This document shows, piece after piece, positions 1 to 64,000 of a stretch of DNA of 64,000 nucleotides. The DNA comes from Luteolibacter yonseiensis (lineage in GTDB: Bacteria > Verrucomicrobiota > Verrucomicrobiia > Verrucomicrobiales > Akkermansiaceae). The position numbers and the translations under genes were made by a program. Within the stretch, counting starts at the first letter, position 1. Each line of letters starts with the position of its first letter. Where the stretch lies: assembly GCF_016595465.1 (NCBI RefSeq), contig NZ_JAENIK010000011.1:1-64000 (forward strand), given 5' to 3'. Below the pieces are notes generated by a model. The model did no database searches. It had not been told where the DNA came from and was given only the letters and a program-made list of their open reading frames with translations.

Positions 1-27
1 AAAAGGGAGCCGGGCTCTTTTTTTGTG
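1..27 (+). terminator. Possible terminator of a gene left of the window
   Basis: A short GC hairpin (GAGC, loop CGG, GCTC) is followed by a run of seven T at about positions 18-24. It would terminate a plus-strand gene that ends before the window. The left side is cut off, so the full stem cannot be judged. Confidence 0.35.
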
Positions 28-253
28 CGGGGGGAGGAGAGAGGGAAGGGTGGAAAGGGTGGAAAGGATCGTGGAGAGAGGAGGAGCATAACCGGCGGAG
101 CACAACCGGGGTAGAAGGGACAAAACGGGGGGGAAGAAACAACCGGACGTGGGGACCACACCGACAGGACTTGGGATTAAAGCGTTTCGCGAAATACCGG
201 CAGGGGAATAATCTGGTAAATCCAGAACAACCGCACTCGGGATTATTTACACA
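28..253. other. Noncoding purine-rich stretch
   Basis: Positions about 30-110 on the plus strand are almost all G and A, including a tandem pair of the 9-mer GGGTGGAAA at 48-65. No open frame here has a plausible start or recognisable product. The rest up to 253 shows no recognisable signal. Confidence 0.4.
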
Positions 254-306
254 AACAAAGCCGCCGGGAATATCCCGGCGGCTTTGTTTATCCCGGCGGC
301 TTTGTT
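254..306 (-). terminator. asnS terminator with a duplicated arm
   Basis: AACAAAGCCGCCGGGA (254-269) pairs perfectly over 16 bp with 273-288 across a 3-base loop. The 18-mer TATCCCGGCGGCTTTGTT occurs twice in tandem, at 271-288 and 289-306. Read on the minus strand this lies about 130 bases after the asnS stop and is followed by a T-rich stretch. Two copies of the 5' arm would compete for one 3' arm. Confidence 0.7.
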
Positions 307-434
307 GTTACGCAAACCCGGAACCCCGCGCCCGGGCCTCGGCGTTGGCCAGGCTTCAGACTTCCTGCAGGAGAACATTTTCCAACCGGAAGTTCGGCAG
401 ATCGTCGGAGTTTCCACCCGACAATGCGGGCTTT

Positions 435-1796
435 TCAAAACTCGCAATGCCCGGGAGTTCTGGCAAACGGGATGACATCGCGGATGTTGGCCATGCCGGT
501 GACAAACATGAGCAACCGCTCGAATCCAAGACCGAATCCGGCGTGGGGGACACTTCCGTATTTCCGCAGGTCCGCATACCATGAGTAGTTTTCCGGATCG
601 AGGTCGTGTTTTTTGAAGTTTTCCAACAATACGTCCAATCGCTCTTCCCGTTGGCTGCCGCCGATGATTTCGCCGATTCCTGGAACGAGCACGTCCATCG
701 CCGTCACGGTTTTGCCATCATCGTTGAGCCGCATGTAGAAGGGTTTGATTTCCTTCGGGTAGTTGAAAACGGTCACCGGCTTCTTGAAGTGTTCTTCGGT
801 GAGCCAGCGCTCGTGCTCGGATTGCAGGTTCAACCCATATGCGACCGGGTATTCGAATTTCTTACCACTGGAGATCAGCAGTTCGACCGCGTCGGTGTAG
901 CTGATGCGTTCGAAGGGGCGGCTGGCGACGAATTCAAGACGCTCGCGGAGGCCCTTATCCACGAATTTTTCAAAGATCGTGAGGTCATCGTCACTTTTCG
1001 TAAGGGCTTCGGTGACCAGATGTTTCACGAGCGCTTCCGCCAGATCCATATCTCCTTCAAGGTCACAGAACGCAACCTCCGGTTCGATCATCCAAAATTC
1101 CGCGGCGTGGCGCGAGGTATTGGAGTTCTCCGCACGGAAGGTGGGACCGAAGGTGTAAATGTTGGACAGCGCACAGGCGAAGGTCTCCCCCTCGAGTTGG
1201 CCGCTGACCGTGAGGTAGGCTCGCTTGCCGAAGAAATCGTCTTCGGCTTTTGAAATCTTGTCATCCGGAAGCGTGGTCACGCGGAACATCTCGCCCGCTC
1301 CTTCGCAGTCGCTGGCGGTGATGATGGGCGTATGGACATAGATGAAGTCCCGCTTTTGGAAAAATTCGTGCACCGCGAAGGCCATGCGGCTGCGCATGCG
1401 GAAGACCGCCCCATAGAGATTGGTGCGCGGGCGGAGATGGGCGATGCCGCGAAGGAACTCGGGGCCATGGCCTTTTTTCTGGAGCGGATAATCCTCAGGC
1501 ACACCGCCCAGCAATTTCAACGACTCCGCCTGCATTTCCCAAGCCTGTCCGGCGGCGGGAGAAGGGATGAGCCTGCCCCGGACCTCGATGGATGCTCCGG
1601 TGCTCATCTTGGCGATATCCTCATAACCGGGAATGCCCGCGTCCGCGACGATCTGCAGGTTTCCGAGGCAACTGCCGTCGTTCAACTCAAGGAAGGAAAA
1701 CGCCTTGGAGTCGCGGCGGGTGCGGACCCAGCCGGCGACATGGAGTTCATCACAAGGGTCCGTTCGTTTGAGGACGTGTTTGATCAGCGATCGCAT
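435..1796 (-). CDS. asnS: Asparagine--tRNA ligase
   Basis: AsnRS charges tRNA-Asn with asparagine in the cytoplasm, using ATP. The 453-residue product has an N-terminal OB-fold anticodon-binding domain (about 1-115) and a class II catalytic core. Visible signatures are the motif 2 region with [11 protein letters not shown], motif 3 as [10 protein letters not shown], and the family-typical ending [14 protein letters not shown]. Length is normal for a bacterial AsnRS without insertions. The ATG at 1796 lies only 5 bases after a good -10 box, so the message may be leaderless. It ends in the hairpin at 254-306. AspRS is excluded by the Asn-type FRAENS and RTPG signatures. Confidence 0.97.
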
Positions 1797-1801
1797 GGCC
1801 C

Positions 1802-1830
1802 TAAGTAGCGGGCGGCCGCACGAATGTCAA
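1802..1830 (-). promoter_or_regulatory. asnS promoter, possibly leaderless
   Basis: On the minus strand TTGACA (1825-1830) is separated by 17 bases from TACTTA (1802-1807). Only five bases separate the -10 box from the asnS ATG, so transcription should start at or next to the start codon. Confidence 0.55.
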
Positions 1831-1854
1831 AGAAGGCAGGGGATTTGTTGATAG

Positions 1855-1882
1855 TTGACCCCACCAACCGGTGTAATAGCGT
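1855..1882 (+). promoter_or_regulatory. Candidate promoter of the heme dehydrogenase gene
   Basis: TTGACC (1855-1860), a 16-base spacer, and TAGCGT (1877-1882). The predicted leader is under 15 bases and holds no Shine-Dalgarno motif. The -10 box is weak by the E. coli standard. Confidence 0.3.
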
Positions 1883-1897
1883 TCCCAAATCTGATTT

Positions 1898-4594
1898 ATG
1901 AAACCCATGAAATTCCTCCACCGGTTCCTGATTCTCGCAACGATGCCCGCGGCCCACGCCTGGACTCCGGGACAGGAGCCACCGGCGATGCCTTTGGATT
2001 CGTTCCAGCTTCCCGAGGGCTTGGAAATCACACCATGGGCGGCTTCACCGGCCCTCTTCAATCCCACCAACCTCGACATCGACCATCTCGGCCGCATCTG
2101 GGTGACGGAAGGCGTGGATTACCGTGGCAAGGCCGGCCGCCAGGAAGGAGGGGACCGCATCGTCATCCTTGAGGACACGGATGGAGATGGGAAGTGCGAC
2201 AGTTCCAAAGTGTTCTGGCAGGACCCGGAACTCGTGTCTCCTCTCGGGATCGCGGTCTTCGACAATGTGGTTTACGTCTCACAGCCACCGAACCTGCTGA
2301 AACTGACGGATGCGGACCGGGATGGAAAATTTGATCCGAAATCCGGTGACAAGCGTGAGGTGGTGCTTACCGGATTCAACGGCAAGAACCATGACCACTC
2401 GCTGCATTCGCTTACCGCGGGTCCGGATGGCAAATTTTATTTCAACCAAGGCAACACCTGCGCTGTTTTCACCGACAAGTCTGGAAAAACGTTCCGTGTC
2501 GGCAGCTATTACTACAAGAGCGGCGGTGGTGAGTGGCCTGTCGATACCAAGGCTGTTTCCGGTGAGAAAAGCGATGATGGCTTCGTTTATGTGGGAGGCT
2601 TCACGGTCCGCATGAATCCCGATGCGACCCACGCGGAGATCGTGGGATATAATTACCGGAACTCCTACGAACAAACCATCAACTCGCTGGGTTATGTCTT
2701 CCAGAATGACAATGACGACCCTCCGGCCTGCCGGACCAGCAATGTTCTGGAGTATGGCAACGCGGGTTATTTCTCCAACGACGGCACCCGCTTCTGGAAT
2801 GCCGACCAGCGTCCCGGCCAGGACACGCCGACGGCCCACTGGCGCCAGGAGAATCCCGGTTCCATGCCTGCGGGGGATGTCTACGGTGGCGGATCTCCGA
2901 CAGGGGTGGCGTTTTATGAGAATGGCGCGCTCGGTGAAAAATTCAACGGCACATTGTTGTCGTGCGAGGCGGCAAGGAATGTCATCTTCGGCTACAAACC
3001 GGAAACGGATGGAGCCGGATTCAAGCTGGATCGCACGGATTTCCTGACCACCAATCCCGAGAAGCAGTTCGACGGTGCGGATTTCACCGGTGGCGTGAAG
3101 AAAAAAGCCGCACCGGACCAGGACAAACTGAAGTTCAATTTCCGTCCGTCCGACGTCTGTGTGGGACCGGACGGCGCGTTGTATGTGACCGACTGGACCG
3201 ACCCACGTGTCGGTGGTCATGACACCCAGGACGAAGCCGCATCGGGCATCATCTACCGGATCGCGCCGAAGGGATTCAAATCCGTCGTTCCGAAGATTGA
3301 TCTCGGCAAAGTGGATGGAGCCATCCTCGCCCTCAAGTCGCCCGCGGTGAACGTGCGTTACCTTGGCTATCAAAAGTTGAAAACCACCGGAGCCTCGGCG
3401 TATGACGCCGTTGCGAAAGTGTTGGAGGATCCGAACCCGTTTGTCGCGGCGCGGGGTATCTGGCTGATGCCCTATCTCGGTGAGAAAGGCCGCGCGAAAC
3501 TCAATTCCATCCTGACCGGTACCAACGCCGGGGACCGTCTCACCGCCTTCCGTGCGATCCGCCGGACGGACGGAGCGATCGAGGACCTGCCGTATGCCCG
3601 CAAGCTTGCGACCGATTCCTCGCCGGAAGTCCGGGCGGAGGCCGCCCGTGCGATGCGTTATCGGAAATTCGATGAATCCCGCGAGGTGCTGGTGGCGGTG
3701 GCCGAAAAGTATGACGGCAAGGACCGCGCCTACCTCGAGTCGATCGGAATCGGAGCCGGTCATGATACCGAAGCCCTTTGGAAAGCAATCGGCCAGAAGA
3801 TGAAGCCCGGCGCGCCTGCGGATTGGACGGACATATTCGCCCGTCTCACCTGGCGGTTGATGCCGGAAGCCGCCGTGCCGTCTCTCAAGACACGCGCCGC
3901 CGCGGCAGGTTTGAGCGAAGCGCAGCGCAAGCTCGCGGTGGATTCGCTGGCATTCATCAAGTCGAAGGATTCCGCGGATGCATTGATGGACCTTGCGGCG
4001 GAAGGTTCCGCTGTCAGAGATCAGGCGTTGTGGTGGCTGGTGAACCGGAGCGAAGGCGAGTGGTCATCGTTCGGTCTGAAAGAGCAGCTGAAAAAGCGCA
4101 AGCTGATCGAAGATGCCGTGCCGCTGGTGGAAGTCATCGTTCCCGCGAAACCGGAGAGCACCAAATTCACCGTTGCTGACGTGATGGCCCTCAAGGGCGA
4201 CGCCAGCCGCGGTAAAACCGTGGCGGCCCGTTGCGTGATGTGCCACAAGATCGGCAAGGACGGTCCTGACTATGGTCCTGATTTGAAGGGCTTCGGCAGC
4301 CGCCAGGCACCGGAGATCGTCGCACGTTCCATCGTCGACCCATCGTTTGACATTTCCCATGGTTTCGAAGGAACGGCGATCAACCTCAAGGACGGAAAAT
4401 GGATCGATGGCCACATTGTCGCAGACGGAGATCCGGTGGTCATCCGTGCGACCGGTGGACTGACACAACGTGTCCCGAAAAACCAGATCGCCAGCCGGAA
4501 GGATATGGACCGCTCGCTCATGCTGGGCGCGGATCAGTTGGGCATGTCCGCGCAAGATGTGGCGGATGTTGTCGCGTGGCTGAAGACCTATTGA
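1898..4594 (+). CDS. PVC-type heme-binding dehydrogenase, secreted
   Basis: This 898-residue protein has the layout of the PVC-type membrane-bound dehydrogenases common in Planctomycetes and Verrucomicrobia. A signal peptide (about 1-23) comes first. A glucose/sorbosone-dehydrogenase-like propeller follows (about 35-460) with the DGDGKCD and DADRDGKFD loops. A HEAT-like helical repeat region covers about 470-740. The C-terminal heme domain carries CVMCH at 779-783. The likely role is periplasmic oxidation of a sugar or similar substrate with electrons passed to the covalent heme. The substrate cannot be read from sequence. It stands alone, divergent from asnS, and converges on the CDGSH gene. 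Confidence 0.85.
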   Translation: MKPMKFLHRFLILATMPAAHAWTPGQEPPAMPLDSFQLPEGLEITPWAASPALFNPTNLDIDHLGRIWVTEGVDYRGKAGRQEGGDRIVILEDTDGDGKCDSSKVFWQDPELVSPLGIAVFDNVVYVSQPPNLLKLTDADRDGKFDPKSGDKREVVLTGFNGKNHDHSLHSLTAGPDGKFYFNQGNTCAVFTDKSGKTFRVGSYYYKSGGGEWPVDTKAVSGEKSDDGFVYVGGFTVRMNPDATHAEIVGYNYRNSYEQTINSLGYVFQNDNDDPPACRTSNVLEYGNAGYFSNDGTRFWNADQRPGQDTPTAHWRQENPGSMPAGDVYGGGSPTGVAFYENGALGEKFNGTLLSCEAARNVIFGYKPETDGAGFKLDRTDFLTTNPEKQFDGADFTGGVKKKAAPDQDKLKFNFRPSDVCVGPDGALYVTDWTDPRVGGHDTQDEAASGIIYRIAPKGFKSVVPKIDLGKVDGAILALKSPAVNVRYLGYQKLKTTGASAYDAVAKVLEDPNPFVAARGIWLMPYLGEKGRAKLNSILTGTNAGDRLTAFRAIRRTDGAIEDLPYARKLATDSSPEVRAEAARAMRYRKFDESREVLVAVAEKYDGKDRAYLESIGIGAGHDTEALWKAIGQKMKPGAPADWTDIFARLTWRLMPEAAVPSLKTRAAAAGLSEAQRKLAVDSLAFIKSKDSADALMDLAAEGSAVRDQALWWLVNRSEGEWSSFGLKEQLKKRKLIEDAVPLVEVIVPAKPESTKFTVADVMALKGDASRGKTVAARCVMCHKIGKDGPDYGPDLKGFGSRQAPEIVARSIVDPSFDISHGFEGTAINLKDGKWIDGHIVADGDPVVIRATGGLTQRVPKNQIASRKDMDRSLMLGADQLGMSAQDVADVVAWLKTY

Positions 4595-4606
4595 AACAGC
4601 AGCTTC

Positions 4607-4840
4607 CTAGTCACACTGCGGCGGCAAGCAAGGATGCGGGCCGCCGCAGTCCGGGGAATCTCCAGTGAGTTCGCACCGGCACCAGCGGACGGTGGTTTTT
4701 TCCGCGAGATTGAATTTCACCGGCTGCCTGCCGGTGCCTTTGTGGGAGCCATCGCAGAACGGCGGATGGCTGGTCCGGCCGCAGGAGCACCACCAATGGA
4801 TGCCGGGCCCGACCTCGCAGATGATGGGCTTGGCAGCCAT
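4607..4840 (-). CDS. CDGSH iron-sulfur protein with two motifs
   Basis: A 77-residue protein with two CDGSH-type 2Fe-2S binding sites. The first reads C-S-C-x8-C-D-G-S-H (about residues 18-32). The second reads C-R-C-x8-C-G-G-P-H (about 53-68). Each keeps three Cys and one His at the usual spacing, although the second has lost the literal DGS. This matches the small tandem CDGSH proteins of bacteria, which bind redox-active 2Fe-2S clusters. The precise role is unknown. It lies 17 bases after a small membrane protein gene on the same strand and probably shares its message. Confidence 0.85.
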   Translation of the reverse strand: MAAKPIICEVGPGIHWWCSCGRTSHPPFCDGSHKGTGRQPVKFNLAEKTTVRWCRCELTGDSPDCGGPHPCLPPQCD

Positions 4841-4857
4841 GCCGCGGTTTGCGGAAA

Positions 4858-5064
4858 TCAGCGGGAGAATGATACCGGCCGGGTGGCCGGTTTCACCTGG
4901 GTGGTCGCGAGGATGGAGGTTTCCTTCGCTTCTTCCACGGACGCGGTCGCAGGTTTCCTATCCAGCTTGGGATAGCGCTGGGCCGGCACCTCGTTGAGAA
5001 ATGTCGCTGCGAGCCACCCCGCGAGGATGACGGATGAACCACTGACGAAACTGCTGGTTTTCAT
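4858..5064 (-). CDS. Small membrane-anchored protein, unknown
   Basis: A 68-residue frame beginning MKTSSFVSGS, with one hydrophobic segment (about 8-26) and a polar tail rich in Lys, Thr and Glu. I recognise no family. It sits 17 bases upstream of the CDGSH gene on the same strand, so a shared message is plausible. Support is only the start, the membrane segment and the position. Confidence 0.45.
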   Translation of the reverse strand: MKTSSFVSGSSVILAGWLAATFLNEVPAQRYPKLDRKPATASVEEAKETSILATTQVKPATRPVSFSR

Positions 5065-5200
5065 GAGTTTATACCGGGGGCGGATTCTCTGGCGAGGTTC
5101 TGATTCGCCGGAGTCGAAATAGCAATCTTAAAGATATGGTGATCCTAATTGATGGACGGGGTGACCGGAAATCAGGCGGATATTCATCGGTGGCAGGACG

Positions 5201-6103
5201 TTACTTTCCTGCGGGCAGGTGGCTTGCCAGCCATTTTTCCAACAGCTGCGGCCATGCGGCCAGATCTCCCTTGCCGTTGAGGCCGTAGCCGTGGCCGCCT
5301 TTTTCGAAGAGGTGCAGCGAGACAGGAACGTTGTTCGCCTTACAGGCAATGGCGAATTCCAGGCTGTTGCGGCAGTCCACGCCGTCGTCGGCGGTGGTGA
5401 GGAGGAAGACGGGTGGGGTGTCCTTTGTGACGGCTTTTTCGGTGGAGTATTTTGCAGAAATCTCGGGATCGGGATTGTTCCCCAGCAGATTCTTGCGCGA
5501 GCCACCATGGGCGAGCGCCGGGTCCATGGAGATGACCGGGTAGATCAGGATGGAGAAGTCCGGACGGCAATCCTGTTTGTCGACGGCGTCCTTCCCTTCT
5601 TCGGGAAAGGTGTCGGCGAAGCGGGTGGTGCAGAGGCTGGCGAGGTGGCCACCGGCGGAAAAGCCCATGATGCCGATTTTTTTCGTGTCGACACCCCACT
5701 CTCCGGATTTTTCCCGCACGGTGCGGATGGCACGGCGGGCGTCGAGGAAGGGCACGGGGAACTGATAGCCGAGCGCGGCGTTTCCGCTGACACGGTATTT
5801 CACCACGATGCCGGCGATGCCCTGGCCGGTGAGCCATTTCGCGATGTCGTGGCCCTCATGATTGCTCGCGAGCATGCCGTAGCCGCCACCGGGAAGGATG
5901 ACCACCGCGGCTCCGGTGGCCTTGTTTTTCTCGGGGAGGTAAACCTGGTATTGAGGGATCTCGATATCGGTCAGACGGCCGCCGTTGTCCTTTTCCGTGC
6001 CGGAGGGTGGCTGTTTGGCACCGGGTGCCTCGGCGGGCCAGAGGTTGGTCCATTCGGCGGAGGCGAGGGTGGTGAGAGCGAGAAGAAGGGCGAGGGCTTT
6101 CAT
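5201..6103 (-). CDS. Secreted alpha/beta-hydrolase (esterase/acetyl-xylan-esterase-like)
   Basis: A 300-residue alpha/beta-hydrolase of the BD-FAE/esterase type. A signal peptide (MKALALLLALTTLASA) precedes the mature chain. The oxyanion region is LPGGGYGML, the nucleophile elbow is GFSAGG with Ser in GxSxG, the acid is likely in TADDGVD, and the His is in EKGGHGYG. Such enzymes remove acetyl or other ester groups from carbohydrates, which is inference here. The frame is open upstream to 6274, but the signal peptide fixes the start at 6103. The leader is a pyrimidine-rich element without Shine-Dalgarno. Confidence 0.85.
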   Translation of the reverse strand: MKALALLLALTTLASAEWTNLWPAEAPGAKQPPSGTEKDNGGRLTDIEIPQYQVYLPEKNKATGAAVVILPGGGYGMLASNHEGHDIAKWLTGQGIAGIVVKYRVSGNAALGYQFPVPFLDARRAIRTVREKSGEWGVDTKKIGIMGFSAGGHLASLCTTRFADTFPEEGKDAVDKQDCRPDFSILIYPVISMDPALAHGGSRKNLLGNNPDPEISAKYSTEKAVTKDTPPVFLLTTADDGVDCRNSLEFAIACKANNVPVSLHLFEKGGHGYGLNGKGDLAAWPQLLEKWLASHLPAGK

Positions 6104-6207
6104 TCGGAAGGATAATGAATGGGAGATGGAGGATGGAAGATGAGGAAAACGCGGATGGTTTGCGATGCTCCATTTACGCGTATCTCCCTCTTCTCTTACG
6201 TCTACCG
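6104..6207 (-). repeat. Intercistronic purine/pyrimidine element before the esterase
   Basis: Read on the minus strand, a purine-rich arm containing AGGGAGAT and ATGGAG follows the exbD stop. A pyrimidine-rich arm with CTCCATCTCCCATT ends next to the esterase ATG. The arms are partly complementary. The same arrangement occurs before ilvN. Confidence 0.4.
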
Positions 6208-6621
6208 TCATTTCAGCTTGATCCTGGCGGGGACCTCCTTGATCGGGATGCCAGCCTTGGTAAGGGCGTCCCAAACGGTGAGCAGACGTTCGAGCGGGAG
6301 TTTCTTGTCAGCTTCAAGCTCGAGCTTGCGACCCGGGTTTTGTTTCTGGTAGGCGATGAGGTAGCTTTCCAGCAGCCCCTCGGGGACGGAGAGGGTATCG
6401 AGCGTGATGTTTCCGAGAGAATCCACGGCGATGACCGAGCGGGTGTCCGCCACGGTGTCGGAGGCGATCTCGCGCACGGTGGGAAGCTCGATATGGAGGA
6501 TGTCGCGGGGTTTCTTGAAAACGGTGCTGACGGCGAGGTAAATGAGCAGGATGAGGCAGATATCGATCATCGGAATGACCTGGATATTGTGCCGGGTGCG
6601 GGCGGGGCGGTAGAATTTCAT
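6208..6621 (-). CDS. exbD: ExbD/TolR biopolymer transport protein
   Basis: A 137-residue ExbD/TolR-family protein, the peptidoglycan-side partner in an inner-membrane proton channel that powers TonB. It has a short basic N-terminus, one transmembrane helix (about 14-36) with the conserved Asp in PMIDICLILLIYL, then a periplasmic domain of usual length. It overlaps the exbB stop by 4 bases (ATGA), so the two are translationally coupled. TolR is the alternative name, but the TonB-like gene upstream favours ExbD. Confidence 0.92.
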   Translation of the reverse strand: MKFYRPARTRHNIQVIPMIDICLILLIYLAVSTVFKKPRDILHIELPTVREIASDTVADTRSVIAVDSLGNITLDTLSVPEGLLESYLIAYQKQNPGRKLELEADKKLPLERLLTVWDALTKAGIPIKEVPARIKLK

Positions 6622-7268
6622 GGACGTTCCGGTCTTTCCACGGCGCGGGTGAGATCGGCCAAAAGGCTTTCGAGACGGGCGGTGAGCTTTTCTATTTTCC
6701 GGTGGAAGTAACCATGGGCGATGACGGCCGGCACGGCGATGGCGATGCCGAAAATGGTGGTGCTCAGGGCTTCGGCGATGCCGCGTGAAATGACGGTGTG
6801 GTCGCTGGTGTCTCCCAGGCCCTCGAAGATCACGACGAGTCCCGACGCGGTGCCGACGAGTCCGAGCAGCGGGGCGATGGTGATGACGATATCGAGAATG
6901 CCGATGCCGGAGTGGAGGTGGACGGTTTCCTCGCGGGCGGCGGCCTCGATGGCGGCGGTGATCTTCGCGCCCGGCTTGCCCCGGTGCTTGACCGCGACGG
7001 CACCCAGGCGGGCAAGCGTGCTTTTTCCTTCTTGGAATTCGCGGATCGCGGCGGTGGAGGTGTCCGGATCAAGCGTGGCGATTTCCCGGGCGAGCCCGAC
7101 GGGAATGACGCGGTCGCCACCGAGGGAAAGGAATTTGTAAACGATGGCCATCAGCCCGGCGATGCAGGTGATGCCGAGCGGGATCATGAAGATTCCGCCT
7201 TTTTGGAAGAATCCCCAGACGGAGTCGAATCCCGGGATGGCGGCGAGGAGGGTGATGGCTTGGATCAT
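6618..7268 (-). CDS. exbB: ExbB/TolQ/MotA-type proton channel subunit
   Basis: A 216-residue member of the MotA/TolQ/ExbB family. A hydrophobic segment lies at about 24-50 and two more at about 120-145 and 165-190, with the conserved channel stretch ITIAPLLGLVGTASG before the last pair. It should form the pentameric inner-membrane channel with ExbD. It lies between the TonB-like gene (14 bases upstream) and exbD (4-base overlap), giving a TonB-ExbB-ExbD operon. Confidence 0.92.
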   Translation of the reverse strand: MIQAITLLAAIPGFDSVWGFFQKGGIFMIPLGITCIAGLMAIVYKFLSLGGDRVIPVGLAREIATLDPDTSTAAIREFQEGKSTLARLGAVAVKHRGKPGAKITAAIEAAAREETVHLHSGIGILDIVITIAPLLGLVGTASGLVVIFEGLGDTSDHTVISRGIAEALSTTIFGIAIAVPAVIAHGYFHRKIEKLTARLESLLADLTRAVERPERP

Positions 7269-7282
7269 GAAGTGAGGCTTTG

Positions 7283-8551
7283 TTAGAAATAGAAGCTGAA
7301 GATGATTTCGAGCGCCTCATCCTGGTAGTCGGCGCGGATTTCCTTGGGCATGGGAGGAATGGCTGCGTCGCGGATGGAATTCAGCGTGAAACCTTTCTGG
7401 ACCTCGCCGGTTTGCATGTCGCCCATGAATTGCACGCTCTTCACCTTGCCGGTCGGCAGGAGGTAGAAGCGCACCGTGAGGAATCCCGGAGTGATGAAAT
7501 CCCGGTGACGCACGCAGTTCCGTTGCCACTCTTGCTCGACGGCGCGGCTGATGGCGGCTTGGTAACGGCCAAGCGGGGTGTCCGCGACATCCAGCGCGCT
7601 ACGGCCACTGCGTGAGATGGAGCCTTGGATGGCTTTCTTGCGCTGGTTGCCCCGGAAACCGGGATCGCCGGGTGTGGCGGCGGGTTTCGGTTTGGGAAGG
7701 GAGGGCTGTTTCGCGGTGGCGGCGGTGTTTTCCGCAGCGGGTGCGGAAGGCTTGGGGGCGAGGGATTGTTCCGGAGCTGGCTTGGGGACGTTCACGTCCA
7801 CGGGATTCTGGCCTTGAAGAAGCTCGGTGGGACCGGCGGTTTCGGCTTTTGCTTCGTCGCCGATGTTTTTCGCGGGCTTCACAGGTGGGGCGGGTTTGGC
7901 GACGGCTGGATCCGCGGCGGGGTTTTCCGGTGCCTGAGGTTCGGGCCGTGCGGCGGCAGCGGAAGGCGAAGGCGGGGCTGCCGGTGTCATTTCCGCCGGG
8001 GCGGGAGCGGCTTTTTCGCCATCGGCTTCGAGTTTGCCATCGCGGTAGTTGCTCTGGGTGGTTTCGAGGTCGTTTTCGTCGCGAGGGGTTTCGCCACGCT
8101 GGGAGGGAAGCCGTTTGGCATTCGGATCGGGAGCGCGGTCGCTGGTCGCCTCGGTATCCCGCTCGCCGATGAAAGCGGTGGTATCCGGACGTTTGCCGCG
8201 CTGGTCCTCCGAGGTCCGCGCGAAGTCCGGTGTCGTGCGGGCCGGAACGACGGGCGTCGGCGCGAGGGCTGCCGTGCTTCCCGTGATCTGCTCGATCACT
8301 TCCGGCGAGATGATGACTGACGCGGGCTGTTCGAGCCTGACGGCCGATCGGTCCGAAATCACCTTATCAACGATGAAAACGATATCCAGAATCGTCACGG
8401 TGGCGGCCGCGATCAGAAAAATCACAGCACTCAAGGCAAGCGACGCCGCGAGGGCGATCACCCACAGGCGACCGTCATCAGGTCTCGGGGACGGATTTTC
8501 GGCACTGGCTTGCAACGCGGAGAGGCTGGCGCGAAAACGCTTCCGGCGCAA
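7283..8551 (-). CDS. TonB-like energy transducer with long Pro/Ala linker
   Basis: A 422-residue protein built like TonB or TolA. A cytoplasmic N-terminus of about 28 residues is followed by an unusually long hydrophobic stretch (about 29-66). A periplasmic linker of about 240 residues rich in Pro, Ala and Lys comes next. The C-terminal domain has the TonB_C pattern (LTVRFYLLPTGKV then a final EIIFSFYF). It should couple the ExbB/ExbD channel to outer-membrane receptors, such as the two siderophore receptors at the right of the window. Sequence identity outside the C-terminus is low-complexity, so TolA-like function cannot be excluded. Confidence 0.8.
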   Translation of the reverse strand: MRRKRFRASLSALQASAENPSPRPDDGRLWVIALAASLALSAVIFLIAAATVTILDIVFIVDKVISDRSAVRLEQPASVIISPEVIEQITGSTAALAPTPVVPARTTPDFARTSEDQRGKRPDTTAFIGERDTEATSDRAPDPNAKRLPSQRGETPRDENDLETTQSNYRDGKLEADGEKAAPAPAEMTPAAPPSPSAAAARPEPQAPENPAADPAVAKPAPPVKPAKNIGDEAKAETAGPTELLQGQNPVDVNVPKPAPEQSLAPKPSAPAAENTAATAKQPSLPKPKPAATPGDPGFRGNQRKKAIQGSISRSGRSALDVADTPLGRYQAAISRAVEQEWQRNCVRHRDFITPGFLTVRFYLLPTGKVKSVQFMGDMQTGEVQKGFTLNSIRDAAIPPMPKEIRADYQDEALEIIFSFYF

Positions 8552-8644
8552 TCCGGGAATTCCAGGTCAGGGTGACCGCGTCGCCTCATCGATCTGCAAC
8601 CAATCGGATGATGCCGGATGCCGAAGATCGATGCCACTTCACAG

Positions 8645-8674
8645 AAAAGCCGCCCCCTGGGGAGGAGGCGGCTT
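8645..8674 (-). terminator. Terminator of the PEP-CTERM gene
   Basis: On the minus strand AAGCCGCC and GGCGGCTT form a GC-rich stem with a 12-base loop, followed by TTTTC. It lies 17 bases after the stop of the PEP-CTERM gene. Confidence 0.7.
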
Positions 8675-8691
8675 CCGAGGGTTCGAGAGAA

Positions 8692-9309
8692 TCAGGCGCG
8701 ACGGCGGCGGACGATCATGAGACCGCCTACGAGGAGACCGAGGAGACCGGTGCTTGGCTCAGGGATCGCGAGCGTGACTCCGGAATAGACGCCCTGGCCT
8801 TGGGAGGTGGTGACATTGAGGGGGCCGGCGGTGTCGAAATTGAAGGTGATGAGGCTGTCAAAATCGTCGGTGGTATCGATCGCGAACAGATCCTTGTCGA
8901 GGATGGAGAAGGCGAAGAGGTCCGGGGTGATGCTGTCGAGGTTCTGGGTGACGGTCAGGTCGAACTTGAGGAAGCTGCCGGGAACGAATTCCTGGAAGAA
9001 CTCGGTGAAAGCGCTGGTGTTCGTGAGGGTGAGGGTGGATCCGATGTTGCCGCTGGCACTGCCGATGGTGGTTTGAGTGCCGTCGACAGCGCTTCCGCCA
9101 CCGAAGTTGAAGTTCGAGATGGTGGCGGAGTTGTTGCTGGGGGTGTCTCCGCCGTTCAATTGGAAGTCCAGGTAGAACGGGCCGTTGCCGGTGGTGCTCA
9201 GGGTGGAGGTGTTGATGCTGACGTGGTAGACGGCGGCTTGCGCGGCGGAGCTGAGGATCAGGCCGGCGGCGGCGAGCAGGAATGTGTTTTTGAGAAGTGT
9301 GGTTTTCAT
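8692..9309 (-). CDS. PEP-CTERM protein (NF038129-like)
   Basis: A 205-residue secreted protein. It has a signal peptide (MKTTLLKNTFLLAAAGLI, cut near AQA), a Ser/Thr/Asn/Gly-rich beta-type middle, and a C-terminal sorting signal. The signal is the motif IPEPST, a hydrophobic helix LLGLLVGGLMIV and the basic end RRRRA. Known PEP-CTERM proteins are processed by exosortase and exported to the surface or matrix; no exosortase is in this window. The opening YHVSINTSTLS...GPFYLDFQL resembles the NF038129 family as I recall it. It lies downstream of the PhoX-like gene with a terminator between. Confidence 0.85.
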   Translation of the reverse strand: MKTTLLKNTFLLAAAGLILSSAAQAAVYHVSINTSTLSTTGNGPFYLDFQLNGGDTPSNNSATISNFNFGGGSAVDGTQTTIGSASGNIGSTLTLTNTSAFTEFFQEFVPGSFLKFDLTVTQNLDSITPDLFAFSILDKDLFAIDTTDDFDSLITFNFDTAGPLNVTTSQGQGVYSGVTLAIPEPSTGLLGLLVGGLMIVRRRRA

Positions 9310-9337
9310 TTTCGTGAATCGTTTTTTGAATGAAAAA

Positions 9338-9367
9338 GGTGCCGTGCCATGAAACGGCACGGCAACC
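9338..9367 (-). terminator. Hairpin terminator between PhoX-like and PEP-CTERM genes
   Basis: GCCGTGCC (9341-9348) pairs with GGCACGGC (9356-9363), extended by GGT/ACC. On the minus strand it is followed by TTTTT. It lies 11 bases after the PhoX-like stop and could end or attenuate transcription into the PEP-CTERM gene. Confidence 0.7.
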
Positions 9368-9377
9368 TGTGGGGGCG

Positions 9378-11291
9378 TCAAGGGGCGGTATTGCCGAGCG
9401 GACGGGCGGAGTAGGTGATCGTGCCGTTGCTCGGGTTGGCGAATTGCAGGGTGACGGTGGCGGAAGCACCGGGGGCGAGATTGCCGCCGGAGACCGTGAT
9501 GTAAGGGCTGCCCGCCGGGAGGGCGGCACTCGTGTCGCCGGTCTTGTTTGAAAGCGTTGCATTCGAACTGAGGCCATCGAGCGCGAGGTGGAACGGCCCG
9601 GTCAGCGGACCGGCGTTGTTGTTCGTGAAGGTGACGTCCTGGGCGAAGAGGCCGGTGCGGCGGTCGCGGAGGAAGCCACCACGCTTCACGGTGACAGCCG
9701 GTGCGATGTCATGCAGGACGAAGATCTGGCCGCCTTCCACCTGATCCGTGGTGATCCCGTTCACATAGTGGGCCTGATCCGAGCTGATATACCATGCTTC
9801 GCCCGGGTTGCCCTTGTGGCGGGTGCTGGTGGCCATGATGGCGGTGATGTCGGTGAGTCCCGAGGCCTCTTCATCATTGGTGAACGGGGCGGTCGCGGCG
9901 GTGGTCAGGCCGGACGGAAAGCCGTTGCCGGTGGCCACGCGGTCACCAAAGCGCTTTGGATCGTGCTTCAGGATTTTCTTGATGGAATTGGTCGCCGGAT
10001 CGTAGTCCCAGACCTTGCCATTGTGTTCCGCGCCGCCGACGTCTTCCTGAATGATCAGGTGGCCGTTCTGGGCGTTGATGGCGATGTTGTCGAACATGTT
10101 GATGAGCTCGCCGTCGACGACGCGGCCGTCGATGAGGATGTCGATCTTACCGCCGGCCTCCGGGTTGGAGATGTCGTCGAAGGTCATGCGCCACAGGCGG
10201 CTGCGGCCGATCTGGGCACCGAGACCGTCCGAGGCGTTGTCGAGCCGGTCGGTGGTGACGAAGTAGAACACGCCCGGGCGGGCGGGATTGGGATCCCATG
10301 CGCCATCTTCCGGGCGGGAGAACGCCGTGGAGGCGGTGGCCGAGAGGGTGAAACGGGTTCCGTTCGTGATGTTGGTGGCGCGGGAGGTGGAGTTGGTGAT
10401 CTCCACGGGATTTCCGGTGACGAGGATGTGGCGGAGGATGCCGTTGGTGAGTCCTGCCTTATCCACTTCGGAACCGGTGCTGGTCTTGGTGCCGATGTAG
10501 ATCGAGAGGGCGTTGTTCATGATGCTGGAACCGCCGTCGTTGAGACCGATGACGACGGTCTTGTCCTGAGAGGTGGGGCAGGCGAGATTGTTCTCCCATG
10601 AGCCGGAACCGGTGACACCGTCCGTGTTGCCGTTGGTGCTGAGGTTGAATTTGCCCAGCACGTAGCTTTTTCCGGCGTCGGCTCCCGTGACGACAGTGCC
10701 GACGGCCCAGCCGTTGCCGCCTTCCTCACCGTTCATGAAGATGCGGGCGGAGGTGCCCAGGGTACCTCCGGGATTGATGAAGGCGCTGGCGGCGGGGAGG
10801 TCCGCGGAGCAGAAGCGGGAAAAGCCGAAGGTCTGCGGAGTCGTGAACGAAACCTGGTTCACGGAGTCCCAGCGATAGATTTCTTTCATCGCATCTTCGC
10901 CTGAGACGACGGCGAGAGTGTCTTTGTTGATCACGTAACGGGCGACGAACGAGCCTCTGGAACCATGGGCGTGGAGCGCTCCGGCGGTGCCGGAGCCGAG
11001 CTCGTGATTGACGAGGAGGGTGAAGGTTCTGTCTCCATTGTCGAAGGCGCCCGTACCGTCCGGGATGCCGGCCATGCTGTAGGTGCCGCCGCCGACCTTC
11101 GGCACGGTGTCGTCCGGGATGGCACCGGTGTTGTCGACTGTCAGGATCGATATGGTTTCGTAACCAGGCTGGGTGGGCAGGGCGTATGGAGAGGACGCGG
11201 TGCTTGGGCCGGTGAATTGGCCGCTGGCGGTGTTCGCCGCCGCCGCGACGAGCATGCCCAGCAGAGGGTTGAGTTTGGTTTTATATTTCAT
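9378..11291 (-). CDS. PhoX-like secreted phosphatase-family protein (DUF839)
   Basis: A 637-residue exported protein with a signal peptide (about 1-24, ending NTASGQ) and the six-bladed propeller fold of the PhoX/DUF839 family. Features are the early LLVNHELGS segment, SRPEDGAWDPN, the acidic IIQEDVGG, and a C-terminal beta-rich domain (about 540-637). PhoX enzymes are calcium- and iron-dependent phosphatases; activity here is inference because many relatives are uncharacterised. The start at 11291 gives a clean signal peptide; an ATG at 11336 would add 15 residues. It precedes the PEP-CTERM gene on the same strand. Confidence 0.75.
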   Translation of the reverse strand: MKYKTKLNPLLGMLVAAAANTASGQFTGPSTASSPYALPTQPGYETISILTVDNTGAIPDDTVPKVGGGTYSMAGIPDGTGAFDNGDRTFTLLVNHELGSGTAGALHAHGSRGSFVARYVINKDTLAVVSGEDAMKEIYRWDSVNQVSFTTPQTFGFSRFCSADLPAASAFINPGGTLGTSARIFMNGEEGGNGWAVGTVVTGADAGKSYVLGKFNLSTNGNTDGVTGSGSWENNLACPTSQDKTVVIGLNDGGSSIMNNALSIYIGTKTSTGSEVDKAGLTNGILRHILVTGNPVEITNSTSRATNITNGTRFTLSATASTAFSRPEDGAWDPNPARPGVFYFVTTDRLDNASDGLGAQIGRSRLWRMTFDDISNPEAGGKIDILIDGRVVDGELINMFDNIAINAQNGHLIIQEDVGGAEHNGKVWDYDPATNSIKKILKHDPKRFGDRVATGNGFPSGLTTAATAPFTNDEEASGLTDITAIMATSTRHKGNPGEAWYISSDQAHYVNGITTDQVEGGQIFVLHDIAPAVTVKRGGFLRDRRTGLFAQDVTFTNNNAGPLTGPFHLALDGLSSNATLSNKTGDTSAALPAGSPYITVSGGNLAPGASATVTLQFANPSNGTITYSARPLGNTAP

Positions 11292-11456
11292 CGGTAGTAG
11301 TAGTTGTATAACGGCAGGGAAAAAACGGAATGGCATCCGGTCTCCCTTCCATCCCGATAACGAATCGAATCGCGGTGCGGCGCCATTCCTCTAGTGTATC
11401 AAATTTGTCGCACTGTATGTTTGGCGGCGGGTTCCGGAAAATGATTCATATATCTC

Positions 11457-12311
11457 ATGCATTCCCTTTCGCATCCCACCCGAAGGCGGTGGGTGAAGCA
11501 GTTCATCATCGGCACCGCGACGACGCTTGTGGGCCTGCGGGGATCCGGGAACGTGTGTGCGGAAGTCACGACATCCGGCCCCGGTGCCGCCGTCATCCGG
11601 TTGAAGGTGGCGGACCTTCTCGTGATGATACCCGATGAAGCGGGAACCCCCCGGCCCGTCGCGGTGCTGGCCGTCCCGGGAGGATCCGTACAATATCAGT
11701 TCAACACCGGGTTCCCACCCTTCACGCTGACGCGTGTGGAATCTGACAGATTCGTCACCTTGGACTCCGTTTGCAAACACCAGGGTTGCACGGTGGGACG
11801 CTATAAAAGCTTCGAGGTGGGTATGGATGACAGCGTGCAGCCTCCGGTGCCTATCCATCGCAGCTACATGTACTGCCGATGCCACGGCTCCCGGTACGAC
11901 ATCGAAGGACGTGTTTTCCGCGATGCGGAAGGCGTGTCCACCGAACCGGCGAAGGCCGATCTCAATCGCTTCCAAACATCCTACGATCCTGCCGCGGACA
12001 TCGTGAGCATCACCATTCCGGATCTCGCGCTGCACATCAGATCAACGAAAGTCGAGCGGAAGGGGCCGGGTGAAATGGTCCGCCTGAAGCTGGAATTCCC
12101 GGTCACCGCGTTTTCGGAATATGAAATCAGCCATACCAAGGATTTCACAACTCCCTCCACGCCGGTCCGTTTCTCGCTGACTCCGAATGGAGTGGCGGAC
12201 CAAACGTCACTCTCCACTTTCAGTGACCAGCTTTCCACTGTTTATGTGGATGCGGAGGGGGCGTCCGGATTTTTCATGGTGGGACTGGTCCTCAAACAGG
12301 CGCAGTATTGA
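11457..12311 (+). CDS. Rieske 2Fe-2S protein with Tat-type signal
   Basis: A 284-residue protein with a twin-arginine leader (RRRWVKQF, about 9-16) and a hydrophobic stretch, so a folded, cofactor-loaded protein is probably exported. The Rieske site is complete and of the bc1 type. Box 1 is C106-K-H108-Q-G-C111 and box 2 is C140-R-C142-H143-G-S, giving two Cys and two His ligands plus the usual disulfide pair. No cytochrome b gene adjoins it, so its partner is unknown. It is divergent from the PhoX-like gene. Confidence 0.85.
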   Translation: MHSLSHPTRRRWVKQFIIGTATTLVGLRGSGNVCAEVTTSGPGAAVIRLKVADLLVMIPDEAGTPRPVAVLAVPGGSVQYQFNTGFPPFTLTRVESDRFVTLDSVCKHQGCTVGRYKSFEVGMDDSVQPPVPIHRSYMYCRCHGSRYDIEGRVFRDAEGVSTEPAKADLNRFQTSYDPAADIVSITIPDLALHIRSTKVERKGPGEMVRLKLEFPVTAFSEYEISHTKDFTTPSTPVRFSLTPNGVADQTSLSTFSDQLSTVYVDAEGASGFFMVGLVLKQAQY

Positions 12312-12465
12312 ATGGAATACCGATATACAATAAACCATCCATTATAGAAATAGGTGAAAACCGGACCTCCGCAAAGTGATACTATGGAACAAAATCGTTT
12401 CATTCCGCGCATGGATATCATCATCCGCGGCGTGTGAACCTTCCTGATAACTATTTCTGATCCCG

Positions 12466-13722
12466 ATGAAAATCCAGACAACCCGCTCCCTTGCCATATC
12501 TGCCCTGCTCGGCCTCTCCTCCCTGCCTCAAGCGGCTTTCGCCGAAACCGGGAACCGCTTTGACCAGACGGTGCTCGTGGCGAACCGCCCGGAATTCAAG
12601 CCGACCGCCTTCGTCGACGTGCGCGTGACGAATCCCTGGGGCATCGCCTTGCGTCCCCCCGGAAAAGGCGGGCACATATGGATCAGCAACGCCCGCAACG
12701 CCTCCACGACTTTATATATCGGCGACGCCAACGGACAACCGCTGCATCAGGATGGACTCAAGGCCGTGCCCATCGACGGTCCGCTCTACTCTTACGAAGA
12801 CGGTCTCTGCAATGTGACCGGTCAGGTGTATAACGCCGCCAGCGATATTCCGGACCAGCCCGTCGAGTTTCCCGTCAAGGGGCCGACGAGCGACATGACA
12901 AGCGGCAAGCCCGTCCCGCTGGGCGAGCGCTCCGGTTCCGCGAAATTCGTTTTCGTCACCACGGATGGTACGATCAACGCCTGGCGCTCCGGCACGGCCG
13001 AGAGCATGGACAGCGCCGTCATCGTCAAGGATTTCTCTGACAAGGGCAAACATCACGACCCGGCGAACCGCAAATTCCCCGCCTTCACCGGTGTGGCCAT
13101 GACCACCGAAGCCTTCAAAAAAGACGCCGATGGCAAGGCAACGGCGGACAACCGCCTTTATGTGACGGATTTCCAGCAGAGGCAGATCCGCACCTTCAAC
13201 AATCGTTGGGAGGAAATCTCCGACAAGGTCGTCTTCGCCAAGCCTCCGGGCCTGACGGAAGAGTACAGCCCTTACAACATCCAGTGTCTGGGGGACAAAC
13301 TCTGCGTCACCTACGCCGTGCTGAACACGGAGGCGGATGATCCCGCGGAGGACCTGCCGGGCGAAGGATTCGGGCGCATCGCGTTTTTCGACCGCGATGG
13401 CAAACTCCTCAGCACCGTGGCAGACGCGGGGAAACTCAATTCCCCTTGGGGCGTCTGCATCGCGCCGGAAGGCTTCGGCAACTTCGGAGGAAATTTGCTC
13501 GTGGCGAATTTCGGTGACGGCAGCATCGCCGCCTACCACAAGAACGGTGAGTTCCACGACTATCTCCGGGATCGCGACGGGAAACAAATCCTCATCGACG
13601 GCATCTGGGGCATCGTCTTCGGCAATGGTGTGAGCCTCGGCGACACACTGTCACTCTACTTCACTGCCGGACCGAACGTCGAGCAGGACGGAATCTTCGG
13701 TCGCCTGGCCGTGGCGAAATAA
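12466..13722 (+). CDS. TIGR03118-type secreted beta-propeller protein
   Basis: A 418-residue exported protein with a signal peptide (about 1-26, ending AAFA). Repeated propeller-like blades follow, with recurring phrases such as NPWGIALRPPG, LYVTDFQQ, SPWGVCIAPEGFG and LLVANFGDG. This matches the TIGR03118 family, which has no assigned function and often occurs with PEP-CTERM genes. It begins 154 bases after the Rieske gene on the same strand. Confidence 0.8.
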   Translation: MKIQTTRSLAISALLGLSSLPQAAFAETGNRFDQTVLVANRPEFKPTAFVDVRVTNPWGIALRPPGKGGHIWISNARNASTTLYIGDANGQPLHQDGLKAVPIDGPLYSYEDGLCNVTGQVYNAASDIPDQPVEFPVKGPTSDMTSGKPVPLGERSGSAKFVFVTTDGTINAWRSGTAESMDSAVIVKDFSDKGKHHDPANRKFPAFTGVAMTTEAFKKDADGKATADNRLYVTDFQQRQIRTFNNRWEEISDKVVFAKPPGLTEEYSPYNIQCLGDKLCVTYAVLNTEADDPAEDLPGEGFGRIAFFDRDGKLLSTVADAGKLNSPWGVCIAPEGFGNFGGNLLVANFGDGSIAAYHKNGEFHDYLRDRDGKQILIDGIWGIVFGNGVSLGDTLSLYFTAGPNVEQDGIFGRLAVAK

Positions 13723-13739
13723 TTGGAGACGCCTGATGG

Positions 13740-13801
13740 CCACGGATCATGCGCATTTCGAGCGGATGCCCGCCTGTTTTTTGTGATCCGCTGATCCGTG
13801 G
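13740..13801. repeat. Nested inverted repeat
   Basis: CCACGGATCA (13740-13749) is a perfect inverted match to TGATCCGTGG (13792-13801). Inside it, AGCGGAT (13761-13767) matches ATCCGCT (13786-13792). The GTG at 13798, the first start of the next frame, lies in the right arm. Confidence 0.6.
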
Positions 13802-14391
13802 TTGAAAATTTTAAAACCGTCCGCCAGCGATTGAACCGACTTCTCATCATCGGGTTGGGTGCTCTCTCCCTCGCCATCGCAGGAGTTCTTCTCTTGCAAC
13901 CCGAAAGCTCCGCTCCGGCCCGCCGCGCAGAGCTTTCTTTCAAAGGAAAGCCACACTCCCGCTCCGCCGCTTCTCCGGCCGTCCACGGCTTCAACGGGGA
14001 TCTGGCGCCTTTTGTCCCGCCCGAAGACCGGAGAGGCAACGTTCTCCGGTTGCTCGCCGCCGGGGAGGACCGCATGGCCCAGACGGCAATCTGTGAATGG
14101 TTTTCAACTGACCCTTCCGCCGCGCGCGAGTGGCTGGAGAGCCAGCCATCTTTCGAAAATTTCCAGCCGGCCATTTCCATCATTTCCAAAAACATCGCCG
14201 AATCCGGCAGTCCCGCCGATGCTCTGGCGTGGGCCGGGCTGTTGGATGAAGGTCCTGTCCGGGAGCAGACTGTTTACGAAATTTACGCCATCGGAAGGCG
14301 CTATCACTGGTTGTCGGACGAACAGATCCAGGCCGCGCCTTTTTCTCCGGACCGCGTGGCGGCACTTCTCAACGGAGCGGCCGACGATTGA
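13798..14391 (+). CDS. Membrane-anchored unknown protein
   Basis: A frame of 197 codons opening with GTG at 13798, with a TTG at 13828 as an alternative. One transmembrane helix (about 14-33) follows a basic N-terminus. The soluble part is helical, with the phrases DPSAAREWLESQP and SPADALAWAGLLDE. They resemble helical-repeat proteins common in Verrucomicrobia, but I cannot name a family. The GTG overlaps an inverted repeat, which makes that start less certain. It reads toward ilvB. Confidence 0.55.
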   Translation: MVENFKTVRQRLNRLLIIGLGALSLAIAGVLLLQPESSAPARRAELSFKGKPHSRSAASPAVHGFNGDLAPFVPPEDRRGNVLRLLAAGEDRMAQTAICEWFSTDPSAAREWLESQPSFENFQPAISIISKNIAESGSPADALAWAGLLDEGPVREQTVYEIYAIGRRYHWLSDEQIQAAPFSPDRVAALLNGAADD

Positions 14392-14566
14392 TTCTCTCGG
14401 AGGGTGTTTCACTGACCGCCTCCCAAGTGAAGGGCGAATTGGTGTGAAAATCGTCATTTTTGAATCGTTCTGGGAGCGAATTTCCCCAATTTGATACGAT
14501 TGTCTCAATTTTTGGATTGTGCATCCGCCAAATAATGCCCAAGTTTGCCCCTCAACCTCAATTTTC
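14392..14566 (+). other. ilvB upstream region
   Basis: 175 bases with no open frame. It contains A/T-rich segments suited to a promoter (TTGATA at about 14493), but no good -10 box at normal spacing. I see no T-box, leader peptide of branched-chain codons, or attenuator hairpin. Confidence 0.4.
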
Positions 14567-16294
14567 ATGAGCAAAGAAAAAATGGACGGCGCACAAGCGC
14601 TCATCAAAACACTCGATGACCTCGGCATCGAATATATCTTCGGCTACTCCGGTGGAGCGGCAATTCCTATCTTCGACGCACTCGAGACGGTCAAGACGAA
14701 GATGAAGTTCATCCTTGTCCGCCATGAACAGGGTGCCGTCCACATGGCTGATGGTTATGCCCGTGCGACCGGCCGCCCGGCGGCGGTGCTCGTGACCTCG
14801 GGCCCTGGTGCGGGAAATACCGTGACCGGCCTGATGACCGCGATGATGGACTCCGTGCCGATGATCGTGATTTCCGGTCAGACCGTGACTTGGATGCTCG
14901 GCAAGGATGCCTTCCAGGAAGCTGACATTTTCGGCATCACCATTCCGGTGGTGAAGCACAACTACCTGGTGAAGGAATCGAACGCGCTGCCGCGGATCGC
15001 CCGCGAGGCGTATCACATCGCGACGACGGGACGCCCCGGGCCGGTTCTTATCGACATCCCGAAGGACATCTCTTCCGGTGCGTTCACGGGTGACATGAAC
15101 CCTCCGTTCCAGCTCCCCGGCTACGACACGAGCAGTTCGTTCCAAATTGATGCCGCCGGTGTGAAAGAGGCTGCCAACCTCATCATGAACGCGAAGCGCC
15201 CGGTGATTCTCGCCGGCCAGGGATCGATGATCGCCCGTGCGGACAAGGAACTGCGCTATCTGGCGGAAACGTTGAACGCTCCCGTGACCACCACCTTGCT
15301 CGGCAAGGGTGTTTTCCCGGAAACCCACCCGCTTTCCCTCGGCATGCTCGGCATGCACGGCACCGCCTATGCGAACAAGGCGATGATCGAGTGCGACCTG
15401 CTCATCAACATCGGTTCCCGTTTCGATGACCGCATCATCGGAAATCCATCGAAGTTCTGCTCCACCGCGAAGATCATCCACATCGACATCGATCCCGCCG
15501 AGGCCGGCAAGATGATCAAGCCGGACGTGATGATCGTGGGCGATGCGAAGGCCGCGCTCACCGAAATCAACGAGAAGATCGGACCGCTCGAGACCACGGA
15601 CTGGCTTGCGAGGCTTGACGGCTACAAGAAGAAGTTCCCGCTCGGCTATAAAAAGCAGGGAGGACTCCGCATGCAGCAGGTGATCGACGAACTCTACGAA
15701 CTCACCGAAGGCAAGGCCATCGTCTCCACCGACGTGGGCCAGCACCAGATGTGGGCCGCCCAGTTCTACAAGAATTCCGAGTCCTTCCACTGGCTCTCCT
15801 CCGGCGGAGCGGGCACCATGGGCTTCGGCTTCCCTGCGGCGATCGGCGCACAGCTGGCGCATCCGAAGAAAACCGTCATCTCCATCTCCGGTGACGGCGG
15901 TTTCCAGATGACGTTGTTCGAACTCGCGACCGCCCAGATCCACAGGCTGCCGATCAAGATCGTGGTTCTCAACAACCACTACCTCGGCATGGTCCGCCAA
16001 TGGCAGGAGCTTTTCTATGAAGACCGCACCTCCGGTGTGGACCTCATCGGAAACCCCGACTTCTGCAAGCTCGCCGCCGCCTACGGCATCCCGTCCGTGC
16101 ACATCAAGCGCCCTGCGGATGTCACCAAGCAGCTTGAGAAAGCCCTCGCCTACAATGACGGTCCGATCCTCATCCACGCCGAGTGCGTGAAGACGGACAA
16201 CGTTTTCCCGATGATCCCCGCCGGAGCGGCACTGGAAGACATGATCACGGAAGCGCCGAAGACGAAGATGGCGAAGCCGATCGGTTCCACGTGA
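14567..16294 (+). CDS. ilvB: Acetolactate synthase, large subunit
   Basis: A 575-residue ThDP enzyme that condenses two pyruvates, or pyruvate with 2-oxobutyrate, as the first shared step to valine, leucine and isoleucine. The catalytic Glu lies in [19 protein letters not shown]. The central FAD/ThDP_M domain and the C-terminal ThDP motif (GDGGF...LNNHYLGM) are intact. The start at 14567 (MSKEKMDG) fits the family; an upstream GTG-type extension does not. ilvN follows after 105 bases holding an inverted-repeat element. Confidence 0.96.
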
Positions 16295-16399
16295 AGAAGA
16301 TTGGGGACAGGAGATCGGGGATGAAAAATCTCCGGCCTCCTTTCCAGCCATCTCTTCATCTCCATCCATTATCTCCCATCTCCTATCCAAAATCTTTCC
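16295..16399 (+). repeat. Intercistronic inverted purine/pyrimidine element between ilvB and ilvN
   Basis: A purine arm beginning AAGATTGGGGACAGGAGAT (from 16297, just after the ilvB stop) is imperfectly complementary to the pyrimidine arm ATCTCCCATCTCCTATCC...AATCTT (16371-16396), three bases before the ilvN ATG. The pyrimidine side repeats CATCTCC-like heptamers. Confidence 0.6.
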
Positions 16400-16945
16400 A
16401 TGTCCCAGACCATTGTCACCACCGACACCCCTGTTCCGGCCCCGGCGAAGACCCGTGGCCCGACGCATACCCTCTCCGTGCTCGTGAGCAACGAGCCGGG
16501 CGTGCTCATGCGCATCTGCCAGGTTTTCTCCCGCCGCGGATTCAACATCGACTCGCTCGTCGTTTCCGAAGGCCGGAACACGAACTTCTCCCGCATGACC
16601 ATCGGCGTGTCCGGTGATCCGCAGGGGCTTTCGCAAATCATCATGCAGGTCAGCAAGCTCATCGACGTGATCCATTGCTCGGAGCACAACGATGATGACG
16701 CCGTCGTGAAGGAACTCATCATGGTGAAATTCCTCGCCGATGCGGACCAGCAGACGCAGGCGCTCCAGATCATCGAGCACTTCGGTGGCAAGACCGTCGA
16801 TCTCACCCCGCGTTCGATGATCGCGCTCGTCACCGGAAACTCCTCCAAGATCGATGCCGCCATCAGCATGTTCTCGCAGTTTGAAATCATCGAGACCGTC
16901 CGCACGGGCAAGATCGTGATGGCACGCGGCGAGCAGCCGACATAA
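16400..16945 (+). CDS. ilvN: Acetolactate synthase, small regulatory subunit
   Basis: A 181-residue regulatory subunit that activates IlvB and gives valine feedback. An N-terminal ACT domain (about 25-100) shows HTLSVLVSNEPGVLMRICQVFSRRG in two parts, with the usual GFNIDSL. The C-terminal half carries the second, activating domain. Length is normal for the IlvH-type subunit with about 20 extra N-terminal residues. The pairing with ilvB supports a functional holoenzyme. Confidence 0.95.
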   Translation: MSQTIVTTDTPVPAPAKTRGPTHTLSVLVSNEPGVLMRICQVFSRRGFNIDSLVVSEGRNTNFSRMTIGVSGDPQGLSQIIMQVSKLIDVIHCSEHNDDDAVVKELIMVKFLADADQQTQALQIIEHFGGKTVDLTPRSMIALVTGNSSKIDAAISMFSQFEIIETVRTGKIVMARGEQPT

Positions 16946-17041
16946 TCCGCGGTTTTTCAAGGAACCGGAATTCCATTCACCCCAGGCAGGCTTCCGCAAC
17001 GGCGGGATGCCCTGTCTGGGGTGCTTCGTTAAAGGGGAATC

Positions 17042-17626
17042 CTACTGCGGCAATTCTCTCCCGCGCAAGATTCCGTATCCCTGGCGGATGTAGGCAACGC
17101 TCGACCAGATGGTGAACACCGCGGCGATGGCGCAGGGGATCGTGGGGGAGAACAACGTCACCCTCAGCATCACCCAGCCAAGCGCGAACATCTGCGTCAC
17201 GGTGCAGACCTTGCCGGACCAGTGTGGCGCGAACTTCACCTCCCGGTGGTGGTTCCATAAAATCCGCACGCCGCCGAGGATGATGCAATCCCGCAGGATG
17301 ACGATCGCGGCGAACCATGGCGGCAGGTGCCACCCGGGCGAGCCCCAATCCACCAGTGACAGGGTGATGACCCCCGTCAGCAGCAGGGCCTTGTCCGCGA
17401 TGGGATCGATGAACGCCCCGAATTTCGAACATTGGTTGAAACGTCGCGCCACCCAGCCGTCCACGCCATCCGTGGAGGCGGCCAGCACGAACACCCCCAG
17501 GGCCCACCAGCGCAACGGCTCGTCCGGCGCACCGGCTTTGACCGTGCTCCCATACCAGAACGCCAGCACGGCGAACACCGGAACGAGGCAGATCCGGGCG
17601 ATGGTGATTTTACTGGCGAAGGTCAC
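17042..17626 (-). CDS. pgsA: CDP-diacylglycerol--glycerol-3-phosphate 3-phosphatidyltransferase
   Basis: A 194-residue integral membrane enzyme making phosphatidylglycerol phosphate from CDP-diacylglycerol and glycerol 3-phosphate. The full CDP-alcohol phosphotransferase motif D-x2-DG-x2-AR-x8-G-x3-D-x3-D is present as DGVDGWVAR, then G, then DPIAD (about residues 53-78). About five to six hydrophobic segments fit the family. Other CDP-OH enzymes such as PssA are possible, but length and motif context favour PgsA. Confidence 0.88.
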   Translation of the reverse strand: MTFASKITIARICLVPVFAVLAFWYGSTVKAGAPDEPLRWWALGVFVLAASTDGVDGWVARRFNQCSKFGAFIDPIADKALLLTGVITLSLVDWGSPGWHLPPWFAAIVILRDCIILGGVRILWNHHREVKFAPHWSGKVCTVTQMFALGWVMLRVTLFSPTIPCAIAAVFTIWSSVAYIRQGYGILRGRELPQ

Positions 17627-17698
17627 ATCTCCAACAAAGCAGAGTCAAGCCTGCTGGGAAACTGGAAACTTCGCGCGGGCGGCCGGCAGGGAGGCGTC

Positions 17699-17869
17699 TC
17701 AGTAAACCGGAGCGCCGTAGTTCTCATCACCGCCACCACCTCCGCCGCCGCTGTTCTGGATCTTCTCCTTCGTCCACTGGTAGCCTTGTTTCGTGTCACG
17801 ACCGATGCCGATCAAGGTGTTGCAGGAGTTCAGCGCGAGTGCCGCGACAAGGATGATGAGCAGTTTCAT
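17699..17869 (-). CDS. Entericidin-like small lipoprotein
   Basis: A 56-residue lipoprotein. The N-terminus MKLLIILVAALALNSC is a signal with a lipobox-like LNSC cut before Cys16. The mature part opens NTLIGIGRDTKQG, the pattern of the entericidin EcnA/EcnB family, then KEKIQNS, a run of seven Gly and a short acidic-aromatic tail. Entericidins are tiny envelope lipoproteins linked to stress in some bacteria; the role here is unknown. The Gly run is unusual for the family. Confidence 0.75.
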   Translation of the reverse strand: MKLLIILVAALALNSCNTLIGIGRDTKQGYQWTKEKIQNSGGGGGGGDENYGAPVY

Positions 17870-17965
17870 GACTTCGGTTTAATGTGATTTTTTGAGGCTC
17901 CAAAGAACAAAGTAAGGAGATCTTAATGACTTTTTTGAGAAATACAAGAACGTGCTAAAAATGCC

Positions 17966-17993
17966 TTTACATGGCGGGCAGGCTGGCTACTTT
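17966..17993 (+). promoter_or_regulatory. Candidate promoter of the bL36 gene
   Basis: TTTACA (17966-17971), a 16-base spacer and TACTTT (17988-17993), about 50 bases before the bL36 start. Confidence 0.4.
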
Positions 17994-18042
17994 CCGCGCC
18001 CCGGCGGCTGGTGCCATCGGTCCATTTTAACCATCTCACGTC

Positions 18043-18204
18043 ATGAAAGTTCTCTCATCCCTCGCCTCCGCAAAACGCCGTCACGCTGATTGCCAAGTCG
18101 TGAAACGCAAAGGCACGGTTTACGTGATCTGCAAATCCAATCCGAAGTTCAAGGCCCGCCAAGGCGCGACCCCAGGCACCCGCCTTTCGAAGAAGGGTCT
18201 GTAA
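18043..18204 (+). CDS. rpmJ: Ribosomal protein bL36, zinc-free type
   Basis: A 53-residue large-subunit ribosomal protein. [26 protein letters not shown] and PKFKARQG align with bL36. Canonical zinc-binding bL36 uses three Cys and one His. Here only Cys17 and Cys30 remain, and the first Cys and the His are replaced, so this is the C-minus (YkgO-like) form. It has a C-terminal extension of about 12 residues. It stands alone with its own candidate promoter and a strong terminator. Confidence 0.95.
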
Positions 18205-18235
18205 TCCTCGGAACCGTCTCCGGACATCATTTTTC

Positions 18236-18264
18236 AAAGCGGCCCCCTTGGGGCCGCTTTTTTT
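18236..18264 (+). terminator. bL36 terminator
   Basis: AAAGCGGCCCC (18236-18246) pairs perfectly with GGGGCCGCTTT (18250-18260) over 11 bp with a 3-base loop, then four more T. It lies 31 bases after the bL36 stop. Confidence 0.9.
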
Positions 18265-18320
18265 GTGCCCGCATTCCAGGCTTCGTGTGATGGAGGCCGC
18301 TTTCCCCCTCCAGGACAGGC

Positions 18321-19118
18321 CTACACGCGTGCCGCGATGTTTTCCAAGACGCGCCCTGCGGCGATCAATCCGAAGCTGGCGATGAGATGGGTGGCGGAGC
18401 CGAAGCCCGACGCGCAATTCAGTCTCATCGCGATCTCTTCCGGCTCCTCCTTGGAAACCGTGCCATCGCAGTGCGAGTAATACGGTTTTTCATCCGAATA
18501 AACCGCATCGATACCGAACAACACAGGATCCTGGTTTCTCGGAGTCTTCGGAAATCCATAGTCATTGCGCAGTCCGCGCCGGAGCTGGAGCAGCAGCGGA
18601 TCCATCCCGCTGTAGGCAAGATCGGTCACGCGGATGCGCGTGGGGTCGCGCCGCCCGCCCGCCCCGCCACAGGTGACCGCGTAGATTTTTCTCCGGTGGC
18701 ACTCCGCGACGATCAGGGACTTGTGGCGTGCGTAGTCGATGGCGTCGATGACGGCGTCGAATCCCGCGTCGAGGATTTCCGCCGCGGACTTCTCGTTGAA
18801 AAACTTGGGGACCACGACGACCTCGCAGGCCGGGTGGATCGCCAGCGCGCGATCAGCCATGGCCTCGGTCTTCTGCCGTCCGATCTGCCCGTCCATCGCG
18901 TGGAGCTGGCGGTTCACATTGGTCACGCAGATCTCATCCAGGTCGACCATCGTGATGTGGCCGATGCCGGAGCGGGCCAGGGACTCGACCGCCCATGACC
19001 CGACGCCGCCGACGCCGATCACGGCGACACGGGATTTCATGAAGCGGTCCAACGCCGCCTGCCCGTACAGCCGCGCGATGCCGCCGAATCGGTGGTTGAG
19101 GGATTCACTGTCGGTCAC
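18321..19118 (-). CDS. tcdA: tRNA threonylcarbamoyladenosine dehydratase
   Basis: A 265-residue E1-like enzyme of the ThiF/MoeB superfamily. It makes the cyclic form of t6A at position 37 of ANN-decoding tRNAs, using ATP. The nucleotide site is GVGGVGSWAVESLARSG, followed by DLDEICVTNVNRQ and the substrate loop DAIDYARHK; the closing FGLIAAG hydrophobic segment is also present. The chosen GTG start at 19118 (VTDSESLNHRFGGIARLYG) matches the family N-terminus. The open frame up to 19439 would give an unrelated extension overlapping the next gene. Confidence 0.9.
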   Translation of the reverse strand: MTDSESLNHRFGGIARLYGQAALDRFMKSRVAVIGVGGVGSWAVESLARSGIGHITMVDLDEICVTNVNRQLHAMDGQIGRQKTEAMADRALAIHPACEVVVVPKFFNEKSAAEILDAGFDAVIDAIDYARHKSLIVAECHRRKIYAVTCGGAGGRRDPTRIRVTDLAYSGMDPLLLQLRRGLRNDYGFPKTPRNQDPVLFGIDAVYSDEKPYYSHCDGTVSKEEPEEIAMRLNCASGFGSATHLIASFGLIAAGRVLENIAARV

Positions 19119-19191
19119 GCGCGGAAGCTGCAACCGATGGCGGCGGGAGTCACGACCGGATTTCAGGGAACCGTGGAACTTCCGCCGGCGC

Positions 19192-21069
19192 TCACTTCCT
19201 CGAACCGCCGTCGGGAGTGAGAATTTCGTCGGAAAGACGCTGGGTTCCTGCTTCGGCGAGGTCGCTTTGCGGATGGATGCTGCGGGCCTTGAGATACCAC
19301 GAGAGTGCCGAGCCGAGCTGCTTCGGGTTCCGTTTTTCAAACTGCTGCGCCTTGTCCAGGGCGCGGGTGAAATCCGCGACTTTCGGAGCCAGGAGCTCGA
19401 GCTCGCGACCGAGTTTGGGATCGTCCGGGAAATCCTCACGCAGCTTGGCCAGTTGCTCCCAAGCCGCGTAATCCTGGCCCATCTTGCTGAACTCCGAGGC
19501 TTTGCCGATGGCCGCCTCGATTTTCGTGAGATTGGTCATGATCTCCTTGAAAGCCTCCTCACGCTTCGCATCTCCCTGGATGGCGGGGGCGAGTTCATAC
19601 TGGCGGCGGGCGATTTCGCGGAAATTGCCCTCGCTCAGCAAGCGGTCGAAGTCATTGCGGTAGGCGACCAGTCCGCCGGTATTGTTCACCAGCGTGCGGA
19701 ACTCCTTGAGCTTGGGATTTGTCGGCCAGATCTCGGCGGCCGCCTTGATCTTCTCGGCGGCCTTGTCGCCTTCTTTTGCGAGAAGATGGCTCTTCGCCTC
19801 CTCGATGGCCAGGTCGGAAGCCAGCGTGTAACCGGCGATGGCGCTGTCCACCTTCGAGGATGGGAAATCCTTCGCGGACTGCTTCAGCCGCGCGGCGAGT
19901 TCCATCGTCTTTGTGTAATCGTGCGCCTGGAGCGTGCCGTAGAGCTCGTTCAGATCGCGGAAATAGTTGGCGATGCGGCGCTTCTTCTCGAGCGAAAGCG
20001 TGGCGACCGGAGCGAGATATTCGCCGAGGGCGTAGGCCTCCATCAGCCGCTGCGAGGCGGAGTGGAGTTCGTCGCGCGCGAGCATCAGCTCGAAGGCTTC
20101 GATGTATTTCGAAGTCTCGCGGATGGCTTCGTTTGAAAGGGAGTCCAGCGACGCGACGGTGGGGCTGACACCGACGGATTGGGAAAACAGCTTGGAAACA
20201 TCCGAGTCCTTGTCGATGCGCAGCGTGGCATCCCCATCCTTCCAGATCTGGTTGTAGAATCGGGCGGCCATCAGCACGTGTTCATAACGGCGCTGCACGA
20301 ACCATTGGATCATGCTGACCTGGTATTGTGCCTTGGTTTGGATGGTCTGTGCTTCGGTGCGGACGATGTTCGCCTTTTTCAATGTCTCGATCTCCCCGAT
20401 GCGTTTGAGGGTGTTCGCATATCTGAGCGACGTGATGCCCAGGCCCTCTTTTGCGGTGGTGGTTTTCTTTTCGCCGTCCTTACCCTTGGATTCGGTGATG
20501 GAGACGCTTTTCTCAGTGGCGGCTTTCCAGTCGCCCTCGGCGATGATCGCCTTCTTTTCGTCCTCCATGGACTTGTTGAGTTTTTTCAACCCGTTCACGT
20601 CCTGCTTGGCAAGCATGGCGGTGTAGATGGATTCAGCGAGCGAGCCGCAGAGGTTGGCGTCGCCGGGATAGGAAGACGCGCCGGGCAACAGCTTGAAGGC
20701 CGAGTAGAGATCCGGTCCGCCGGTTCTGAAGGGCGAGACGGTGGCGAGGATCTGCGCGATGTCCGCCCGGTACTTCTCCGCGGCTTCGTCGCTTTCAGGC
20801 GGTTGGTTGAGGTATTTTTCGAAACGCGCCCTGAGCACCCGGTTGTCCCCGAGGGGGATGGAGACGCCACCGACCGTGATGGTCTCGGCAGCCGGATCCA
20901 GCAACGGGATTTCCTGTCCCAGCGGTCCGGCCGGTTTTTTCTCCGCAGGCGGCGGGGTGTCCGCCGGCGCGGCTGCGGGAGCGGGTTTGTTCTCCTCGGG
21001 AGGCGGTGTGTAAACCTGGGCCTGGGCGAGGGAAGCAAGGCAGAGAGGGAGCAGAAAACGGGCTTTCAT
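19192..21069 (-). CDS. Large exported helical-repeat protein, unknown
   Basis: A 625-residue protein with a signal peptide (MKARFLLPLCLASLAQAQ) and a Pro/Ala/Glu-rich linker (about 20-50). A long mostly helical body (about 90-600) is rich in Ala, Lys, Glu and Leu, suggesting TPR-like repeats or coiled coil. The Cys residue before SLAQ is not a convincing lipobox. No family is recognised. It starts 23 bases after the upstream membrane-anchored gene on the same strand and precedes tcdA, so it may belong to an envelope cluster with the ABC transporter. Confidence 0.7.
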   Translation of the reverse strand: MKARFLLPLCLASLAQAQVYTPPPEENKPAPAAAPADTPPPAEKKPAGPLGQEIPLLDPAAETITVGGVSIPLGDNRVLRARFEKYLNQPPESDEAAEKYRADIAQILATVSPFRTGGPDLYSAFKLLPGASSYPGDANLCGSLAESIYTAMLAKQDVNGLKKLNKSMEDEKKAIIAEGDWKAATEKSVSITESKGKDGEKKTTTAKEGLGITSLRYANTLKRIGEIETLKKANIVRTEAQTIQTKAQYQVSMIQWFVQRRYEHVLMAARFYNQIWKDGDATLRIDKDSDVSKLFSQSVGVSPTVASLDSLSNEAIRETSKYIEAFELMLARDELHSASQRLMEAYALGEYLAPVATLSLEKKRRIANYFRDLNELYGTLQAHDYTKTMELAARLKQSAKDFPSSKVDSAIAGYTLASDLAIEEAKSHLLAKEGDKAAEKIKAAAEIWPTNPKLKEFRTLVNNTGGLVAYRNDFDRLLSEGNFREIARRQYELAPAIQGDAKREEAFKEIMTNLTKIEAAIGKASEFSKMGQDYAAWEQLAKLREDFPDDPKLGRELELLAPKVADFTRALDKAQQFEKRNPKQLGSALSWYLKARSIHPQSDLAEAGTQRLSDEILTPDGGSRK

Positions 21070-21092
21070 GAGAATGGAGGGGTGGGGTCTTG

Positions 21093-21497
21093 TCACAGGC
21101 GGTTCACTCCGGTGGCCACGGCGATGCCGCCTTGCTTGAATTTCACACGGAACGCGTATTTCTGCTTCGAGTCGATGTTGAGCTTGCTGAATTCCGGCGG
21201 AATCTCGATGCCCACGAACTCATCCCCGCCCGGCGAGTCCACCTTCACGCTGACGAGCTGGCCGCGATCCGAGGTCCACTGGAGCTTCTCGTCGATCTGT
21301 CCCTCCACGACGTATTCGTTCCCACGCAGGCTGTTGCCGTTTTCCAGCAGTTCGTCGACGCTGAGTTTCGCGACATCCCCGAAGCCGGAGGACTTTTTGC
21401 CGATGAGGGATTTCCCGGCAATGACGGCCAAGGCGATGGCGACGACGGCACCGATGATGATGCCGGGATGGATGTTCGAACTTGCGCGGCGGGCCAT
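21093..21497 (-). CDS. Membrane-anchored small beta-domain protein, unknown
   Basis: A 134-residue protein with one N-terminal transmembrane helix (about 11-29). A compact domain (about 45-134) has the alternating pattern of a small beta barrel: GNEYVVEGQIDEKLQW, SVKVDSP, YAFRVKF, GGIAVATGV. The layout is similar to OB-fold proteins such as CcmE, but the heme-binding His motif is not seen. Function is unknown. It lies between the ABCG-like transporter and the large helical protein. Confidence 0.65.
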   Translation of the reverse strand: MARRASSNIHPGIIIGAVVAIALAVIAGKSLIGKKSSGFGDVAKLSVDELLENGNSLRGNEYVVEGQIDEKLQWTSDRGQLVSVKVDSPGGDEFVGIEIPPEFSKLNIDSKQKYAFRVKFKQGGIAVATGVNRL

Positions 21498-21544
21498 GGT
21501 TTTTCGGAGGGTTGGTGGAAAGATGGAGGAAATGCTGGAAGAAA

Positions 21545-23281
21545 TCAATCCCACTGCGGGCGGCGGGCACCGGCCCATGTGGCGATGAGTGCGACGACGA
21601 TATGGGCACCCAGCGCGTAGAGGCATGCTTCCTGGGCGGACAGGCTGGTGTCGATGACGGATTTCACCGCGTCGTGCACCTGTGTTTGCAACGCCTCGAC
21701 CGAGCCGGACCATGCCCAGTAGGCGGAAATGAACGGACGGGTGAAGATCTCCACACTCTCAGGCAGTGCGAGCACCGCGCCGGAAAGGGGAAGTTGGAAA
21801 CCAACGAGATAGATCGAGAGCAGCGATGCCTGCTCGGCGGTGCGCATGAGCGAGGAGACGGCAAGGCAGATCGCCGTCATGGCCGCGTTCACCAGCAGCA
21901 GGAAGCCCGCGTGCTGGATGAAATCCCCTCGGAACGTGCCAAAGAAATTCACGAAAAACGCCATCCACAGAGACTGGCCGATGACGAGGCACGCGAGAAA
22001 CGCCACCTTCGAGGTCAGGTAGGCCGACGGCCTCAGCCCTCCGAATTTTTCCTTTTCGTAAATCGGCCGCTCTCCGGCGATCTCCCGCGCGGAATTGTTC
22101 GATCCCATCAGGGAAAGCAGCACCACCTGGAACATGATGATTCCGGAAATGGCCGAGCCGACCTTGGCCTGGTCCGAGCGCACGCTCTGTTGTTCCTGGA
22201 TCTCCGCCATCAGGTCGTCCGACCTCGTGTCAGAGAACCGCCGGATGTTTCCTGATGCCTTCTCACTGAAAATCGTGACAAGCACGGGGAATATCAGGAT
22301 GATCGCCAGTTGGAGAAACACCTGCCCCCGATCCCGGAAAAAGATCCGCCAGCGGCGGGACAGAAGGGTGGCGAACTGCGTGAAGAAGCCCGGCAGCGCC
22401 ACGTCCTTCGACTCCGCAGGCTCATCCGCGCCGGGTGCCGCCGGCACGATCAGCTCGCCCGTGTTCATCAGGCGGGCGCGGTTCTTATCCATCATCTTCT
22501 GGTAGGATTCGCTGTGCTTCTGCCATGACGAGTGCCAGCGTTCCGAGGGCTGGGTCGCGAGCCGGGGATAAATTTCCTCGGTATCGTTCACGGAAAAATA
22601 ATGCGTCATCTGGTCCGGTGGGCCATGGAAGGCCACCCGGCCCTCGTGCAGTACCAGAATGGAGTCGTAAAGTTCCAGATGAGCCAGCGAATGGGTCACG
22701 GAAAGCACGATCCGCCCGTCCTTGCGCGAGAGATCATACATCAATCGCACGATCTCCCTCTCGGAACGTGGATCGAGACCGGAAGTCACCTCGTCACAAA
22801 GCAGGAGCTTCGGATCTGAAACCAGCTCCATCGCCAGTCCGAGACGGCGCTTCTGCCCGCCGGAAAGCACTTTCACACGCCGGTCGCTGATCGGGCGCAG
22901 CCCGGTTTCCTCCAGCACGCGGTCGATGCGCTGGTCCAATTCCTCCGTATCTTCGCAACGCACCCGCAGGCGGGTGGCGGCTTCCACGGACTCGTCCACC
23001 GTCAGCGGGTCGTAGGCGATGGAGAACTGGGGGACATAACCGATTTCCGAAGGAGAGAAATCCCCTTCCTTCGACAGGTCCCGACCATCCCAGAAAAGTG
23101 CTCCGCCGGATTCCGGGTTCAGTCCGGCGATGGTTTTCAACAAAGTTGTCTTGCCGCACCCGGAAGGTCCCACAATCGCCATGAAATGTCCTTTTGGCAC
23201 ACGGATCGACACCCGATCCACAAGTGGCACATCCTCTCCGTCTTTACGAATGGCGAAACTGACTTCTTTGAGCTCTAGCAC
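21545..23281 (-). CDS. ABCG-like ABC transporter (ATPase fused to permease)
   Basis: A 578-residue half-transporter with the ATPase first and the permease second, the order of the ABCG/White family. The ATPase (about 1-240) has Walker A GPSGCGKTT (38-46), signature LSGGQKRR (139-146) and Walker B LLLCDE (159-164). The permease (about 300-575) has six predicted helices of the ABC-2 type. Many bacterial relatives carry an FHA domain, which is absent here. The start is GTG. Substrate is unknown; lipids or peptides are possible. It heads a minus-strand group of four genes. Confidence 0.85.
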   Translation of the reverse strand: MLELKEVSFAIRKDGEDVPLVDRVSIRVPKGHFMAIVGPSGCGKTTLLKTIAGLNPESGGALFWDGRDLSKEGDFSPSEIGYVPQFSIAYDPLTVDESVEAATRLRVRCEDTEELDQRIDRVLEETGLRPISDRRVKVLSGGQKRRLGLAMELVSDPKLLLCDEVTSGLDPRSEREIVRLMYDLSRKDGRIVLSVTHSLAHLELYDSILVLHEGRVAFHGPPDQMTHYFSVNDTEEIYPRLATQPSERWHSSWQKHSESYQKMMDKNRARLMNTGELIVPAAPGADEPAESKDVALPGFFTQFATLLSRRWRIFFRDRGQVFLQLAIILIFPVLVTIFSEKASGNIRRFSDTRSDDLMAEIQEQQSVRSDQAKVGSAISGIIMFQVVLLSLMGSNNSAREIAGERPIYEKEKFGGLRPSAYLTSKVAFLACLVIGQSLWMAFFVNFFGTFRGDFIQHAGFLLLVNAAMTAICLAVSSLMRTAEQASLLSIYLVGFQLPLSGAVLALPESVEIFTRPFISAYWAWSGSVEALQTQVHDAVKSVIDTSLSAQEACLYALGAHIVVALIATWAGARRPQWD

Positions 23282-23356
23282 GAGATGATTGGGGCTGAAG
23301 AATAACTAACGGCGCGGGGGCGGGATCTTTATCGTCTTCTTTCAAAAATAAACACA

Positions 23357-23827
23357 TCAATCGATCGGCACGATGCGAAGGTTGCCGCCGGGCTTTTGAT
23401 TCAGCGCGGAGGACAGCGTCGGAGACATGTTGCCGGTCGTTGGCGCGGCAGCGGGGGCGTCGTTGTCCAAGGCATTCCGCAGCGCGCCTTCCACGAGCTG
23501 GCCGCAGTGGATTTTCATCGGCGGGAGCGGTCCCAAATCTCCTGTGAGTTCCTGGGCGGTGAGAATTTTCGCTTCATCCGCGGTCTTTCCACGCAGGAGC
23601 TCCGTGGCCATCGAAGCCACCGCGATGGCGGTTTGACAGCCGAATGCCTGGAACGACGCGCGGTCGATCACCCGCTTGCCGTCTTTCTCGGTGAATTTCA
23701 GCCACATCCGCAGCATGTCGCCACACTCCGGCGATCCGACGGTGCCCACGGCATCAGCATCGGCGAGCTCGCCCTGATTGAGCGGGTTGGCCAGCGCCTC
23801 CTTCACTTTTGTTTCGAAAGAACTCAT
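23357..23827 (-). CDS. NifU/IscU-like iron-sulfur scaffold
   Basis: A 156-residue protein with an IscU/NifU N-terminal-type domain (about 1-120). The three cluster ligands are present: Cys35 in SPECGD, Cys64 in FGCQTA and Cys108 in IHCGQ. It would assemble Fe-S clusters for transfer to client proteins. A 35-residue C-terminal tail has no clear function. No IscS or SufS gene adjoins it. The start at 23827 is preferred over the open frame to 23872, which adds an unlike segment. Confidence 0.88.
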   Translation of the reverse strand: MSSFETKVKEALANPLNQGELADADAVGTVGSPECGDMLRMWLKFTEKDGKRVIDRASFQAFGCQTAIAVASMATELLRGKTADEAKILTAQELTGDLGPLPPMKIHCGQLVEGALRNALDNDAPAAAPTTGNMSPTLSSALNQKPGGNLRIVPID

Positions 23828-24062
23828 TTTGTTAGGAGGATTCTCGGCGAAAAACCCACAATTACGAGACAAACCTCAGCCATCGGCCACGGTGCCCGGA
23901 TCCGGGGCATGAACGGCTCGGGATGCCGGCCGGTCCACCGGATTAATGAATCGACCGGAAGAGATTCGCGGATAAAACCCTACCAGCCACCGTGCCGTCC
24001 ACCGCATGACGGGCCTGAATCCTTTTCTGGCGGTGGTGATCCGCTTCCAACCGCCATTGAGA

Positions 24063-25025
24063 ATGTCCGCGTCCGCCAAATCCCGTCTGGAACTGCTCGA
24101 TGCTTTGCGCGGAGCGGCGGCGATCGGAGTGACGCTGGTTCATTTCACCGTGGAAATGGAGCCGACCCTGTTCCAGAAGGTCGCGCGGTGGGGATGGACC
24201 GGGGTGGTCGTGTTTTTCGTGATCAGCGGCTTCATCATGCCCCACTCGCTGGCCCGCTCCGGTTACCGTTTTCCCAAGGATTATTGGAAGTTCATTTCGA
24301 AGCGGATCGTCCGGCTTCATCCGCCTTACTTGCTGACCGTCATGATCCTGATCGGCCTGAACTGGACTTCGGTCTCGTCAGCCTGCAGGCAGTTCGCTCT
24401 CCATGCCGGCTTGCTCAACGGGATACTCGGAGTGCCATGGCTGAGCCAGGTCTATTGGACGCTGGCGATCGAGTTCCAGTTCTACCTGTTGATCGGCGCA
24501 CTCGTGCCCATTCTTTTGAATCATCCTAAGGCGGGTCATCGTTTTGTGATCCCCGCGCTCTTGTGTCTGTCGCTCGCTCCGGTATCCTGGAATTGGATCG
24601 TCCCCCACCTGCCTTTGTTCATCTTCGGAGTCCTGGTTTTCCTGCGGCACCGTGGAACCATTCCGCCCTTGTTATTTTACGTGGAAATTCTGGCTGCGGC
24701 GGCCGCCAGCTACTTCACCTTGGGATTGCCTCAGGCGCTGGTCGGCCTCGCCACAGCCATGTGCGTGACTTTTGTGAACATCAGGATCCCCAGGGTGCTG
24801 GTGGATTTCGGGACCATCTCCTATTCGTTGTATCTGCTGCACCCGATCATCGGCGTGTGGGTCGTCCGCGAATCGCACTTCGGAGTGGGAGGCATGCCCG
24901 GACAGATCCTGACCGTCGCCGCCGCCCTCGGTGTTTCCTCGCTGGCTGCGTGGGTTTGTTACCGGTGGGTGGAAAGTCCCTCGCAAAGGGCATCGTCGCG
25001 GATCCGGTATGATCGGAATCTTTGA
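24063..25025 (+). CDS. Acyltransferase 3 family membrane protein
   Basis: A protein of about 320 residues with ten or so transmembrane helices, of the OafA/YrhL acyltransferase-3 family. The diagnostic opening LELLDALRGAAAIGVTLVHF includes the conserved Arg and the catalytic-type His. GVVVFFVISGFIM and FISKRIVRLHPPY follow, and SYSLYLLHPIIG is near the end. Family members add acyl groups to sugars or LPS in the membrane; the target is unknown. The start at 24063 gives the normal short N-terminus; 24006 would add 19 residues. Confidence 0.88.
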   Translation: MSASAKSRLELLDALRGAAAIGVTLVHFTVEMEPTLFQKVARWGWTGVVVFFVISGFIMPHSLARSGYRFPKDYWKFISKRIVRLHPPYLLTVMILIGLNWTSVSSACRQFALHAGLLNGILGVPWLSQVYWTLAIEFQFYLLIGALVPILLNHPKAGHRFVIPALLCLSLAPVSWNWIVPHLPLFIFGVLVFLRHRGTIPPLLFYVEILAAAAASYFTLGLPQALVGLATAMCVTFVNIRIPRVLVDFGTISYSLYLLHPIIGVWVVRESHFGVGGMPGQILTVAAALGVSSLAAWVCYRWVESPSQRASSRIRYDRNL

Positions 25026-25038
25026 GTTTCAGCGGGAT

Positions 25039-25545
25039 TCAATCCAGGCTGAAGTCGAAGGTCTGGGTGAAGGTCATTCTGACGGGCACATTGTTCCTTT
25101 TCATCGGCAGATACCGCCAGCGCAGGACCGATTGGACCGCGGCAAGACCGAACTCAGGGCGGGAGGCGTTCTTTACTTTCGCGGAAACCACGGCGCCGTT
25201 TTCGTCCACAACGAAAACCAGTTTCGCGAATCCCTCGATCTTCTTTTCTTTCAAGGCTGCCGGATAACGGGGCTGGGACATCAAGATGATCCGTGGGGGT
25301 TCATCCAGCCCCCTCCGGTCGGAATGGACGGAGCGGTTGTAATCGTCCAAATCCAGCTCTTTCCTCACCAACAGGCCGTGTTTTCCTTCGCCCATGTCAA
25401 CTTCCACGAGGGAGCTCTTCGTTTTCAGGCGTTTTCCGGCTGATGGGGTCGGGGCTTTTTCCGGAGCACAACCGGGCAGAGCCGCGAAAATCATGATGCC
25501 GAGGAATACGTGAAAATGCGATTTGATGCCGTGCGGCTGTTTCAT
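25039..25545 (-). CDS. Lipoprotein with a TonB C-terminal domain
   Basis: A 168-residue protein with a lipoprotein signal (FAALPGC, Cys about residue 26) and no long membrane anchor or Pro-rich linker. The C-terminal third follows the TonB_C pattern: PRYPAALKEKKIEGFAKLVF, DENGAVVSAKV, and VLRWRYLP. TonB normally sits in the inner membrane by an N-terminal helix, so a lipid-anchored copy is odd. It may be a stand-alone domain working in the outer membrane, or an inner-membrane lipoprotein. It converges with the acyltransferase gene. Confidence 0.75.
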   Translation of the reverse strand: MKQPHGIKSHFHVFLGIMIFAALPGCAPEKAPTPSAGKRLKTKSSLVEVDMGEGKHGLLVRKELDLDDYNRSVHSDRRGLDEPPRIILMSQPRYPAALKEKKIEGFAKLVFVVDENGAVVSAKVKNASRPEFGLAAVQSVLRWRYLPMKRNNVPVRMTFTQTFDFSLD

Positions 25546-25658
25546 GCGCGCGAAGTTGGCGATGACCCCGGCACGGTTCAATGAGATTCCGGCGGGAATC
25601 TAACTGATCTTTGGGAAATCGTCCCCTTGGCATTGGCGGCGACGCCGCCGTCCCGGCG

Positions 25659-26444
25659 TCACATCCGGAAATCCTCTCCGAGGTAGTATTTGCGGGCGGT
25701 CGGATCATCCACCAGTTCGGCGGAATTTCCTTCCAGGATGACGCGGCCATCATGGATGAGGAAGGCACGGTCGGTGATGCTGAGCGTCTCCCGCACGGAG
25801 TGGTCGGTAATCAGAATGGCCAGGCCATCCCGCTCGCGCAGCTCGCGGACGATGCTCTGGATGTCCTCGACCGCGAGAGGATCGATGCCGGCGAACGGCT
25901 CGTCGAGCATCAGCAAGGTCGGGTCCGAACAAAGCGAGCGGGCGATGGCGAGGCGGCGCTTTTCCCCACCGGAGAGAGTGATGGCGATGGACTTGGCGAG
26001 CCTGGAAATCTTGAACCGCTCCAGCAGTTCGTGCGCGCGGTCCTTGCGGTCCGAGCGGCTGAGGTTCGGACGGGTTTCGAGAATGGCGAGGAGATTGTCC
26101 AATACCGAAAGCTTGCGGAAAATCGATTCCTCCTGCGGCAGGTAGCCGAGGCCGAGGCGGGCGCGGCGGTGCATCGGCATTTTTGACAGGTCGTGGCCGT
26201 TGAAACAGACGGAGCCGGCGTCCGCCGGGATCAGCCCGGCGATCATGTAGAAGGAGGTGGTTTTGCCAGCGCCGTTCGGTCCCAGCAGGCCGACGATTTC
26301 GCGGGGCTGGACGGTGATGGAGACACCGTCGACGACCGCGCGGCCGCCATAGGTCTTGCGCAGGCCGTTGGCGAAGAGCACGGCCTTGTCGGTGTTCGAG
26401 CAGGTGGAGCCGGGCGTGTGCGACTTGCAGGGATTCGGGATCAC
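25659..26444 (-). CDS. lptB: LPS export ABC transporter ATPase
   Basis: LptB drives LPS extraction from the inner membrane together with LptF/LptG. The 261-residue protein has Walker A GPNGAGKTT (55-63), signature LSGGEKRR (157-164) and Walker B LLMLDE (177-182). It also has the LptB-typical HDLSKMPMHRRARLGLGYLPQE segment and ITDHSVRETL. The start is GTG at 26444; an internal GTG near residue 22 would remove an N-terminus unlike other LptB. It follows the LptC/A-like gene after 45 bases. LptF and LptG are not in the window. Confidence 0.93.
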   Translation of the reverse strand: MIPNPCKSHTPGSTCSNTDKAVLFANGLRKTYGGRAVVDGVSITVQPREIVGLLGPNGAGKTTSFYMIAGLIPADAGSVCFNGHDLSKMPMHRRARLGLGYLPQEESIFRKLSVLDNLLAILETRPNLSRSDRKDRAHELLERFKISRLAKSIAITLSGGEKRRLAIARSLCSDPTLLMLDEPFAGIDPLAVEDIQSIVRELRERDGLAILITDHSVRETLSITDRAFLIHDGRVILEGNSAELVDDPTARKYYLGEDFRM

Positions 26445-26489
26445 GGGAATGAAGGGGATGGAGCTGAAACGATGGCGACGCCCGGGCGG

Positions 26490-27824
26490 TTATTTCTTTT
26501 TGAGCACTTCCGGCGGAACGTAGAGTTGGAATCCGCCGCCGGGGGTGCTGATCTTGAAATTTTTGAAGTCCGAGACGCGCACCGTATTGCCATCTTTGGT
26601 CCCACGCAGGATGGCGTTCCCTTGGCTGAACCACGGCGGGCCGCCGGTGACAACGATCTCTTCGGTTTTGACGTTGTAGGTGAAAACCCTTCCGCTGACT
26701 TGAGCGGGAATCTGGCCGGGTTTGAGGTTCTTCTGTTTGATGAGGATGCCGCCTGTCGCGACGATCCGCTCCAGTTCTCCCATTTTTCCGCCGAAATCTC
26801 CGAACGGTTTTTTCGATTTGTCTGCTTCGGGAGCTTCCGGGGACTTTTCCGGCTTTTCCGGCTTTTCCGGCTTTTCCGGCTTTTCCGGCTTTTCCGGCTT
26901 TTTCCCGAAAAAGAGTTTCACCTCGTCCGCGCCGGTAAGATCGAAATCCGTAGTGGAGGCCCGGACATTCTTCAGGAACGTGCATTGTCCGGCCTCCATG
27001 TCGAAGTAGAATCCACCATCGAAATCGATGGTGTTGCCATTTTTGTCCGGAGCGATGTCCGGCGGCTGCGGAACGGGGGTGGGGGCCGGATTTGCGCCAG
27101 TTCCGTCGGCGAGAAGGTCCTGTTGATCCAGAAATTCGGTGGCCGCCCGGGTGGCGTCTTCGGATTTTTTCAGAGCCTCGCGCAGCTCCGCCCGGGTCGC
27201 CTTGCCTGCCTCGGCGATCGCGGCGGCCTGGGATGGGGAGGCCACCTCCGGTTTTTCCTCGGCTGCGGCGGGAAGCGCTGTGGCAAGAGCCAGGCTGGCG
27301 GCTGCGGTGGCGCGGAGGGAGACGGGCTTGGATTTCATGGTCTTCTGGAAATTCTCGGGTAGGGTGGTGGTGCCGGGGCCGTGGAGAAAGCCCTTGCCCC
27401 GGAGGAAATCGAAGTGAAGGCCGGTGCCGTGGGTCGTCATGCCATCGATCTTGATTTCCACCGCCTCGTCCGCCACGAGGAGCTGTTTGGTGACAGGTGG
27501 TTTCCCCTGTCCCGTCGCGGCCTTCTCCTCGAAGAAGTTGACATTGTTCAGGTTGATGTGGCCGCGGGAGGTCTGGTCCGCGTTGTAAAGCTCTATGGTA
27601 ACTTCCTTCCCCGCCATCTGGCCGGGGTTGACGAGCGTCATCACCTTCGATCTCAGCACCCCCACGAGTTTGCGGTTCTCGTCGTAACGGGGGATCATGA
27701 TGCCCTTGAGCTGGCTTCCGTCCGGGAGCAGGCCCAGCATGCCCTCGCTTTTTTTCCCATTGCCTCCGGTCTCCCTTGCGATGGCAGGGGAGACGAGCAG
27801 AAGCACTGTGAGGAGGCGGAGCAT
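26490..27824 (-). CDS. LptC/LptA-like LPS transport protein (apparent fusion)
   Basis: A 444-residue protein just after kdsA and before lptB. The N-terminus is a signal (MLRLLTVLLLVSPAIA), and residues about 20-160 look like an LptC-type periplasmic domain (GMTTHGTGLHFDFLRGKGFLHG). At Met163 a second signal-peptide-like segment begins (MKSKPVSLRATAAASLALA, ending AAAEE). Then come Ala-rich helix, Pro linker and an OstA/LptA-like beta domain (about 265-440) split by six PEK repeats. No stop codon separates the halves. It could bridge inner and outer membranes in LPS transport. Whether Met163 is used as a second start is unknown. Confidence 0.7.
   Translation of the reverse strand: MLRLLTVLLLVSPAIARETGGNGKKSEGMLGLLPDGSQLKGIMIPRYDENRKLVGVLRSKVMTLVNPGQMAGKEVTIELYNADQTSRGHINLNNVNFFEEKAATGQGKPPVTKQLLVADEAVEIKIDGMTTHGTGLHFDFLRGKGFLHGPGTTTLPENFQKTMKSKPVSLRATAAASLALATALPAAAEEKPEVASPSQAAAIAEAGKATRAELREALKKSEDATRAATEFLDQQDLLADGTGANPAPTPVPQPPDIAPDKNGNTIDFDGGFYFDMEAGQCTFLKNVRASTTDFDLTGADEVKLFFGKKPEKPEKPEKPEKPEKPEKSPEAPEADKSKKPFGDFGGKMGELERIVATGGILIKQKNLKPGQIPAQVSGRVFTYNVKTEEIVVTGGPPWFSQGNAILRGTKDGNTVRVSDFKNFKISTPGGGFQLYVPPEVLKKK
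26844..26897 (-). repeat. Six perfect 9-bp tandem repeats coding Pro-Glu-Lys
   Basis: Six identical CTTTTCCGG units on the plus strand, giving PEK six times in the LptC/LptA-like protein. The unit is a multiple of three, so copy number could change without a frameshift. Confidence 0.9.
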
Positions 27825-27835
27825 CGGGAGGAGTG

Positions 27836-28654
27836 TCAGTGCGAGGCGTGGTGGATGGCGATGAGTTTGACGAGCAGGTCCTCGATAAATTCAAGTGGAA
27901 TTTGATTGGGACCATCCGAGACGGCGTTCGCAGGATCGGAATGGACCTCCATGAACAGGCCGTCGATGCCGGTGGCCACCGCCGCGCGCGCGAGAACCGG
28001 GGCGAGCACGCCATCTCCGCCGGTGGCGCCGCCGAGGCCTCCCGGCCGCTGGACGGAGTGGGTGGCGTCGAAGATGACGGGCAGCCCCTCCTCACGCATC
28101 CAGTAGAGCGAGCGCATGTCGACCACGAGATTGTTGTAGCCGAAGGTGGTGCCACGCTCGGTGATGAGGAATTTCTCACATCCGAACGCACGCATTTTCC
28201 CGGCGATGTTCACGGTGTCGAGCGGTGCGAGGAACTGGCCTTTCTTGACATTCACGGAGCGGCCGGTCTTCGCGGCGGCTTCGAGCAGGTCGGTCTGGCG
28301 GCAGAGGAACGCGGGAATCTGCAGGAGATCCACGAAGCTGGCGGCGATCTCCGCCTGCTCGATGGTGTGGATGTCCGTGGTGACCGGCACACCGAGCTCC
28401 TTGCCGATTTCGCCGAGGATCCGGCAGCCTTCCAGCACCCCCGGTCCGCGGAAGGCTCCGACCGAAGTGCGGTTCGCCTTGTCGAACGAGGCCTTGAAAA
28501 TGAAATGAATGCCGGTGCGGTCGGCTATTTCCTTGAGCGAACGCGCCATGTCCCAGGCGAATTCCTCGGACTCAAGCGCGCATGGGCCGAGAATGAAAAA
28601 CGGCGCTGGACCGCCGACAGGAACATTGCCGATGTGGAAAGGGTCGAAAGTCAT
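27836..28654 (-). CDS. kdsA: 3-deoxy-8-phosphooctulonate synthase (KDO 8-phosphate synthase)
   Basis: KdsA joins arabinose 5-phosphate and phosphoenolpyruvate to KDO 8-phosphate, needed for the LPS core. The 272-residue protein has the family landmarks FILGPCALES, FKASFDKANRTS, RGPG and TERGTTFGYNNLVVDMR. DATHSVQRPGG and DGVLAPVLARAAVA come later, ending in the metal/substrate loop MEVHSDP. Length is normal. It is followed 11 bases later by the LptC/A-like gene, so LPS synthesis and transport are linked in one cluster. Confidence 0.96.
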   Translation of the reverse strand: MTFDPFHIGNVPVGGPAPFFILGPCALESEEFAWDMARSLKEIADRTGIHFIFKASFDKANRTSVGAFRGPGVLEGCRILGEIGKELGVPVTTDIHTIEQAEIAASFVDLLQIPAFLCRQTDLLEAAAKTGRSVNVKKGQFLAPLDTVNIAGKMRAFGCEKFLITERGTTFGYNNLVVDMRSLYWMREEGLPVIFDATHSVQRPGGLGGATGGDGVLAPVLARAAVATGIDGLFMEVHSDPANAVSDGPNQIPLEFIEDLLVKLIAIHHASH

Positions 28655-28686
28655 TTGAATGGGTGATCGGTGTGAACGGTTGCGCG

Positions 28687-28959
28687 TCAGTGCTGGGCGG
28701 ACGCAAGCGCAGTCTGGTAGAGCGGGCGGAGGTTGTCGAGGGCGGTTGCGAGAAGCTTCTCCTCAGTAGGGGTGAGATTCCCGAGTGTCTTGAAGGAAAT
28801 CATCTCCAGCGAATCGATGACGGATTTCGCCGCGCGGAGGTTCACCTGCTTTTCCCCGGTGTGCGGATTGGGAATCTGGCCGAGGAAGAGACCGGCGTTC
28901 TGGGCCTGGAGGATGACGAATTCATTGAAGCGGGGATCGGCTTCGGGCGCTGCTGACAT
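28687..28959 (-). CDS. DUF1844 protein
   Basis: A 90-residue protein matching the DUF1844 pattern: FNEFVILQAQNAGLFLGQIPNP, then the helical stretch VNLRAAKSVIDSLEMISFKTLGNLTPTE. These small proteins have no known function. It lies 32 bases before kdsA on the same strand and may lead the LPS cluster message. The open frame reaches 29265, but the extra N-terminal part is low-complexity and unlike the family. Confidence 0.85.
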   Translation of the reverse strand: MSAAPEADPRFNEFVILQAQNAGLFLGQIPNPHTGEKQVNLRAAKSVIDSLEMISFKTLGNLTPTEEKLLATALDNLRPLYQTALASAQH

Positions 28960-29185
28960 GGGAGGAGGTTCCTGAGTTTCCGGGAGGATGACAAGAGGGA
29001 AGACGCGGGTCCGGCATGCGGCGATTCCGGTATCGAAATTGAAACCGGAGCCGATGGGCCGGGCCTGGCGGGAGGAACCGAACCGGCCGCCGGATCCCCG
29101 CGATCCGTCAGCTCCACCCGATTGAGGGGGCGGGTTTCCCTTCCCAAAAAAGCGCGTTGTGGTGGATGACTGTGCTCCGCCACCC

Positions 29186-31423
29186 ATGAAAACCCATTTT
29201 CTCATTTCTCTCGCCTGCGCCGCTGCCGGAGCCCTGGCCACGGCGCATCCGATCGGCAACGTCAACCGCTACCTCTCCAACTCGGCACGCACGGATGTCA
29301 TCGGACCGGACATGTGGACCACCCTCAGGGAGCTCAATGACGGACGTGTCGGTCGCCCGGATACGCCGGAGTCGGGCATGCCGCAGATGCCGGAGGAAAA
29401 CTGGGGCAGGCCGGGGCTCGGGATGCAGGGCGTGTTCTGCGCCGGTCATCAGACACCATTGGAAAATCTCATCTCCATCGAAACGAGCGAAAAACTCGTG
29501 GTGACGCGCCACCAATGGACTCCCGCATGGTCGCTCAGCTATTACCGCGCGCTGCCTTCCGGCAGGCCCGGAACCTCGCCGCTGGCAGGAGCGCTTTCGA
29601 TCAAGGAAACCAAGTGCGTCACTCCGGAGGACGTGTTCGTCGGTGAGCTGGAAATCCTGAACGACCACAGGGAGGCGGCTCCTTTCGACATCGAGCTGAT
29701 CCATCCCGGACTCAACCGGACCGGCGGACGCGTCACTTTCACCGCTGTCACGAATGTCGGTGGCATCGCCCGTGACGGCAGGGGTTGGGAAATCAACGGG
29801 AGTGGCTGGCTCTCCACCCGTGGCGATATTGATTTTGGTAAAAACCTCATCATCCCGCCACAGCGGACGCTCAGATTGAGATACGCCTTCGCCGTCGATC
29901 ACGTCGGCACCACGGACGCGGAGGAACGTGTCGCCGCCGCTTTGACGGAGACGGACCCCTTCAAGCGCAATGAAGCGGATTTCAACTCCTGGTTTGTCAA
30001 AAACGTCCCGGCGTTCTCCACCAGCGATCCGGACATCCTCAAGCTGTATTATTACCGCTGGTTTCTCGTGAAACGGGCCATCCACGATCCGAAAAAATTC
30101 ATTCCGGGACATCCCTACAAACGTCCTGCGATTTACGAGAGTCCTATCGGCGACTGGTTCTGCGCGGTCATCGGCCTGCCCATCCCGGTGCAGGTTCAGG
30201 AAGTCCGCTGGCTCCGTGACATCACTCCGGGAAAGAATCATATCCTGAACTGGGCGGAAAACGTGCATTATCAATATCGTGAATACCTCCAGTTCACGCC
30301 CGCCGCCTTGTGGAACTTCTACAAGATCCACCCGGATGCGGAGATCCTCAACGCCGTGGCCCAGCCCGCCACGGACTACGCGTGGAAGGACGTCCCGGTG
30401 CATGGACAGCCGCAGCTTCCGGTACAGCGGGGGAGCTGGCCGACCGGTGCCGAGTACCAGCCGAATTTCTACCAGTTCACCAAGCCCGAGCCGTGGGACT
30501 GGCGGCACGACGCGCAGGGGGCGGGCGAGGGGTTTCCGATCGCGGAATCCGTCCGGCTGGACAAGGCCAGCTTCACCATCGCCAATCTTTACGGCGCGGC
30601 GAACTTCATGGAACTGCTGGATAACAAAAAGAGCTTCACCGACAGCAGGAACCAGGCGGACCGCATGCTGAAAACCATCGAGGAGAAACACTGGAAGGAT
30701 GGATTCTTCTACTCCACCGATCCGGAAACCCACGCGCTCGCGGATCAGGCCGCCTGTTATGACGGCTTCCTGCCATTTCTTTTCGGCATGGAAAAGAAGC
30801 CGGAATATTTCGCCGCGTTCGACAAATTCTTCGATCCGAAGTGGTTCTGGTCGGAATTCCCCATCACCACCGTCGCGAAAAACAATCCCATGTATTGGAG
30901 CGGAAACGCCATCGCGGGGCCGACCGCATCAAGTGTTGAAAAGCCCCATGTCTACCCGTGCAGTTGGAACGGCCCGATGTGGAATTACAACAACTCCGCC
31001 ATGTGCGAGGCGCTTGGTTCTGTCGCGACTTCGTCGGGCGGAGAGCGCTTCCGTGACGGATGGCTGGAATTCCACCGCCGCTGGTCGGAGAGTCATTTCG
31101 TTTATGGAGACCGTTCGGTGCCTTGCGCGATGGAGCATCTGCGGCCTACCGACGGCTCGAACTTCCGCCGCCAGGTGGTCGATTATTTCCACAGCGCGTG
31201 GCTGGACTCCACCTTCAGCTACTGGGCGGGGATCCGGGTGACCGACAAGCGCGACAAGGTGATCTTCGATCCGCTCACGAAAGAGGACTTCAGGCTGGAG
31301 AATGTTCCTTCCGGAGGTCGCGAGCTGACATTTGTCCAGGAAGGCGGCGTCCGCAGGGTGCTGGGCAAGGATGGGGCCGGTCTGGCGGAAGGGCGGGGGA
31401 TGTTGGAAATTCCGGTGCGTTGA
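29186..31423 (+). CDS. Secreted MGH1/trehalase-like glycoside hydrolase
   Basis: A 745-residue exported protein (signal peptide MKTHFLISLACAAAGALATA). A beta-sandwich N-terminal part (about 70-260) precedes an (alpha/alpha)6 barrel (about 290-745), as in GH63-like and MGH1-type glycosidases. Aromatic and acidic clusters typical of sugar sites are visible, such as PIGDWFC, WRHDAQGAGEGFP, DGFFYSTDPETHALADQAACYDG split across loops, and PCSWNGPMWNYNNS. The substrate is not clear. It stands alone on the plus strand, divergent from the LPS cluster. Confidence 0.75.
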   Translation: MKTHFLISLACAAAGALATAHPIGNVNRYLSNSARTDVIGPDMWTTLRELNDGRVGRPDTPESGMPQMPEENWGRPGLGMQGVFCAGHQTPLENLISIETSEKLVVTRHQWTPAWSLSYYRALPSGRPGTSPLAGALSIKETKCVTPEDVFVGELEILNDHREAAPFDIELIHPGLNRTGGRVTFTAVTNVGGIARDGRGWEINGSGWLSTRGDIDFGKNLIIPPQRTLRLRYAFAVDHVGTTDAEERVAAALTETDPFKRNEADFNSWFVKNVPAFSTSDPDILKLYYYRWFLVKRAIHDPKKFIPGHPYKRPAIYESPIGDWFCAVIGLPIPVQVQEVRWLRDITPGKNHILNWAENVHYQYREYLQFTPAALWNFYKIHPDAEILNAVAQPATDYAWKDVPVHGQPQLPVQRGSWPTGAEYQPNFYQFTKPEPWDWRHDAQGAGEGFPIAESVRLDKASFTIANLYGAANFMELLDNKKSFTDSRNQADRMLKTIEEKHWKDGFFYSTDPETHALADQAACYDGFLPFLFGMEKKPEYFAAFDKFFDPKWFWSEFPITTVAKNNPMYWSGNAIAGPTASSVEKPHVYPCSWNGPMWNYNNSAMCEALGSVATSSGGERFRDGWLEFHRRWSESHFVYGDRSVPCAMEHLRPTDGSNFRRQVVDYFHSAWLDSTFSYWAGIRVTDKRDKVIFDPLTKEDFRLENVPSGGRELTFVQEGGVRRVLGKDGAGLAEGRGMLEIPVR

Positions 31424-31532
31424 GACTTCAGGCACCCGGGACCCTCGGTCGCAGGCTTGTCCGAGCGTGCGGTTTTTGATCCGCCCACCGCTGGAGTGCG
31501 GGGGGCGCGTCTGCCCCGGCGGCGGCTCCTCC

Positions 31533-32132
31533 CTAACGGTCAGGAAGTTGCTTGAACCAGGCCTTCACCGGGGGACGGTTCAGCAGGATGAGCGTCAGGA
31601 CAGGATATGCGGATAAAGCCAACATGCTCCCGACGGCTCCGCCGGTCATGGTGGCGGTCATGGGACTGCTGCCCAAGCCGCTCGTCATCTGCCGCATCGC
31701 CGGGAAAACGAACAGGAGTGTGATGGCGAGGTTGAGCGCCTTGGTGGTGATCGATGAAAACGCGTAGATGTTCGACCACTTCAGGGCGGTCTTGCGATGT
31801 TTCAAGAGCTGGATGCCCGCGATGATCATCGGGACCGCGACGAGCAGGGTCAGGGTTGATGAGGCGAGGCTCGTCACATGGAATTTCTCCTGCATGGCGG
31901 CCTGGGCCTGGATCTGTTGATCCAGCTCGGGAGAGGACGGGAGGAGTTTCATCAACCGGTCCGCGAAGAGAGTGGCGAACAGTCCCCAGAGGCCGCCGAG
32001 AATGCCGAGGCCGGCGAATACGAGGTGCAGGATGCCGAACACCTTCACCACCGTCGGTTCGCCGGCGTAGGCATAGGGATTGTGCGACGACTCTTCCGGA
32101 AGCGGCGGCAGGTAGGGAGACGGTTCGTTCAT
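31533..32132 (-). CDS. Four-helix membrane protein, unknown
   Basis: A 199-residue protein with a Pro-rich cytoplasmic start (MNEPSPYLPPLPEESSHNPY) and four predicted transmembrane helices (about 33-52, 84-103, 117-137, 165-185). No family is recognised. The tail-plus-four-helix layout is shared with the protein at 41035-41595. The open frame extends upstream to 32585, but 32132 is the first ATG giving the membrane protein without an odd extension. Confidence 0.65.
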   Translation of the reverse strand: MNEPSPYLPPLPEESSHNPYAYAGEPTVVKVFGILHLVFAGLGILGGLWGLFATLFADRLMKLLPSSPELDQQIQAQAAMQEKFHVTSLASSTLTLLVAVPMIIAGIQLLKHRKTALKWSNIYAFSSITTKALNLAITLLFVFPAMRQMTSGLGSSPMTATMTGGAVGSMLALSAYPVLTLILLNRPPVKAWFKQLPDR

Positions 32133-32453
32133 GCTGGATGGAATCCTGACGATCTTTGCGTGCCTGTCGAGAACGCAGGCCATGGTGGAAACCGTCGATG
32201 TGCGGGCGGGGCGATCATCCTTGGAATTGTGGCGCCGGTGGGTTCCCGCCCGTCGGGACGGCACGGCGGACAAGGGATGGGAGGTCCGGCCATCCGCCTC
32301 CGAATCCCTGACGTCGACAAAGTATTGACAACCCTGCAATCCATGCGTCCGCCACGTCTTTTGCCTTGCAGGGATGGGTCGCGCCGCTAGTCTCGCGGCT
32401 GACTGACGTGCGATTCCCGCCATTTCAGCAAATAAAAACCAACTCACGACCAC
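32133..32453 (+). other. 321-base gene-free stretch
   Basis: No convincing gene on either strand. It holds the candidate promoter at 32366-32393 for the small lipoprotein genes, and TTGACA at about 32325 without a good -10 box. Confidence 0.4.
32366..32393 (+). promoter_or_regulatory. Candidate promoter of the small lipoprotein pair
   Basis: TTGCAG (32366-32371), a 16-base spacer and TAGTCT (32388-32393), giving a leader of about 55 bases. Confidence 0.3.
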
Positions 32454-32561
32454 ATGAAACTTGCCTTCATCGCCGCCGCTGCAGCGCTTTTCGCCGCTTC
32501 CTGCTGCCCAAGTTCCGCTCCAGCTCCCAGTCAGCCAGCTTACGTGGCCCCATCGAAATAA
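32454..32561 (+). CDS. Tiny Cys-Cys lipoprotein
   Basis: A 35-residue lipoprotein precursor: MKLAFIAAAAALFAAS followed by Cys17-Cys18 and a Pro/Ser/Ala-rich tail of 17 residues. The signal and Cys suggest a lipid-anchored envelope peptide. No family is recognised. It is followed by a hairpin and then a second, similar lipoprotein gene. No Shine-Dalgarno is present. Confidence 0.6.
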   Translation: MKLAFIAAAAALFAASCCPSSAPAPSQPAYVAPSK

Positions 32562-32569
32562 TTTCTCCC

Positions 32570-32593
32570 GCCCGGCGTGAGTCATCGCCGGGC
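32570..32593 (+). promoter_or_regulatory. Hairpin between the two small lipoprotein genes
   Basis: GCCCGGCG (32570-32577) pairs with CGCCGGGC (32586-32593) with an 8-base loop and no T-run, so it is more likely an mRNA-stability or processing element than a terminator. Confidence 0.5.
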
Positions 32594-32626
32594 ATCCACA
32601 CTCTCAAAACCTGCTCCATAGCCATC

Positions 32627-32785
32627 ATGATCCGTATCCTCACCGCACTCGTCGCTTCCGTCTTCGCGCTTCTCTCCGCCTCGTGCTGCTGCACCGGCGA
32701 GCCAAAAGCTCCGGGCCTCCGTCCTCTTCCACAGTTCCAGGAGATCCAGACCACCACTTCCCAGGAAGTGAACTACTCGAAGTAA
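32627..32785 (+). CDS. Tiny Cys-Cys-Cys lipoprotein
   Basis: A 52-residue lipoprotein precursor: MIRILTALVASVFALLSAS then Cys20-Cys21-Cys22, TGEP and a polar tail ending NYSK. The lipobox LSASC is good. No family is recognised. It lies 65 bases after a similar tiny lipoprotein gene, and a strong terminator follows, so the two probably form one transcript. Confidence 0.65.
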   Translation: MIRILTALVASVFALLSASCCCTGEPKAPGLRPLPQFQEIQTTTSQEVNYSK

Positions 32786-32820
32786 TTCGACATCCCTTTC
32801 GTTTCACGAAAAACCATCGC

Positions 32821-32856
32821 GCGCCCTTCCGGTCTCCGGAGGGGCGCTTTTTTTTC
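32821..32856 (+). terminator. Terminator of the small lipoprotein pair
   Basis: GCGCCCTTCCGG (32821-32832) pairs with CCGGAGGGGCGC (32836-32847), 12 bp with one wobble and a TCT loop, followed by nine T. Confidence 0.92.
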
Positions 32857-32939
32857 CGGGGCCGGCCCCGACATACGTCATCGCGTACGTCTGGAACAGG
32901 CTTTTTGGATTTTAACGAGGTCTGTTGTTTGCTATCGGG

Positions 32940-33170
32940 ATGTCTGTCATGAAGCACGCCCCCCTCCCCAAGACGGAATCCCGGTTTGCCGGCACACGGC
33001 GCTACTACCATCGCGCTGGCTCGAACCACCCCCGCACGTGGGACGAGTGGGTGGGTGACACCCCTCCCAAATCCGACAAGACCAGGAACTGGCCGAAAAT
33101 CATCGGAATCGCCGCCGCCGTGCTCGCACTGGTGGCGATCCTCGCCGGGTTGACGTCCGAACTGGTCTGA
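32940..33170 (+). CDS. Tail-anchored small membrane protein, unknown
   Basis: A 76-residue frame with a basic, aromatic cytoplasmic part ([21 protein letters not shown]) split by loops and one C-terminal transmembrane helix (about 54-74). No family is recognised. ATG codons at 32940 and 32949 are both possible; the second leaves more room after an upstream A/T-rich box. It lies between a terminator and leuC. Confidence 0.55.
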
Positions 33171-33270
33171 TTTCCAAGCCCTTTCTGCCGCGGAATTACA
33201 TGTGGCTTTGACATTCCCGCCGCATATGGGCAATTTCCCGCCCCGCCGCGAACCACGGCGGATTTCAACC

Positions 33271-34695
33271 ATGGGTAAAAGCCTCTTCCAAAAAGTCTGG
33301 GACGCTCACACCGTCGGAACTCTCGCCGACGGCCGCACGCAACTCTTCATCGGCACGCACCTCATTCACGAGGTCACCTCACCCCAAGCGTTCGGCATGC
33401 TCCGCGATCTCGGACTGAGCGTGAAATTTCCTCAGCGCACCTTCGCCACCATCGACCACATCGTCCCGACCATCAATCAGGACCAGCCTGCGGATCCCCT
33501 CGCGGCGGAGATGATCGATGCGATCCGCAAGAACTGCGACGACTTCGGTGTCACCTATTTCGACCTCGCTTCCGGAAAGCAAGGCGTCGTGCACGTTGTC
33601 GGTCCTGAACAAGGCATCACCCAGCCCGGCACGACCATCGCCTGCGGCGACTCGCACACCGCGACGCACGGCGCGTTCGGCGCGATCGCGTTCGGCATCG
33701 GCACGAGCCAGGTCCGCGACGTGCTCGCCAGCCAGACCATCGCCCTCCAGGAAATGAAGGTCCGCCGCATCGAGGTGAATGGCGATCTCCGTCCCGGCGT
33801 CTATGCGAAGGACGTCATCCTCCACATCATCCGCCTTCTCGGCGCGAACGGCGGCATCGGCTACGCCTATGAGTATGCGGGAGACGTTTTCGACCGCATG
33901 TCCATGGAGGAGCGCATGACCGTTTGCAACATGTCCATCGAAGGTGGCGCCCGCTGCGGCTACGTGAACCCGGACGCGAAGACCATCGCCTACCTGAGCG
34001 GCCGTCCCTATGTCGACATGAGCGACTTCGACGCCACCGCCGCCCGCTGGCTGTCATTCGCCTCCGATGCGGATGCCGTTTTCGACGACATCGTGAAAAT
34101 CAACGCGTCCGACATCGAGCCGACCGTCACCTGGGGAATCTCCCCGGACCACGGCATCTTCATCTCCGAAAACATCCCGGATCCCGCGAAAGCCGCGACC
34201 CCGCAGGAGAAGGCAACCATCGAGGAAGCCCTCGCCTACATGAAACTCGCCGCGGGTACGCCGATCAAGGGTGTGAAAATCGACGTCGCATTCATCGGCT
34301 CCTGTACGAACGGCCGTATTTCGGATTTCCGCGAGGTCGCGAAATTCATCCAAGGCCACAAGGTCGCGCCAGGCGTGCAGGCCATCGTCGTTCCCGGCTC
34401 CCAGGTCGTCGCCATCCAGGCTGAAAAGGAAGGACTGCCGAAAATCTTCACCGATGCCGGCTTCGAGTGGCGCGGCGCGGGTTGCTCCATGTGCCTCGCG
34501 ATGAATCCGGACAAGCTCGTCGGCGACCAACTCTGCGCGTCGTCCTCGAACCGCAACTTCAAGGGCCGCCAGGGTTCTCCGACCGGTCGGACCGTGCTGA
34601 TGTCGCCGGTGATGGTGGCCGCCGCGGCCATCCAAGGTTCTTTGGCCGACGCCCGCGAGGTCTTCGATCTCGAAGCTCCCGCCGCCGTAGCCTGA
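33271..34695 (+). CDS. leuC: 3-isopropylmalate dehydratase, large subunit
   Basis: LeuC with LeuD isomerises 2-isopropylmalate to 3-isopropylmalate in leucine synthesis using a 4Fe-4S cluster. The 474-residue protein shows [22 protein letters not shown], the first cluster Cys in FIGSCTNGR and the other two in [13 protein letters not shown]. Length is normal. The ATG at 33271 ([11 protein letters not shown]) fits the family. A TTGACA at 33208 may be its -35 box. A TraB/GumN gene separates it from leuD. Confidence 0.96.
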
Positions 34696-34706
34696 TTCCC
34701 GCCGCC

Positions 34707-35765
34707 ATGAGCCGTTCCGCGAAAAAACCGCCGATGACCGCCGCCGGGCATCTCGAAGGAGAGCGCCCGCCGGAGATCCGCCGTGGCTTCGTGGGCGGAA
34801 GGGGAGGTCGTGGCTTGTTTTCCAGCCACTCCCTCCGCGCGGTCCGGATGTCACTCGTCATGGTTCTGACGCTTGGTGGCATCGCCGGATCATCCCTGGC
34901 CGCCGCCCCGGAGCATCCGGTCAAGCCGCTGCTGTGGAAAGTGGAGGGAGATGGACTGAAGCAACCGTCCTATTTGTTCGGCACCATCCATCTTTCCGTT
35001 CCGCCCGTCGGGACGCTGCATCCTGCCGCGGAGACGGCGTTCAAGGCGGCGGATGTCGTTTGCACCGAGATCCCTTTGGACACCGCCACCCAGATGGAGA
35101 TTGTTCCGATGCTGATGCGCAAGGACGGCAAAACACTGGACGAGTCCATTGGCGACAAGCTTGCCAAGGAACTGAACGACGAGCTGAAACAGGTCAATCC
35201 GCAGCTCGACTCGACACCTTTCCAGAGTCTGAAGACATGGGGTGTGGCGGTGACCGTGCCCATGCTTCCGTACCAGCTGAAAGGAGAGCAGCCCCTCGAC
35301 GCGAAGATATGGGAACGGGCCACGAAAGAAGGGAAGGCCACCGGCTCGCTGGAAACGGTGGCAAGCCAGTTGAAGCTGTTCGAGGATTTCACCGAGGCCG
35401 AACAGACCAGTATGTTGGGGGATGTCCTGAAGCAGCTCCGTGAAGACCGGGAGGCTGGGACGGACGCCACCGCAAGCCTCATCGCCGCCTATGTTTCCGG
35501 CGACGAAAAGCGGGTCCTGGATGAGGTGAACAAATCCATGCAGCGCAGCGCCGAAGGCGAGAACAAGGAGCTGGGCGAGCGCTTCATGAAACGTTTCCTC
35601 ACCGACCGGGACGCCGCGATTGCCTCCGTCATCGACGAAAAACTGAAGGGCTCGCCGGACAAGACACATTTTTTCGCGGTGGGCGCCGCCCATCTCACCG
35701 GCAAACCCGGCATTCCCGGCCAACTGATCACCAAAGGCTACCGCATCACCCGCATTACCGAATGA
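34707..35765 (+). CDS. TraB/GumN family exported protein
   Basis: A protein of 352 residues (305 from the later ATG at 34848) of the TraB/GumN family. The paired signatures are PSYLFGTIHLS near the start and FFAVGAAHLTG near the end. The family is suspected to be metallopeptidase-like, but activity is mostly unproven. The signal segment (SLVMVLTLGGIAGSSLAAA) has its basic residues upstream of 34848, which supports the 34707 start. It sits between leuC and leuD on the same strand, an unusual insertion. Confidence 0.8.
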   Translation: MSRSAKKPPMTAAGHLEGERPPEIRRGFVGGRGGRGLFSSHSLRAVRMSLVMVLTLGGIAGSSLAAAPEHPVKPLLWKVEGDGLKQPSYLFGTIHLSVPPVGTLHPAAETAFKAADVVCTEIPLDTATQMEIVPMLMRKDGKTLDESIGDKLAKELNDELKQVNPQLDSTPFQSLKTWGVAVTVPMLPYQLKGEQPLDAKIWERATKEGKATGSLETVASQLKLFEDFTEAEQTSMLGDVLKQLREDREAGTDATASLIAAYVSGDEKRVLDEVNKSMQRSAEGENKELGERFMKRFLTDRDAAIASVIDEKLKGSPDKTHFFAVGAAHLTGKPGIPGQLITKGYRITRITE

Positions 35766-35835
35766 AACCTTCTTCCAGGTGATGAACTCCAATTTGTCAT
35801 CCTGGATCCGGCCGGATGATTCCTGTCCGGCCTGA

Positions 35836-35878
35836 TTCCCATATTCCATCTCCAATCCAATCTCTCATCTCCACCACC
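35836..35878 (+). repeat. Pyrimidine-rich leader with CATCTCC repeats before leuD
   Basis: The last 40 bases before the leuD ATG are almost all C and T with CCATCTCC, CAATCTCTCATCTCC and CCACC. It resembles the pyrimidine arm before ilvN and before the esterase. No strong purine arm is present here. Confidence 0.45.
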
Positions 35879-36481
35879 ATGGCACTCGATCCCGTCCCCA
35901 CCGTCACAGGCCGCGCCGTCTTCATCCCCGGCGCAGACATTGATACCGACCGCATCATCCCGGCTCGTTTCATGAAATGCGTCACCTTCGACGGCCTCGG
36001 CGAATTCGCGTTCTACGACGTCCGCTATGATTCGGAAACGGGTGAAAAAACCAACCACCCTCTCAACGATCCGCGTTTCAGCGAAGCCTCCATCCTCGTC
36101 GCGGGTGTGAACTTCGGTTGCGGTTCTTCCCGTGAACACGCCCCGCAGTCGCTCCGGAAATATGGTTTCAACGGCATCATCGCCGAGTCCTTCGCGGAGA
36201 TTTTCTATGGCAACTCCACCACACTCGCCATGCCCTGTGTGATGGCCGGTGCCGCCGACATCGTCGCCCTGCAGAATGCCATCGAGGCGGATCCCGCGGT
36301 TGAGGTCACCATCGATGTGAAGGACCTCAAGGTGCGTACTTCCAGCGGTCTCGACATCCCGGTGACGATGCCGGACTCCGCGCGCGAGGCGCTGCTTTCC
36401 GGTCGCTGGGATCCGATCCAGGAGCTGCTCGATAATGACAAGGCCATCGAGAAGAAGGCCGTCGAACTGCACTACGTGTGA
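35879..36481 (+). CDS. leuD: 3-isopropylmalate dehydratase, small subunit
   Basis: A 200-residue LeuD, the swivel domain partner of LeuC. It has the substrate-binding FIPGADIDTDRIIPARFMK (about 16-34) and GVNFGCGSSREHAPQSL (about 76-92), both diagnostic. The C-terminus ends EKKAVELHYV. Length is normal for the bacterial type. The start at 35879 (MALDPVPTVTG) directly follows a pyrimidine-rich leader ending CCACC. Confidence 0.95.
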   Translation: MALDPVPTVTGRAVFIPGADIDTDRIIPARFMKCVTFDGLGEFAFYDVRYDSETGEKTNHPLNDPRFSEASILVAGVNFGCGSSREHAPQSLRKYGFNGIIAESFAEIFYGNSTTLAMPCVMAGAADIVALQNAIEADPAVEVTIDVKDLKVRTSSGLDIPVTMPDSAREALLSGRWDPIQELLDNDKAIEKKAVELHYV

Positions 36482-36674
36482 GTTGGCTTCGGACCCGCAG
36501 GAATCTTCTCCTATTCCCGCCGTCCGGATTCGTCGGAATGAAAAGCCCGGACCCCGTTCTCCTGCATCGCGCGGCGAGTGATGTGGGACCACGTGTTCCA
36601 ACCCGGCACTTGGTCCGCAGGCGCTCCACTTTCAAGTTGCGGAGGGGTGGGGCGGGTTTGCTAGGGTGTGTGTG

Positions 36675-38429
36675 ATGCAGGAGAAGGACACGGCAGGGGT
36701 TGGGGGCGGAAAGCGCGCGTGGTGGCCGTTCCTGTGGATCGTGGTGGCCAGCGCCGCGGCGCATTTATGGTGCCTCGGATCACAATTCTACATGGATGAC
36801 ATTCCGGCGATCCTTGAGAACGAGGCGATCCGCACCGGGGCGTTCTGGAACACGAAAACCCAGCTTTGGACGAACATGTGGTATTTCCTGGAGGCCCGGG
36901 TTTTCGGGTTTTCTCCTGCCGGCTTCCATGCGGTGAACTGGCTGCTGCACACCGCGGTCGCGTGCGTGTTGTTCGGCCTCGGCCGGGACCTGTTGCGGGG
37001 GAAATGGCCTGCGGGTGTGGCGTGGTTCGGAGCGCTGCTGTTCGCGGTGCATCCGTTGGCGAGCGAGATTCCCAACTACGCGCGGACACAGGATCTGGCG
37101 TGGGTCACGCTCTTTTCACTTCTGGCCGCATGGGCGATGCTGCGCTACCTGGGCGAGGGTGGATGGGAACTCGTGAGAGGTGAGGACGGGCAGATCCCGG
37201 TTTTTCAAAAAACCCACCGGTGGCGGAAACTCGTCTGGTGCGCGCTCGCGGTGGCTGGCGCGACATTTTCCAAAGGACCCGGATTCCTCCATGCGGTGAT
37301 GGCGGTGGCCATGGTGGTGCTTGCATTTTTTCCGAAGGGCGGGAAACGGGCATGGCCGTGGATCGCGGGACTGGCGGTTCTGGGGCTGCTGGTGGTCTGG
37401 GGCGCGGGGATTTTTGGCAACGCGCTGAACGGGCTGGCCCGGTGGCAGGAGCCGAGATTCATCGGGCATGGTTATACCGTGGCGCGGGTGTTTTGGGAAT
37501 TCGCGTGGCGGTCCGTGGTGCCGGTGGCGCTCAGTGCGGACCACCACATCGCCGAGACACTGGTGCCGAAGGGGGTGGGCTATTGGAACGTGCCGGACCG
37601 CGTGGCGATTGCTTCCGCATGGGGGATGCTCGCGCTGGGTGCGCTCGGGGTGGTGCTCGCCTGTCGCGAAAAGTGGCGGGTGTTGGGAGTGTGTCTGGCA
37701 CTTTTCGTGGGCACGATTGCTTTCCGGGTGTTTTATCTGATTCCGGAGTTCATGCCGGAATACCGGATTTATCCCGGCCTGCCCTGGTTCTGCCTTGGTG
37801 CGGCGGTGGTGCTGGCGGCGGCGTGGCAGTGGCTGTTCGCTCATGTCTCCCCACGGGGTGCGGTCGTGGTCCTGCTGGGCGGACTGGCGGTTTTGTCCGC
37901 GCAACGGTCCTTTCTCTGGCACGATCTGGACCTGCTCATGAAGGATGTGCTGAGGCAGTATCCCGCACAGGCGCGGGCGATCTGGGAACTGCAGGACCGG
38001 GATCTCAAGGCGGGGAGATGGCAGGAGGTGATCGCAAGGCACGAGAGGGACTTTCCGGAGGTGCGGCGCAGGTTCATCGCCAGTCTCGGTGCGCTGGCTC
38101 CCGCCCGGGAACTGCCCACAGGCCATTTCACCTTGGCCGAGACCGCCTGCATGGGGCGCTACGCACGGGCGGTGGCCCACGTGAAAGGTCCGGCGGAAGG
38201 ACTGCGCAGGATGGCTGACGTGGAATCCTACCTGCGGTTGCAACGGATCAATCCCAAAACCAATCCCGCCCATTGGAATCATTTCGGCCACGACAAGGCT
38301 TTGATCCTGGAAATGGCGGGAGACTACGCCGCAGCCCTGAAGGCGATGGAGCCAAGATCTGGAGAACCGCAAGGCTGGCCGTTTGATTACGAAAGAATCA
38401 GGCAAAAGCAGGAAGATGTGACGCCCTAG
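36675..38429 (+). CDS. GT-C-like polytopic membrane protein
   Basis: A 584-residue protein with about ten transmembrane helices and a soluble C-terminal part (about 420-584). The first loop has an Asp-Asp pair (FYMDDIPAILEN) in the place where GT-C glycosyltransferases carry theirs, and FSKGPGFL is like the TMTC/DUF1736 group. The likely role is lipid-linked sugar transfer, but this is inference. The start at 36675 is chosen over a GTG at 36666. It has a possible -10 box (TAGGGT) seven bases upstream. Confidence 0.6.
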   Translation: MQEKDTAGVGGGKRAWWPFLWIVVASAAAHLWCLGSQFYMDDIPAILENEAIRTGAFWNTKTQLWTNMWYFLEARVFGFSPAGFHAVNWLLHTAVACVLFGLGRDLLRGKWPAGVAWFGALLFAVHPLASEIPNYARTQDLAWVTLFSLLAAWAMLRYLGEGGWELVRGEDGQIPVFQKTHRWRKLVWCALAVAGATFSKGPGFLHAVMAVAMVVLAFFPKGGKRAWPWIAGLAVLGLLVVWGAGIFGNALNGLARWQEPRFIGHGYTVARVFWEFAWRSVVPVALSADHHIAETLVPKGVGYWNVPDRVAIASAWGMLALGALGVVLACREKWRVLGVCLALFVGTIAFRVFYLIPEFMPEYRIYPGLPWFCLGAAVVLAAAWQWLFAHVSPRGAVVVLLGGLAVLSAQRSFLWHDLDLLMKDVLRQYPAQARAIWELQDRDLKAGRWQEVIARHERDFPEVRRRFIASLGALAPARELPTGHFTLAETACMGRYARAVAHVKGPAEGLRRMADVESYLRLQRINPKTNPAHWNHFGHDKALILEMAGDYAAALKAMEPRSGEPQGWPFDYERIRQKQEDVTP

Positions 38430-38440
38430 CGGTCCACCTT

Positions 38441-38848
38441 TCAGTTGCCATCCACGCTGAATTTTCCGCTGCCGGCGAAGAGGATCGCGAGAAACCCGGC
38501 CATATAGATGAAGGCAAGCTCGCCGCTGCCATCTCCTGTGAGTTTCATCTGATGGGTCATGCCCCACGCGACACCCATGGTGATGGCGAGCGTGAGGGCG
38601 GCCATGCGGCCCCAGAGTCCGAGCACGAGCAGGATCGCTCCGGCCACCTCACCGGCCACCGCCAAGGAGAGACTGGGCAGGCTACCGATCTTGAGCGGAT
38701 CCGGAAATTCATGCTTTCCGGAGGTCAGTTTGAGAAGCTTGGGCCAGCCGTGGAGGATCAGCATGGTGAGGCCGAGCCAGAGCCGGAGCAAAAGCAGCGC
38801 GAGATCCGTGCTGCGGGGGAGGAATCCGAGGGAGAGGAGGGACTTCAT
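38441..38848 (-). CDS. DoxX family membrane protein
   Basis: A 135-residue protein with four hydrophobic segments. The DoxX pattern is visible: LLLLRLWLGLTMLILHGWPKLL at the start, PLKIGSLPSLSLAVAGEVAGAILLVLG in the middle and FIYMAGFLAILFAGSGKFS at the end. DoxX proteins have varied, poorly defined membrane redox roles. It lies 16 bases after the YebC-like gene on the same strand. Confidence 0.85.
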   Translation of the reverse strand: MKSLLSLGFLPRSTDLALLLLRLWLGLTMLILHGWPKLLKLTSGKHEFPDPLKIGSLPSLSLAVAGEVAGAILLVLGLWGRMAALTLAITMGVAWGMTHQMKLTGDGSGELAFIYMAGFLAILFAGSGKFSVDGN

Positions 38849-38864
38849 CTGGGGAAAAGGGAAA

Positions 38865-39575
38865 TCAGGCGAGGTTGGTGAAGACGGCTTGCACGTCGTC
38901 GTCGTCCTCGATCTTGTCAAGGATCGCCTCCACTTCCTCCATCTGCTCCTCGGTCAGTTCGATCGGCTGGGTCGGCAGCCGCTGGAGGCTGGATTTTGTA
39001 GGAATGATGCCGAGCCCTTCGACCGCGTGGGTGAGTTTCGCGAATGCGGCATACTCACCGATGATGGTGACGACGCCGTCATCCACCGAAAGCTCCTCAA
39101 GACCCGCGTCGATGAGTTCCAGTTCCAGCTCCTCAAGATCCCGCCCCTCGGGCACGGGAAATTCGATGACCGACTTGCGGTTGAACATGAAATCCAACTG
39201 GCCCGAATTCACCAGTTGGCCGCCGTTCTTGTTGAAAATGATCTTCAGGTTGCCGACGGAGCGGTTCGAGTTGTCCGTGGCGCACTCGATGACGAAGAGC
39301 GAGCCGTGCGGGCCCTTGCCCTCGTAGGTGATTTCGGAAATGTCCGCCGCGTCCTTGCCTGCCGCGCGCTTGATGGCGTTCTCGATGTTCTCCTTGGAGA
39401 GGTTCTGCGCCTTGGCGTTGTTGATGGCCACCCGCAGCGGGGCATTGGACTCCGGGTCCGGGCCGCCGTTCTTCGCGGCCATGGTGATGGATTTCGCGAG
39501 TTTCGGGAAAACTTTGGACATGGTGGCCCATCGCGATTCCTTGGCCCGTCGGCGGCATTCGAAGTGTCTTCCCAT
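38865..39575 (-). CDS. YebC/PmpR family protein
   Basis: A 236-residue protein of the YebC/PmpR family. It has the KLAKSITMAAKNGGPDPESN region, NMPRDNIE-type NLSKENIENAIKRA, the GPHG segment in KGPHGSLFVIECATDN, and an acidic C-terminus. Family members act as DNA-binding regulators or, in newer work, in translation of proline-rich stretches. The N-terminus MGRHFECRRRAKESRWATMSK matches the family, fixing the start. It has a promoter at 39623-39651 and DoxX downstream. Confidence 0.93.
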   Translation of the reverse strand: MGRHFECRRRAKESRWATMSKVFPKLAKSITMAAKNGGPDPESNAPLRVAINNAKAQNLSKENIENAIKRAAGKDAADISEITYEGKGPHGSLFVIECATDNSNRSVGNLKIIFNKNGGQLVNSGQLDFMFNRKSVIEFPVPEGRDLEELELELIDAGLEELSVDDGVVTIIGEYAAFAKLTHAVEGLGIIPTKSSLQRLPTQPIELTEEQMEEVEAILDKIEDDDDVQAVFTNLA

Positions 39576-39622
39576 AAGTTCGGTTGGTTGGAGGAAATTG
39601 TCCGGCGGTTCGCCGGGCCGGA

Positions 39623-39651
39623 GATCTAAACACGCGGGCGGCAGGATGCAA
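39623..39651 (-). promoter_or_regulatory. Promoter of the yebC-doxX pair
   Basis: On the minus strand TTGCAT (39646-39651), 17 bases, TAGATC (39623-39628), about 47 bases before the start. Confidence 0.4.
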
Positions 39652-39821
39652 GTGAAGTGCTGCGCGGAATCCGGGCAATCAGGGACCATCCGCAAGGGCC
39701 GCGGCCGGAGTTTCCAATTTCGCCACTGTGGAGCTGCGGGTGAAATCTCGCATATGACACAATTTCCGGTCCTCCATTCCCCTTGTCACCTCCGCCCCGT
39801 CTGCCTCTACTTTTCCCCGAC

Positions 39822-40901
39822 ATGAAAAAAGAAGACCGCGAGTTCCTGTTCCATCTCCTCGAAACCCCCAGCCCCACCGGCTTCGAAATGCGCGGGCAGC
39901 AGGTCTGGGCGGATTGGATCCGGAACCACGCGCCGGAGGTCGCATGTGATTCCTACGGCTCCACCTGGGCCACGCTTCCCGGTAAATCGCCACGTGTCGT
40001 CATGCTGGAGTCCCACGCCGACGAGATCGGCTACATGATCAAGCACATCGACGAAAAAGGTTTCCTCCGCATCGACCGCATCGGCGGTTCGGACGCCGCC
40101 ACCGCCCGTGGCCGCCGGCTCACCATTCTCGGAGACAAGGGATTCGTGACCGGCATCATCGGCAATACCGCCATCCACCTCCGCCGGGACGAGGCAGGGT
40201 CCGAAAAAGCCCCCGCCGTCCATGATCTCTGGGTGGATGTCGGAGCCTCGTCCGCCGCGGAAGTCGCCGCGCTCGGGCTTCGTGTCGGCCACCCCGCGGT
40301 CTATCAGGACGGGCCGATGGAAATCGCACACAAGCGCCTCATCGGCCGCGCCATCGACAACCGCGTCGGCGGTTACATCATCGCCCAGGTGATGAAACGC
40401 ATCGCCGGGGGGAAAAAGAAACCCGCCTTCACCCTCGTCTGTCTCAATGCCGTGCAGGAGGAGGTCGGTGGCAACGGAGCGATCATGGCGACCTACCGCC
40501 TCAAACCGGACGTCTGCGTTTGTCTCGATGTGACCCACGCCACCGACACACCGGGTCTTGATCCGGCGAAATTCGGCAGCGTCAAACTCGGCGGCGGTCC
40601 CAGCATCACCCACGGCACCGCGAGCCATCCCCTCGTCGTGCAACGCCTCATCGACGTCGCGGCGGAATCGAAGCTCGCCATCCAGCACGAAGCCAGCAGC
40701 CGCTTCACCGGCACGGATACGGACAAGATTTTCCACAGCCGCGAGGGTGTTCCCAGCGCGCTCGTCTCGCTGCCGCTCCGCTGCATGCACTCCGTCGTGG
40801 AAACCGCGCACCTTGACGACATCCAGCACACCATCGATCTCCTCACCGACTTCGTGCTTTCTCTCGATGAAAAGGACAGCTTCAGCCAGAGGCTGCGGTA
40901 G
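39822..40901 (+). CDS. M42 family metallopeptidase
   Basis: A 359-residue M42 aminopeptidase/endoglucanase-family protein, usually a cytoplasmic tetrahedral aminopeptidase. Metal and catalytic residues are visible: His in ESHADEIGYM, Asp in GRAIDNRVGG, Glu-Glu in VQEEVGGNG, Asp in CLDVTHATDTPG, and the final His in MHSVVE. Length is normal. A possible -10 box TACTTT (39808-39813) lies eight bases before the ATG, suggesting a very short leader. Confidence 0.92.
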   Translation: MKKEDREFLFHLLETPSPTGFEMRGQQVWADWIRNHAPEVACDSYGSTWATLPGKSPRVVMLESHADEIGYMIKHIDEKGFLRIDRIGGSDAATARGRRLTILGDKGFVTGIIGNTAIHLRRDEAGSEKAPAVHDLWVDVGASSAAEVAALGLRVGHPAVYQDGPMEIAHKRLIGRAIDNRVGGYIIAQVMKRIAGGKKKPAFTLVCLNAVQEEVGGNGAIMATYRLKPDVCVCLDVTHATDTPGLDPAKFGSVKLGGGPSITHGTASHPLVVQRLIDVAAESKLAIQHEASSRFTGTDTDKIFHSREGVPSALVSLPLRCMHSVVETAHLDDIQHTIDLLTDFVLSLDEKDSFSQRLR

Positions 40902-41034
40902 TCCGCCGGAGTGGTCGCGGAGATTGCGCCTCCGTTATTCCATAAAAATCTTCCGATCCTCGATTGAGTGATGGATTTGGTCCGGCGGGGATGTTAGAGG
41001 ATCTGTGGGCCAGTCACCCACACCAACGATCCAC

Positions 41035-41595
41035 ATGTCTGAAAACCCATACACAGCCCCCCAGACCTTCGACATTCCGCCATCCCAGGATGGAGAGGCG
41101 GAACTGATCCGCAAGGAACACCTCAAGACCGAAGCTTCCATCAAATCCATCGGGATACTTTACTATCTCGGCAGTATTGGAATTTTGGTAATCGCTCTCT
41201 CCATGCTCATGGCATCGGGTTCTGGCGAAACCGACAATACCGGCGTCGTTGGTGCCGCGGAATTGACGGGGGTGGCATTGCTTGGCGCCCTGGCGGTGTT
41301 CCAGTTCGTCACCGGCATGGCCGTCAGGAAGTTCAAGACATGGGCGCGGATCGCGGTAGGGATACTCTCCGGCATCGGACTGTTGGGATTTCCCGTCGGA
41401 ACCATCATCAATGGCTACATCCTCTATCTGATATTTTCGAAAAAGGGCCAGATGGTCTTCTCCGAGCGTTACAAGGAGATCATCGCCGCAACCCCCCACC
41501 TCAGATATAAGACTCCCAAAGTGGTCTGGATCGTTCTGGGGGTTATCGTTGCCATTGTGGTCGTCACCATCGCAGCCTCGGTCCTGGCCAACTGA
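41035..41595 (+). CDS. Four-helix membrane protein with NPY-type tail
   Basis: A 186-residue protein with a polar N-terminus (MSENPYTAPQTFDIPPSQDG), then four predicted helices (about 40-60, 72-97, 105-130, 165-185). No family is recognised. The layout resembles the protein at 31533-32132: NPY near the start and then a GIL-rich first helix. It converges with the DUF1501 gene. Confidence 0.6.
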   Translation: MSENPYTAPQTFDIPPSQDGEAELIRKEHLKTEASIKSIGILYYLGSIGILVIALSMLMASGSGETDNTGVVGAAELTGVALLGALAVFQFVTGMAVRKFKTWARIAVGILSGIGLLGFPVGTIINGYILYLIFSKKGQMVFSERYKEIIAATPHLRYKTPKVVWIVLGVIVAIVVVTIAASVLAN

Positions 41596-41621
41596 CCGGC
41601 CGGGGGGCGGCGGCTCCGCCC

Positions 41622-43112
41622 TTACGCCAGAATCCCCTTCACCACCTTGCTTCCGGGCTTGGTGATGTTGGTCAGGCGCTGCGCCGCTCCCTGGGAGAGG
41701 TAGGTCAGCTTCTCGTGATCGAATCCCATGAGCTGCATCATCGTCGCGTGGAGGTCGTGCACGGAGACCTTGTCCTGGATCGCCTCGTAGCCGATGGGGT
41801 CGGTTTCGCCGTAGGAGATGCCCGGCTTCACGCCACCGCCCGCCATCCAGATGGTGAAGGCTCCCGGGTTGTGATCCCGTCCGACGAAAGGGCTGTCCAC
41901 ACCGCCACGGTTTTCCTGCATCGGCGTGCGGCCGAATTCCCCGCCCCAGACGACGAGCGTGTCCTCCAAAAGGCCGCGTTGCTTGAGGTCCTTGAGAAGC
42001 GCGGCCATCGGTTGGTCCACTTCCTTGCAGCGGTCGGAGAATCCCTTGTTGAGAGCCTCGCTGGCGGCGGAGCCGTGCGAGTCCCAGCCCCAGTGGAAGA
42101 GCTGGATGTAGCGCACGCCGCGCTCGGCGAGACGGCGGGCCAGCAGGCAGTTGTTGGCGAATGATTCCTTGCCGGGTTCCGTGCCGTAGAGCGCGTGGGT
42201 CGTCTCGTTCTCCTGTTTCAGGTCGAAGGCGTCCGTGGCGTGCATCTGCATGCGGTAGGCCATCTCGTATTGGGCGATGCGGGTGACGGTTTCGGCATCG
42301 CCCGTTTCTTCGGCGATCTTCTGGTTCAGCCGGTCCAGGGTGTCCAGCGAGCGGCGGCGGATGTCGCGGGTGATGCCTTCCGGATCCGCGAGGTAAAGCA
42401 CGGGCTCGCCTTCCGAACGGCATTGCACCCCTTGGTAGACGGATGGCAGGTAGCCCGCGCCCCATACGGATTTTCCCGCGTCAGGGTTCCTGCCGCCGGA
42501 GGTCAGGACGATGAAGCCGGGCAGGTTCTGGTTGTCCGAACCAAGGCCGTACGTCGCCCACGCGCCGATGGACGGCGCGCCGAGGTTCTGCGTGCCGGTA
42601 TGCACCAGCAGTTGGGCCGGACCGTGGTTGAACTGGTCCGTGTGCATGGACTTGATGAAGCAGACGTCATCCACCACGGAGAAAAAATGTGGAAGCCTGT
42701 CGGACACCCACGCGCCGGATTGGCCATGCTGCTTGAACTCGAACTGCGGCCCCAGCATTTTCGGCACGCCTTGGATGAAGGCGAACTGCTTGCCTGCGAG
42801 AAATTCCTGCGGGCAGTCCTTGCCGTTGAGTTTTTGCAGATCCGGCTTGTAGTCGAAGAGTTCGTGCTGCGAGGGCGCGCCTGCCATGTGCAGGTAGATG
42901 ACCCGCTTCGCCTTGCCAAGATGCTGTGGCACCGCAGGGGCCAGTGGATTGGCCGGGTCTTTCTGCAAGGCCCCGGAAGCCCCCCAGACGCGGCCCGCCG
43001 TGCCGGCAAGCCACATGCCCCCGAGACCGGTGGTGCATTTCGAGAGGAAGTGGCGGCGCGTGAGATGCTGGAGCTGCTCGTGCTGGAGCCTGGCGAAATG
43101 TTCGGCTTTCAT
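41622..43112 (-). CDS. DUF1501 family protein with Tat signal
   Basis: A 496-residue DUF1501 protein, sulfatase/alkaline-phosphatase-like fold, very common in Planctomycetes and Verrucomicrobia. The Tat-type leader LTRRHFLSKC (about 17-26) is present. Family landmarks are KRVIYLHMAGAPSQHELFDYKPDL (split), HGPAQLLVHTG, GWDSHG, and VVWGGEFGRTP with RDHNPGAFTIWMAGGG. Function is unproven. The start codon overlaps the stop of the PSD1 cytochrome gene by four bases (ATGA), so the two are coupled; the open frame beyond 43112 is not used. Confidence 0.92.
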   Translation of the reverse strand: MKAEHFARLQHEQLQHLTRRHFLSKCTTGLGGMWLAGTAGRVWGASGALQKDPANPLAPAVPQHLGKAKRVIYLHMAGAPSQHELFDYKPDLQKLNGKDCPQEFLAGKQFAFIQGVPKMLGPQFEFKQHGQSGAWVSDRLPHFFSVVDDVCFIKSMHTDQFNHGPAQLLVHTGTQNLGAPSIGAWATYGLGSDNQNLPGFIVLTSGGRNPDAGKSVWGAGYLPSVYQGVQCRSEGEPVLYLADPEGITRDIRRRSLDTLDRLNQKIAEETGDAETVTRIAQYEMAYRMQMHATDAFDLKQENETTHALYGTEPGKESFANNCLLARRLAERGVRYIQLFHWGWDSHGSAASEALNKGFSDRCKEVDQPMAALLKDLKQRGLLEDTLVVWGGEFGRTPMQENRGGVDSPFVGRDHNPGAFTIWMAGGGVKPGISYGETDPIGYEAIQDKVSVHDLHATMMQLMGFDHEKLTYLSQGAAQRLTNITKPGSKVVKGILA

Positions 43113-45940
43113 CGGGTGAGGGCGGAGTCGAGGTTGAGGATGGTATTGGCGACCAGCGCCATCGCCGCGGCCTCCGGTGCGGCGGCGAGTTTCGAAGAGG
43201 ATGTCGGATCCGCCTGATAGTCTGAGAGGGCGGCCGCATGAAGTGACGCCAGTTCGGCCAGCATGGGAGCTGGCGCGGTCTCCTGGGTGGCGAGCAGGAC
43301 GCCGAAGGAAAGCTGCTCCGCGAGATTTCCCGGATGGGCGGACATGCGTTTTGCCAGGCCCTGCGCGGCCTCGATGTGTGCGGGATCGTTCATGGTGACC
43401 AGCGCCTGCAGCGGCGTGTTGCTCACCAGCCGCCGCGCGCTGCAGAGGTCGCGGCTCGGCGCGTCGAAGGTCAGGAAGCCGGGGAAACCGCTGGTGCGTT
43501 TCGAGTAGGTATAGATGCCACGGCGGTAGCGGTCCTCGCCCTTGGAGTCCTCCCACTTCGAGCCGTTGTAAACCGACCGCCAGACCCCGGCGGGTTGCGG
43601 CGGGAAAACCGGCGGCCCTCCCATTTTCGTGGAGAGCAGCCCGGCGGCGGCGAGCGCCTGATCCCGCACCATCTCTGCGGACAGGCGGTTGCGCGGCCCT
43701 CGGGCGAGCAGGCGGTTGTTGGGATCGCGTGCGACGAGGGACTTCGACGCGTTGTGGGTCTGCCGGTAGGTCGAGGAAAGGACCATTTCGCGCAGCATGG
43801 ATTTGATCGACCAGTTGAAATCATTCTCAAACCGCAGCGCCAGGTGATCCAGCAATTCCGGGTGGCTCGGAGGCGTGCCGGACGTGCCGAAATCCTCCGC
43901 CGTCTGGACGATGCCGGTGCCGAAAAGCTCGCCCCACAGACGGTTCACCATGACCCGCGAGGTGAGGGGATTCTCCTTGCTCGCGATCCACCGTGCCATG
44001 TCGAGGCGGGACATTCCTTCCTTGGATCTGCTGTCCGCCAGGAGCTTCGGTACGCCGGTCGCGACGACATGCTCCTTCATCAGGCGGTTTCCCCGGGCGA
44101 ACACGCGGGTCTCGCGCGGCGCGCGCTCGGCCATGACGGGGACCATCTCGCCCGGTATCGCCTTGTAGGCGTTTCCGATCTCATCGCGTGATTTCCAGGT
44201 GGCGAGGCGCTGGGGCTCGTTGACGAGCAGGGTCCATTCCGGGTTTTTGGAAATCTCCAGTGCGAAACGCCTTGCGGGAGTGGCTTGATTTCCCGCCGTC
44301 TGGGCGTTCTGGGTCATCGAAATCTCCAACCTCGAACCGAAGGCGGCTTCGACGGGTTTTTCAGGGACGAAAACGAACCAGCGTGGTCCTTCGAGTTTCG
44401 GAAAGGCACCGACCTCACCTCCCGGCGAAGGATCGAAAAGATCACCCAGCCGATCGGCGAAAACCTCTTTCATCGCCACCGGCACCGCCACACCCGCCGG
44501 GTCGATCACGCTTACCTGGAATTTTGAAACGAACGCCCCCCGTTCCGGCCATTTTTTAGGATCATCCTCCTCCGGAAGAATGCGCAGCCGCAGCGCGTTG
44601 AATCCCGTCGCCGGGCCTGAGAATTTGTGGATGTTGCCGATGGGCAGCGTTCCTTCGCTGCGGATCGTACCATCGCCGGCAACCGCGAGTTTCCCGTGGC
44701 TCGGTGCGAAGGTGTCCGGCGTGAAGGATTTCCAGTCCGTGGTGGATTTTTCCAACACCTGCCCCGGCGCGTTGAGCTGTTCCCGCAGGTTTCGGAGGTT
44801 GGTTTCCATGGAGGATGCCTCGGCGAATTTCGCCGGGTCCGCCGGGACCTTCATGCGGGGGGAGTCGTTGTCCTGATCATGATCCTCGGTGTTGTTGAAA
44901 AAGGCGAGGAATTGGTAGAATTCGTCGTGTTCGATGGGGTCGTAAGGGTGCGAATGGCACTGGACGCAGCCGAAGGTCGTCGCCTGCCAGGTGGTCCAGG
45001 TGGTGGTGGAGCGGTCGATGACCGCGGCGATCCGGAACTCCTCGTCATCCGTGCCGCCTTCCGTGTTGGTTTGGGTGTTGCGGTGGAAGGCGGTGGCCAG
45101 CCGCTGGTCGGCGGTGGCGTCCGGCAACAGGTCGCCCGCGAGTTGCTCGATGGTGAACCGGTCGTAAGGCATGTCCGCATTGAGCGCGCGGATGACCCAG
45201 TCCCGGAACGGCCAGATGTCGCGGCCGGGGTCTTTTTCAAAACCATAGGTGTCGGAGTAGCGGGCGAGATCCAGCCAGACCGCGGCCCAGCGTTCGCCGA
45301 ACTGCTGGGACGCCAACAAACGGTCCACCACCGTGTTCCGGGCGGTCGCCGGGTCTTTCGCGAATCCATCCTGGTAGTTTTTCAAATCTTCGGGCGAAGG
45401 GGGGAGTCCCGTCAGGTCGAACGACACCCGCCGCAGCCACTCCTCGGGAGGGGCTTCGGGAGAGGGGGAGAGTTTTTCCTGATCCAGCCGTTGGAGGACG
45501 AAGCGGTCCAGCGGGGAGGAGGGCCATTTTTCGTTGGAAACCGCGGCGACCGGAGATTCCTTGGGCGGCATGAATGCCCAGTGCTCCTGCCACTCCGCGC
45601 CTTGGGCGATCCAGCGCTCGATCAATGCGATTTCCGCTTCGGGCAGCGGCGGGCCATGCTTGGGTTTCGGCATCACCTCGTCAGGATCCTTGCTACGCAT
45701 GCGGTGCAACATTTCCGATTCGGCGGGCTTGCCGGGCACGATGGGCGCTTTTCCCGACTCGCCCGGCGCGAGCGCCTTTTCCCGATAGATGAATGAAACC
45801 TCGCCCGCTTCCTTCACCCCTCCATGGCAGGCGGTGCAGTGTTTCGTCAGAATGGGCCGGATGTCGCGGTTGAACTCCACACGCGTCTCTCCTGCGACGG
45901 GCAGGAGGAATGACAGTAGCAATAGGGACGGGCGGATCAT
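43109..45940 (-). CDS. PSD1 / DUF1549-DUF1553 planctomycete-type cytochrome c protein
   Basis: A 943-residue exported protein. It has a signal peptide (MIRPSLLLLSFLLPVAG) and a planctomycete cytochrome C domain with CTACH at 35-39. A DUF1549 domain (about 140-360) includes CVQCHSH. A central beta-rich insert (about 370-600) and a C-terminal DUF1553 domain (about 640-900) with NRLWGELFGTGIV and RNRLSAEMVRDQ follow. Such proteins always pair with DUF1501 and are thought to take part in extracellular polymer breakdown, but this is unproven. It overlaps the DUF1501 gene by four bases. Confidence 0.92.
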   Translation of the reverse strand: MIRPSLLLLSFLLPVAGETRVEFNRDIRPILTKHCTACHGGVKEAGEVSFIYREKALAPGESGKAPIVPGKPAESEMLHRMRSKDPDEVMPKPKHGPPLPEAEIALIERWIAQGAEWQEHWAFMPPKESPVAAVSNEKWPSSPLDRFVLQRLDQEKLSPSPEAPPEEWLRRVSFDLTGLPPSPEDLKNYQDGFAKDPATARNTVVDRLLASQQFGERWAAVWLDLARYSDTYGFEKDPGRDIWPFRDWVIRALNADMPYDRFTIEQLAGDLLPDATADQRLATAFHRNTQTNTEGGTDDEEFRIAAVIDRSTTTWTTWQATTFGCVQCHSHPYDPIEHDEFYQFLAFFNNTEDHDQDNDSPRMKVPADPAKFAEASSMETNLRNLREQLNAPGQVLEKSTTDWKSFTPDTFAPSHGKLAVAGDGTIRSEGTLPIGNIHKFSGPATGFNALRLRILPEEDDPKKWPERGAFVSKFQVSVIDPAGVAVPVAMKEVFADRLGDLFDPSPGGEVGAFPKLEGPRWFVFVPEKPVEAAFGSRLEISMTQNAQTAGNQATPARRFALEISKNPEWTLLVNEPQRLATWKSRDEIGNAYKAIPGEMVPVMAERAPRETRVFARGNRLMKEHVVATGVPKLLADSRSKEGMSRLDMARWIASKENPLTSRVMVNRLWGELFGTGIVQTAEDFGTSGTPPSHPELLDHLALRFENDFNWSIKSMLREMVLSSTYRQTHNASKSLVARDPNNRLLARGPRNRLSAEMVRDQALAAAGLLSTKMGGPPVFPPQPAGVWRSVYNGSKWEDSKGEDRYRRGIYTYSKRTSGFPGFLTFDAPSRDLCSARRLVSNTPLQALVTMNDPAHIEAAQGLAKRMSAHPGNLAEQLSFGVLLATQETAPAPMLAELASLHAAALSDYQADPTSSSKLAAAPEAAAMALVANTILNLDSALTR

Positions 45941-46084
45941 CAGGGGATGTATTAACGCAAATCGAATGAAGCGGCTATCATCTCCAAATGGGTAATATGA
46001 TTCTCTCGCGCGATGGTGGTGGTTTCGTGTGTTTCACCGGTCAGCGGGGATATCCCCATCCGCAAAATCTCCCGCAATCTGCGG

Positions 46085-46113
46085 TTGGCGTACGCCGGAG
46101 CGGGGGTTAGCAT
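46085..46113 (+). promoter_or_regulatory. yqgE promoter, possibly leaderless
   Basis: TTGGCG (46085-46090), 17 bases, TAGCAT (46108-46113). Six bases separate the -10 box from the GTG start, so transcription may begin at the start codon. Confidence 0.45.
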
Positions 46114-46119
46114 TTTGCC

Positions 46120-46686
46120 GTGGCCGACGCTCCGACCAACTCCGACTCACCGATCCAGCTCCAAGGGCAACTCCTTTTGGCGGATCCGTCGTTGAAGGAC
46201 GGGATTTTCAACCGTTCCGTGATCCTGCTCGCCGAGCACAAGCCGGACGAGGGGGCCTATGGTCTCATCCTGAACCACCCCACGGGAAAAACGGTGGGGG
46301 ATTTCCTCCATGACGAGGCGTTCGCAGCGCTGAGGCAGCTTCCCGTGCATCAGGGCGGGCCGGTTTCGCAGGATCAACTGACGTTTTCATCCTTCTGGTG
46401 GAGCCCGAAACAGGGCCTGAAGTGGGCGATCCGCATTTCCGCCGACGAAGCGGTGGCGCATTCGCACCGGCCGGGGCGCATCGTGCGGGCTTTCGTCGGT
46501 TACTCGGGATGGACGGCGGGACAGCTTGAAAACGAGCTGCGCCGGAACGCATGGGTCGCCGCCCGGCCACAGAAGGATTTCCTCGGCCAAGAGCACGATA
46601 TGGGCCTCTGGGTCGGATTGATGCGCCACCTTTCGCCTTTCCACCGCATTCTCGCCGAAGCTCCGGACGATCCATCGCTCAACTGA
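46120..46686 (+). CDS. YqgE/AlgH family protein
   Basis: A 188-residue protein with the YqgE/AlgH (DUF179) pattern: GQLLLADPSLKDGIFNRSVILLAEH, GLILNHPTGKTVGDFL, HQGGPVSQDQL and the closing AFVGYSGWTAGQLENELRRNAW. The family has an unclear regulatory role. The start is GTG at 46120. ribBA follows 15 bases later and probably shares the message. The gene appears to be transcribed from a -10 box only six bases upstream. Confidence 0.92.
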   Translation: MADAPTNSDSPIQLQGQLLLADPSLKDGIFNRSVILLAEHKPDEGAYGLILNHPTGKTVGDFLHDEAFAALRQLPVHQGGPVSQDQLTFSSFWWSPKQGLKWAIRISADEAVAHSHRPGRIVRAFVGYSGWTAGQLENELRRNAWVAARPQKDFLGQEHDMGLWVGLMRHLSPFHRILAEAPDDPSLN

Positions 46687-46701
46687 AATTCCACCCTCAC
46701 C

Positions 46702-47907
46702 ATGTCAGACACTCCTTTAGTTTTCAGCCACATCCCGGAAATCATCGAGGAAATCGCCGCCGGCCGCATGGTCATCGTATCGGACGATCCATCCCGGGAA
46801 AATGAAGCGGATCTCGTCGGCGCGGCGTCGCTCTGCACCGCGGAGATGGTCAATTTCATGGCGGTTCATGCCCGCGGCCTGATCTGCGCGCCGCTCACCG
46901 CCGAGCGGGCGGAGGAACTCGTGCTGCCGCAGATGACGCGGAGGAACCGCGAGGGCCACAAGACCGCCTTCACCGTCAGTGTGGATGCGGCGGAAGGGAT
47001 CACCACCGGAATTTCCGCCGCGGACCGCGCCCATACCATCCGCCTTCTGGCCGATCCGAACGCGAAGCCGGATGATTTCGTGCAGCCCGGCCACGTTTTT
47101 CCCTTGCAGGCCGTGCCGGACGGCGTGCTCCGCCGCACCGGCCATACCGAGGCGGCGCTTGATCTCACCTCTCTCGCCGGCCTGCCGAAAGCGGCGGTGA
47201 TTTGTGAAATCATGAATGACGATGGAACCATGGCCCGTGTCGGCCAGCTCGGTGACTATCAGAAGCGCCATGGACTTAAAGCCTGCACCATCGCCCAGCT
47301 CATCGAGTACCGCAGGCGGTCGGAAAAGCTCGTGTATCGCGAGGAAACCATCCTCATGCCGACGGACTTCGGCCAGTTCAACTGCCATCTTTACCGGATC
47401 AAGACCGACGCCAGCCATCACCTTGCCCTCACCAAGGGCGACATCGACCCGCACAAGCCGACCCTCGTCCGGGTCCATTCGGAGTGTCTGACAGGCGATG
47501 TTTTCCAGTCCCGCCGTTGCGATTGCGGGGGCCAGCTTGCCGCCGCGCTTGAGCGCATTTCCAAGGAGGGAGGTGTGCTGCTCTATCTGCGTCAGGAGGG
47601 CAGGGGGATCGGTTTGCCCGCGAAAATCCATGCCTACAAGCTGCAGGAGGAAGGCTACGACACCATCGAGGCAAATGAGAAACTCGGCTTCGGCTCCGAC
47701 CTGCGGGACTACGGCATGGGTGCGCAAATTCTCTACGATCTTGGCGTCAGGCAGATGCGCCTGCTGACGAACAACCCGAAAAAAATCATCGGACTCGAAG
47801 GCTACGGTCTGGAAATCGTCGAGCAGGTTCCCATCCGCCTCCCCGCGAACCCGGACAACGCGCGCTACTTGGAAACGAAACGCATCCGCATGGGACACAC
47901 GCTCTGA
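46702..47907 (+). CDS. ribBA: DHBP synthase / GTP cyclohydrolase II fusion
   Basis: A 401-residue bifunctional riboflavin enzyme. The N-terminal half (about 1-205) is 3,4-dihydroxy-2-butanone 4-phosphate synthase with DDPSRENEADLVGAA and the GHTEAALDL loop. The C-terminal half (about 210-401) is GTP cyclohydrolase II. It has zinc ligands in HSECLTGDVFQSRRCDCG and RQEGRGIGL, and ends with TNNPKKIIGLEGYGL. All key residues appear present. No FMN riboswitch is seen upstream, as the gene follows yqgE. Confidence 0.96.
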   Translation: MSDTPLVFSHIPEIIEEIAAGRMVIVSDDPSRENEADLVGAASLCTAEMVNFMAVHARGLICAPLTAERAEELVLPQMTRRNREGHKTAFTVSVDAAEGITTGISAADRAHTIRLLADPNAKPDDFVQPGHVFPLQAVPDGVLRRTGHTEAALDLTSLAGLPKAAVICEIMNDDGTMARVGQLGDYQKRHGLKACTIAQLIEYRRRSEKLVYREETILMPTDFGQFNCHLYRIKTDASHHLALTKGDIDPHKPTLVRVHSECLTGDVFQSRRCDCGGQLAAALERISKEGGVLLYLRQEGRGIGLPAKIHAYKLQEEGYDTIEANEKLGFGSDLRDYGMGAQILYDLGVRQMRLLTNNPKKIIGLEGYGLEIVEQVPIRLPANPDNARYLETKRIRMGHTL

Positions 47908-48149
47908 GAGGGAGCGGGCGTTCCTCCCGTTTTTTGCCCGCCTCGGCCGTCCGCTTCCCGTTTTTGGAAAATGAATTCCCCGCTTCAGGCATCTGCCTGT
48001 CGTGATCCGGGGCGATGCCGGTCATTTCCTGCCAATGTTGCGAAATCTTGCCGCCAAATAGACAAATGAACGGCTTTGTGCCGTTAGCGGACGTTCACCG
48101 CGCTGGATCAGGCACGGTTCATGCATCAGTCAAAACCACGCTATTTCCC
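47908..48149 (+). other. Intergenic region before the BSP metalloprotease
   Basis: 242 bases without a convincing gene. The open frame upstream of 48150 is Cys-rich and not coding-like. No terminator or promoter with both boxes is evident. Confidence 0.35.
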
Positions 48150-49520
48150 ATGAAACTCAGACCTCTCGTCATCCTCATCCCGCTGGCCGCAAGCATCGTC
48201 CCTTCGTCCGCCGCCTCCGGGAAAGTCAGCTTCGGCAGCTCCCCGGAGAACACCTCGTTCGAGACCGAGACGACTCCCGCACCCGCTTCGAACGATGCCG
48301 CCACAGGCGCGACCTTCAAGGTCATCACCGGAAAAGCCGACCCGAACAGCGCACCCGTTTCCGTGCTGAATGATGGAAAAATCCCGCGTGACGAGGATGA
48401 GCCTTCCTCCAACTTCTTTTTCTCCGGCAGCGGCGGACGTCTTCTGGTGGATCTCGGCAAGCCCATTGATCTCGCGACCCTGGCGACGTATTCGTGGCAC
48501 AACGGCTCCCGCTCCGCACAGAACTACCAGGTTTATGCCGCGGACGGCACGGCCAAGGATTTCGTGGCGGAACCCGGCGCGGATGTGGCCCCGGAAAAAA
48601 GCGGCTGGAGTCTCATCGGCAAGGTGGACACTTCCGCGAACAAGCCCGGCCAACATGCCGCGGTCATCTCACCCGACTCCGGCAAATCCCTCGGCAGCTT
48701 TCGCTACGTGTTGTTCGACATCCAGCCGAACAAGGAATCCGGATTCAACAACACCTTCTTCAGCGAGATCGACATCACCGACGCCAACGGTCCGACATTG
48801 GTCCGCATCGAGAAGCCGAAGGTGATCAAGGAACTGTTCACCTCCAAGGACAAGAAATTCCGCTACACCCTCGACGCCACCGAAGCGCCGGACCTGCAGG
48901 AGTGGTGCGGCAAGCACCTCATCCCCGTGCTGGACGAGTGGTATCCGAAAATCATCGAAATGTTGCCGGTCGACGGCATCACCCCTTCACACGACATCAC
49001 CTTCACGCTCAAGGATTCGACGAACCTTCCCGGCCATCTCAAAGGCGTGCCCGCATACGCCAGCGGGAATTCCGTGGTGTTCAACATCAACTTCATGCGC
49101 GCCGAGAAATCCGGCGAGGCCATCGGTGCCGGCATCCACGAGATCGTCCACGTGGTCCAGTTCGGCGGAAACAGGGAGCAGGCGGCGGAACGCAAACGCG
49201 TGAAACGCCCGCCGACATGGGTCACCGAAGGTGTGGCGGACTACATCCGCTGGTTCCTCTACGAGCCTCAGAGCAAGGGCGCGGAAATCACCGAACGCAA
49301 CGTCCGCCGGGCGAAATATGACGACAGCTACCGCGTCACCGGGAACTTCTTCGACTGGGTCATCAAGAATCACGAAAAAGACCTCATGCGGAAGCTCAAC
49401 GTGGCCACCCACGAGGGTTATTCCGAAGAGCTCTGGAAGGAATGGACCGGAAAAACCCTCGAGGAACTGGGTGCGGATTGGAAAAAGGCCAATTTCGAGC
49501 GCCTCGGATTGAAAGAATAG
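48150..49520 (+). CDS. Basic secretory protein (BSP) family metallopeptidase with discoidin-like N-terminal domain
   Basis: A 456-residue exported protein with a signal peptide (MKLRPLVILIPLAASIVPSS, about 1-22). The N-terminal half (about 25-225) looks like a beta-sandwich carbohydrate-binding or discoidin-type domain (GGRLLVDLGKPIDLATLATYSWHNG). The C-terminal half (about 230-440) is of the plant-type BSP family. It has the zinc site HEIVH at 330-334 and TWVTEGVADYIRWF as the following motif. Such proteins are proposed metallopeptidases. It stands alone on the plus strand. Confidence 0.8.
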   Translation: MKLRPLVILIPLAASIVPSSAASGKVSFGSSPENTSFETETTPAPASNDAATGATFKVITGKADPNSAPVSVLNDGKIPRDEDEPSSNFFFSGSGGRLLVDLGKPIDLATLATYSWHNGSRSAQNYQVYAADGTAKDFVAEPGADVAPEKSGWSLIGKVDTSANKPGQHAAVISPDSGKSLGSFRYVLFDIQPNKESGFNNTFFSEIDITDANGPTLVRIEKPKVIKELFTSKDKKFRYTLDATEAPDLQEWCGKHLIPVLDEWYPKIIEMLPVDGITPSHDITFTLKDSTNLPGHLKGVPAYASGNSVVFNINFMRAEKSGEAIGAGIHEIVHVVQFGGNREQAAERKRVKRPPTWVTEGVADYIRWFLYEPQSKGAEITERNVRRAKYDDSYRVTGNFFDWVIKNHEKDLMRKLNVATHEGYSEELWKEWTGKTLEELGADWKKANFERLGLKE

Positions 49521-49589
49521 TCCTGGTCTCTCCCGTCGTTTCGACAAAGTCTTTGTTGCACTTTCCCCGCTCATCCGCAGACTGACGCC

Positions 49590-49868
49590 ATGGAACTCGA
49601 CCTTATCGACGTTCAATTCGATCTTCGTAACATCAAACCCCGCGAGCTTGAAGAAGCTTTCGAGGACCCTTTTTCCGTTCGTTTTCTGCCTGACAACGAC
49701 CGCATGGACGGTGCTTCCCGCTACTATGGGCTGGGACGCACCGTGTCCGACCGGTATTTGTTCTTCGCTTTCTGGACGGATGGAAAAACCAACCGCGTTG
49801 TCGCGGCACGCGAGATGTCCGAAGCTGAACAGAAATTCTACGACCGCAAATACGCGGAATACCGTTGA
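49590..49868 (+). CDS. brnT: BrnT-like toxin
   Basis: A 92-residue BrnT/DUF497-like toxin of the RelE-type ribonuclease fold. The core signs are FEDPFSVRFLPD, RYYGLGRTVSDRYLFFAFWTD and the closing NRVVAAREMSEAEQKFYDRK, where the Arg/Glu residues match the family. The N-terminus is shorter than usual for BrnT. The gene is followed 20 bases later by a ribbon-helix-helix gene, the normal toxin-antitoxin order. BrnT toxins cleave mRNA and are autoregulated with BrnA; this is family knowledge. Confidence 0.8.
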   Translation: MELDLIDVQFDLRNIKPRELEEAFEDPFSVRFLPDNDRMDGASRYYGLGRTVSDRYLFFAFWTDGKTNRVVAAREMSEAEQKFYDRKYAEYR

Positions 49869-49888
49869 ACCCCATTTCCTGAACCACC

Positions 49889-50161
49889 ATGAACGCCATC
49901 ACCCGCTGGTCCGACATCCCCGACTTCGCCGATGAAACGGCGGAAGCCCGTTACTGGGAAACCCATGAACTCGACGGTCGGCTGATGGCCGCCTCCGTGC
50001 ATGAGGCGGACTCGCGGGAGTCCACGACGATCACCCTGCGTTTCGACCCGCGCATGCTCTCCCGCATCAAGCGCATCGCCCGCTCCCGCTTCCTCAACTA
50101 CCAGTCGATGATGAAGCAGTGGCTGGCCGAGCGGCTTGAGGACGAAATGCGCAAGCTCTGA
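49889..50161 (+). CDS. brnA: BrnA/CopG-like antitoxin
   Basis: A 90-residue protein with a C-terminal ribbon-helix-helix-type segment (ITLRFDPRMLSRIKRIARSRFLNYQSMMKQW split around the turn). It lies downstream of the BrnT-like gene and is its probable antitoxin and autoregulator. Acidic residues dominate the N-terminal half, as expected for the toxin-binding part. The stop is three bases before the next ATG. Confidence 0.75.
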   Translation: MNAITRWSDIPDFADETAEARYWETHELDGRLMAASVHEADSRESTTITLRFDPRMLSRIKRIARSRFLNYQSMMKQWLAERLEDEMRKL

Positions 50162-50164
50162 ACC

Positions 50165-50554
50165 ATGGCTTGGCTTCCCCGCCAACCGAAATTCTGGCTG
50201 GCCGCCTTCCTGCTCTGGTTCGTGGTGCTTTGGGTGCTCTCCTCACTGACCCTCTCCACCACCTACCAACCACCGGTCAACAATTTCGATAAATTCGAAC
50301 ATTTCGGTTATTTCTTCGGCGGCGGCGGGTTGTTCAGTGCCTGGCTTTTCCGTAGAAATCCCGGGAACCCGGATTGGACGAAAATCATCCTGACCACCGT
50401 CGGCGTGATCGCGCTGGTGGGCGTGATCGATGAATTCCACCAGACATTCACCCCCGGGCGGAGTGGAAATGACCCGTTTGACTGGCTGGCCGACGTGTCA
50501 GGGGCCGCCGCCGGTGCGCTTGTTTTCCGACTGGTGCATCGCTGCCTGAAGTGA
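50165..50554 (+). CDS. VanZ-like membrane protein
   Basis: A 129-residue protein with four hydrophobic segments and the VanZ-like signs NNFDKFEHFGYFFGGGG, IDEFHQTFTPGRSGNDPFDWLAD and a final helix with GAAAGAL. VanZ-like proteins have an uncertain role. It starts three bases after the BrnA stop, so it may be co-transcribed with the toxin-antitoxin pair. Confidence 0.85.
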   Translation: MAWLPRQPKFWLAAFLLWFVVLWVLSSLTLSTTYQPPVNNFDKFEHFGYFFGGGGLFSAWLFRRNPGNPDWTKIILTTVGVIALVGVIDEFHQTFTPGRSGNDPFDWLADVSGAAAGALVFRLVHRCLK

Positions 50555-50568
50555 GGCAGGCCTTGGAA

Positions 50569-50976
50569 CTATGGCTCATCGTGCCGTTCGATAAAGGCTA
50601 GCAGATCCTCGCGGGATCTGACTTCTTGATCGGGAATCCGGACTTCACAGCAGAAATAGCTCCCCCTCATGTATTTTCGGGTGCCGTCGCCGAAGTCGAA
50701 CCGGGCGCACCCGGAACCGGAGCGATGGTGTGCGATGAACCAGAATTTGACGTTTTCTCCGCCGACGAGCCTGACCACACCCGTCTGTACGTCGCCCGAA
50801 ACCTGCTTCGAATGAATCAATGGCGGATATGAGTGATCCAGCTCCAGGGAAAGCGGATCCAATCTCCGGGCAACGAGATCAACGTCGGTGCGTGCGCTGT
50901 TTCCGATGCGGGTCTTCAAGAGGAGGGAGCCCGCGCACAGGGCCAGCAGAGAAACGATGACGAGCGGTTTCTTCAT
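50569..50976 (-). CDS. Exported or membrane-anchored unknown protein
   Basis: A 135-residue protein with an N-terminal hydrophobic segment (MKKPLVIVSLLALCAGSLLL), which may be a signal anchor. Its soluble part has two Cys near FCCEVRIPDQEV. No family is recognised. It lies eight bases after the neighbouring membrane protein gene on the same strand, so the two form a likely operon. Confidence 0.55.
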   Translation of the reverse strand: MKKPLVIVSLLALCAGSLLLKTRIGNSARTDVDLVARRLDPLSLELDHSYPPLIHSKQVSGDVQTGVVRLVGGENVKFWFIAHHRSGSGCARFDFGDGTRKYMRGSYFCCEVRIPDQEVRSREDLLAFIERHDEP

Positions 50977-50984
50977 TTTCCAGA

Positions 50985-51542
50985 TCAAGATTCCGCACCT
51001 GGATCATGCTTCGAGCGGAAAGCCTGGGCAGGGGAGGGGCTATACCGGATCCAAGCGGGGGCTTCCAGATCTTCCGGAACCCGGGTTTCCTGGCGGGCGT
51101 CGGATTTTTCCCGCATGCGGCCCATCACGGAATCCATGATGCCGAAGAGGAATCCCAGGAGGACAAAGTTCCAGGAATCGGCCGGGGGGATGAAACTTCT
51201 CAGCAAGATCACCTCGGTGATCATCGCGGCCATCACGACAAATATCAGAAGCGAGAAACCCAGAATGGGTGAAGAGTTTGCCAAAAAACTGGAAACCCTT
51301 CCTCTCACAGGCTGGAGAAGGCGTGGCCTCAACAGCAACTGAATGATGAAGTGGACCGCCAGCGCCGTACCGGCCAATAAAATCAAGGGTGGATCGGAAA
51401 AGGGCACGCCGGTGACCTGTGCGGCAACCCAACCGATGATCAACGGAATCGAGAGAATCCACCATCCTCCGCCGGCCACCCTGCGGCAGCATCGGATGAT
51501 CCGTGACCCTGTTTCTTTCAACTGGTGGAAAAGGCTGGCCAT
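50985..51542 (-). CDS. Polytopic membrane protein, unknown
   Basis: A 185-residue protein with about four predicted helices (about 28-45, 50-70, 85-110, 130-152) and a Pro-rich tail. No family is recognised. The start at 51542 (MASLFHQLKETGS) is preferred over an upstream extension to 51698 that lacks coding-like composition. Its downstream neighbour at 50569-50976 is likely co-expressed. Confidence 0.5.
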   Translation of the reverse strand: MASLFHQLKETGSRIIRCCRRVAGGGWWILSIPLIIGWVAAQVTGVPFSDPPLILLAGTALAVHFIIQLLLRPRLLQPVRGRVSSFLANSSPILGFSLLIFVVMAAMITEVILLRSFIPPADSWNFVLLGFLFGIMDSVMGRMREKSDARQETRVPEDLEAPAWIRYSPSPAQAFRSKHDPGAES

Positions 51543-51766
51543 GTGGACTGTTTGATACCCTAGCGATTCATCTCCGATCTCCAACTGAAAACGCCGGTCG
51601 GTTTCATTTGGCCGTGCTCCTCCTTCATGGGCATGGATTTTGCGCCGCCCATCCCCCCATTTTCCGACTGTCTCATCCCTGTCTGGAATAGGATTCATGC
51701 GCTACCCCGATCGGGCAGGCTTTTCACCTTTCATTCAGCGCGCGGCGGCGTTAATTCAGTCCCATC
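51543..51766. other. Divergent region between the orphan membrane gene and tal
   Basis: 224 bases with no convincing gene. T-rich sequence at about 51720-51755 may hold the tal promoter, with TTAATT as a weak -10 box. Confidence 0.3.
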
Positions 51767-52711
51767 ATGAGCCTGAACCAACTCGATCAATTGAAGCAAT
51801 ACACGACCGTCGTCGCCGATACCGGTGATTTCGAGTCGATGAAAATCTACAAGCCCCAGGACGCGACCACGAATCCTTCCCTCATCCTCCAGGCCGCGGG
51901 CAAACCCGAGTACAGGCATCTCCTCGAGCAAGCCGTCAACGAGGCGAAGGACGGCGGACTGGAAGCAATCCTTGATCGCATTCTCATCCTCTTTGGATTG
52001 GAAATCCTGAAAATCGTCCCGGGCCGTGTCTCCACAGAGGTGGACGCCCGCCTTTCCTTCGACACCGCGGCCACCATCGCCAAGGCGCACGAACTCATCG
52101 CCGCTTACGAAAAGGAAGGCCACTCGCGTGACCGCATCCTCATCAAGATCGCCTCCACCTGGGAAGGCATCAAGGCGGCGGAGGCTCTTGAAAAGGAAGG
52201 CATCCACTGCAATCTCACGCTCCTGTTCTCCTTCGCCCAGGCCGTCGCTTGTGCCGAAGCGGGTGTGCAGCTCATCTCTCCCTTCGTCGGCCGCATTCTC
52301 GACTGGCACAAGAAGGAAACCGGCAAGGACTATCAGGGGGACGAGGATCCGGGCGTCATTTCCGTCCGTTCCATCTACAACTACTACAAGAAATTCGGCT
52401 ACAAGACCGAGGTCATGGGAGCTTCCTTCCGTAACAAGGGCGAGATCCTCGCCCTCGCGGGTTGCGACCTGCTCACCATCAGCCCCGGCCTCCTGGGCGA
52501 GCTCCAGGCCTCGGAAGAAGCCGTCACCCCGAGCCTCACCGCGGAGGAAGCCGCTGCCAGCGATCATGAGAAAATCTCTCTCAACGAGAGTGATTTCCGT
52601 TTCCTCTTCAACGAGGATCCGATGGCGGTTGAGAAGACGGCCCACGGCATCCGCGCGTTCTCGGCGGACATCGTGAAACTTGAAAAGCTCATCACCGAAC
52701 TGCTCGGCTGA
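51767..52711 (+). CDS. tal: Transaldolase
   Basis: Transaldolase moves a dihydroxyacetone unit between sedoheptulose 7-phosphate and glyceraldehyde 3-phosphate in the pentose phosphate path. The 314-residue protein has the opening [45 protein letters not shown], the catalytic Lys in [13 protein letters not shown], and the [12 protein letters not shown] loop. Length is normal for the classical form. A strong bidirectional terminator follows. Confidence 0.96.
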
Positions 52712-52736
52712 GCCGCCTATCAAGGACAAGGTTACA

Positions 52737-52768
52737 AAAAAGCCACGGGGAATGCCCCGTGGCTTTTT
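52737..52768. terminator. Bidirectional terminator between tal and the MFS gene
   Basis: AAAAAGCCACGGGG (52737-52750) pairs perfectly over 14 bp with CCCCGTGGCTTTTT (52755-52768), with a 4-base loop. The A- and T-runs serve both convergent genes. Confidence 0.95.
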
Positions 52769-52777
52769 CATGAAGCG

Positions 52778-54004
52778 TTATTTCTTGTCTCCTTCGATGT
52801 TGGGCAGGAACACCGTCAGCAATCCGATCAACGGCAGATACGCGCACAACTGGAACACGTAATTGATTCCGGTGTGATCGGCCACCTTGCCCAGAACCGC
52901 CGACCCGATTCCCGCGATTCCAAACGCCAGGCCGAAGAACAGCCCCGCCACCATCCCGACTTTCCCGGGCATGAGTTCCTGCGCGTAAACCAGGATTGCC
53001 GAAAACGCCGAGGCCAGGATCAGTCCGATGAACACGCTCAGTACCGTCGTCATTTCCAGACCCACGTGTGGCAGCAGCAGGGAGAAGGGAGCAACTCCCA
53101 GGATGGACGCCCAGATCACCCGCTTGCGGCCGAACCTGTCTCCCACCGGTCCGCCGACGATCGTGCCGACCGCCACCGCGAAAAGCAGGACGAACAAATG
53201 CAGCATGGCGCTCTGTTTCGTGATATGGAAACGGTCGATCAGGTAGAAGGTGTAGTAACTCGTGAGAGAGGAGAGATACACATACTTGGAGAATGTCAGC
53301 GCCACCAGGATGGAGATCGCCCGGACCACCGTCTTTTTCGGATATGGATTGAAGGCCGCGTTTGCCACATCCTTCGGTTTCCGCTGGATGCGGTGGTGAT
53401 TGGAGGCCTGCCATTTTCCGATCTGATAGAGAACGGCGACCCCCACCAGCGCGATGATGGAGAAGCCCACAAGCGAATGCTGGCCGTGCGGCACGATGAT
53501 CAATGCGGCGAGCAACGGACCGATCGCGCTGCCGGCATTTCCGCCGACCTGGAAAAACGACTGGGCGAATCCGCGTCTTTTCCCCGCCGCCATGTGGGCG
53601 ATGCGGGAGGCTTCCGGATGGAAGATCGCCGAACCGGAGCCGACCAGCGCCGCGCTCAGCAGGATGGTGGCGAAGCTGGAAGCCATCGCCAGCGAGATCA
53701 GGCCGATGCCTGTCAGTCCCATGCCCACCGGCAGGGAGTAGGGCATGGACTTGCGGTCGGTGATGAATCCGACCAACGGCTGGAGCAGCGAGGCGGTGAG
53801 CTGGAAGGTGAAGGTGATCATCCCGAGCTGTGCGAAGCTCAGTTGGTAAGATGACTTCAGCAACGGATAGATCGAAGGCAACAGCGCCTGGATCGTGTCA
53901 TTGAGCATGTGGGAAAAGCTGATCGCGAACAACATGGTGTAAACCGTGTTCAGCGCCGGCGGCTCTCCCACCTCCATTGAGGTGCTTGCGATGGAATCTT
54001 TCAT
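52778..54004 (-). CDS. MFS transporter, fosmidomycin-resistance-like
   Basis: A 408-residue major facilitator with about twelve predicted helices. It resembles Fsr-type transporters: FAISFSHMLNDTIQALLPSIYPLLK, LVGFITDRKSMPYSLPVGMG and IFHPEASRIAHMAAG. FFGLAFGIAGIGSAVLG is at the end. The substrate is unknown. The start at 54004 (MKDSIAST) is preferred; 54052 would add 16 residues. It ends at the bidirectional terminator shared with tal. The AraC gene 53 bases upstream may control it. Confidence 0.88.
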   Translation of the reverse strand: MKDSIASTSMEVGEPPALNTVYTMLFAISFSHMLNDTIQALLPSIYPLLKSSYQLSFAQLGMITFTFQLTASLLQPLVGFITDRKSMPYSLPVGMGLTGIGLISLAMASSFATILLSAALVGSGSAIFHPEASRIAHMAAGKRRGFAQSFFQVGGNAGSAIGPLLAALIIVPHGQHSLVGFSIIALVGVAVLYQIGKWQASNHHRIQRKPKDVANAAFNPYPKKTVVRAISILVALTFSKYVYLSSLTSYYTFYLIDRFHITKQSAMLHLFVLLFAVAVGTIVGGPVGDRFGRKRVIWASILGVAPFSLLLPHVGLEMTTVLSVFIGLILASAFSAILVYAQELMPGKVGMVAGLFFGLAFGIAGIGSAVLGKVADHTGINYVFQLCAYLPLIGLLTVFLPNIEGDKK

Positions 54005-54057
54005 GCGGCGCGAACCGTCCTCCGGGAGGTTGCGGCAGGCAATCACCACCAACGGTG

Positions 54058-54948
54058 CTATCCGGTCTCTTGCTGGTATTTTTCTCGGATCTGGCTGCGG
54101 AACTCCACCGGAGTCGTTCCTTCGTAACGCCGGAAGAAGCGGCTGAAGTAGGACGGATCCTTGAATGCGAGCTGGTAGCCGATTTCAGAAACACTCAGTT
54201 CGGAGTAAAGCAGCAAGCGCTTCGCATCCAACAACCTGCGCAACCTGACGTGTTCTCCCGCCGACTCCCCGGTGGTCTCCCTCACCACGTCATTGAGGTG
54301 GTTCACGCTCACTCCCAGCGATGCCGCATACGGCTCCAACGACTGCCATTCATGAAAGTGCCGTTCCACCTCCTGATGAAATTTACGGACGATCACATGA
54401 CTCCGTCGTGCGTGGACCGTTTCTTCCCCCGCTCCATACCAGCGCGCGGCCTTTACAAACAGGATGTGCAGCAGGGCCCTGAGGATCTCCGCCGCACCTG
54501 GTTTCGCCGCGTCGAATTCCTCCTGCATCTCGTCGAAAATCGCCCGGGTTTCCGCACGGTGTTCCGGATCAACGGACAGCCAGGGCACGCCGTTCGTCGC
54601 GAAGTAGAATGGCAGTTCCAGCAGTTTTCCCGACGGATCATCCAGGAATTCGCGGGTGAAGGAAACGATCGTCCCATCCGTTCCCGGCGCGGGGCGGACC
54701 GTATGCACCTGGCCCGGACTGAGGAAAAACAGGGTGTCGCCCGTCACATCCGTCTCGCGGAAATCATGCATCAGCCGGCCACGCCCCGTCAGCAGCGAGA
54801 CTTGGAAAAAGTCATGGTAATGCGGACTCATCCGCATGGGGTCCTTCTTGAACGAGTCATCGAACGGCATCACCACGAATCCCTCCCGGCGCAGGTGCTC
54901 CTCGCCGTAGTCGATCATCTCGATCAATGGGATCTCGCGCCGGTTCAT
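54058..54948 (-). CDS. AraC family transcriptional regulator
   Basis: A 296-residue AraC/XylS regulator. The N-terminal cupin-like sensor half (about 1-160) has SPHYHDFFQVSLLTGRGRL and the DTLFFLSPGQVHTV loop. The C-terminal double helix-turn-helix (about 200-290) includes LGVSVNHLNDVVRETTG and the closing IGYQLAFKDPSYFSRFFRRYEGTTPVEFR split by turns. It begins seven bases after the MetR-like gene stop. The regulated target is unknown; the MFS gene just downstream is a candidate. Confidence 0.92.
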   Translation of the reverse strand: MNRREIPLIEMIDYGEEHLRREGFVVMPFDDSFKKDPMRMSPHYHDFFQVSLLTGRGRLMHDFRETDVTGDTLFFLSPGQVHTVRPAPGTDGTIVSFTREFLDDPSGKLLELPFYFATNGVPWLSVDPEHRAETRAIFDEMQEEFDAAKPGAAEILRALLHILFVKAARWYGAGEETVHARRSHVIVRKFHQEVERHFHEWQSLEPYAASLGVSVNHLNDVVRETTGESAGEHVRLRRLLDAKRLLLYSELSVSEIGYQLAFKDPSYFSRFFRRYEGTTPVEFRSQIREKYQQETG

Positions 54949-54955
54949 CGTGGTG

Positions 54956-55873
54956 TCAGCTTGGGATTTTTTCCACACCGGTGAGGGTGTTGAAGCTCAC
55001 CCGTTTCATGATGGACAGGAATTCCATCATGTAGGGCGTTTCCGCCGCCTCCCGTGTCGTTGCGGCGTAGAGATTCGCGAACAACCCGTTCTTGCGGATG
55101 GGACGCGACGCGACATAGTCCCGGTCCAGGTAGGGCTGAACCGCCCAGCCGGGCATCGCCGCGATGCCGCGCATGCTCGCCACCAGTTGCAGGATCGCGA
55201 CGGTCAGCTCCGTGGTCCTTCTTTCCGGCTCGATGCCCGCGGGTTTGAGCACTTCGCGGATCACGTCGATGCGTTCGTCCGGGATGGGATAGGTCACGAG
55301 CGTCTCCCGGGTGAAATCCCGCGCCTGCAGGCACGGCTTGGCCGCCAGGGGGTGGCGGTGCGCCATCAATGCCAGCACCTCGTATTTGAAAAGCGGATGA
55401 TAGGCGATGCCCGCCCGTGGGGTTGCGCGGGATACGATCACCAGATCCGCGCGGTCCTCCAGCAGCAACCCGACGGGGTCGGGGTGGAAACCCGAGACGA
55501 GATCCATTTCCACCTCGGGCCAGCCTTCGCGGAAGACATCCATCGAGGGCATCAGCCAGTCGAAACAGGAGTGGCACTCCACCGCCATCCTCAACTGCCC
55601 GGAAACCCCTTCCAGAATCCTGAAGACATCCCGCTCCGCCTGGCGCAGCATGCGGTCCGTGTCATAGGCGGCTTCCAGCAGGCGCTGGCCCACCGGGCTC
55701 ATTTTCAGCGGCTGGCTTTTCCTCTCGAACAACTCCGCTCCGAGCTGGTCCTCCCACAGCTTGATCTGGTGCGAGAGCGCGGGTTGGGAAAGGTTCAGCC
55801 GCTGTGCCGCCCTGGAAAGGTTGCCCGTTTCGGCGATGGCGATGAGGGAGCGGAGCTGGCGGATGTCGATCAT
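54956..55873 (-). CDS. metR: MetR-like LysR family regulator
   Basis: A 305-residue LysR-type regulator. The winged helix (about 1-60) has IDIRQLRSLIAIAETGNLSRAAQRLNLSQPALSHQI split at the recognition helix. The effector domain (about 90-300) has the MetR-like SCFDWLMPSMDVFREGWPEVEMDL. It is divergent from metE, with 87 bases between starts, which suits homocysteine-sensing MetR. The naming rests on context and likeness, not on a search. The AraC gene lies directly downstream. Confidence 0.85.
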   Translation of the reverse strand: MIDIRQLRSLIAIAETGNLSRAAQRLNLSQPALSHQIKLWEDQLGAELFERKSQPLKMSPVGQRLLEAAYDTDRMLRQAERDVFRILEGVSGQLRMAVECHSCFDWLMPSMDVFREGWPEVEMDLVSGFHPDPVGLLLEDRADLVIVSRATPRAGIAYHPLFKYEVLALMAHRHPLAAKPCLQARDFTRETLVTYPIPDERIDVIREVLKPAGIEPERRTTELTVAILQLVASMRGIAAMPGWAVQPYLDRDYVASRPIRKNGLFANLYAATTREAAETPYMMEFLSIMKRVSFNTLTGVEKIPS

Positions 55874-55882
55874 GTCCGGCGG

Positions 55883-55910
55883 GGATCATAATCAAATCCG
55901 ATGATGATCC
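55883..55910. promoter_or_regulatory. Candidate LysR operator between metR and metE
   Basis: GGATCAT (55883-55889) is an exact inverted match to ATGATCC (55904-55910) with 14 bases between, in the metR-metE intergenic region. It is not the E. coli MetR consensus. Confidence 0.4.
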
Positions 55911-55960
55911 AAGATTAAATGCATTTGGTGAATGGTGGTGGATTTCCAACAATGGGAGTC

Positions 55961-58291
55961 ATGTCAAGCATCCGCACCCACAACCTCGGCTACCCGCGCA
56001 TCGGGGAGCACCGCGAATTGAAAAAAGCCACCGAAGCCTACTGGCAGGGAAAAATCTCCCGCGAGGAACTGGAGGACACCGGGCGAAGGCTGCGCCGCGG
56101 GAACTGGCTCAAGCAGCAGGCCGCGGGGATCGACCTCATCCCGTGCAACGACTTTTCATTTTATGACCAGGTCCTCGACGCCACCTGCCTGCTCGGAAAC
56201 ATCCCGCCCCGCTTTGGCAGGCAGGACGCTTCGGACCCGGACTCCCTTTTCCTCATCGCCCGCGGTTCGCGGGATACGGCCGACAACTGCGGAGACGGGT
56301 GCGGTTGCCAGACCGGGACATTCGCCAGCGAGATGACCAAGTGGTTTGATACGAACTACCACTACATCGTCCCCGAGTTTCATGCGGGCACGGAGTTCAA
56401 GGTCTCCGGCACCAAGGTATTCGATGAATTCCAGGAAGCGCTCGCCCTGGGCATCCATGCCAAGCCTGTCCTCATCGGACCCGTCACCTATCTCAGCCTG
56501 GGAAAATCCCACGATGCGGACTTCGACCGCTTCTCCCTGCTTGATGGGCTCGTGGCAGCCTACGAGGAAATCATCGGCAGGCTGGCGGCGCTGGGAGCGA
56601 CGTGGATCCAGATCGACGAACCCATACTCGCCACCGACCTGGACGACCGCCGGCGCGACGCCTTCCTGGAAGCCTACGCCCGGCTCGCGACCGTCGCGGG
56701 AAACACCCGGCTGATGGTGGCCTCTTATTTCGGCGGGTTGCGGGACAATCTTCCTCTCTTCCTCAGCCTTCCTGTCGCCGGGCTTCATTTCGACGCCGTC
56801 CGCGGCTCTGACGAAGTTCCGGAACTGCTGGAGAAATTCCCCGAAGACAAGGTCCTCTCCCTCGGCGTCGTCGACGGGCGGAACATCTGGCGGAATGATT
56901 TCGACGCGTCACTCGGCCTTCTGGCCGAAGCGGAGGCCCGCCTCGGCAAGGAACGGCTGTGGATCGCTCCTTCCTGTTCGCTCATCCATTCTCCCGTGAC
57001 CTTGGAGAACGAGCCGAAGCTGGATCCTGAAATCAAGAACTGGCTTGCCTTCGCAGATGAGAAGCTCGCCGAGGTCAGCGCCCTCGGCGATCTCCTTGGC
57101 GGCCGTGCCGGACCGGGTGTCCTTGAGGAAAACCGCGCGGCCCACCTCGGCCGCCGCGGCAGTCCGCGGATTCACAATCCCGCCGTGCGGGCACGCCTCG
57201 CCGCGGTCGCTCCCCAAGATTTGGAACGGCGGTCGCGGTTTCCGGAACGGCAGGCCCTCCAGCGCGAAAAGCTGAAGCTGCCGCTGTTCCCGACCACCAC
57301 CATCGGCTCGTTTCCCCAGACCGCGGAAGTCCGTTCCGCCAGAGCCAGATGGAAAAGCGGTTTGCTGCCCGCCGTCGCCTACGATGCCTTCATCAAGGAG
57401 GAAACACGCCGCTGCGTCGCGTTCCAGGATGAGATCGGCATCGACATGCCGGTGCATGGCGAATTCGAGCGGAACGACATGGTGGAGTATTTCGGCGAAC
57501 AGCTGGAAGGATTCACATTCACCGCCAATGGCTGGGTCCAGAGCTACGGAACGCGTTGCGTGAAGCCGCCGGTCATTTTTGGGGATGTGTCGCGCCCGCG
57601 GCCGATGACGACCTACTGGTCCGGGTTCGCGAAGTCCCTGACCGAAAGACCGATGAAGGGCATGCTCACCGGACCGGTGACCATCCTCCAGTGGTCGTTT
57701 GTCAGGAATGACCAGCCGCGGGAAACCACCACGCGGCAGATCGCGCTTGCCATCCGGGATGAGGTGCTCGACCTCGAAGCCATCGGCCTCGCCGCGATCC
57801 AGATCGACGAACCGGCCATCCGCGAGGGGTTGCCCCTGCGTCGTGCCGATTGGGACCCCTACCTCGCGTGGGCGGTGGACGCCTTCCGCCTCTGCGCGAG
57901 CGGAGTGCGGGACGAAACCCAGATCCACACGCATATGTGCTATTCCGAATTCAACGATATCATCGGCGCCATCGCCGCGCTGGACGCCGACGTCATCACC
58001 ATCGAGACATCACGCTCCAACATGGAACTGCTGGATGCCTTCGTGGATTTCAATTATCCGAATGAAATCGGACCGGGCGTCTATGACATCCACTCGCCCC
58101 GCGTGCCGGGCGTCGCGGAGATGCGGCACCTCATGGAGAAGGCCGGGGCGGTCATTCCTACGGGCAATCTGTGGGTGAATCCCGATTGCGGCCTCAAGAC
58201 CCGCGGCTGGCCGGAAGTGCGGGCCTCCCTCGTCCACATGGTGGCATGCGCCAGGGCCTTGCGGGAAAAATCAAACGCCAGCCTCCGCTGA
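55961..58291 (+). CDS. metE: Cobalamin-independent methionine synthase
   Basis: MetE moves a methyl group from 5-methyl-tetrahydropteroyl-triglutamate to homocysteine. The 776-residue protein has the N-terminal LGYPRIGEHRELKKATEAYW and the C-terminal catalytic half beginning FPTTTIGSFPQT. Zinc ligands are visible as HMCYSEF, ETSRSNMELL and NPDCGLKTR. Length is normal to slightly long. The start at 55961 fits the family N-terminus; 55919 would add 14 residues. metF follows four bases later and the MetR-like gene is divergent. Confidence 0.95.
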   Translation: MSSIRTHNLGYPRIGEHRELKKATEAYWQGKISREELEDTGRRLRRGNWLKQQAAGIDLIPCNDFSFYDQVLDATCLLGNIPPRFGRQDASDPDSLFLIARGSRDTADNCGDGCGCQTGTFASEMTKWFDTNYHYIVPEFHAGTEFKVSGTKVFDEFQEALALGIHAKPVLIGPVTYLSLGKSHDADFDRFSLLDGLVAAYEEIIGRLAALGATWIQIDEPILATDLDDRRRDAFLEAYARLATVAGNTRLMVASYFGGLRDNLPLFLSLPVAGLHFDAVRGSDEVPELLEKFPEDKVLSLGVVDGRNIWRNDFDASLGLLAEAEARLGKERLWIAPSCSLIHSPVTLENEPKLDPEIKNWLAFADEKLAEVSALGDLLGGRAGPGVLEENRAAHLGRRGSPRIHNPAVRARLAAVAPQDLERRSRFPERQALQREKLKLPLFPTTTIGSFPQTAEVRSARARWKSGLLPAVAYDAFIKEETRRCVAFQDEIGIDMPVHGEFERNDMVEYFGEQLEGFTFTANGWVQSYGTRCVKPPVIFGDVSRPRPMTTYWSGFAKSLTERPMKGMLTGPVTILQWSFVRNDQPRETTTRQIALAIRDEVLDLEAIGLAAIQIDEPAIREGLPLRRADWDPYLAWAVDAFRLCASGVRDETQIHTHMCYSEFNDIIGAIAALDADVITIETSRSNMELLDAFVDFNYPNEIGPGVYDIHSPRVPGVAEMRHLMEKAGAVIPTGNLWVNPDCGLKTRGWPEVRASLVHMVACARALREKSNASLR

Positions 58292-58295
58292 TCCG

Positions 58296-59183
58296 ATGCA
58301 CATCCTCGACCAACTTTCTTCCGGCGGCCCATCGGTGTCGTTCGAGTTTTTCCCGCCGAAAAATCCCGCGGACCGGGCAAGACTGTTACAGACCATCGCA
58401 AGACTCGACGGCCTGCGACCCGGTTCCATCAGCATCACCTACGGGGCGGGCGGAGGCTCGCGGGATCTGACACTCGACCTGGTGGAAACCTTGCGTGACA
58501 GGAACCCGACACCGCATCTCACCTGCGTGGGACACACGCGGGGTGAGATCCGTGGAATGCTCACCCGTCTGGCGACGGCGGGCGTCGGCAACATCCTGGC
58601 ACTGCGTGGGGACCCTCCGAAAGCGGCGTCCGCCGGCCCGGGGGATTTCCCGCATGCGGCGGATCTGGTGTCGTTCATCCGCGAGTTCAAACGCCACCGG
58701 GATCCGCGCGGCTTTGGTATCGGAGTTGCGGGGTTTCCGGAGGGCCACCCGTCCACACCCGACAGGATGGCGGAGATGGATCATCTGAAAGCGAAAGTCG
58801 ACGCCGGGGCCGATTACATCTGCACGCAGCTGTTTCTGGACAATCATGATTTCCACGATTTCCGGGATCGTTGCGAACTGGCGGGCATCCGCGTTCCCAT
58901 CATCGCGGGCATCATGCCGGTGACCAGCGTGGCGATGATGAAACGGATCGCGACCCTCGCGGGTGGTGCGCGGTTTCCGGCGAAACTGATCCGCGCGTTC
59001 CAACGTGCCGGTTCCGATCCTGAAGCGGTCCGCCGTGCGGGCATCCACCATGCGGCGGCGCAGTGCTCGGATCTGCTGCATCACCAGGTGGCCGGCCTGC
59101 ATTTCTATACGTTGAATCAGGCGGATGCGGTGTTGGAGATCGGTGCGAAAATCGGGTTGGCCAGGGATGGGGTCGCGGCGTAG
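58296..59183 (+). CDS. metF: Methylenetetrahydrofolate reductase
   Basis: MetF reduces 5,10-methylene-tetrahydrofolate to the 5-methyl form used by MetE. The 295-residue protein begins with SFEFFPPKNPADRARL, has SITYGAGGGSRD and HLTCVGHTRGEI. It also has the FAD-site ILALRGDPPK, the AGADYICTQLFLD segment and the PIIAGIMPV segment. Length is normal. It starts four bases after the metE stop, so the two are co-expressed and supply methionine together. Confidence 0.95.
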   Translation: MHILDQLSSGGPSVSFEFFPPKNPADRARLLQTIARLDGLRPGSISITYGAGGGSRDLTLDLVETLRDRNPTPHLTCVGHTRGEIRGMLTRLATAGVGNILALRGDPPKAASAGPGDFPHAADLVSFIREFKRHRDPRGFGIGVAGFPEGHPSTPDRMAEMDHLKAKVDAGADYICTQLFLDNHDFHDFRDRCELAGIRVPIIAGIMPVTSVAMMKRIATLAGGARFPAKLIRAFQRAGSDPEAVRRAGIHHAAAQCSDLLHHQVAGLHFYTLNQADAVLEIGAKIGLARDGVAA

Positions 59184-59231
59184 CGACTCGCAAAATACGT
59201 AAAAAAGGAGCACGACGGACACATCACGAAC

Positions 59232-59263
59232 AAAGGCGGCGGGATCTCTCCCGCCGCCTTTTT
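59232..59263 (+). terminator. metE-metF terminator
   Basis: AAAGGCGGCGGGA (59232-59244) pairs perfectly over 13 bp with TCCCGCCGCCTTT (59249-59261), loop TCTC, then more T. Confidence 0.92.
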
Positions 59264-59465
59264 ATCTGAATACGCTGGGCCGCCGTCGCTCCGAGCCGCG
59301 CATGACGCGGAGCGGTGGCCACCCATAAATTGTATCACCAGTGACTAATAAGATAACGCCGCCGACGGATGAATTGTTTCAAAAAAGCGATATTTCGCAG
59401 ATATGATTTCATCCAACCTATATCAGATCTACAATGTGATTACTTGTGATGTCGCCAGGCGCAAA

Positions 59466-59494
59466 AAAGCCGGGATGCCGTCCATCCCGGCTTT
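59466..59494 (-). terminator. Terminator of the PepSY gene
   Basis: AAAGCCGGGATG (59466-59477) pairs with CATCCCGGCTTT (59483-59494) over 12 bp with a 5-base loop. On the minus strand TTT follows. It lies 18 bases after the PepSY gene stop. Confidence 0.85.
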
Positions 59495-59512
59495 CGTTTT
59501 TATAATCACCGT

Positions 59513-60577
59513 TCAACGGAATTTACGTTTCCACCAGAGGAAGGTGCCGGAGAGCGCCAAGATGGCGGGAGCGAGACCACCGAGGCTCCAGAGGATTTTC
59601 ACCGGCAGGCCACCGAAATTCCCGTAATGGAGCGGACGGAAGGAGTCGAGGATCTGGGCACCGACGCCTGCCTCGCTGGCGGGAGTGGCGCTCTTGAGTG
59701 CTCCGGTTCCTCCGTCGAAGACGATGATGGAGCCGTAGAGGCTGCGCAGGGTGCTTTGGTTCTCGATGGAGCCGAACATCATGATGTCACCGTTTTTCTC
59801 CTGTGGCAGGCTGATCCAGTTCGCCTTGTAGCCGGGGATCCTCGTCTTCGCATCCGCGACGAGTTTTTCGATCGACACGTTGTCGGCCCATTGGCGTTCG
59901 ACGGTCTTCACGACCGGCTCCGGTGCCTGCACGATGAGGTGGCCGATGAGGTGGGAAAGATTCCACCACGCGCCGGTGATGCCCAGGATGAGATTGAAAA
60001 CGGTGGAGCTGATGCCGACCATCTTGTGCAGGTCGGAGAAAAACATGCGGGCGCTCTTCTTCCAGCGCAGTTGGAAAAGCGTCTTCCAGAAATTCCGATA
60101 GATGATGACGCCGGTGATGCCCAGCAGGCAGAACATGACGCCGAAGATGCCGACCACGAGCTCCCCCGCATGATCGGCGAAGAAGCTGTAGTGGAGCTTC
60201 AGCAGCCAGTCCGAGACGGTGACGTTGCTGTCGATGTCGCGGTTTTTCGGAAGACCCGTGGTGGGGTCCACATACATCATCTTTCCCTCGTTTTCTCCGA
60301 CCTTGATGGCGTAGACCGCATCCGCGGAGCCGGGTCCGGGCCCCTTGCCCCACCCGGCGACCTTGTAGTCCGGCAGTTCTCCTTGAAGTTTGGCGAGGAA
60401 CCGGTCGTGGTCCAGCCGTGGTTTGGAGGTGTCCTGGATGACGACCAGTTCGGGGGCGATCATCCTGTCGATCTCTTCCTTGAAGACGAGAACGCTGCCG
60501 GTGAGCCCGACCACGAGAAGACCGAGGCCGGCGATGAGTCCGAGCCAGGAGTGAAGCTGATAGATACGACGTTTCAT
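59513..60577 (-). CDS. PepSY-associated TM helix protein, iron-linked
   Basis: A 354-residue membrane protein of the PepSY_TM type. An N-terminal helix (RIYQLHSWLGLIAGLGLLVVGLTGSVLVF split, about 3-32) with His9 is followed by a periplasmic PepSY-like domain (about 40-135). More helices lie at about 145-170, 195-215 and 330-350. His residues near helix ends (LHSWLG, DLHKMVG) could bind heme. Such proteins often neighbour siderophore receptors and may reduce ferric siderophores; this is inference. It lies 75 bases after the receptor on the same strand. Confidence 0.85.
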   Translation of the reverse strand: MKRRIYQLHSWLGLIAGLGLLVVGLTGSVLVFKEEIDRMIAPELVVIQDTSKPRLDHDRFLAKLQGELPDYKVAGWGKGPGPGSADAVYAIKVGENEGKMMYVDPTTGLPKNRDIDSNVTVSDWLLKLHYSFFADHAGELVVGIFGVMFCLLGITGVIIYRNFWKTLFQLRWKKSARMFFSDLHKMVGISSTVFNLILGITGAWWNLSHLIGHLIVQAPEPVVKTVERQWADNVSIEKLVADAKTRIPGYKANWISLPQEKNGDIMMFGSIENQSTLRSLYGSIIVFDGGTGALKSATPASEAGVGAQILDSFRPLHYGNFGGLPVKILWSLGGLAPAILALSGTFLWWKRKFR

Positions 60578-60652
60578 GGGGAAAATGAGAAACCATCCGC
60601 ACGGGAGATGCGCCCGTACGGATGGCCTGTTATTACACAACTACCGAGAAAA

Positions 60653-62776
60653 TCAGAACTTCCAGGAAGCGCTTGCGGTCACGTTGAACGGCTCCGCGGG
60701 AAGGACGTAGAAAGCGCCCGAGGACCCGGAGAAGTATTCCTCATCCGTGATGTTCTTGAAGTTCACCTGCGCGCTGAAATTATCCTTCTCATAATACAAC
60801 GCGGCATCGAGAACGGCAAACGAAGGAAGGTCGAAGCTGTTCGCGGCGTCGGCCGCCTGGTTGCTCACCGCGCGACCGCCGAGGCCGAAGCCCACGCCCT
60901 TGAACGCGCCGTCCTGGATGGTGTATTTCGCCCAGATGCTGAAGTTGTTTTCCGGCACCCCGACAAGGTCGTTGCCTTCCAGAACGGGATCTTTGGAAAC
61001 TTCCGCGTCGAGGTAAGTGTAGGCGGAGATGATGCCGAGCCCCGGCAGGAGTGCCAGGGTGTTTTCGAATTCGAATCCGCGGCTGCGTTGTTCGCCGGAA
61101 GTGACGTAGGTCAGTCCGCCGGTCGAGATCAGCGCGTTCGAGCGGGTGAGTTCGAAAACCGATGCCATACCGGTCCATTTTCCGTCAAAGGCGCTGTATT
61201 TCACACCTCCTTCGATATTCTCGCCCTCGATCGGTTCGATTGCGGCACCGAGCGGATCGTTCTGCGTTTCGAACGACTTGCTGTAATTGGCGTAGGCGGC
61301 GACGTCCTTGATGAACTCATAGGTCAGACCGGCCTTCGGTGAGAAAGCGGTTTCGGAGTTGTCGGTGGCAAGGTCACGGTAGCTGTCGAAGCGTCCGCCG
61401 AGAGTCAGGCTGACGGATTCGGAGAGTTTCATGTGGTCCTGGGCGTAGAAGCCGACGATTTCAGAGCCTGTCTCATATTTGTCCCCAAGATCGGGTTTCG
61501 GGACGAGCTGGTCGTAGTCGGGGTCGAAAACATCGATGACGATCGAACCGACGCCGAACGTGGAATTGCGGGTGGAGCCCTTTTCGTGGTAATAGTCCAC
61601 GCCCACGGTGGCGGTGTGTTTGACCGCGCCGGTGTTGAAGTTGAAATCAAGCCCCGTATCGACGCCGTAGCGGTTGCTCGTGTCGTCATAGGAATACGGG
61701 TAAAGGGTGAGTTCCCTCTCGCCGTTGGTCAGGGTGCCGCCGAACTGCGGATAGAAAAGACGGTCCCACGCCTGGTCGATGCGGGTGTAGTTGAAGTTCT
61801 GACGCACCGAAACCACATCGTTGAAGCGATGGCTGAAATCATAGCCGAGCCTCAGACGCTTGAAGTCCACATTGTTTCCCTGGCCGGGGATGCCGATGTA
61901 GCGGTCGAGCGGGATATGGCCGTTCGGGTTTGAAAGCACGGTTCCCGAGGCGGGCAGGGGCATGCCTTCGGTTTTGTCGTCATGGGTGTAGCTGCCCAGG
62001 AATGTGAACTGGGTGTCTTCCGAAATTTGGAAAAGAACCGAAGGTGCGATGAAAAGCCGCTCTTTTTCCGAGTGGGAAATGAACGTGTCCGTCTCACGAT
62101 AGAGGCCCAGGATGCGGCCGTAGATGCCGGATTTCCCGTCCACGCTGCCGCCTTTCGCGCCCACGCTGCCGGAACCGGGGGTATAGAGTGGCGAGTAGGC
62201 GTCCACCGAAGCCTCATAGGTATTGAAGGAACCCACTCCGAGGCCGATTTCCCCGCCGGTGTCATATTTCGGGCGCTTGCTGACGAGATTGACGAGGCCG
62301 CCGAGCGGCGCGTTGCCATAGAGGGAGGATGCGGGTCCTTTGATGACCTCTACCTTTTCGAAACCGAATATTTCCGGAGAGGTGCCGTTGTCGCCACGGA
62401 GTCCGTCCCAGTAGGTCTTGTAGGAGGCATCGAAGCCCCGGATCCGGTACTGATCGTAGGCACCATAGAAACCGCCGGTGGAAATACCGGCCACGTTGCG
62501 CAACACTTCTTCCAGTTTCACCGCGTCCTGATCCTCGATGAGTTGCTCGGTCAACACGGTCACGGCTTGAGGGGTTTCAAGCAGGGGAGCCGGTGTCTTC
62601 AAGGCTCCGAGGGTGGTTTCCGGTGGAGCGTAGCTTTCAGAGGTCAGCGCTTGCGCGGTCACGGTCAGGGTGTCCAGTTCGGTAGCATCCGGGGAGGTCG
62701 CGGTTTGTGAAAATGCCGCGGTGATGGTGAACGGGAGCACCCACAAGGCGGGGCGAAGCTGATTTTTTCTTTTCAT
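60653..62776 (-). CDS. TonB-dependent siderophore receptor
   Basis: A 707-residue outer-membrane receptor. The signal peptide (about 1-23) is followed by a TonB-box-like region (LDTLTVTAQ). The plug domain (about 60-170) has ETPQAVTVLTEQLIEDQ and RIRGFDASYKTYWDGLRG. The beta barrel extends to the C-terminal Phe (VTASASWKF). These match the siderophore-receptor (TIGR01783-like) group. The ligand cannot be read. A Fur-like dyad lies 47 bases upstream, and the PepSY gene is downstream on the same strand. Confidence 0.92.
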   Translation of the reverse strand: MKRKNQLRPALWVLPFTITAAFSQTATSPDATELDTLTVTAQALTSESYAPPETTLGALKTPAPLLETPQAVTVLTEQLIEDQDAVKLEEVLRNVAGISTGGFYGAYDQYRIRGFDASYKTYWDGLRGDNGTSPEIFGFEKVEVIKGPASSLYGNAPLGGLVNLVSKRPKYDTGGEIGLGVGSFNTYEASVDAYSPLYTPGSGSVGAKGGSVDGKSGIYGRILGLYRETDTFISHSEKERLFIAPSVLFQISEDTQFTFLGSYTHDDKTEGMPLPASGTVLSNPNGHIPLDRYIGIPGQGNNVDFKRLRLGYDFSHRFNDVVSVRQNFNYTRIDQAWDRLFYPQFGGTLTNGERELTLYPYSYDDTSNRYGVDTGLDFNFNTGAVKHTATVGVDYYHEKGSTRNSTFGVGSIVIDVFDPDYDQLVPKPDLGDKYETGSEIVGFYAQDHMKLSESVSLTLGGRFDSYRDLATDNSETAFSPKAGLTYEFIKDVAAYANYSKSFETQNDPLGAAIEPIEGENIEGGVKYSAFDGKWTGMASVFELTRSNALISTGGLTYVTSGEQRSRGFEFENTLALLPGLGIISAYTYLDAEVSKDPVLEGNDLVGVPENNFSIWAKYTIQDGAFKGVGFGLGGRAVSNQAADAANSFDLPSFAVLDAALYYEKDNFSAQVNFKNITDEEYFSGSSGAFYVLPAEPFNVTASASWKF

Positions 62777-62822
62777 GGTGAGGGAAAATTTCAGGAGACC
62801 GTCCTGAACTGTCACCACACAA

Positions 62823-62837
62823 ATGAGAAAGAATCTC
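62823..62837. promoter_or_regulatory. Fur-like dyad upstream of the first receptor
   Basis: TGAGAAAGAATCTCA contains the inverted repeat TGAGA-N5-TCTCA. It shares AATGAGAA with the site at 62980. It lies in the divergent region between two siderophore receptor genes. Confidence 0.4.
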
Positions 62838-62979
62838 AATAGCAAAACATTTTTTTGAAAGGTTTGGTCATAATTGCTAGGATGTCTGAAAATGACGGAT
62901 TTTTAAGACATTTCCTATTCGTTATAAGATATTTATAATTTTCTTAGGGGTTTTTAATAAATTTCATCGACTCCTAAAG

Positions 62980-62998
62980 CATAATGAGAACCATTTGC
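62980..62998 (+). promoter_or_regulatory. Fur-box-like site upstream of the second receptor
   Basis: This 19-base site matches 14 of 19 positions of the classical Fur consensus, with ATAATGAGAA at its start. It lies about 57 bases before the second receptor start. Confidence 0.5.
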
Positions 62999-63054
62999 AA
63001 CAGCTTTGGGCGTGCATTTTGCATCGTCCGATGCCCCCATTCGTAAATCCATCC

Positions 63055-64000
63055 ATGAAAACAGACAGCGATTTCAGTTCAACAAGTCTCCGTTCCACCG
63101 GACGGTCGGAAAAATTGGCCATGACCAGCACCCTTCTGGCGCTGAGCCAGTTGGCGGCACCTGCGGCCACACCGGCAGCGGAGGAGTCTGCAAAGCCGGA
63201 AGGCGGCGCCACCTCATTGCCCGAGCTTGTCGTGCAGGCGGATGGGACGAAGAAACTCTACAAGCCGGAGAATCTCACCTCCAAGAAATACACGGTGCCC
63301 ATCCGCGATGTGCCACAGACGGTGACCGTCCTGCCTCAGGAAGTGATCCGAGAGCAAGGCGCGACCAGCCTGCGCGACGTGCTTCGCAATGTGCCGGGCA
63401 TCAGCATGCAGGCTGGTGAGGGCGGCGGCGGTCCATCCGGTGACAACCTTGCGATCCGTGGCTTCGCGGCCCGTTCGGATATCTTTGTCGATGGCTTCCG
63501 GGATTCCGCCGGCGGCGGTTACACCCGTGACCCGTTCAACATCGAGCAGGTTGAAGTCGCCAAGGGACCTGCTTCCGCGAACAGCGGTCGTGGTTCCACA
63601 GGTGGTTCCGTGAACATCGCTTCGAAAACCGCACATCTCGGAAATTCCTACGGCGGGGCCGCCACCGTCGGCACCGACGAACTCTATCGCGGCACCTTCG
63701 ACGTGAACCAGGAACTGCCCTACCTCAAGGGAACGGCGTTCCGGTTGAACGGATTGCTCCACTCACAGGACATCGCCGACCGTGACGGAGTCGAGCAGGA
63801 GCGTTGGGGCGTCGCTCCGACCATCACTTTCGGACTTGGAACGGATACCCGTTTCACCCTGTCCTACATGCACTTGGATCAGGAGAACACCCCTGACTAT
63901 GGTCTCCCGTGGGTACCCCGCAACTCCACCGTCGTCGGTGCCGGCGGCACCCCCGTCACCGTCGTCAACAACACGGGTCTTGATTCCGGTATTCCGTCTG
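63055..64000 (+). CDS. TonB-dependent siderophore receptor (partial, cut by window end)
   Basis: The first 315 codons of a receptor whose 3' end is outside the window. The start MKTDSDFSSTS is followed by a hydrophobic stretch (about 22-43). A TonB-box-like LPELVVQADG and the plug domain follow, with VPIRDVPQTVTVLPQEVIREQG, LRNVPGISMQAGEGG and IRGFAARSDIFVDGFRD. These are typical of catecholate siderophore receptors such as Fiu. A Fur-like site lies upstream. The frame stays open to the window end. Confidence 0.9.
   Translation, partial: MKTDSDFSSTSLRSTGRSEKLAMTSTLLALSQLAAPAATPAAEESAKPEGGATSLPELVVQADGTKKLYKPENLTSKKYTVPIRDVPQTVTVLPQEVIREQGATSLRDVLRNVPGISMQAGEGGGGPSGDNLAIRGFAARSDIFVDGFRDSAGGGYTRDPFNIEQVEVAKGPASANSGRGSTGGSVNIASKTAHLGNSYGGAATVGTDELYRGTFDVNQELPYLKGTAFRLNGLLHSQDIADRDGVEQERWGVAPTITFGLGTDTRFTLSYMHLDQENTPDYGLPWVPRNSTVVGAGGTPVTVVNNTGLDSGIPS

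Follow-up and report, generated by a model that had tools for sequence, protein, structure and literature searches.

Does the single open reading frame between kdsA and lptB of Luteolibacter yonseiensis encode one lipopolysaccharide (LPS) transport protein or two? In the 64,000-nucleotide stretch of DNA analysed here (hereafter the window), reading of the ORFs gave a 444-aa frame on the minus strand at 26490–27824, from an ATG at 27822–27824 to a stop at 26490–26492 (444 codons plus the stop). A preliminary description, made from the letters of the window, had reported this frame as an LptC-like domain followed by an OstA/LptA-like domain with a signal-like stretch starting at Met163 between them, and had offered three explanations for the stretch: a relic of a stop-loss fusion, a second membrane segment, or a second translation start. 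The frame was found as described, unbroken, and no stop occurs in the window sequence near 27340, where the description had thought that resequencing might reveal one. The features of the locus are as follows:

27836–28654, minus strand: kdsA (KDO-8-phosphate synthase), upstream neighbour (TIGR01362, 364.7 bits)
26490–27824, minus strand: lptC-lptA in a single frame of 444 aa (130 of 156 classified loci are fused in this way)
27768–27824, minus strand: N-terminal signal-like stretch, residues 1–19, MLRLLTVLLLVSPAIARET (from the sequence; hydrophobic in the same region of relatives)
27345–27728, minus strand: LptC-like beta-jellyroll, residues 33–160 (pLDDT mostly >90; 3my2 and 4b54_B matches; PF06835 in relatives)
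27321–27359, minus strand: unstructured RNA segment, −21 to +18 of the internal start (MFE −0.1 kcal/mol in the segment)
27336–27338, minus strand: putative internal start codon, Met163 (invariant column in 53 sequences; start in 122 of 130 fused loci)
27255–27338, minus strand: internal signal-peptide-like stretch, residues 163–190 (from the sequence; pLDDT <50 for 163–169 and 177–190; hydrophobic peak in relatives)
27123–27236, minus strand: predicted helix, residues 197–234, between the signal and the LptA domain (AlphaFold2 model)
26505–27035, minus strand: LptA-like beta-jellyroll, residues 264–440 (model; 2r1a_C and 4uu4 matches; PF03968 in relatives)
26844–26902, minus strand: 9-bp tandem repeat, 6.6 copies, Pro-Glu-Lys run (in an LptA-domain loop modelled with low confidence)
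25659–26444, minus strand: lptB (Lpt ABC ATPase), downstream neighbour

The lptB assignment rests on TIGR04406 (340.1 bits), and lptC, lptA and lptB thus lie side by side at the window locus. The arrangement resembles that of E. coli in having two beta-jellyrolls in the order LptC, LptA, followed by lptB (the E. coli operon order is lptC-lptA-lptB), and differs in that LptC and LptA are two genes there and one reading frame here. When the window genome was searched, the window locus was the single match both to its own protein (13 of 13 candidates scored) and to the family profile (7 of 17 candidates scored), so that the gene stands beside lptB in single copy, as was looked for in an LptA/OstA gene. 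LptF/LptG-like genes are also present in this genome, as is a large frame matching LptD_N that is probably lptD. One LptF/LptG-like frame of 613 aa (G000:C10:31075-32274; L249, L250) matches its family in two parts, and a second of 376 aa (G000:C11:852500) in one part. Clustering of Lpt genes was reported only in Proteobacteria among 85 genomes (PMC8871954). No Rfam family matched in the window at gathering scores.

The two halves were assigned from an AlphaFold2 model built from the window protein aligned with 52 relatives (mean pLDDT 80.8). It contains two confident beta-strand domains, at residues ~33–160 and 264–440, with a low-confidence stretch within 163–190 between them. In structural alignments (VIA-align 2), the E. 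coli LptC structures 3my2 (Z 10.7, rmsd 2.8, 110 aligned) and 4b54_B (Z 10.8) fell on residues 34–157, while LptA 2r1a_C (Z 10.3 over 128 residues), 2r19_B (Z 9.7) and LptH 4uu4 (Z 10.0) aligned mainly with the second half; 6mit_C gave Z 14.3, but its aligned range, 34–296, extends into the second half. The best Foldseek matches were LptH 4uu4 (E 1.2e-5) and LptA 2r1a_C (E 1.0e-4). Since all Lpt jellyrolls share one fold and some LptC and LptD structures in the VIA-align 2 results cover both halves, the fold alone does not tell LptC from LptA, and the two were told apart by operon order and by the Pfam matches of relatives. PF03968 (LptA/LptD_N) was detected in 45 of the 53 aligned sequences at E ≤1 (best 3.8e-6) and PF06835 (LptC) in 23 of the 53 at the same threshold (best 1.3e-4), the window protein being among neither; one relative, the genus g32 chain L108, exceeds the curated cut-off of PF03968. 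The window protein itself matched no Pfam or NCBIfam LptC or LptA model, PF06835 matched nowhere in the window genome, and a sequence profile run against solved structures gave one weak LptA match (E 0.41). Predicted fold and relatives' Pfam matches together support an LptC-like first half and an LptA/LptH-like second half, which bears out the domain order of the preliminary description; its refuting case, relatives without LptC similarity in the first half, was not what the relatives showed. The hydrophobic stretch at the N-terminus of the LptC half is a putative anchor or cleaved signal, and is signal-like in appearance, whereas LptC is described as bitopic (PMC7347655). The 9-bp repeat at 26844–26902 is perfect and encodes the Pro-Glu-Lys run in a loop of the LptA domain; no such run was seen in 22 aligned relatives.

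The fused frame is widespread. The protein search matched 70 of the 73 genomes of the window's genus and 165 of the 195 sampled genomes of the family, the named relatives being mostly Akkermansiaceae or Verrucomicrobia bins. We classified 156 loci, one per genome: 70 from the window's genus, 85 from the 121 matched genomes of the rest of the family, and the order-level locus L040. Further genomes of genera g19, g25, g27 and g32 lie outside the 85, and five duplicate loci (L026–L030) were omitted. Both halves are fused in 130 loci, which represent 13 genera of one family; 24 loci are not in one frame, and 2 (L036 and L037) have the first half only. The 24 comprise 13 loci of g19 (a genus with small genomes, probably Akkermansia), five of the window's genus (L031–L033, L075 and L076), four of genus g29, L040 and L034. 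That the single frame is an assembly or sequencing artefact, through a lost stop or a frameshift, was rejected and can practically be discounted, as the 130 loci come from separate genomes, some in single contigs, and the frame is carried by cultured strains, namely Haloferula rosea KCTC 22201, Haloferula luteola YC6886 and Luteolibacter pohnpeiensis KCTC 22041. In L034 (G009) the junction is fused and the frame is broken inside the LptA half, which may reflect a genuine mutation or a misassembly of this metagenome bin; L210 is likewise split. In G198, a genome with 6% contamination, contigs C25 and C28 carry two copies of a long chain (867-aa frames).

The preliminary description had proposed a comparison with relatives for two-gene versions, and these were found in the outgroup, in g19, in g29 and in five loci of the window's genus. 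The order-level set consisted of 20 loci chosen from the profile-search matches in families f2 and f4 (f3 and f6 left out) and L040, and all 21 have two adjacent genes on one strand. The start and stop codons overlap by 4 bases in 7 of the 21, a candidate start lies one base past the stop in 7 more, and a few (e.g. L261) have an ambiguous second start. The two-gene loci of the order's other families and of g19 thus share with the fused loci two adjacent modules on one strand, and differ from them in having separate frames and hence no fusion product. Because the order-level outgroup loci are two-gene, two adjacent genes are likely to be ancestral and the fusion would be a feature of the family. 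A 154-row FastTree tree requires 6 changes between fused and split, at least 4 of which are forced by well-supported branches; the split rows include L034, and the direction of single changes is uncertain. The five split loci of the window's genus are nested among fused relatives; all have an ATGA overlap, and the ATG homologous to the inner one is their lptA start. In the four split g29 loci lptA starts 34–46 bases past the lptC stop, with no overlap. Provided that lptA is essential, a single-step split of a fused frame would require the inner ATG to be a working start beforehand. A stop-loss, the first explanation in the preliminary description, is thus a good account of the origin of the gene, the outgroup having adjacent and often overlapping genes, and a poor account of its present state, in which the start, the signal and the openness of the RNA are conserved in most of the family.

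Met163 (27336–27338) is followed by KSKPVSLRATAAASLALATALPAAAEE. Its column is one of 22 invariant columns among 23 sequences and one of 9 among 53. In the window's genus it holds Met in 61 of 62 fused loci, ranking 13 of 399 columns while lying within a variable stretch; the exception, L072, has Glu in the column and its Met displaced. Over the family, a start codon occupies the junction in 122 of the 130 fused loci, as ATG in 119 and as GTG in 3; the GTG loci are three close relatives (L125–L127) whose neighbour L124 has ATG. Eleven of the junction starts were set by hand, and the ATG counted for L137 lies inside the hydrophobic stretch, not before it. An automatic rule applied to the 130 fused loci found an ATG with a hydrophobic peak in 108, a peak without an ATG in range in 9 (three of them the GTG loci), an ATG with a weaker peak in 6, and neither in 7. 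As background, of 3234 arbitrary positions, 1050 had an ATG in the 22 codons upstream.

The stretch after this codon resembles a signal peptide. In 118 loci (the 122 with a junction start minus 4), the mean hydrophobic peak over 12 residues is 1.89, against 0.82 for other segments; the first dozen residues are net positive in 83%, and a small-x-Ala pattern follows in 77%. A few loci depart from the pairing of start and stretch: L137 (2.18) and L120 (1.58) have a hydrophobic peak with no preceding start, and L072 keeps the ATG with a hydrophilic stretch (0.73). Nine fused loci have no start before the stretch, and in 7 of them (six of g32 and L091) the hydrophobic stretch is lost as well, so that start and stretch vanish together in two separate places of the tree. 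The second option of the preliminary description, a membrane segment, is weakened by these data, since only 19% of the 118 inner stretches reach a Kyte-Doolittle mean of 1.6 over 19 residues (53% at the N-terminus) and since the stretch is gone in 7 of the 9 loci without a preceding start; besides, if the stretch acted as a stop-transfer segment, the LptA half would remain cytoplasmic.

The RNA around the junction start is unusually open. Over 122 loci, the 8 fused loci without a junction start being omitted, the MFE of the −21 to +18 segment averages −1.55 kcal/mol at the junction, compared with −7.09 at control positions elsewhere in these genes, and 47.5% of junctions but 3.0% of controls have a folding energy above −1. 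The 798 other Met codons in the genes average −7.96, and 0.75% of them exceed −1. Compared with the control mean of its own gene, the junction is less structured in 120 of the 122 loci, and so it is in the means of all 13 genera, with a small difference in genus g22 (−5.0 vs −5.3). Synonymous shuffles of the junction average −2.68, so that much of the low structure is set by the amino acids; codon choice adds to the openness (z +0.56 against the synonymous shuffles, −0.10 for the control). The NCN codon before the inner start ends in C in 86 of 111 cases vs 51% elsewhere, and fourfold sites are more often alike between close relatives near the start (171 of 210) than in the LptC body (692 of 975).

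An inner start driven by a Shine-Dalgarno (SD) sequence was rejected: SD pairing at the junction (−0.85) is weaker than at ordinary codons (−2.34), and the same holds for the starts of kdsA (−0.12, 134 loci) and lptB (−0.65, 115 loci). Akkermansia is listed as SD-scarce (PMC10783764), and non-SD genes of many species tend to have relaxed structure at the start (PMC5397173). The junction features appear to be the look of starts where SD sequences are rare. A conserved start codon with an initiation-like context, which is what is expected of a nested gene, was found at the junction. Two other mechanisms were considered as candidates. One was programmed frameshifting onto the TGA of the junction ATGA, which is present in 97 of 122 loci; the other was a separate promoter inside lptC, a pattern scan of 25500–29200 giving two promoter-like sites, one on the minus strand inside kdsA (28221–28194) and the other on the plus strand.

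The comparison thus confirmed that the unbroken frame, the putative start codon, the signal-like stretch and the open RNA are conserved in most of the family, more than by chance. Among the three options of the preliminary description, a second translation start is the one best supported by these patterns. We consider it probable that the locus is one gene with two products, an LptC-LptA fusion and a free LptA made from the internal start. The start codon and the RNA features are predicted neither by a polyprotein nor by a plain fusion. In a polyprotein the long chain alone would be translated, and signal peptidase would release LptA by cutting at the inner signal. The small-x-Ala pattern, which looks like a cleavage site, agrees with such processing, and a free LptA would need a pattern of this kind too; the cytochrome b/c1 gene of Bradyrhizobium is presumably a precedent. 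A polyprotein, however, needs no start codon, no GTG substitute in the three loci that lack the ATG and keep the signal, and no unstructured RNA, and since its LptC half would already be periplasmic, the inner stretch would be wrongly oriented to act as a signal. We regard this explanation as unlikely.

If the internal start is used, it may be asked whether the long chain matters at all. Free LptA from the internal start could be the product that counts, with the LptA tail on LptC a tolerated by-product of no function, so that two proteins are made in effect. Fusion is not essential in general, as several lineages of the family, like the 21 outgroup loci, still have the two genes apart. On the other hand, the frame has stayed continuous although the junction has changed length 31 times by parsimony, including 13 changes within the window's genus. 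In all 116 fused loci that could be measured, a conserved GP-type motif and the inner start are separated by a multiple of 3 (L034 and L040 were dropped, as were 6 of the 122 loci with a junction start, in which the anchor could not be read), while all three phases occur among the 13 split loci of g19. Because fused loci are in frame by definition, this comparison rests on few split lineages, and the anchor is less sure outside the window's genus. Setting ~5 frame-breaking changes against the 31 length changes, with a one-in-three chance of staying in frame, gives a rough P of ~9e-11; for the window's genus alone, 13 changes vs 2 or 3 give P 3e-5 to 1e-4, also rough. The fusion itself therefore appears to be kept as well, and a functionless tail, against which the dependence of some genomes on the fused chain (see below) also speaks, is in our view about as unlikely as a polyprotein, or slightly more so.

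The exceptions in genus g32 are informative about a third alternative, in which the 444-aa protein would be the sole product and the inner stretch a relic or linker. Six of the seven g32 loci taken (L108–L113) have frames of 819–853 residues encoding LptC and three LptA modules, without the inner start and without the hydrophobic stretch; in the seventh, L107, a single LptA module is accompanied by the inner start and the signal. L091 has lost start and stretch and has one LptA module. In the seven g32 genomes the profile found, at E ≤1, no locus besides the fused one, and PF03968 matched, besides that locus, one frame of 828–1096 residues (LptD-sized) and weak matches. The six g32 genomes and G165, in which the profile found no separate copy, seem to depend solely on the fused chain. 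These six loci and L091 look exactly like plain fusions, and L120 and L137 may be on the way, but the seven have a hydrophilic stretch and no start codon, whereas most fused genes keep both, and neither an invariant Met nor open RNA would be expected of a relic. For the window gene, a plain fusion is therefore improbable.

Under the two-product reading, initiation at the first codon would yield the LptC-LptA fusion, and initiation at the conserved inner ATG, in its unstructured RNA context, would yield a free LptA that carries an N-terminal export signal of its own. The bridge would then begin at the inner membrane with the fusion, whose LptA half would serve as the first LptA unit, and free LptA would supply the further units towards LptD; the synthesis of both products, their arrival in the periplasm and the role of each are what we infer from the sequences. 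This geometry fits, as the E. coli bridge of LptC, LptA and LptD is thought to be a chain of jellyrolls in C-to-N contact (PMC7237710). The relative strength of the two starts may also be read from the sequence. In the region searched upstream of the LptC domain, in 128 of the 130 fused loci (2 were dropped), an ATG is present in 76, only GTG or TTG in 51, and only CTG, ATT or ATC in 1; for most of the 52 loci without ATG, TTG or GTG is the probable start of the long chain. A first start that is often weak, against an inner ATG in 119 of 122 loci, would yield more free LptA than fusion.

Second starts inside one frame, from which a shorter second product arises, are also known from Cas11b and other bacterial and archaeal in-frame internal-start genes (PMC11899642). 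The proposed inner product here differs in being a complete LPS transport protein with its own export signal, encoded by a separate gene in relatives. We found no description of an LptC-LptA fusion, in Verrucomicrobia and Akkermansia included, in the accessible text of open-licence papers. The fused gene appears to be a family-wide variant of the Lpt bridge, not an accident of the window genome. It joins two exported proteins, and the start and signal of the second appear to be kept under selection across the family; gene callers that report the long protein alone would miss a product.

How many LptA units make up the LPS bridge is described as unknown or debated in PMC7237710, PMC7347655 and PMC10863985. 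The natural LptC-LptA fusion, and the chain of LptC and three LptA modules without an inner start, offer bridges of fixed stoichiometry to test, and the latter, if true, would be a genetically fixed bridge showing how many LptA units are used. We tentatively suggest, as a possibility that we hold with less than even confidence, that the family sets the make-up of its LPS bridge in one gene, with a weakly started LptC-LptA base and a strongly started free LptA for the extra segments, and that in most sampled members of g32 this arrangement may have been replaced by the LptC and three-LptA chain, with loss of the inner start and signal.
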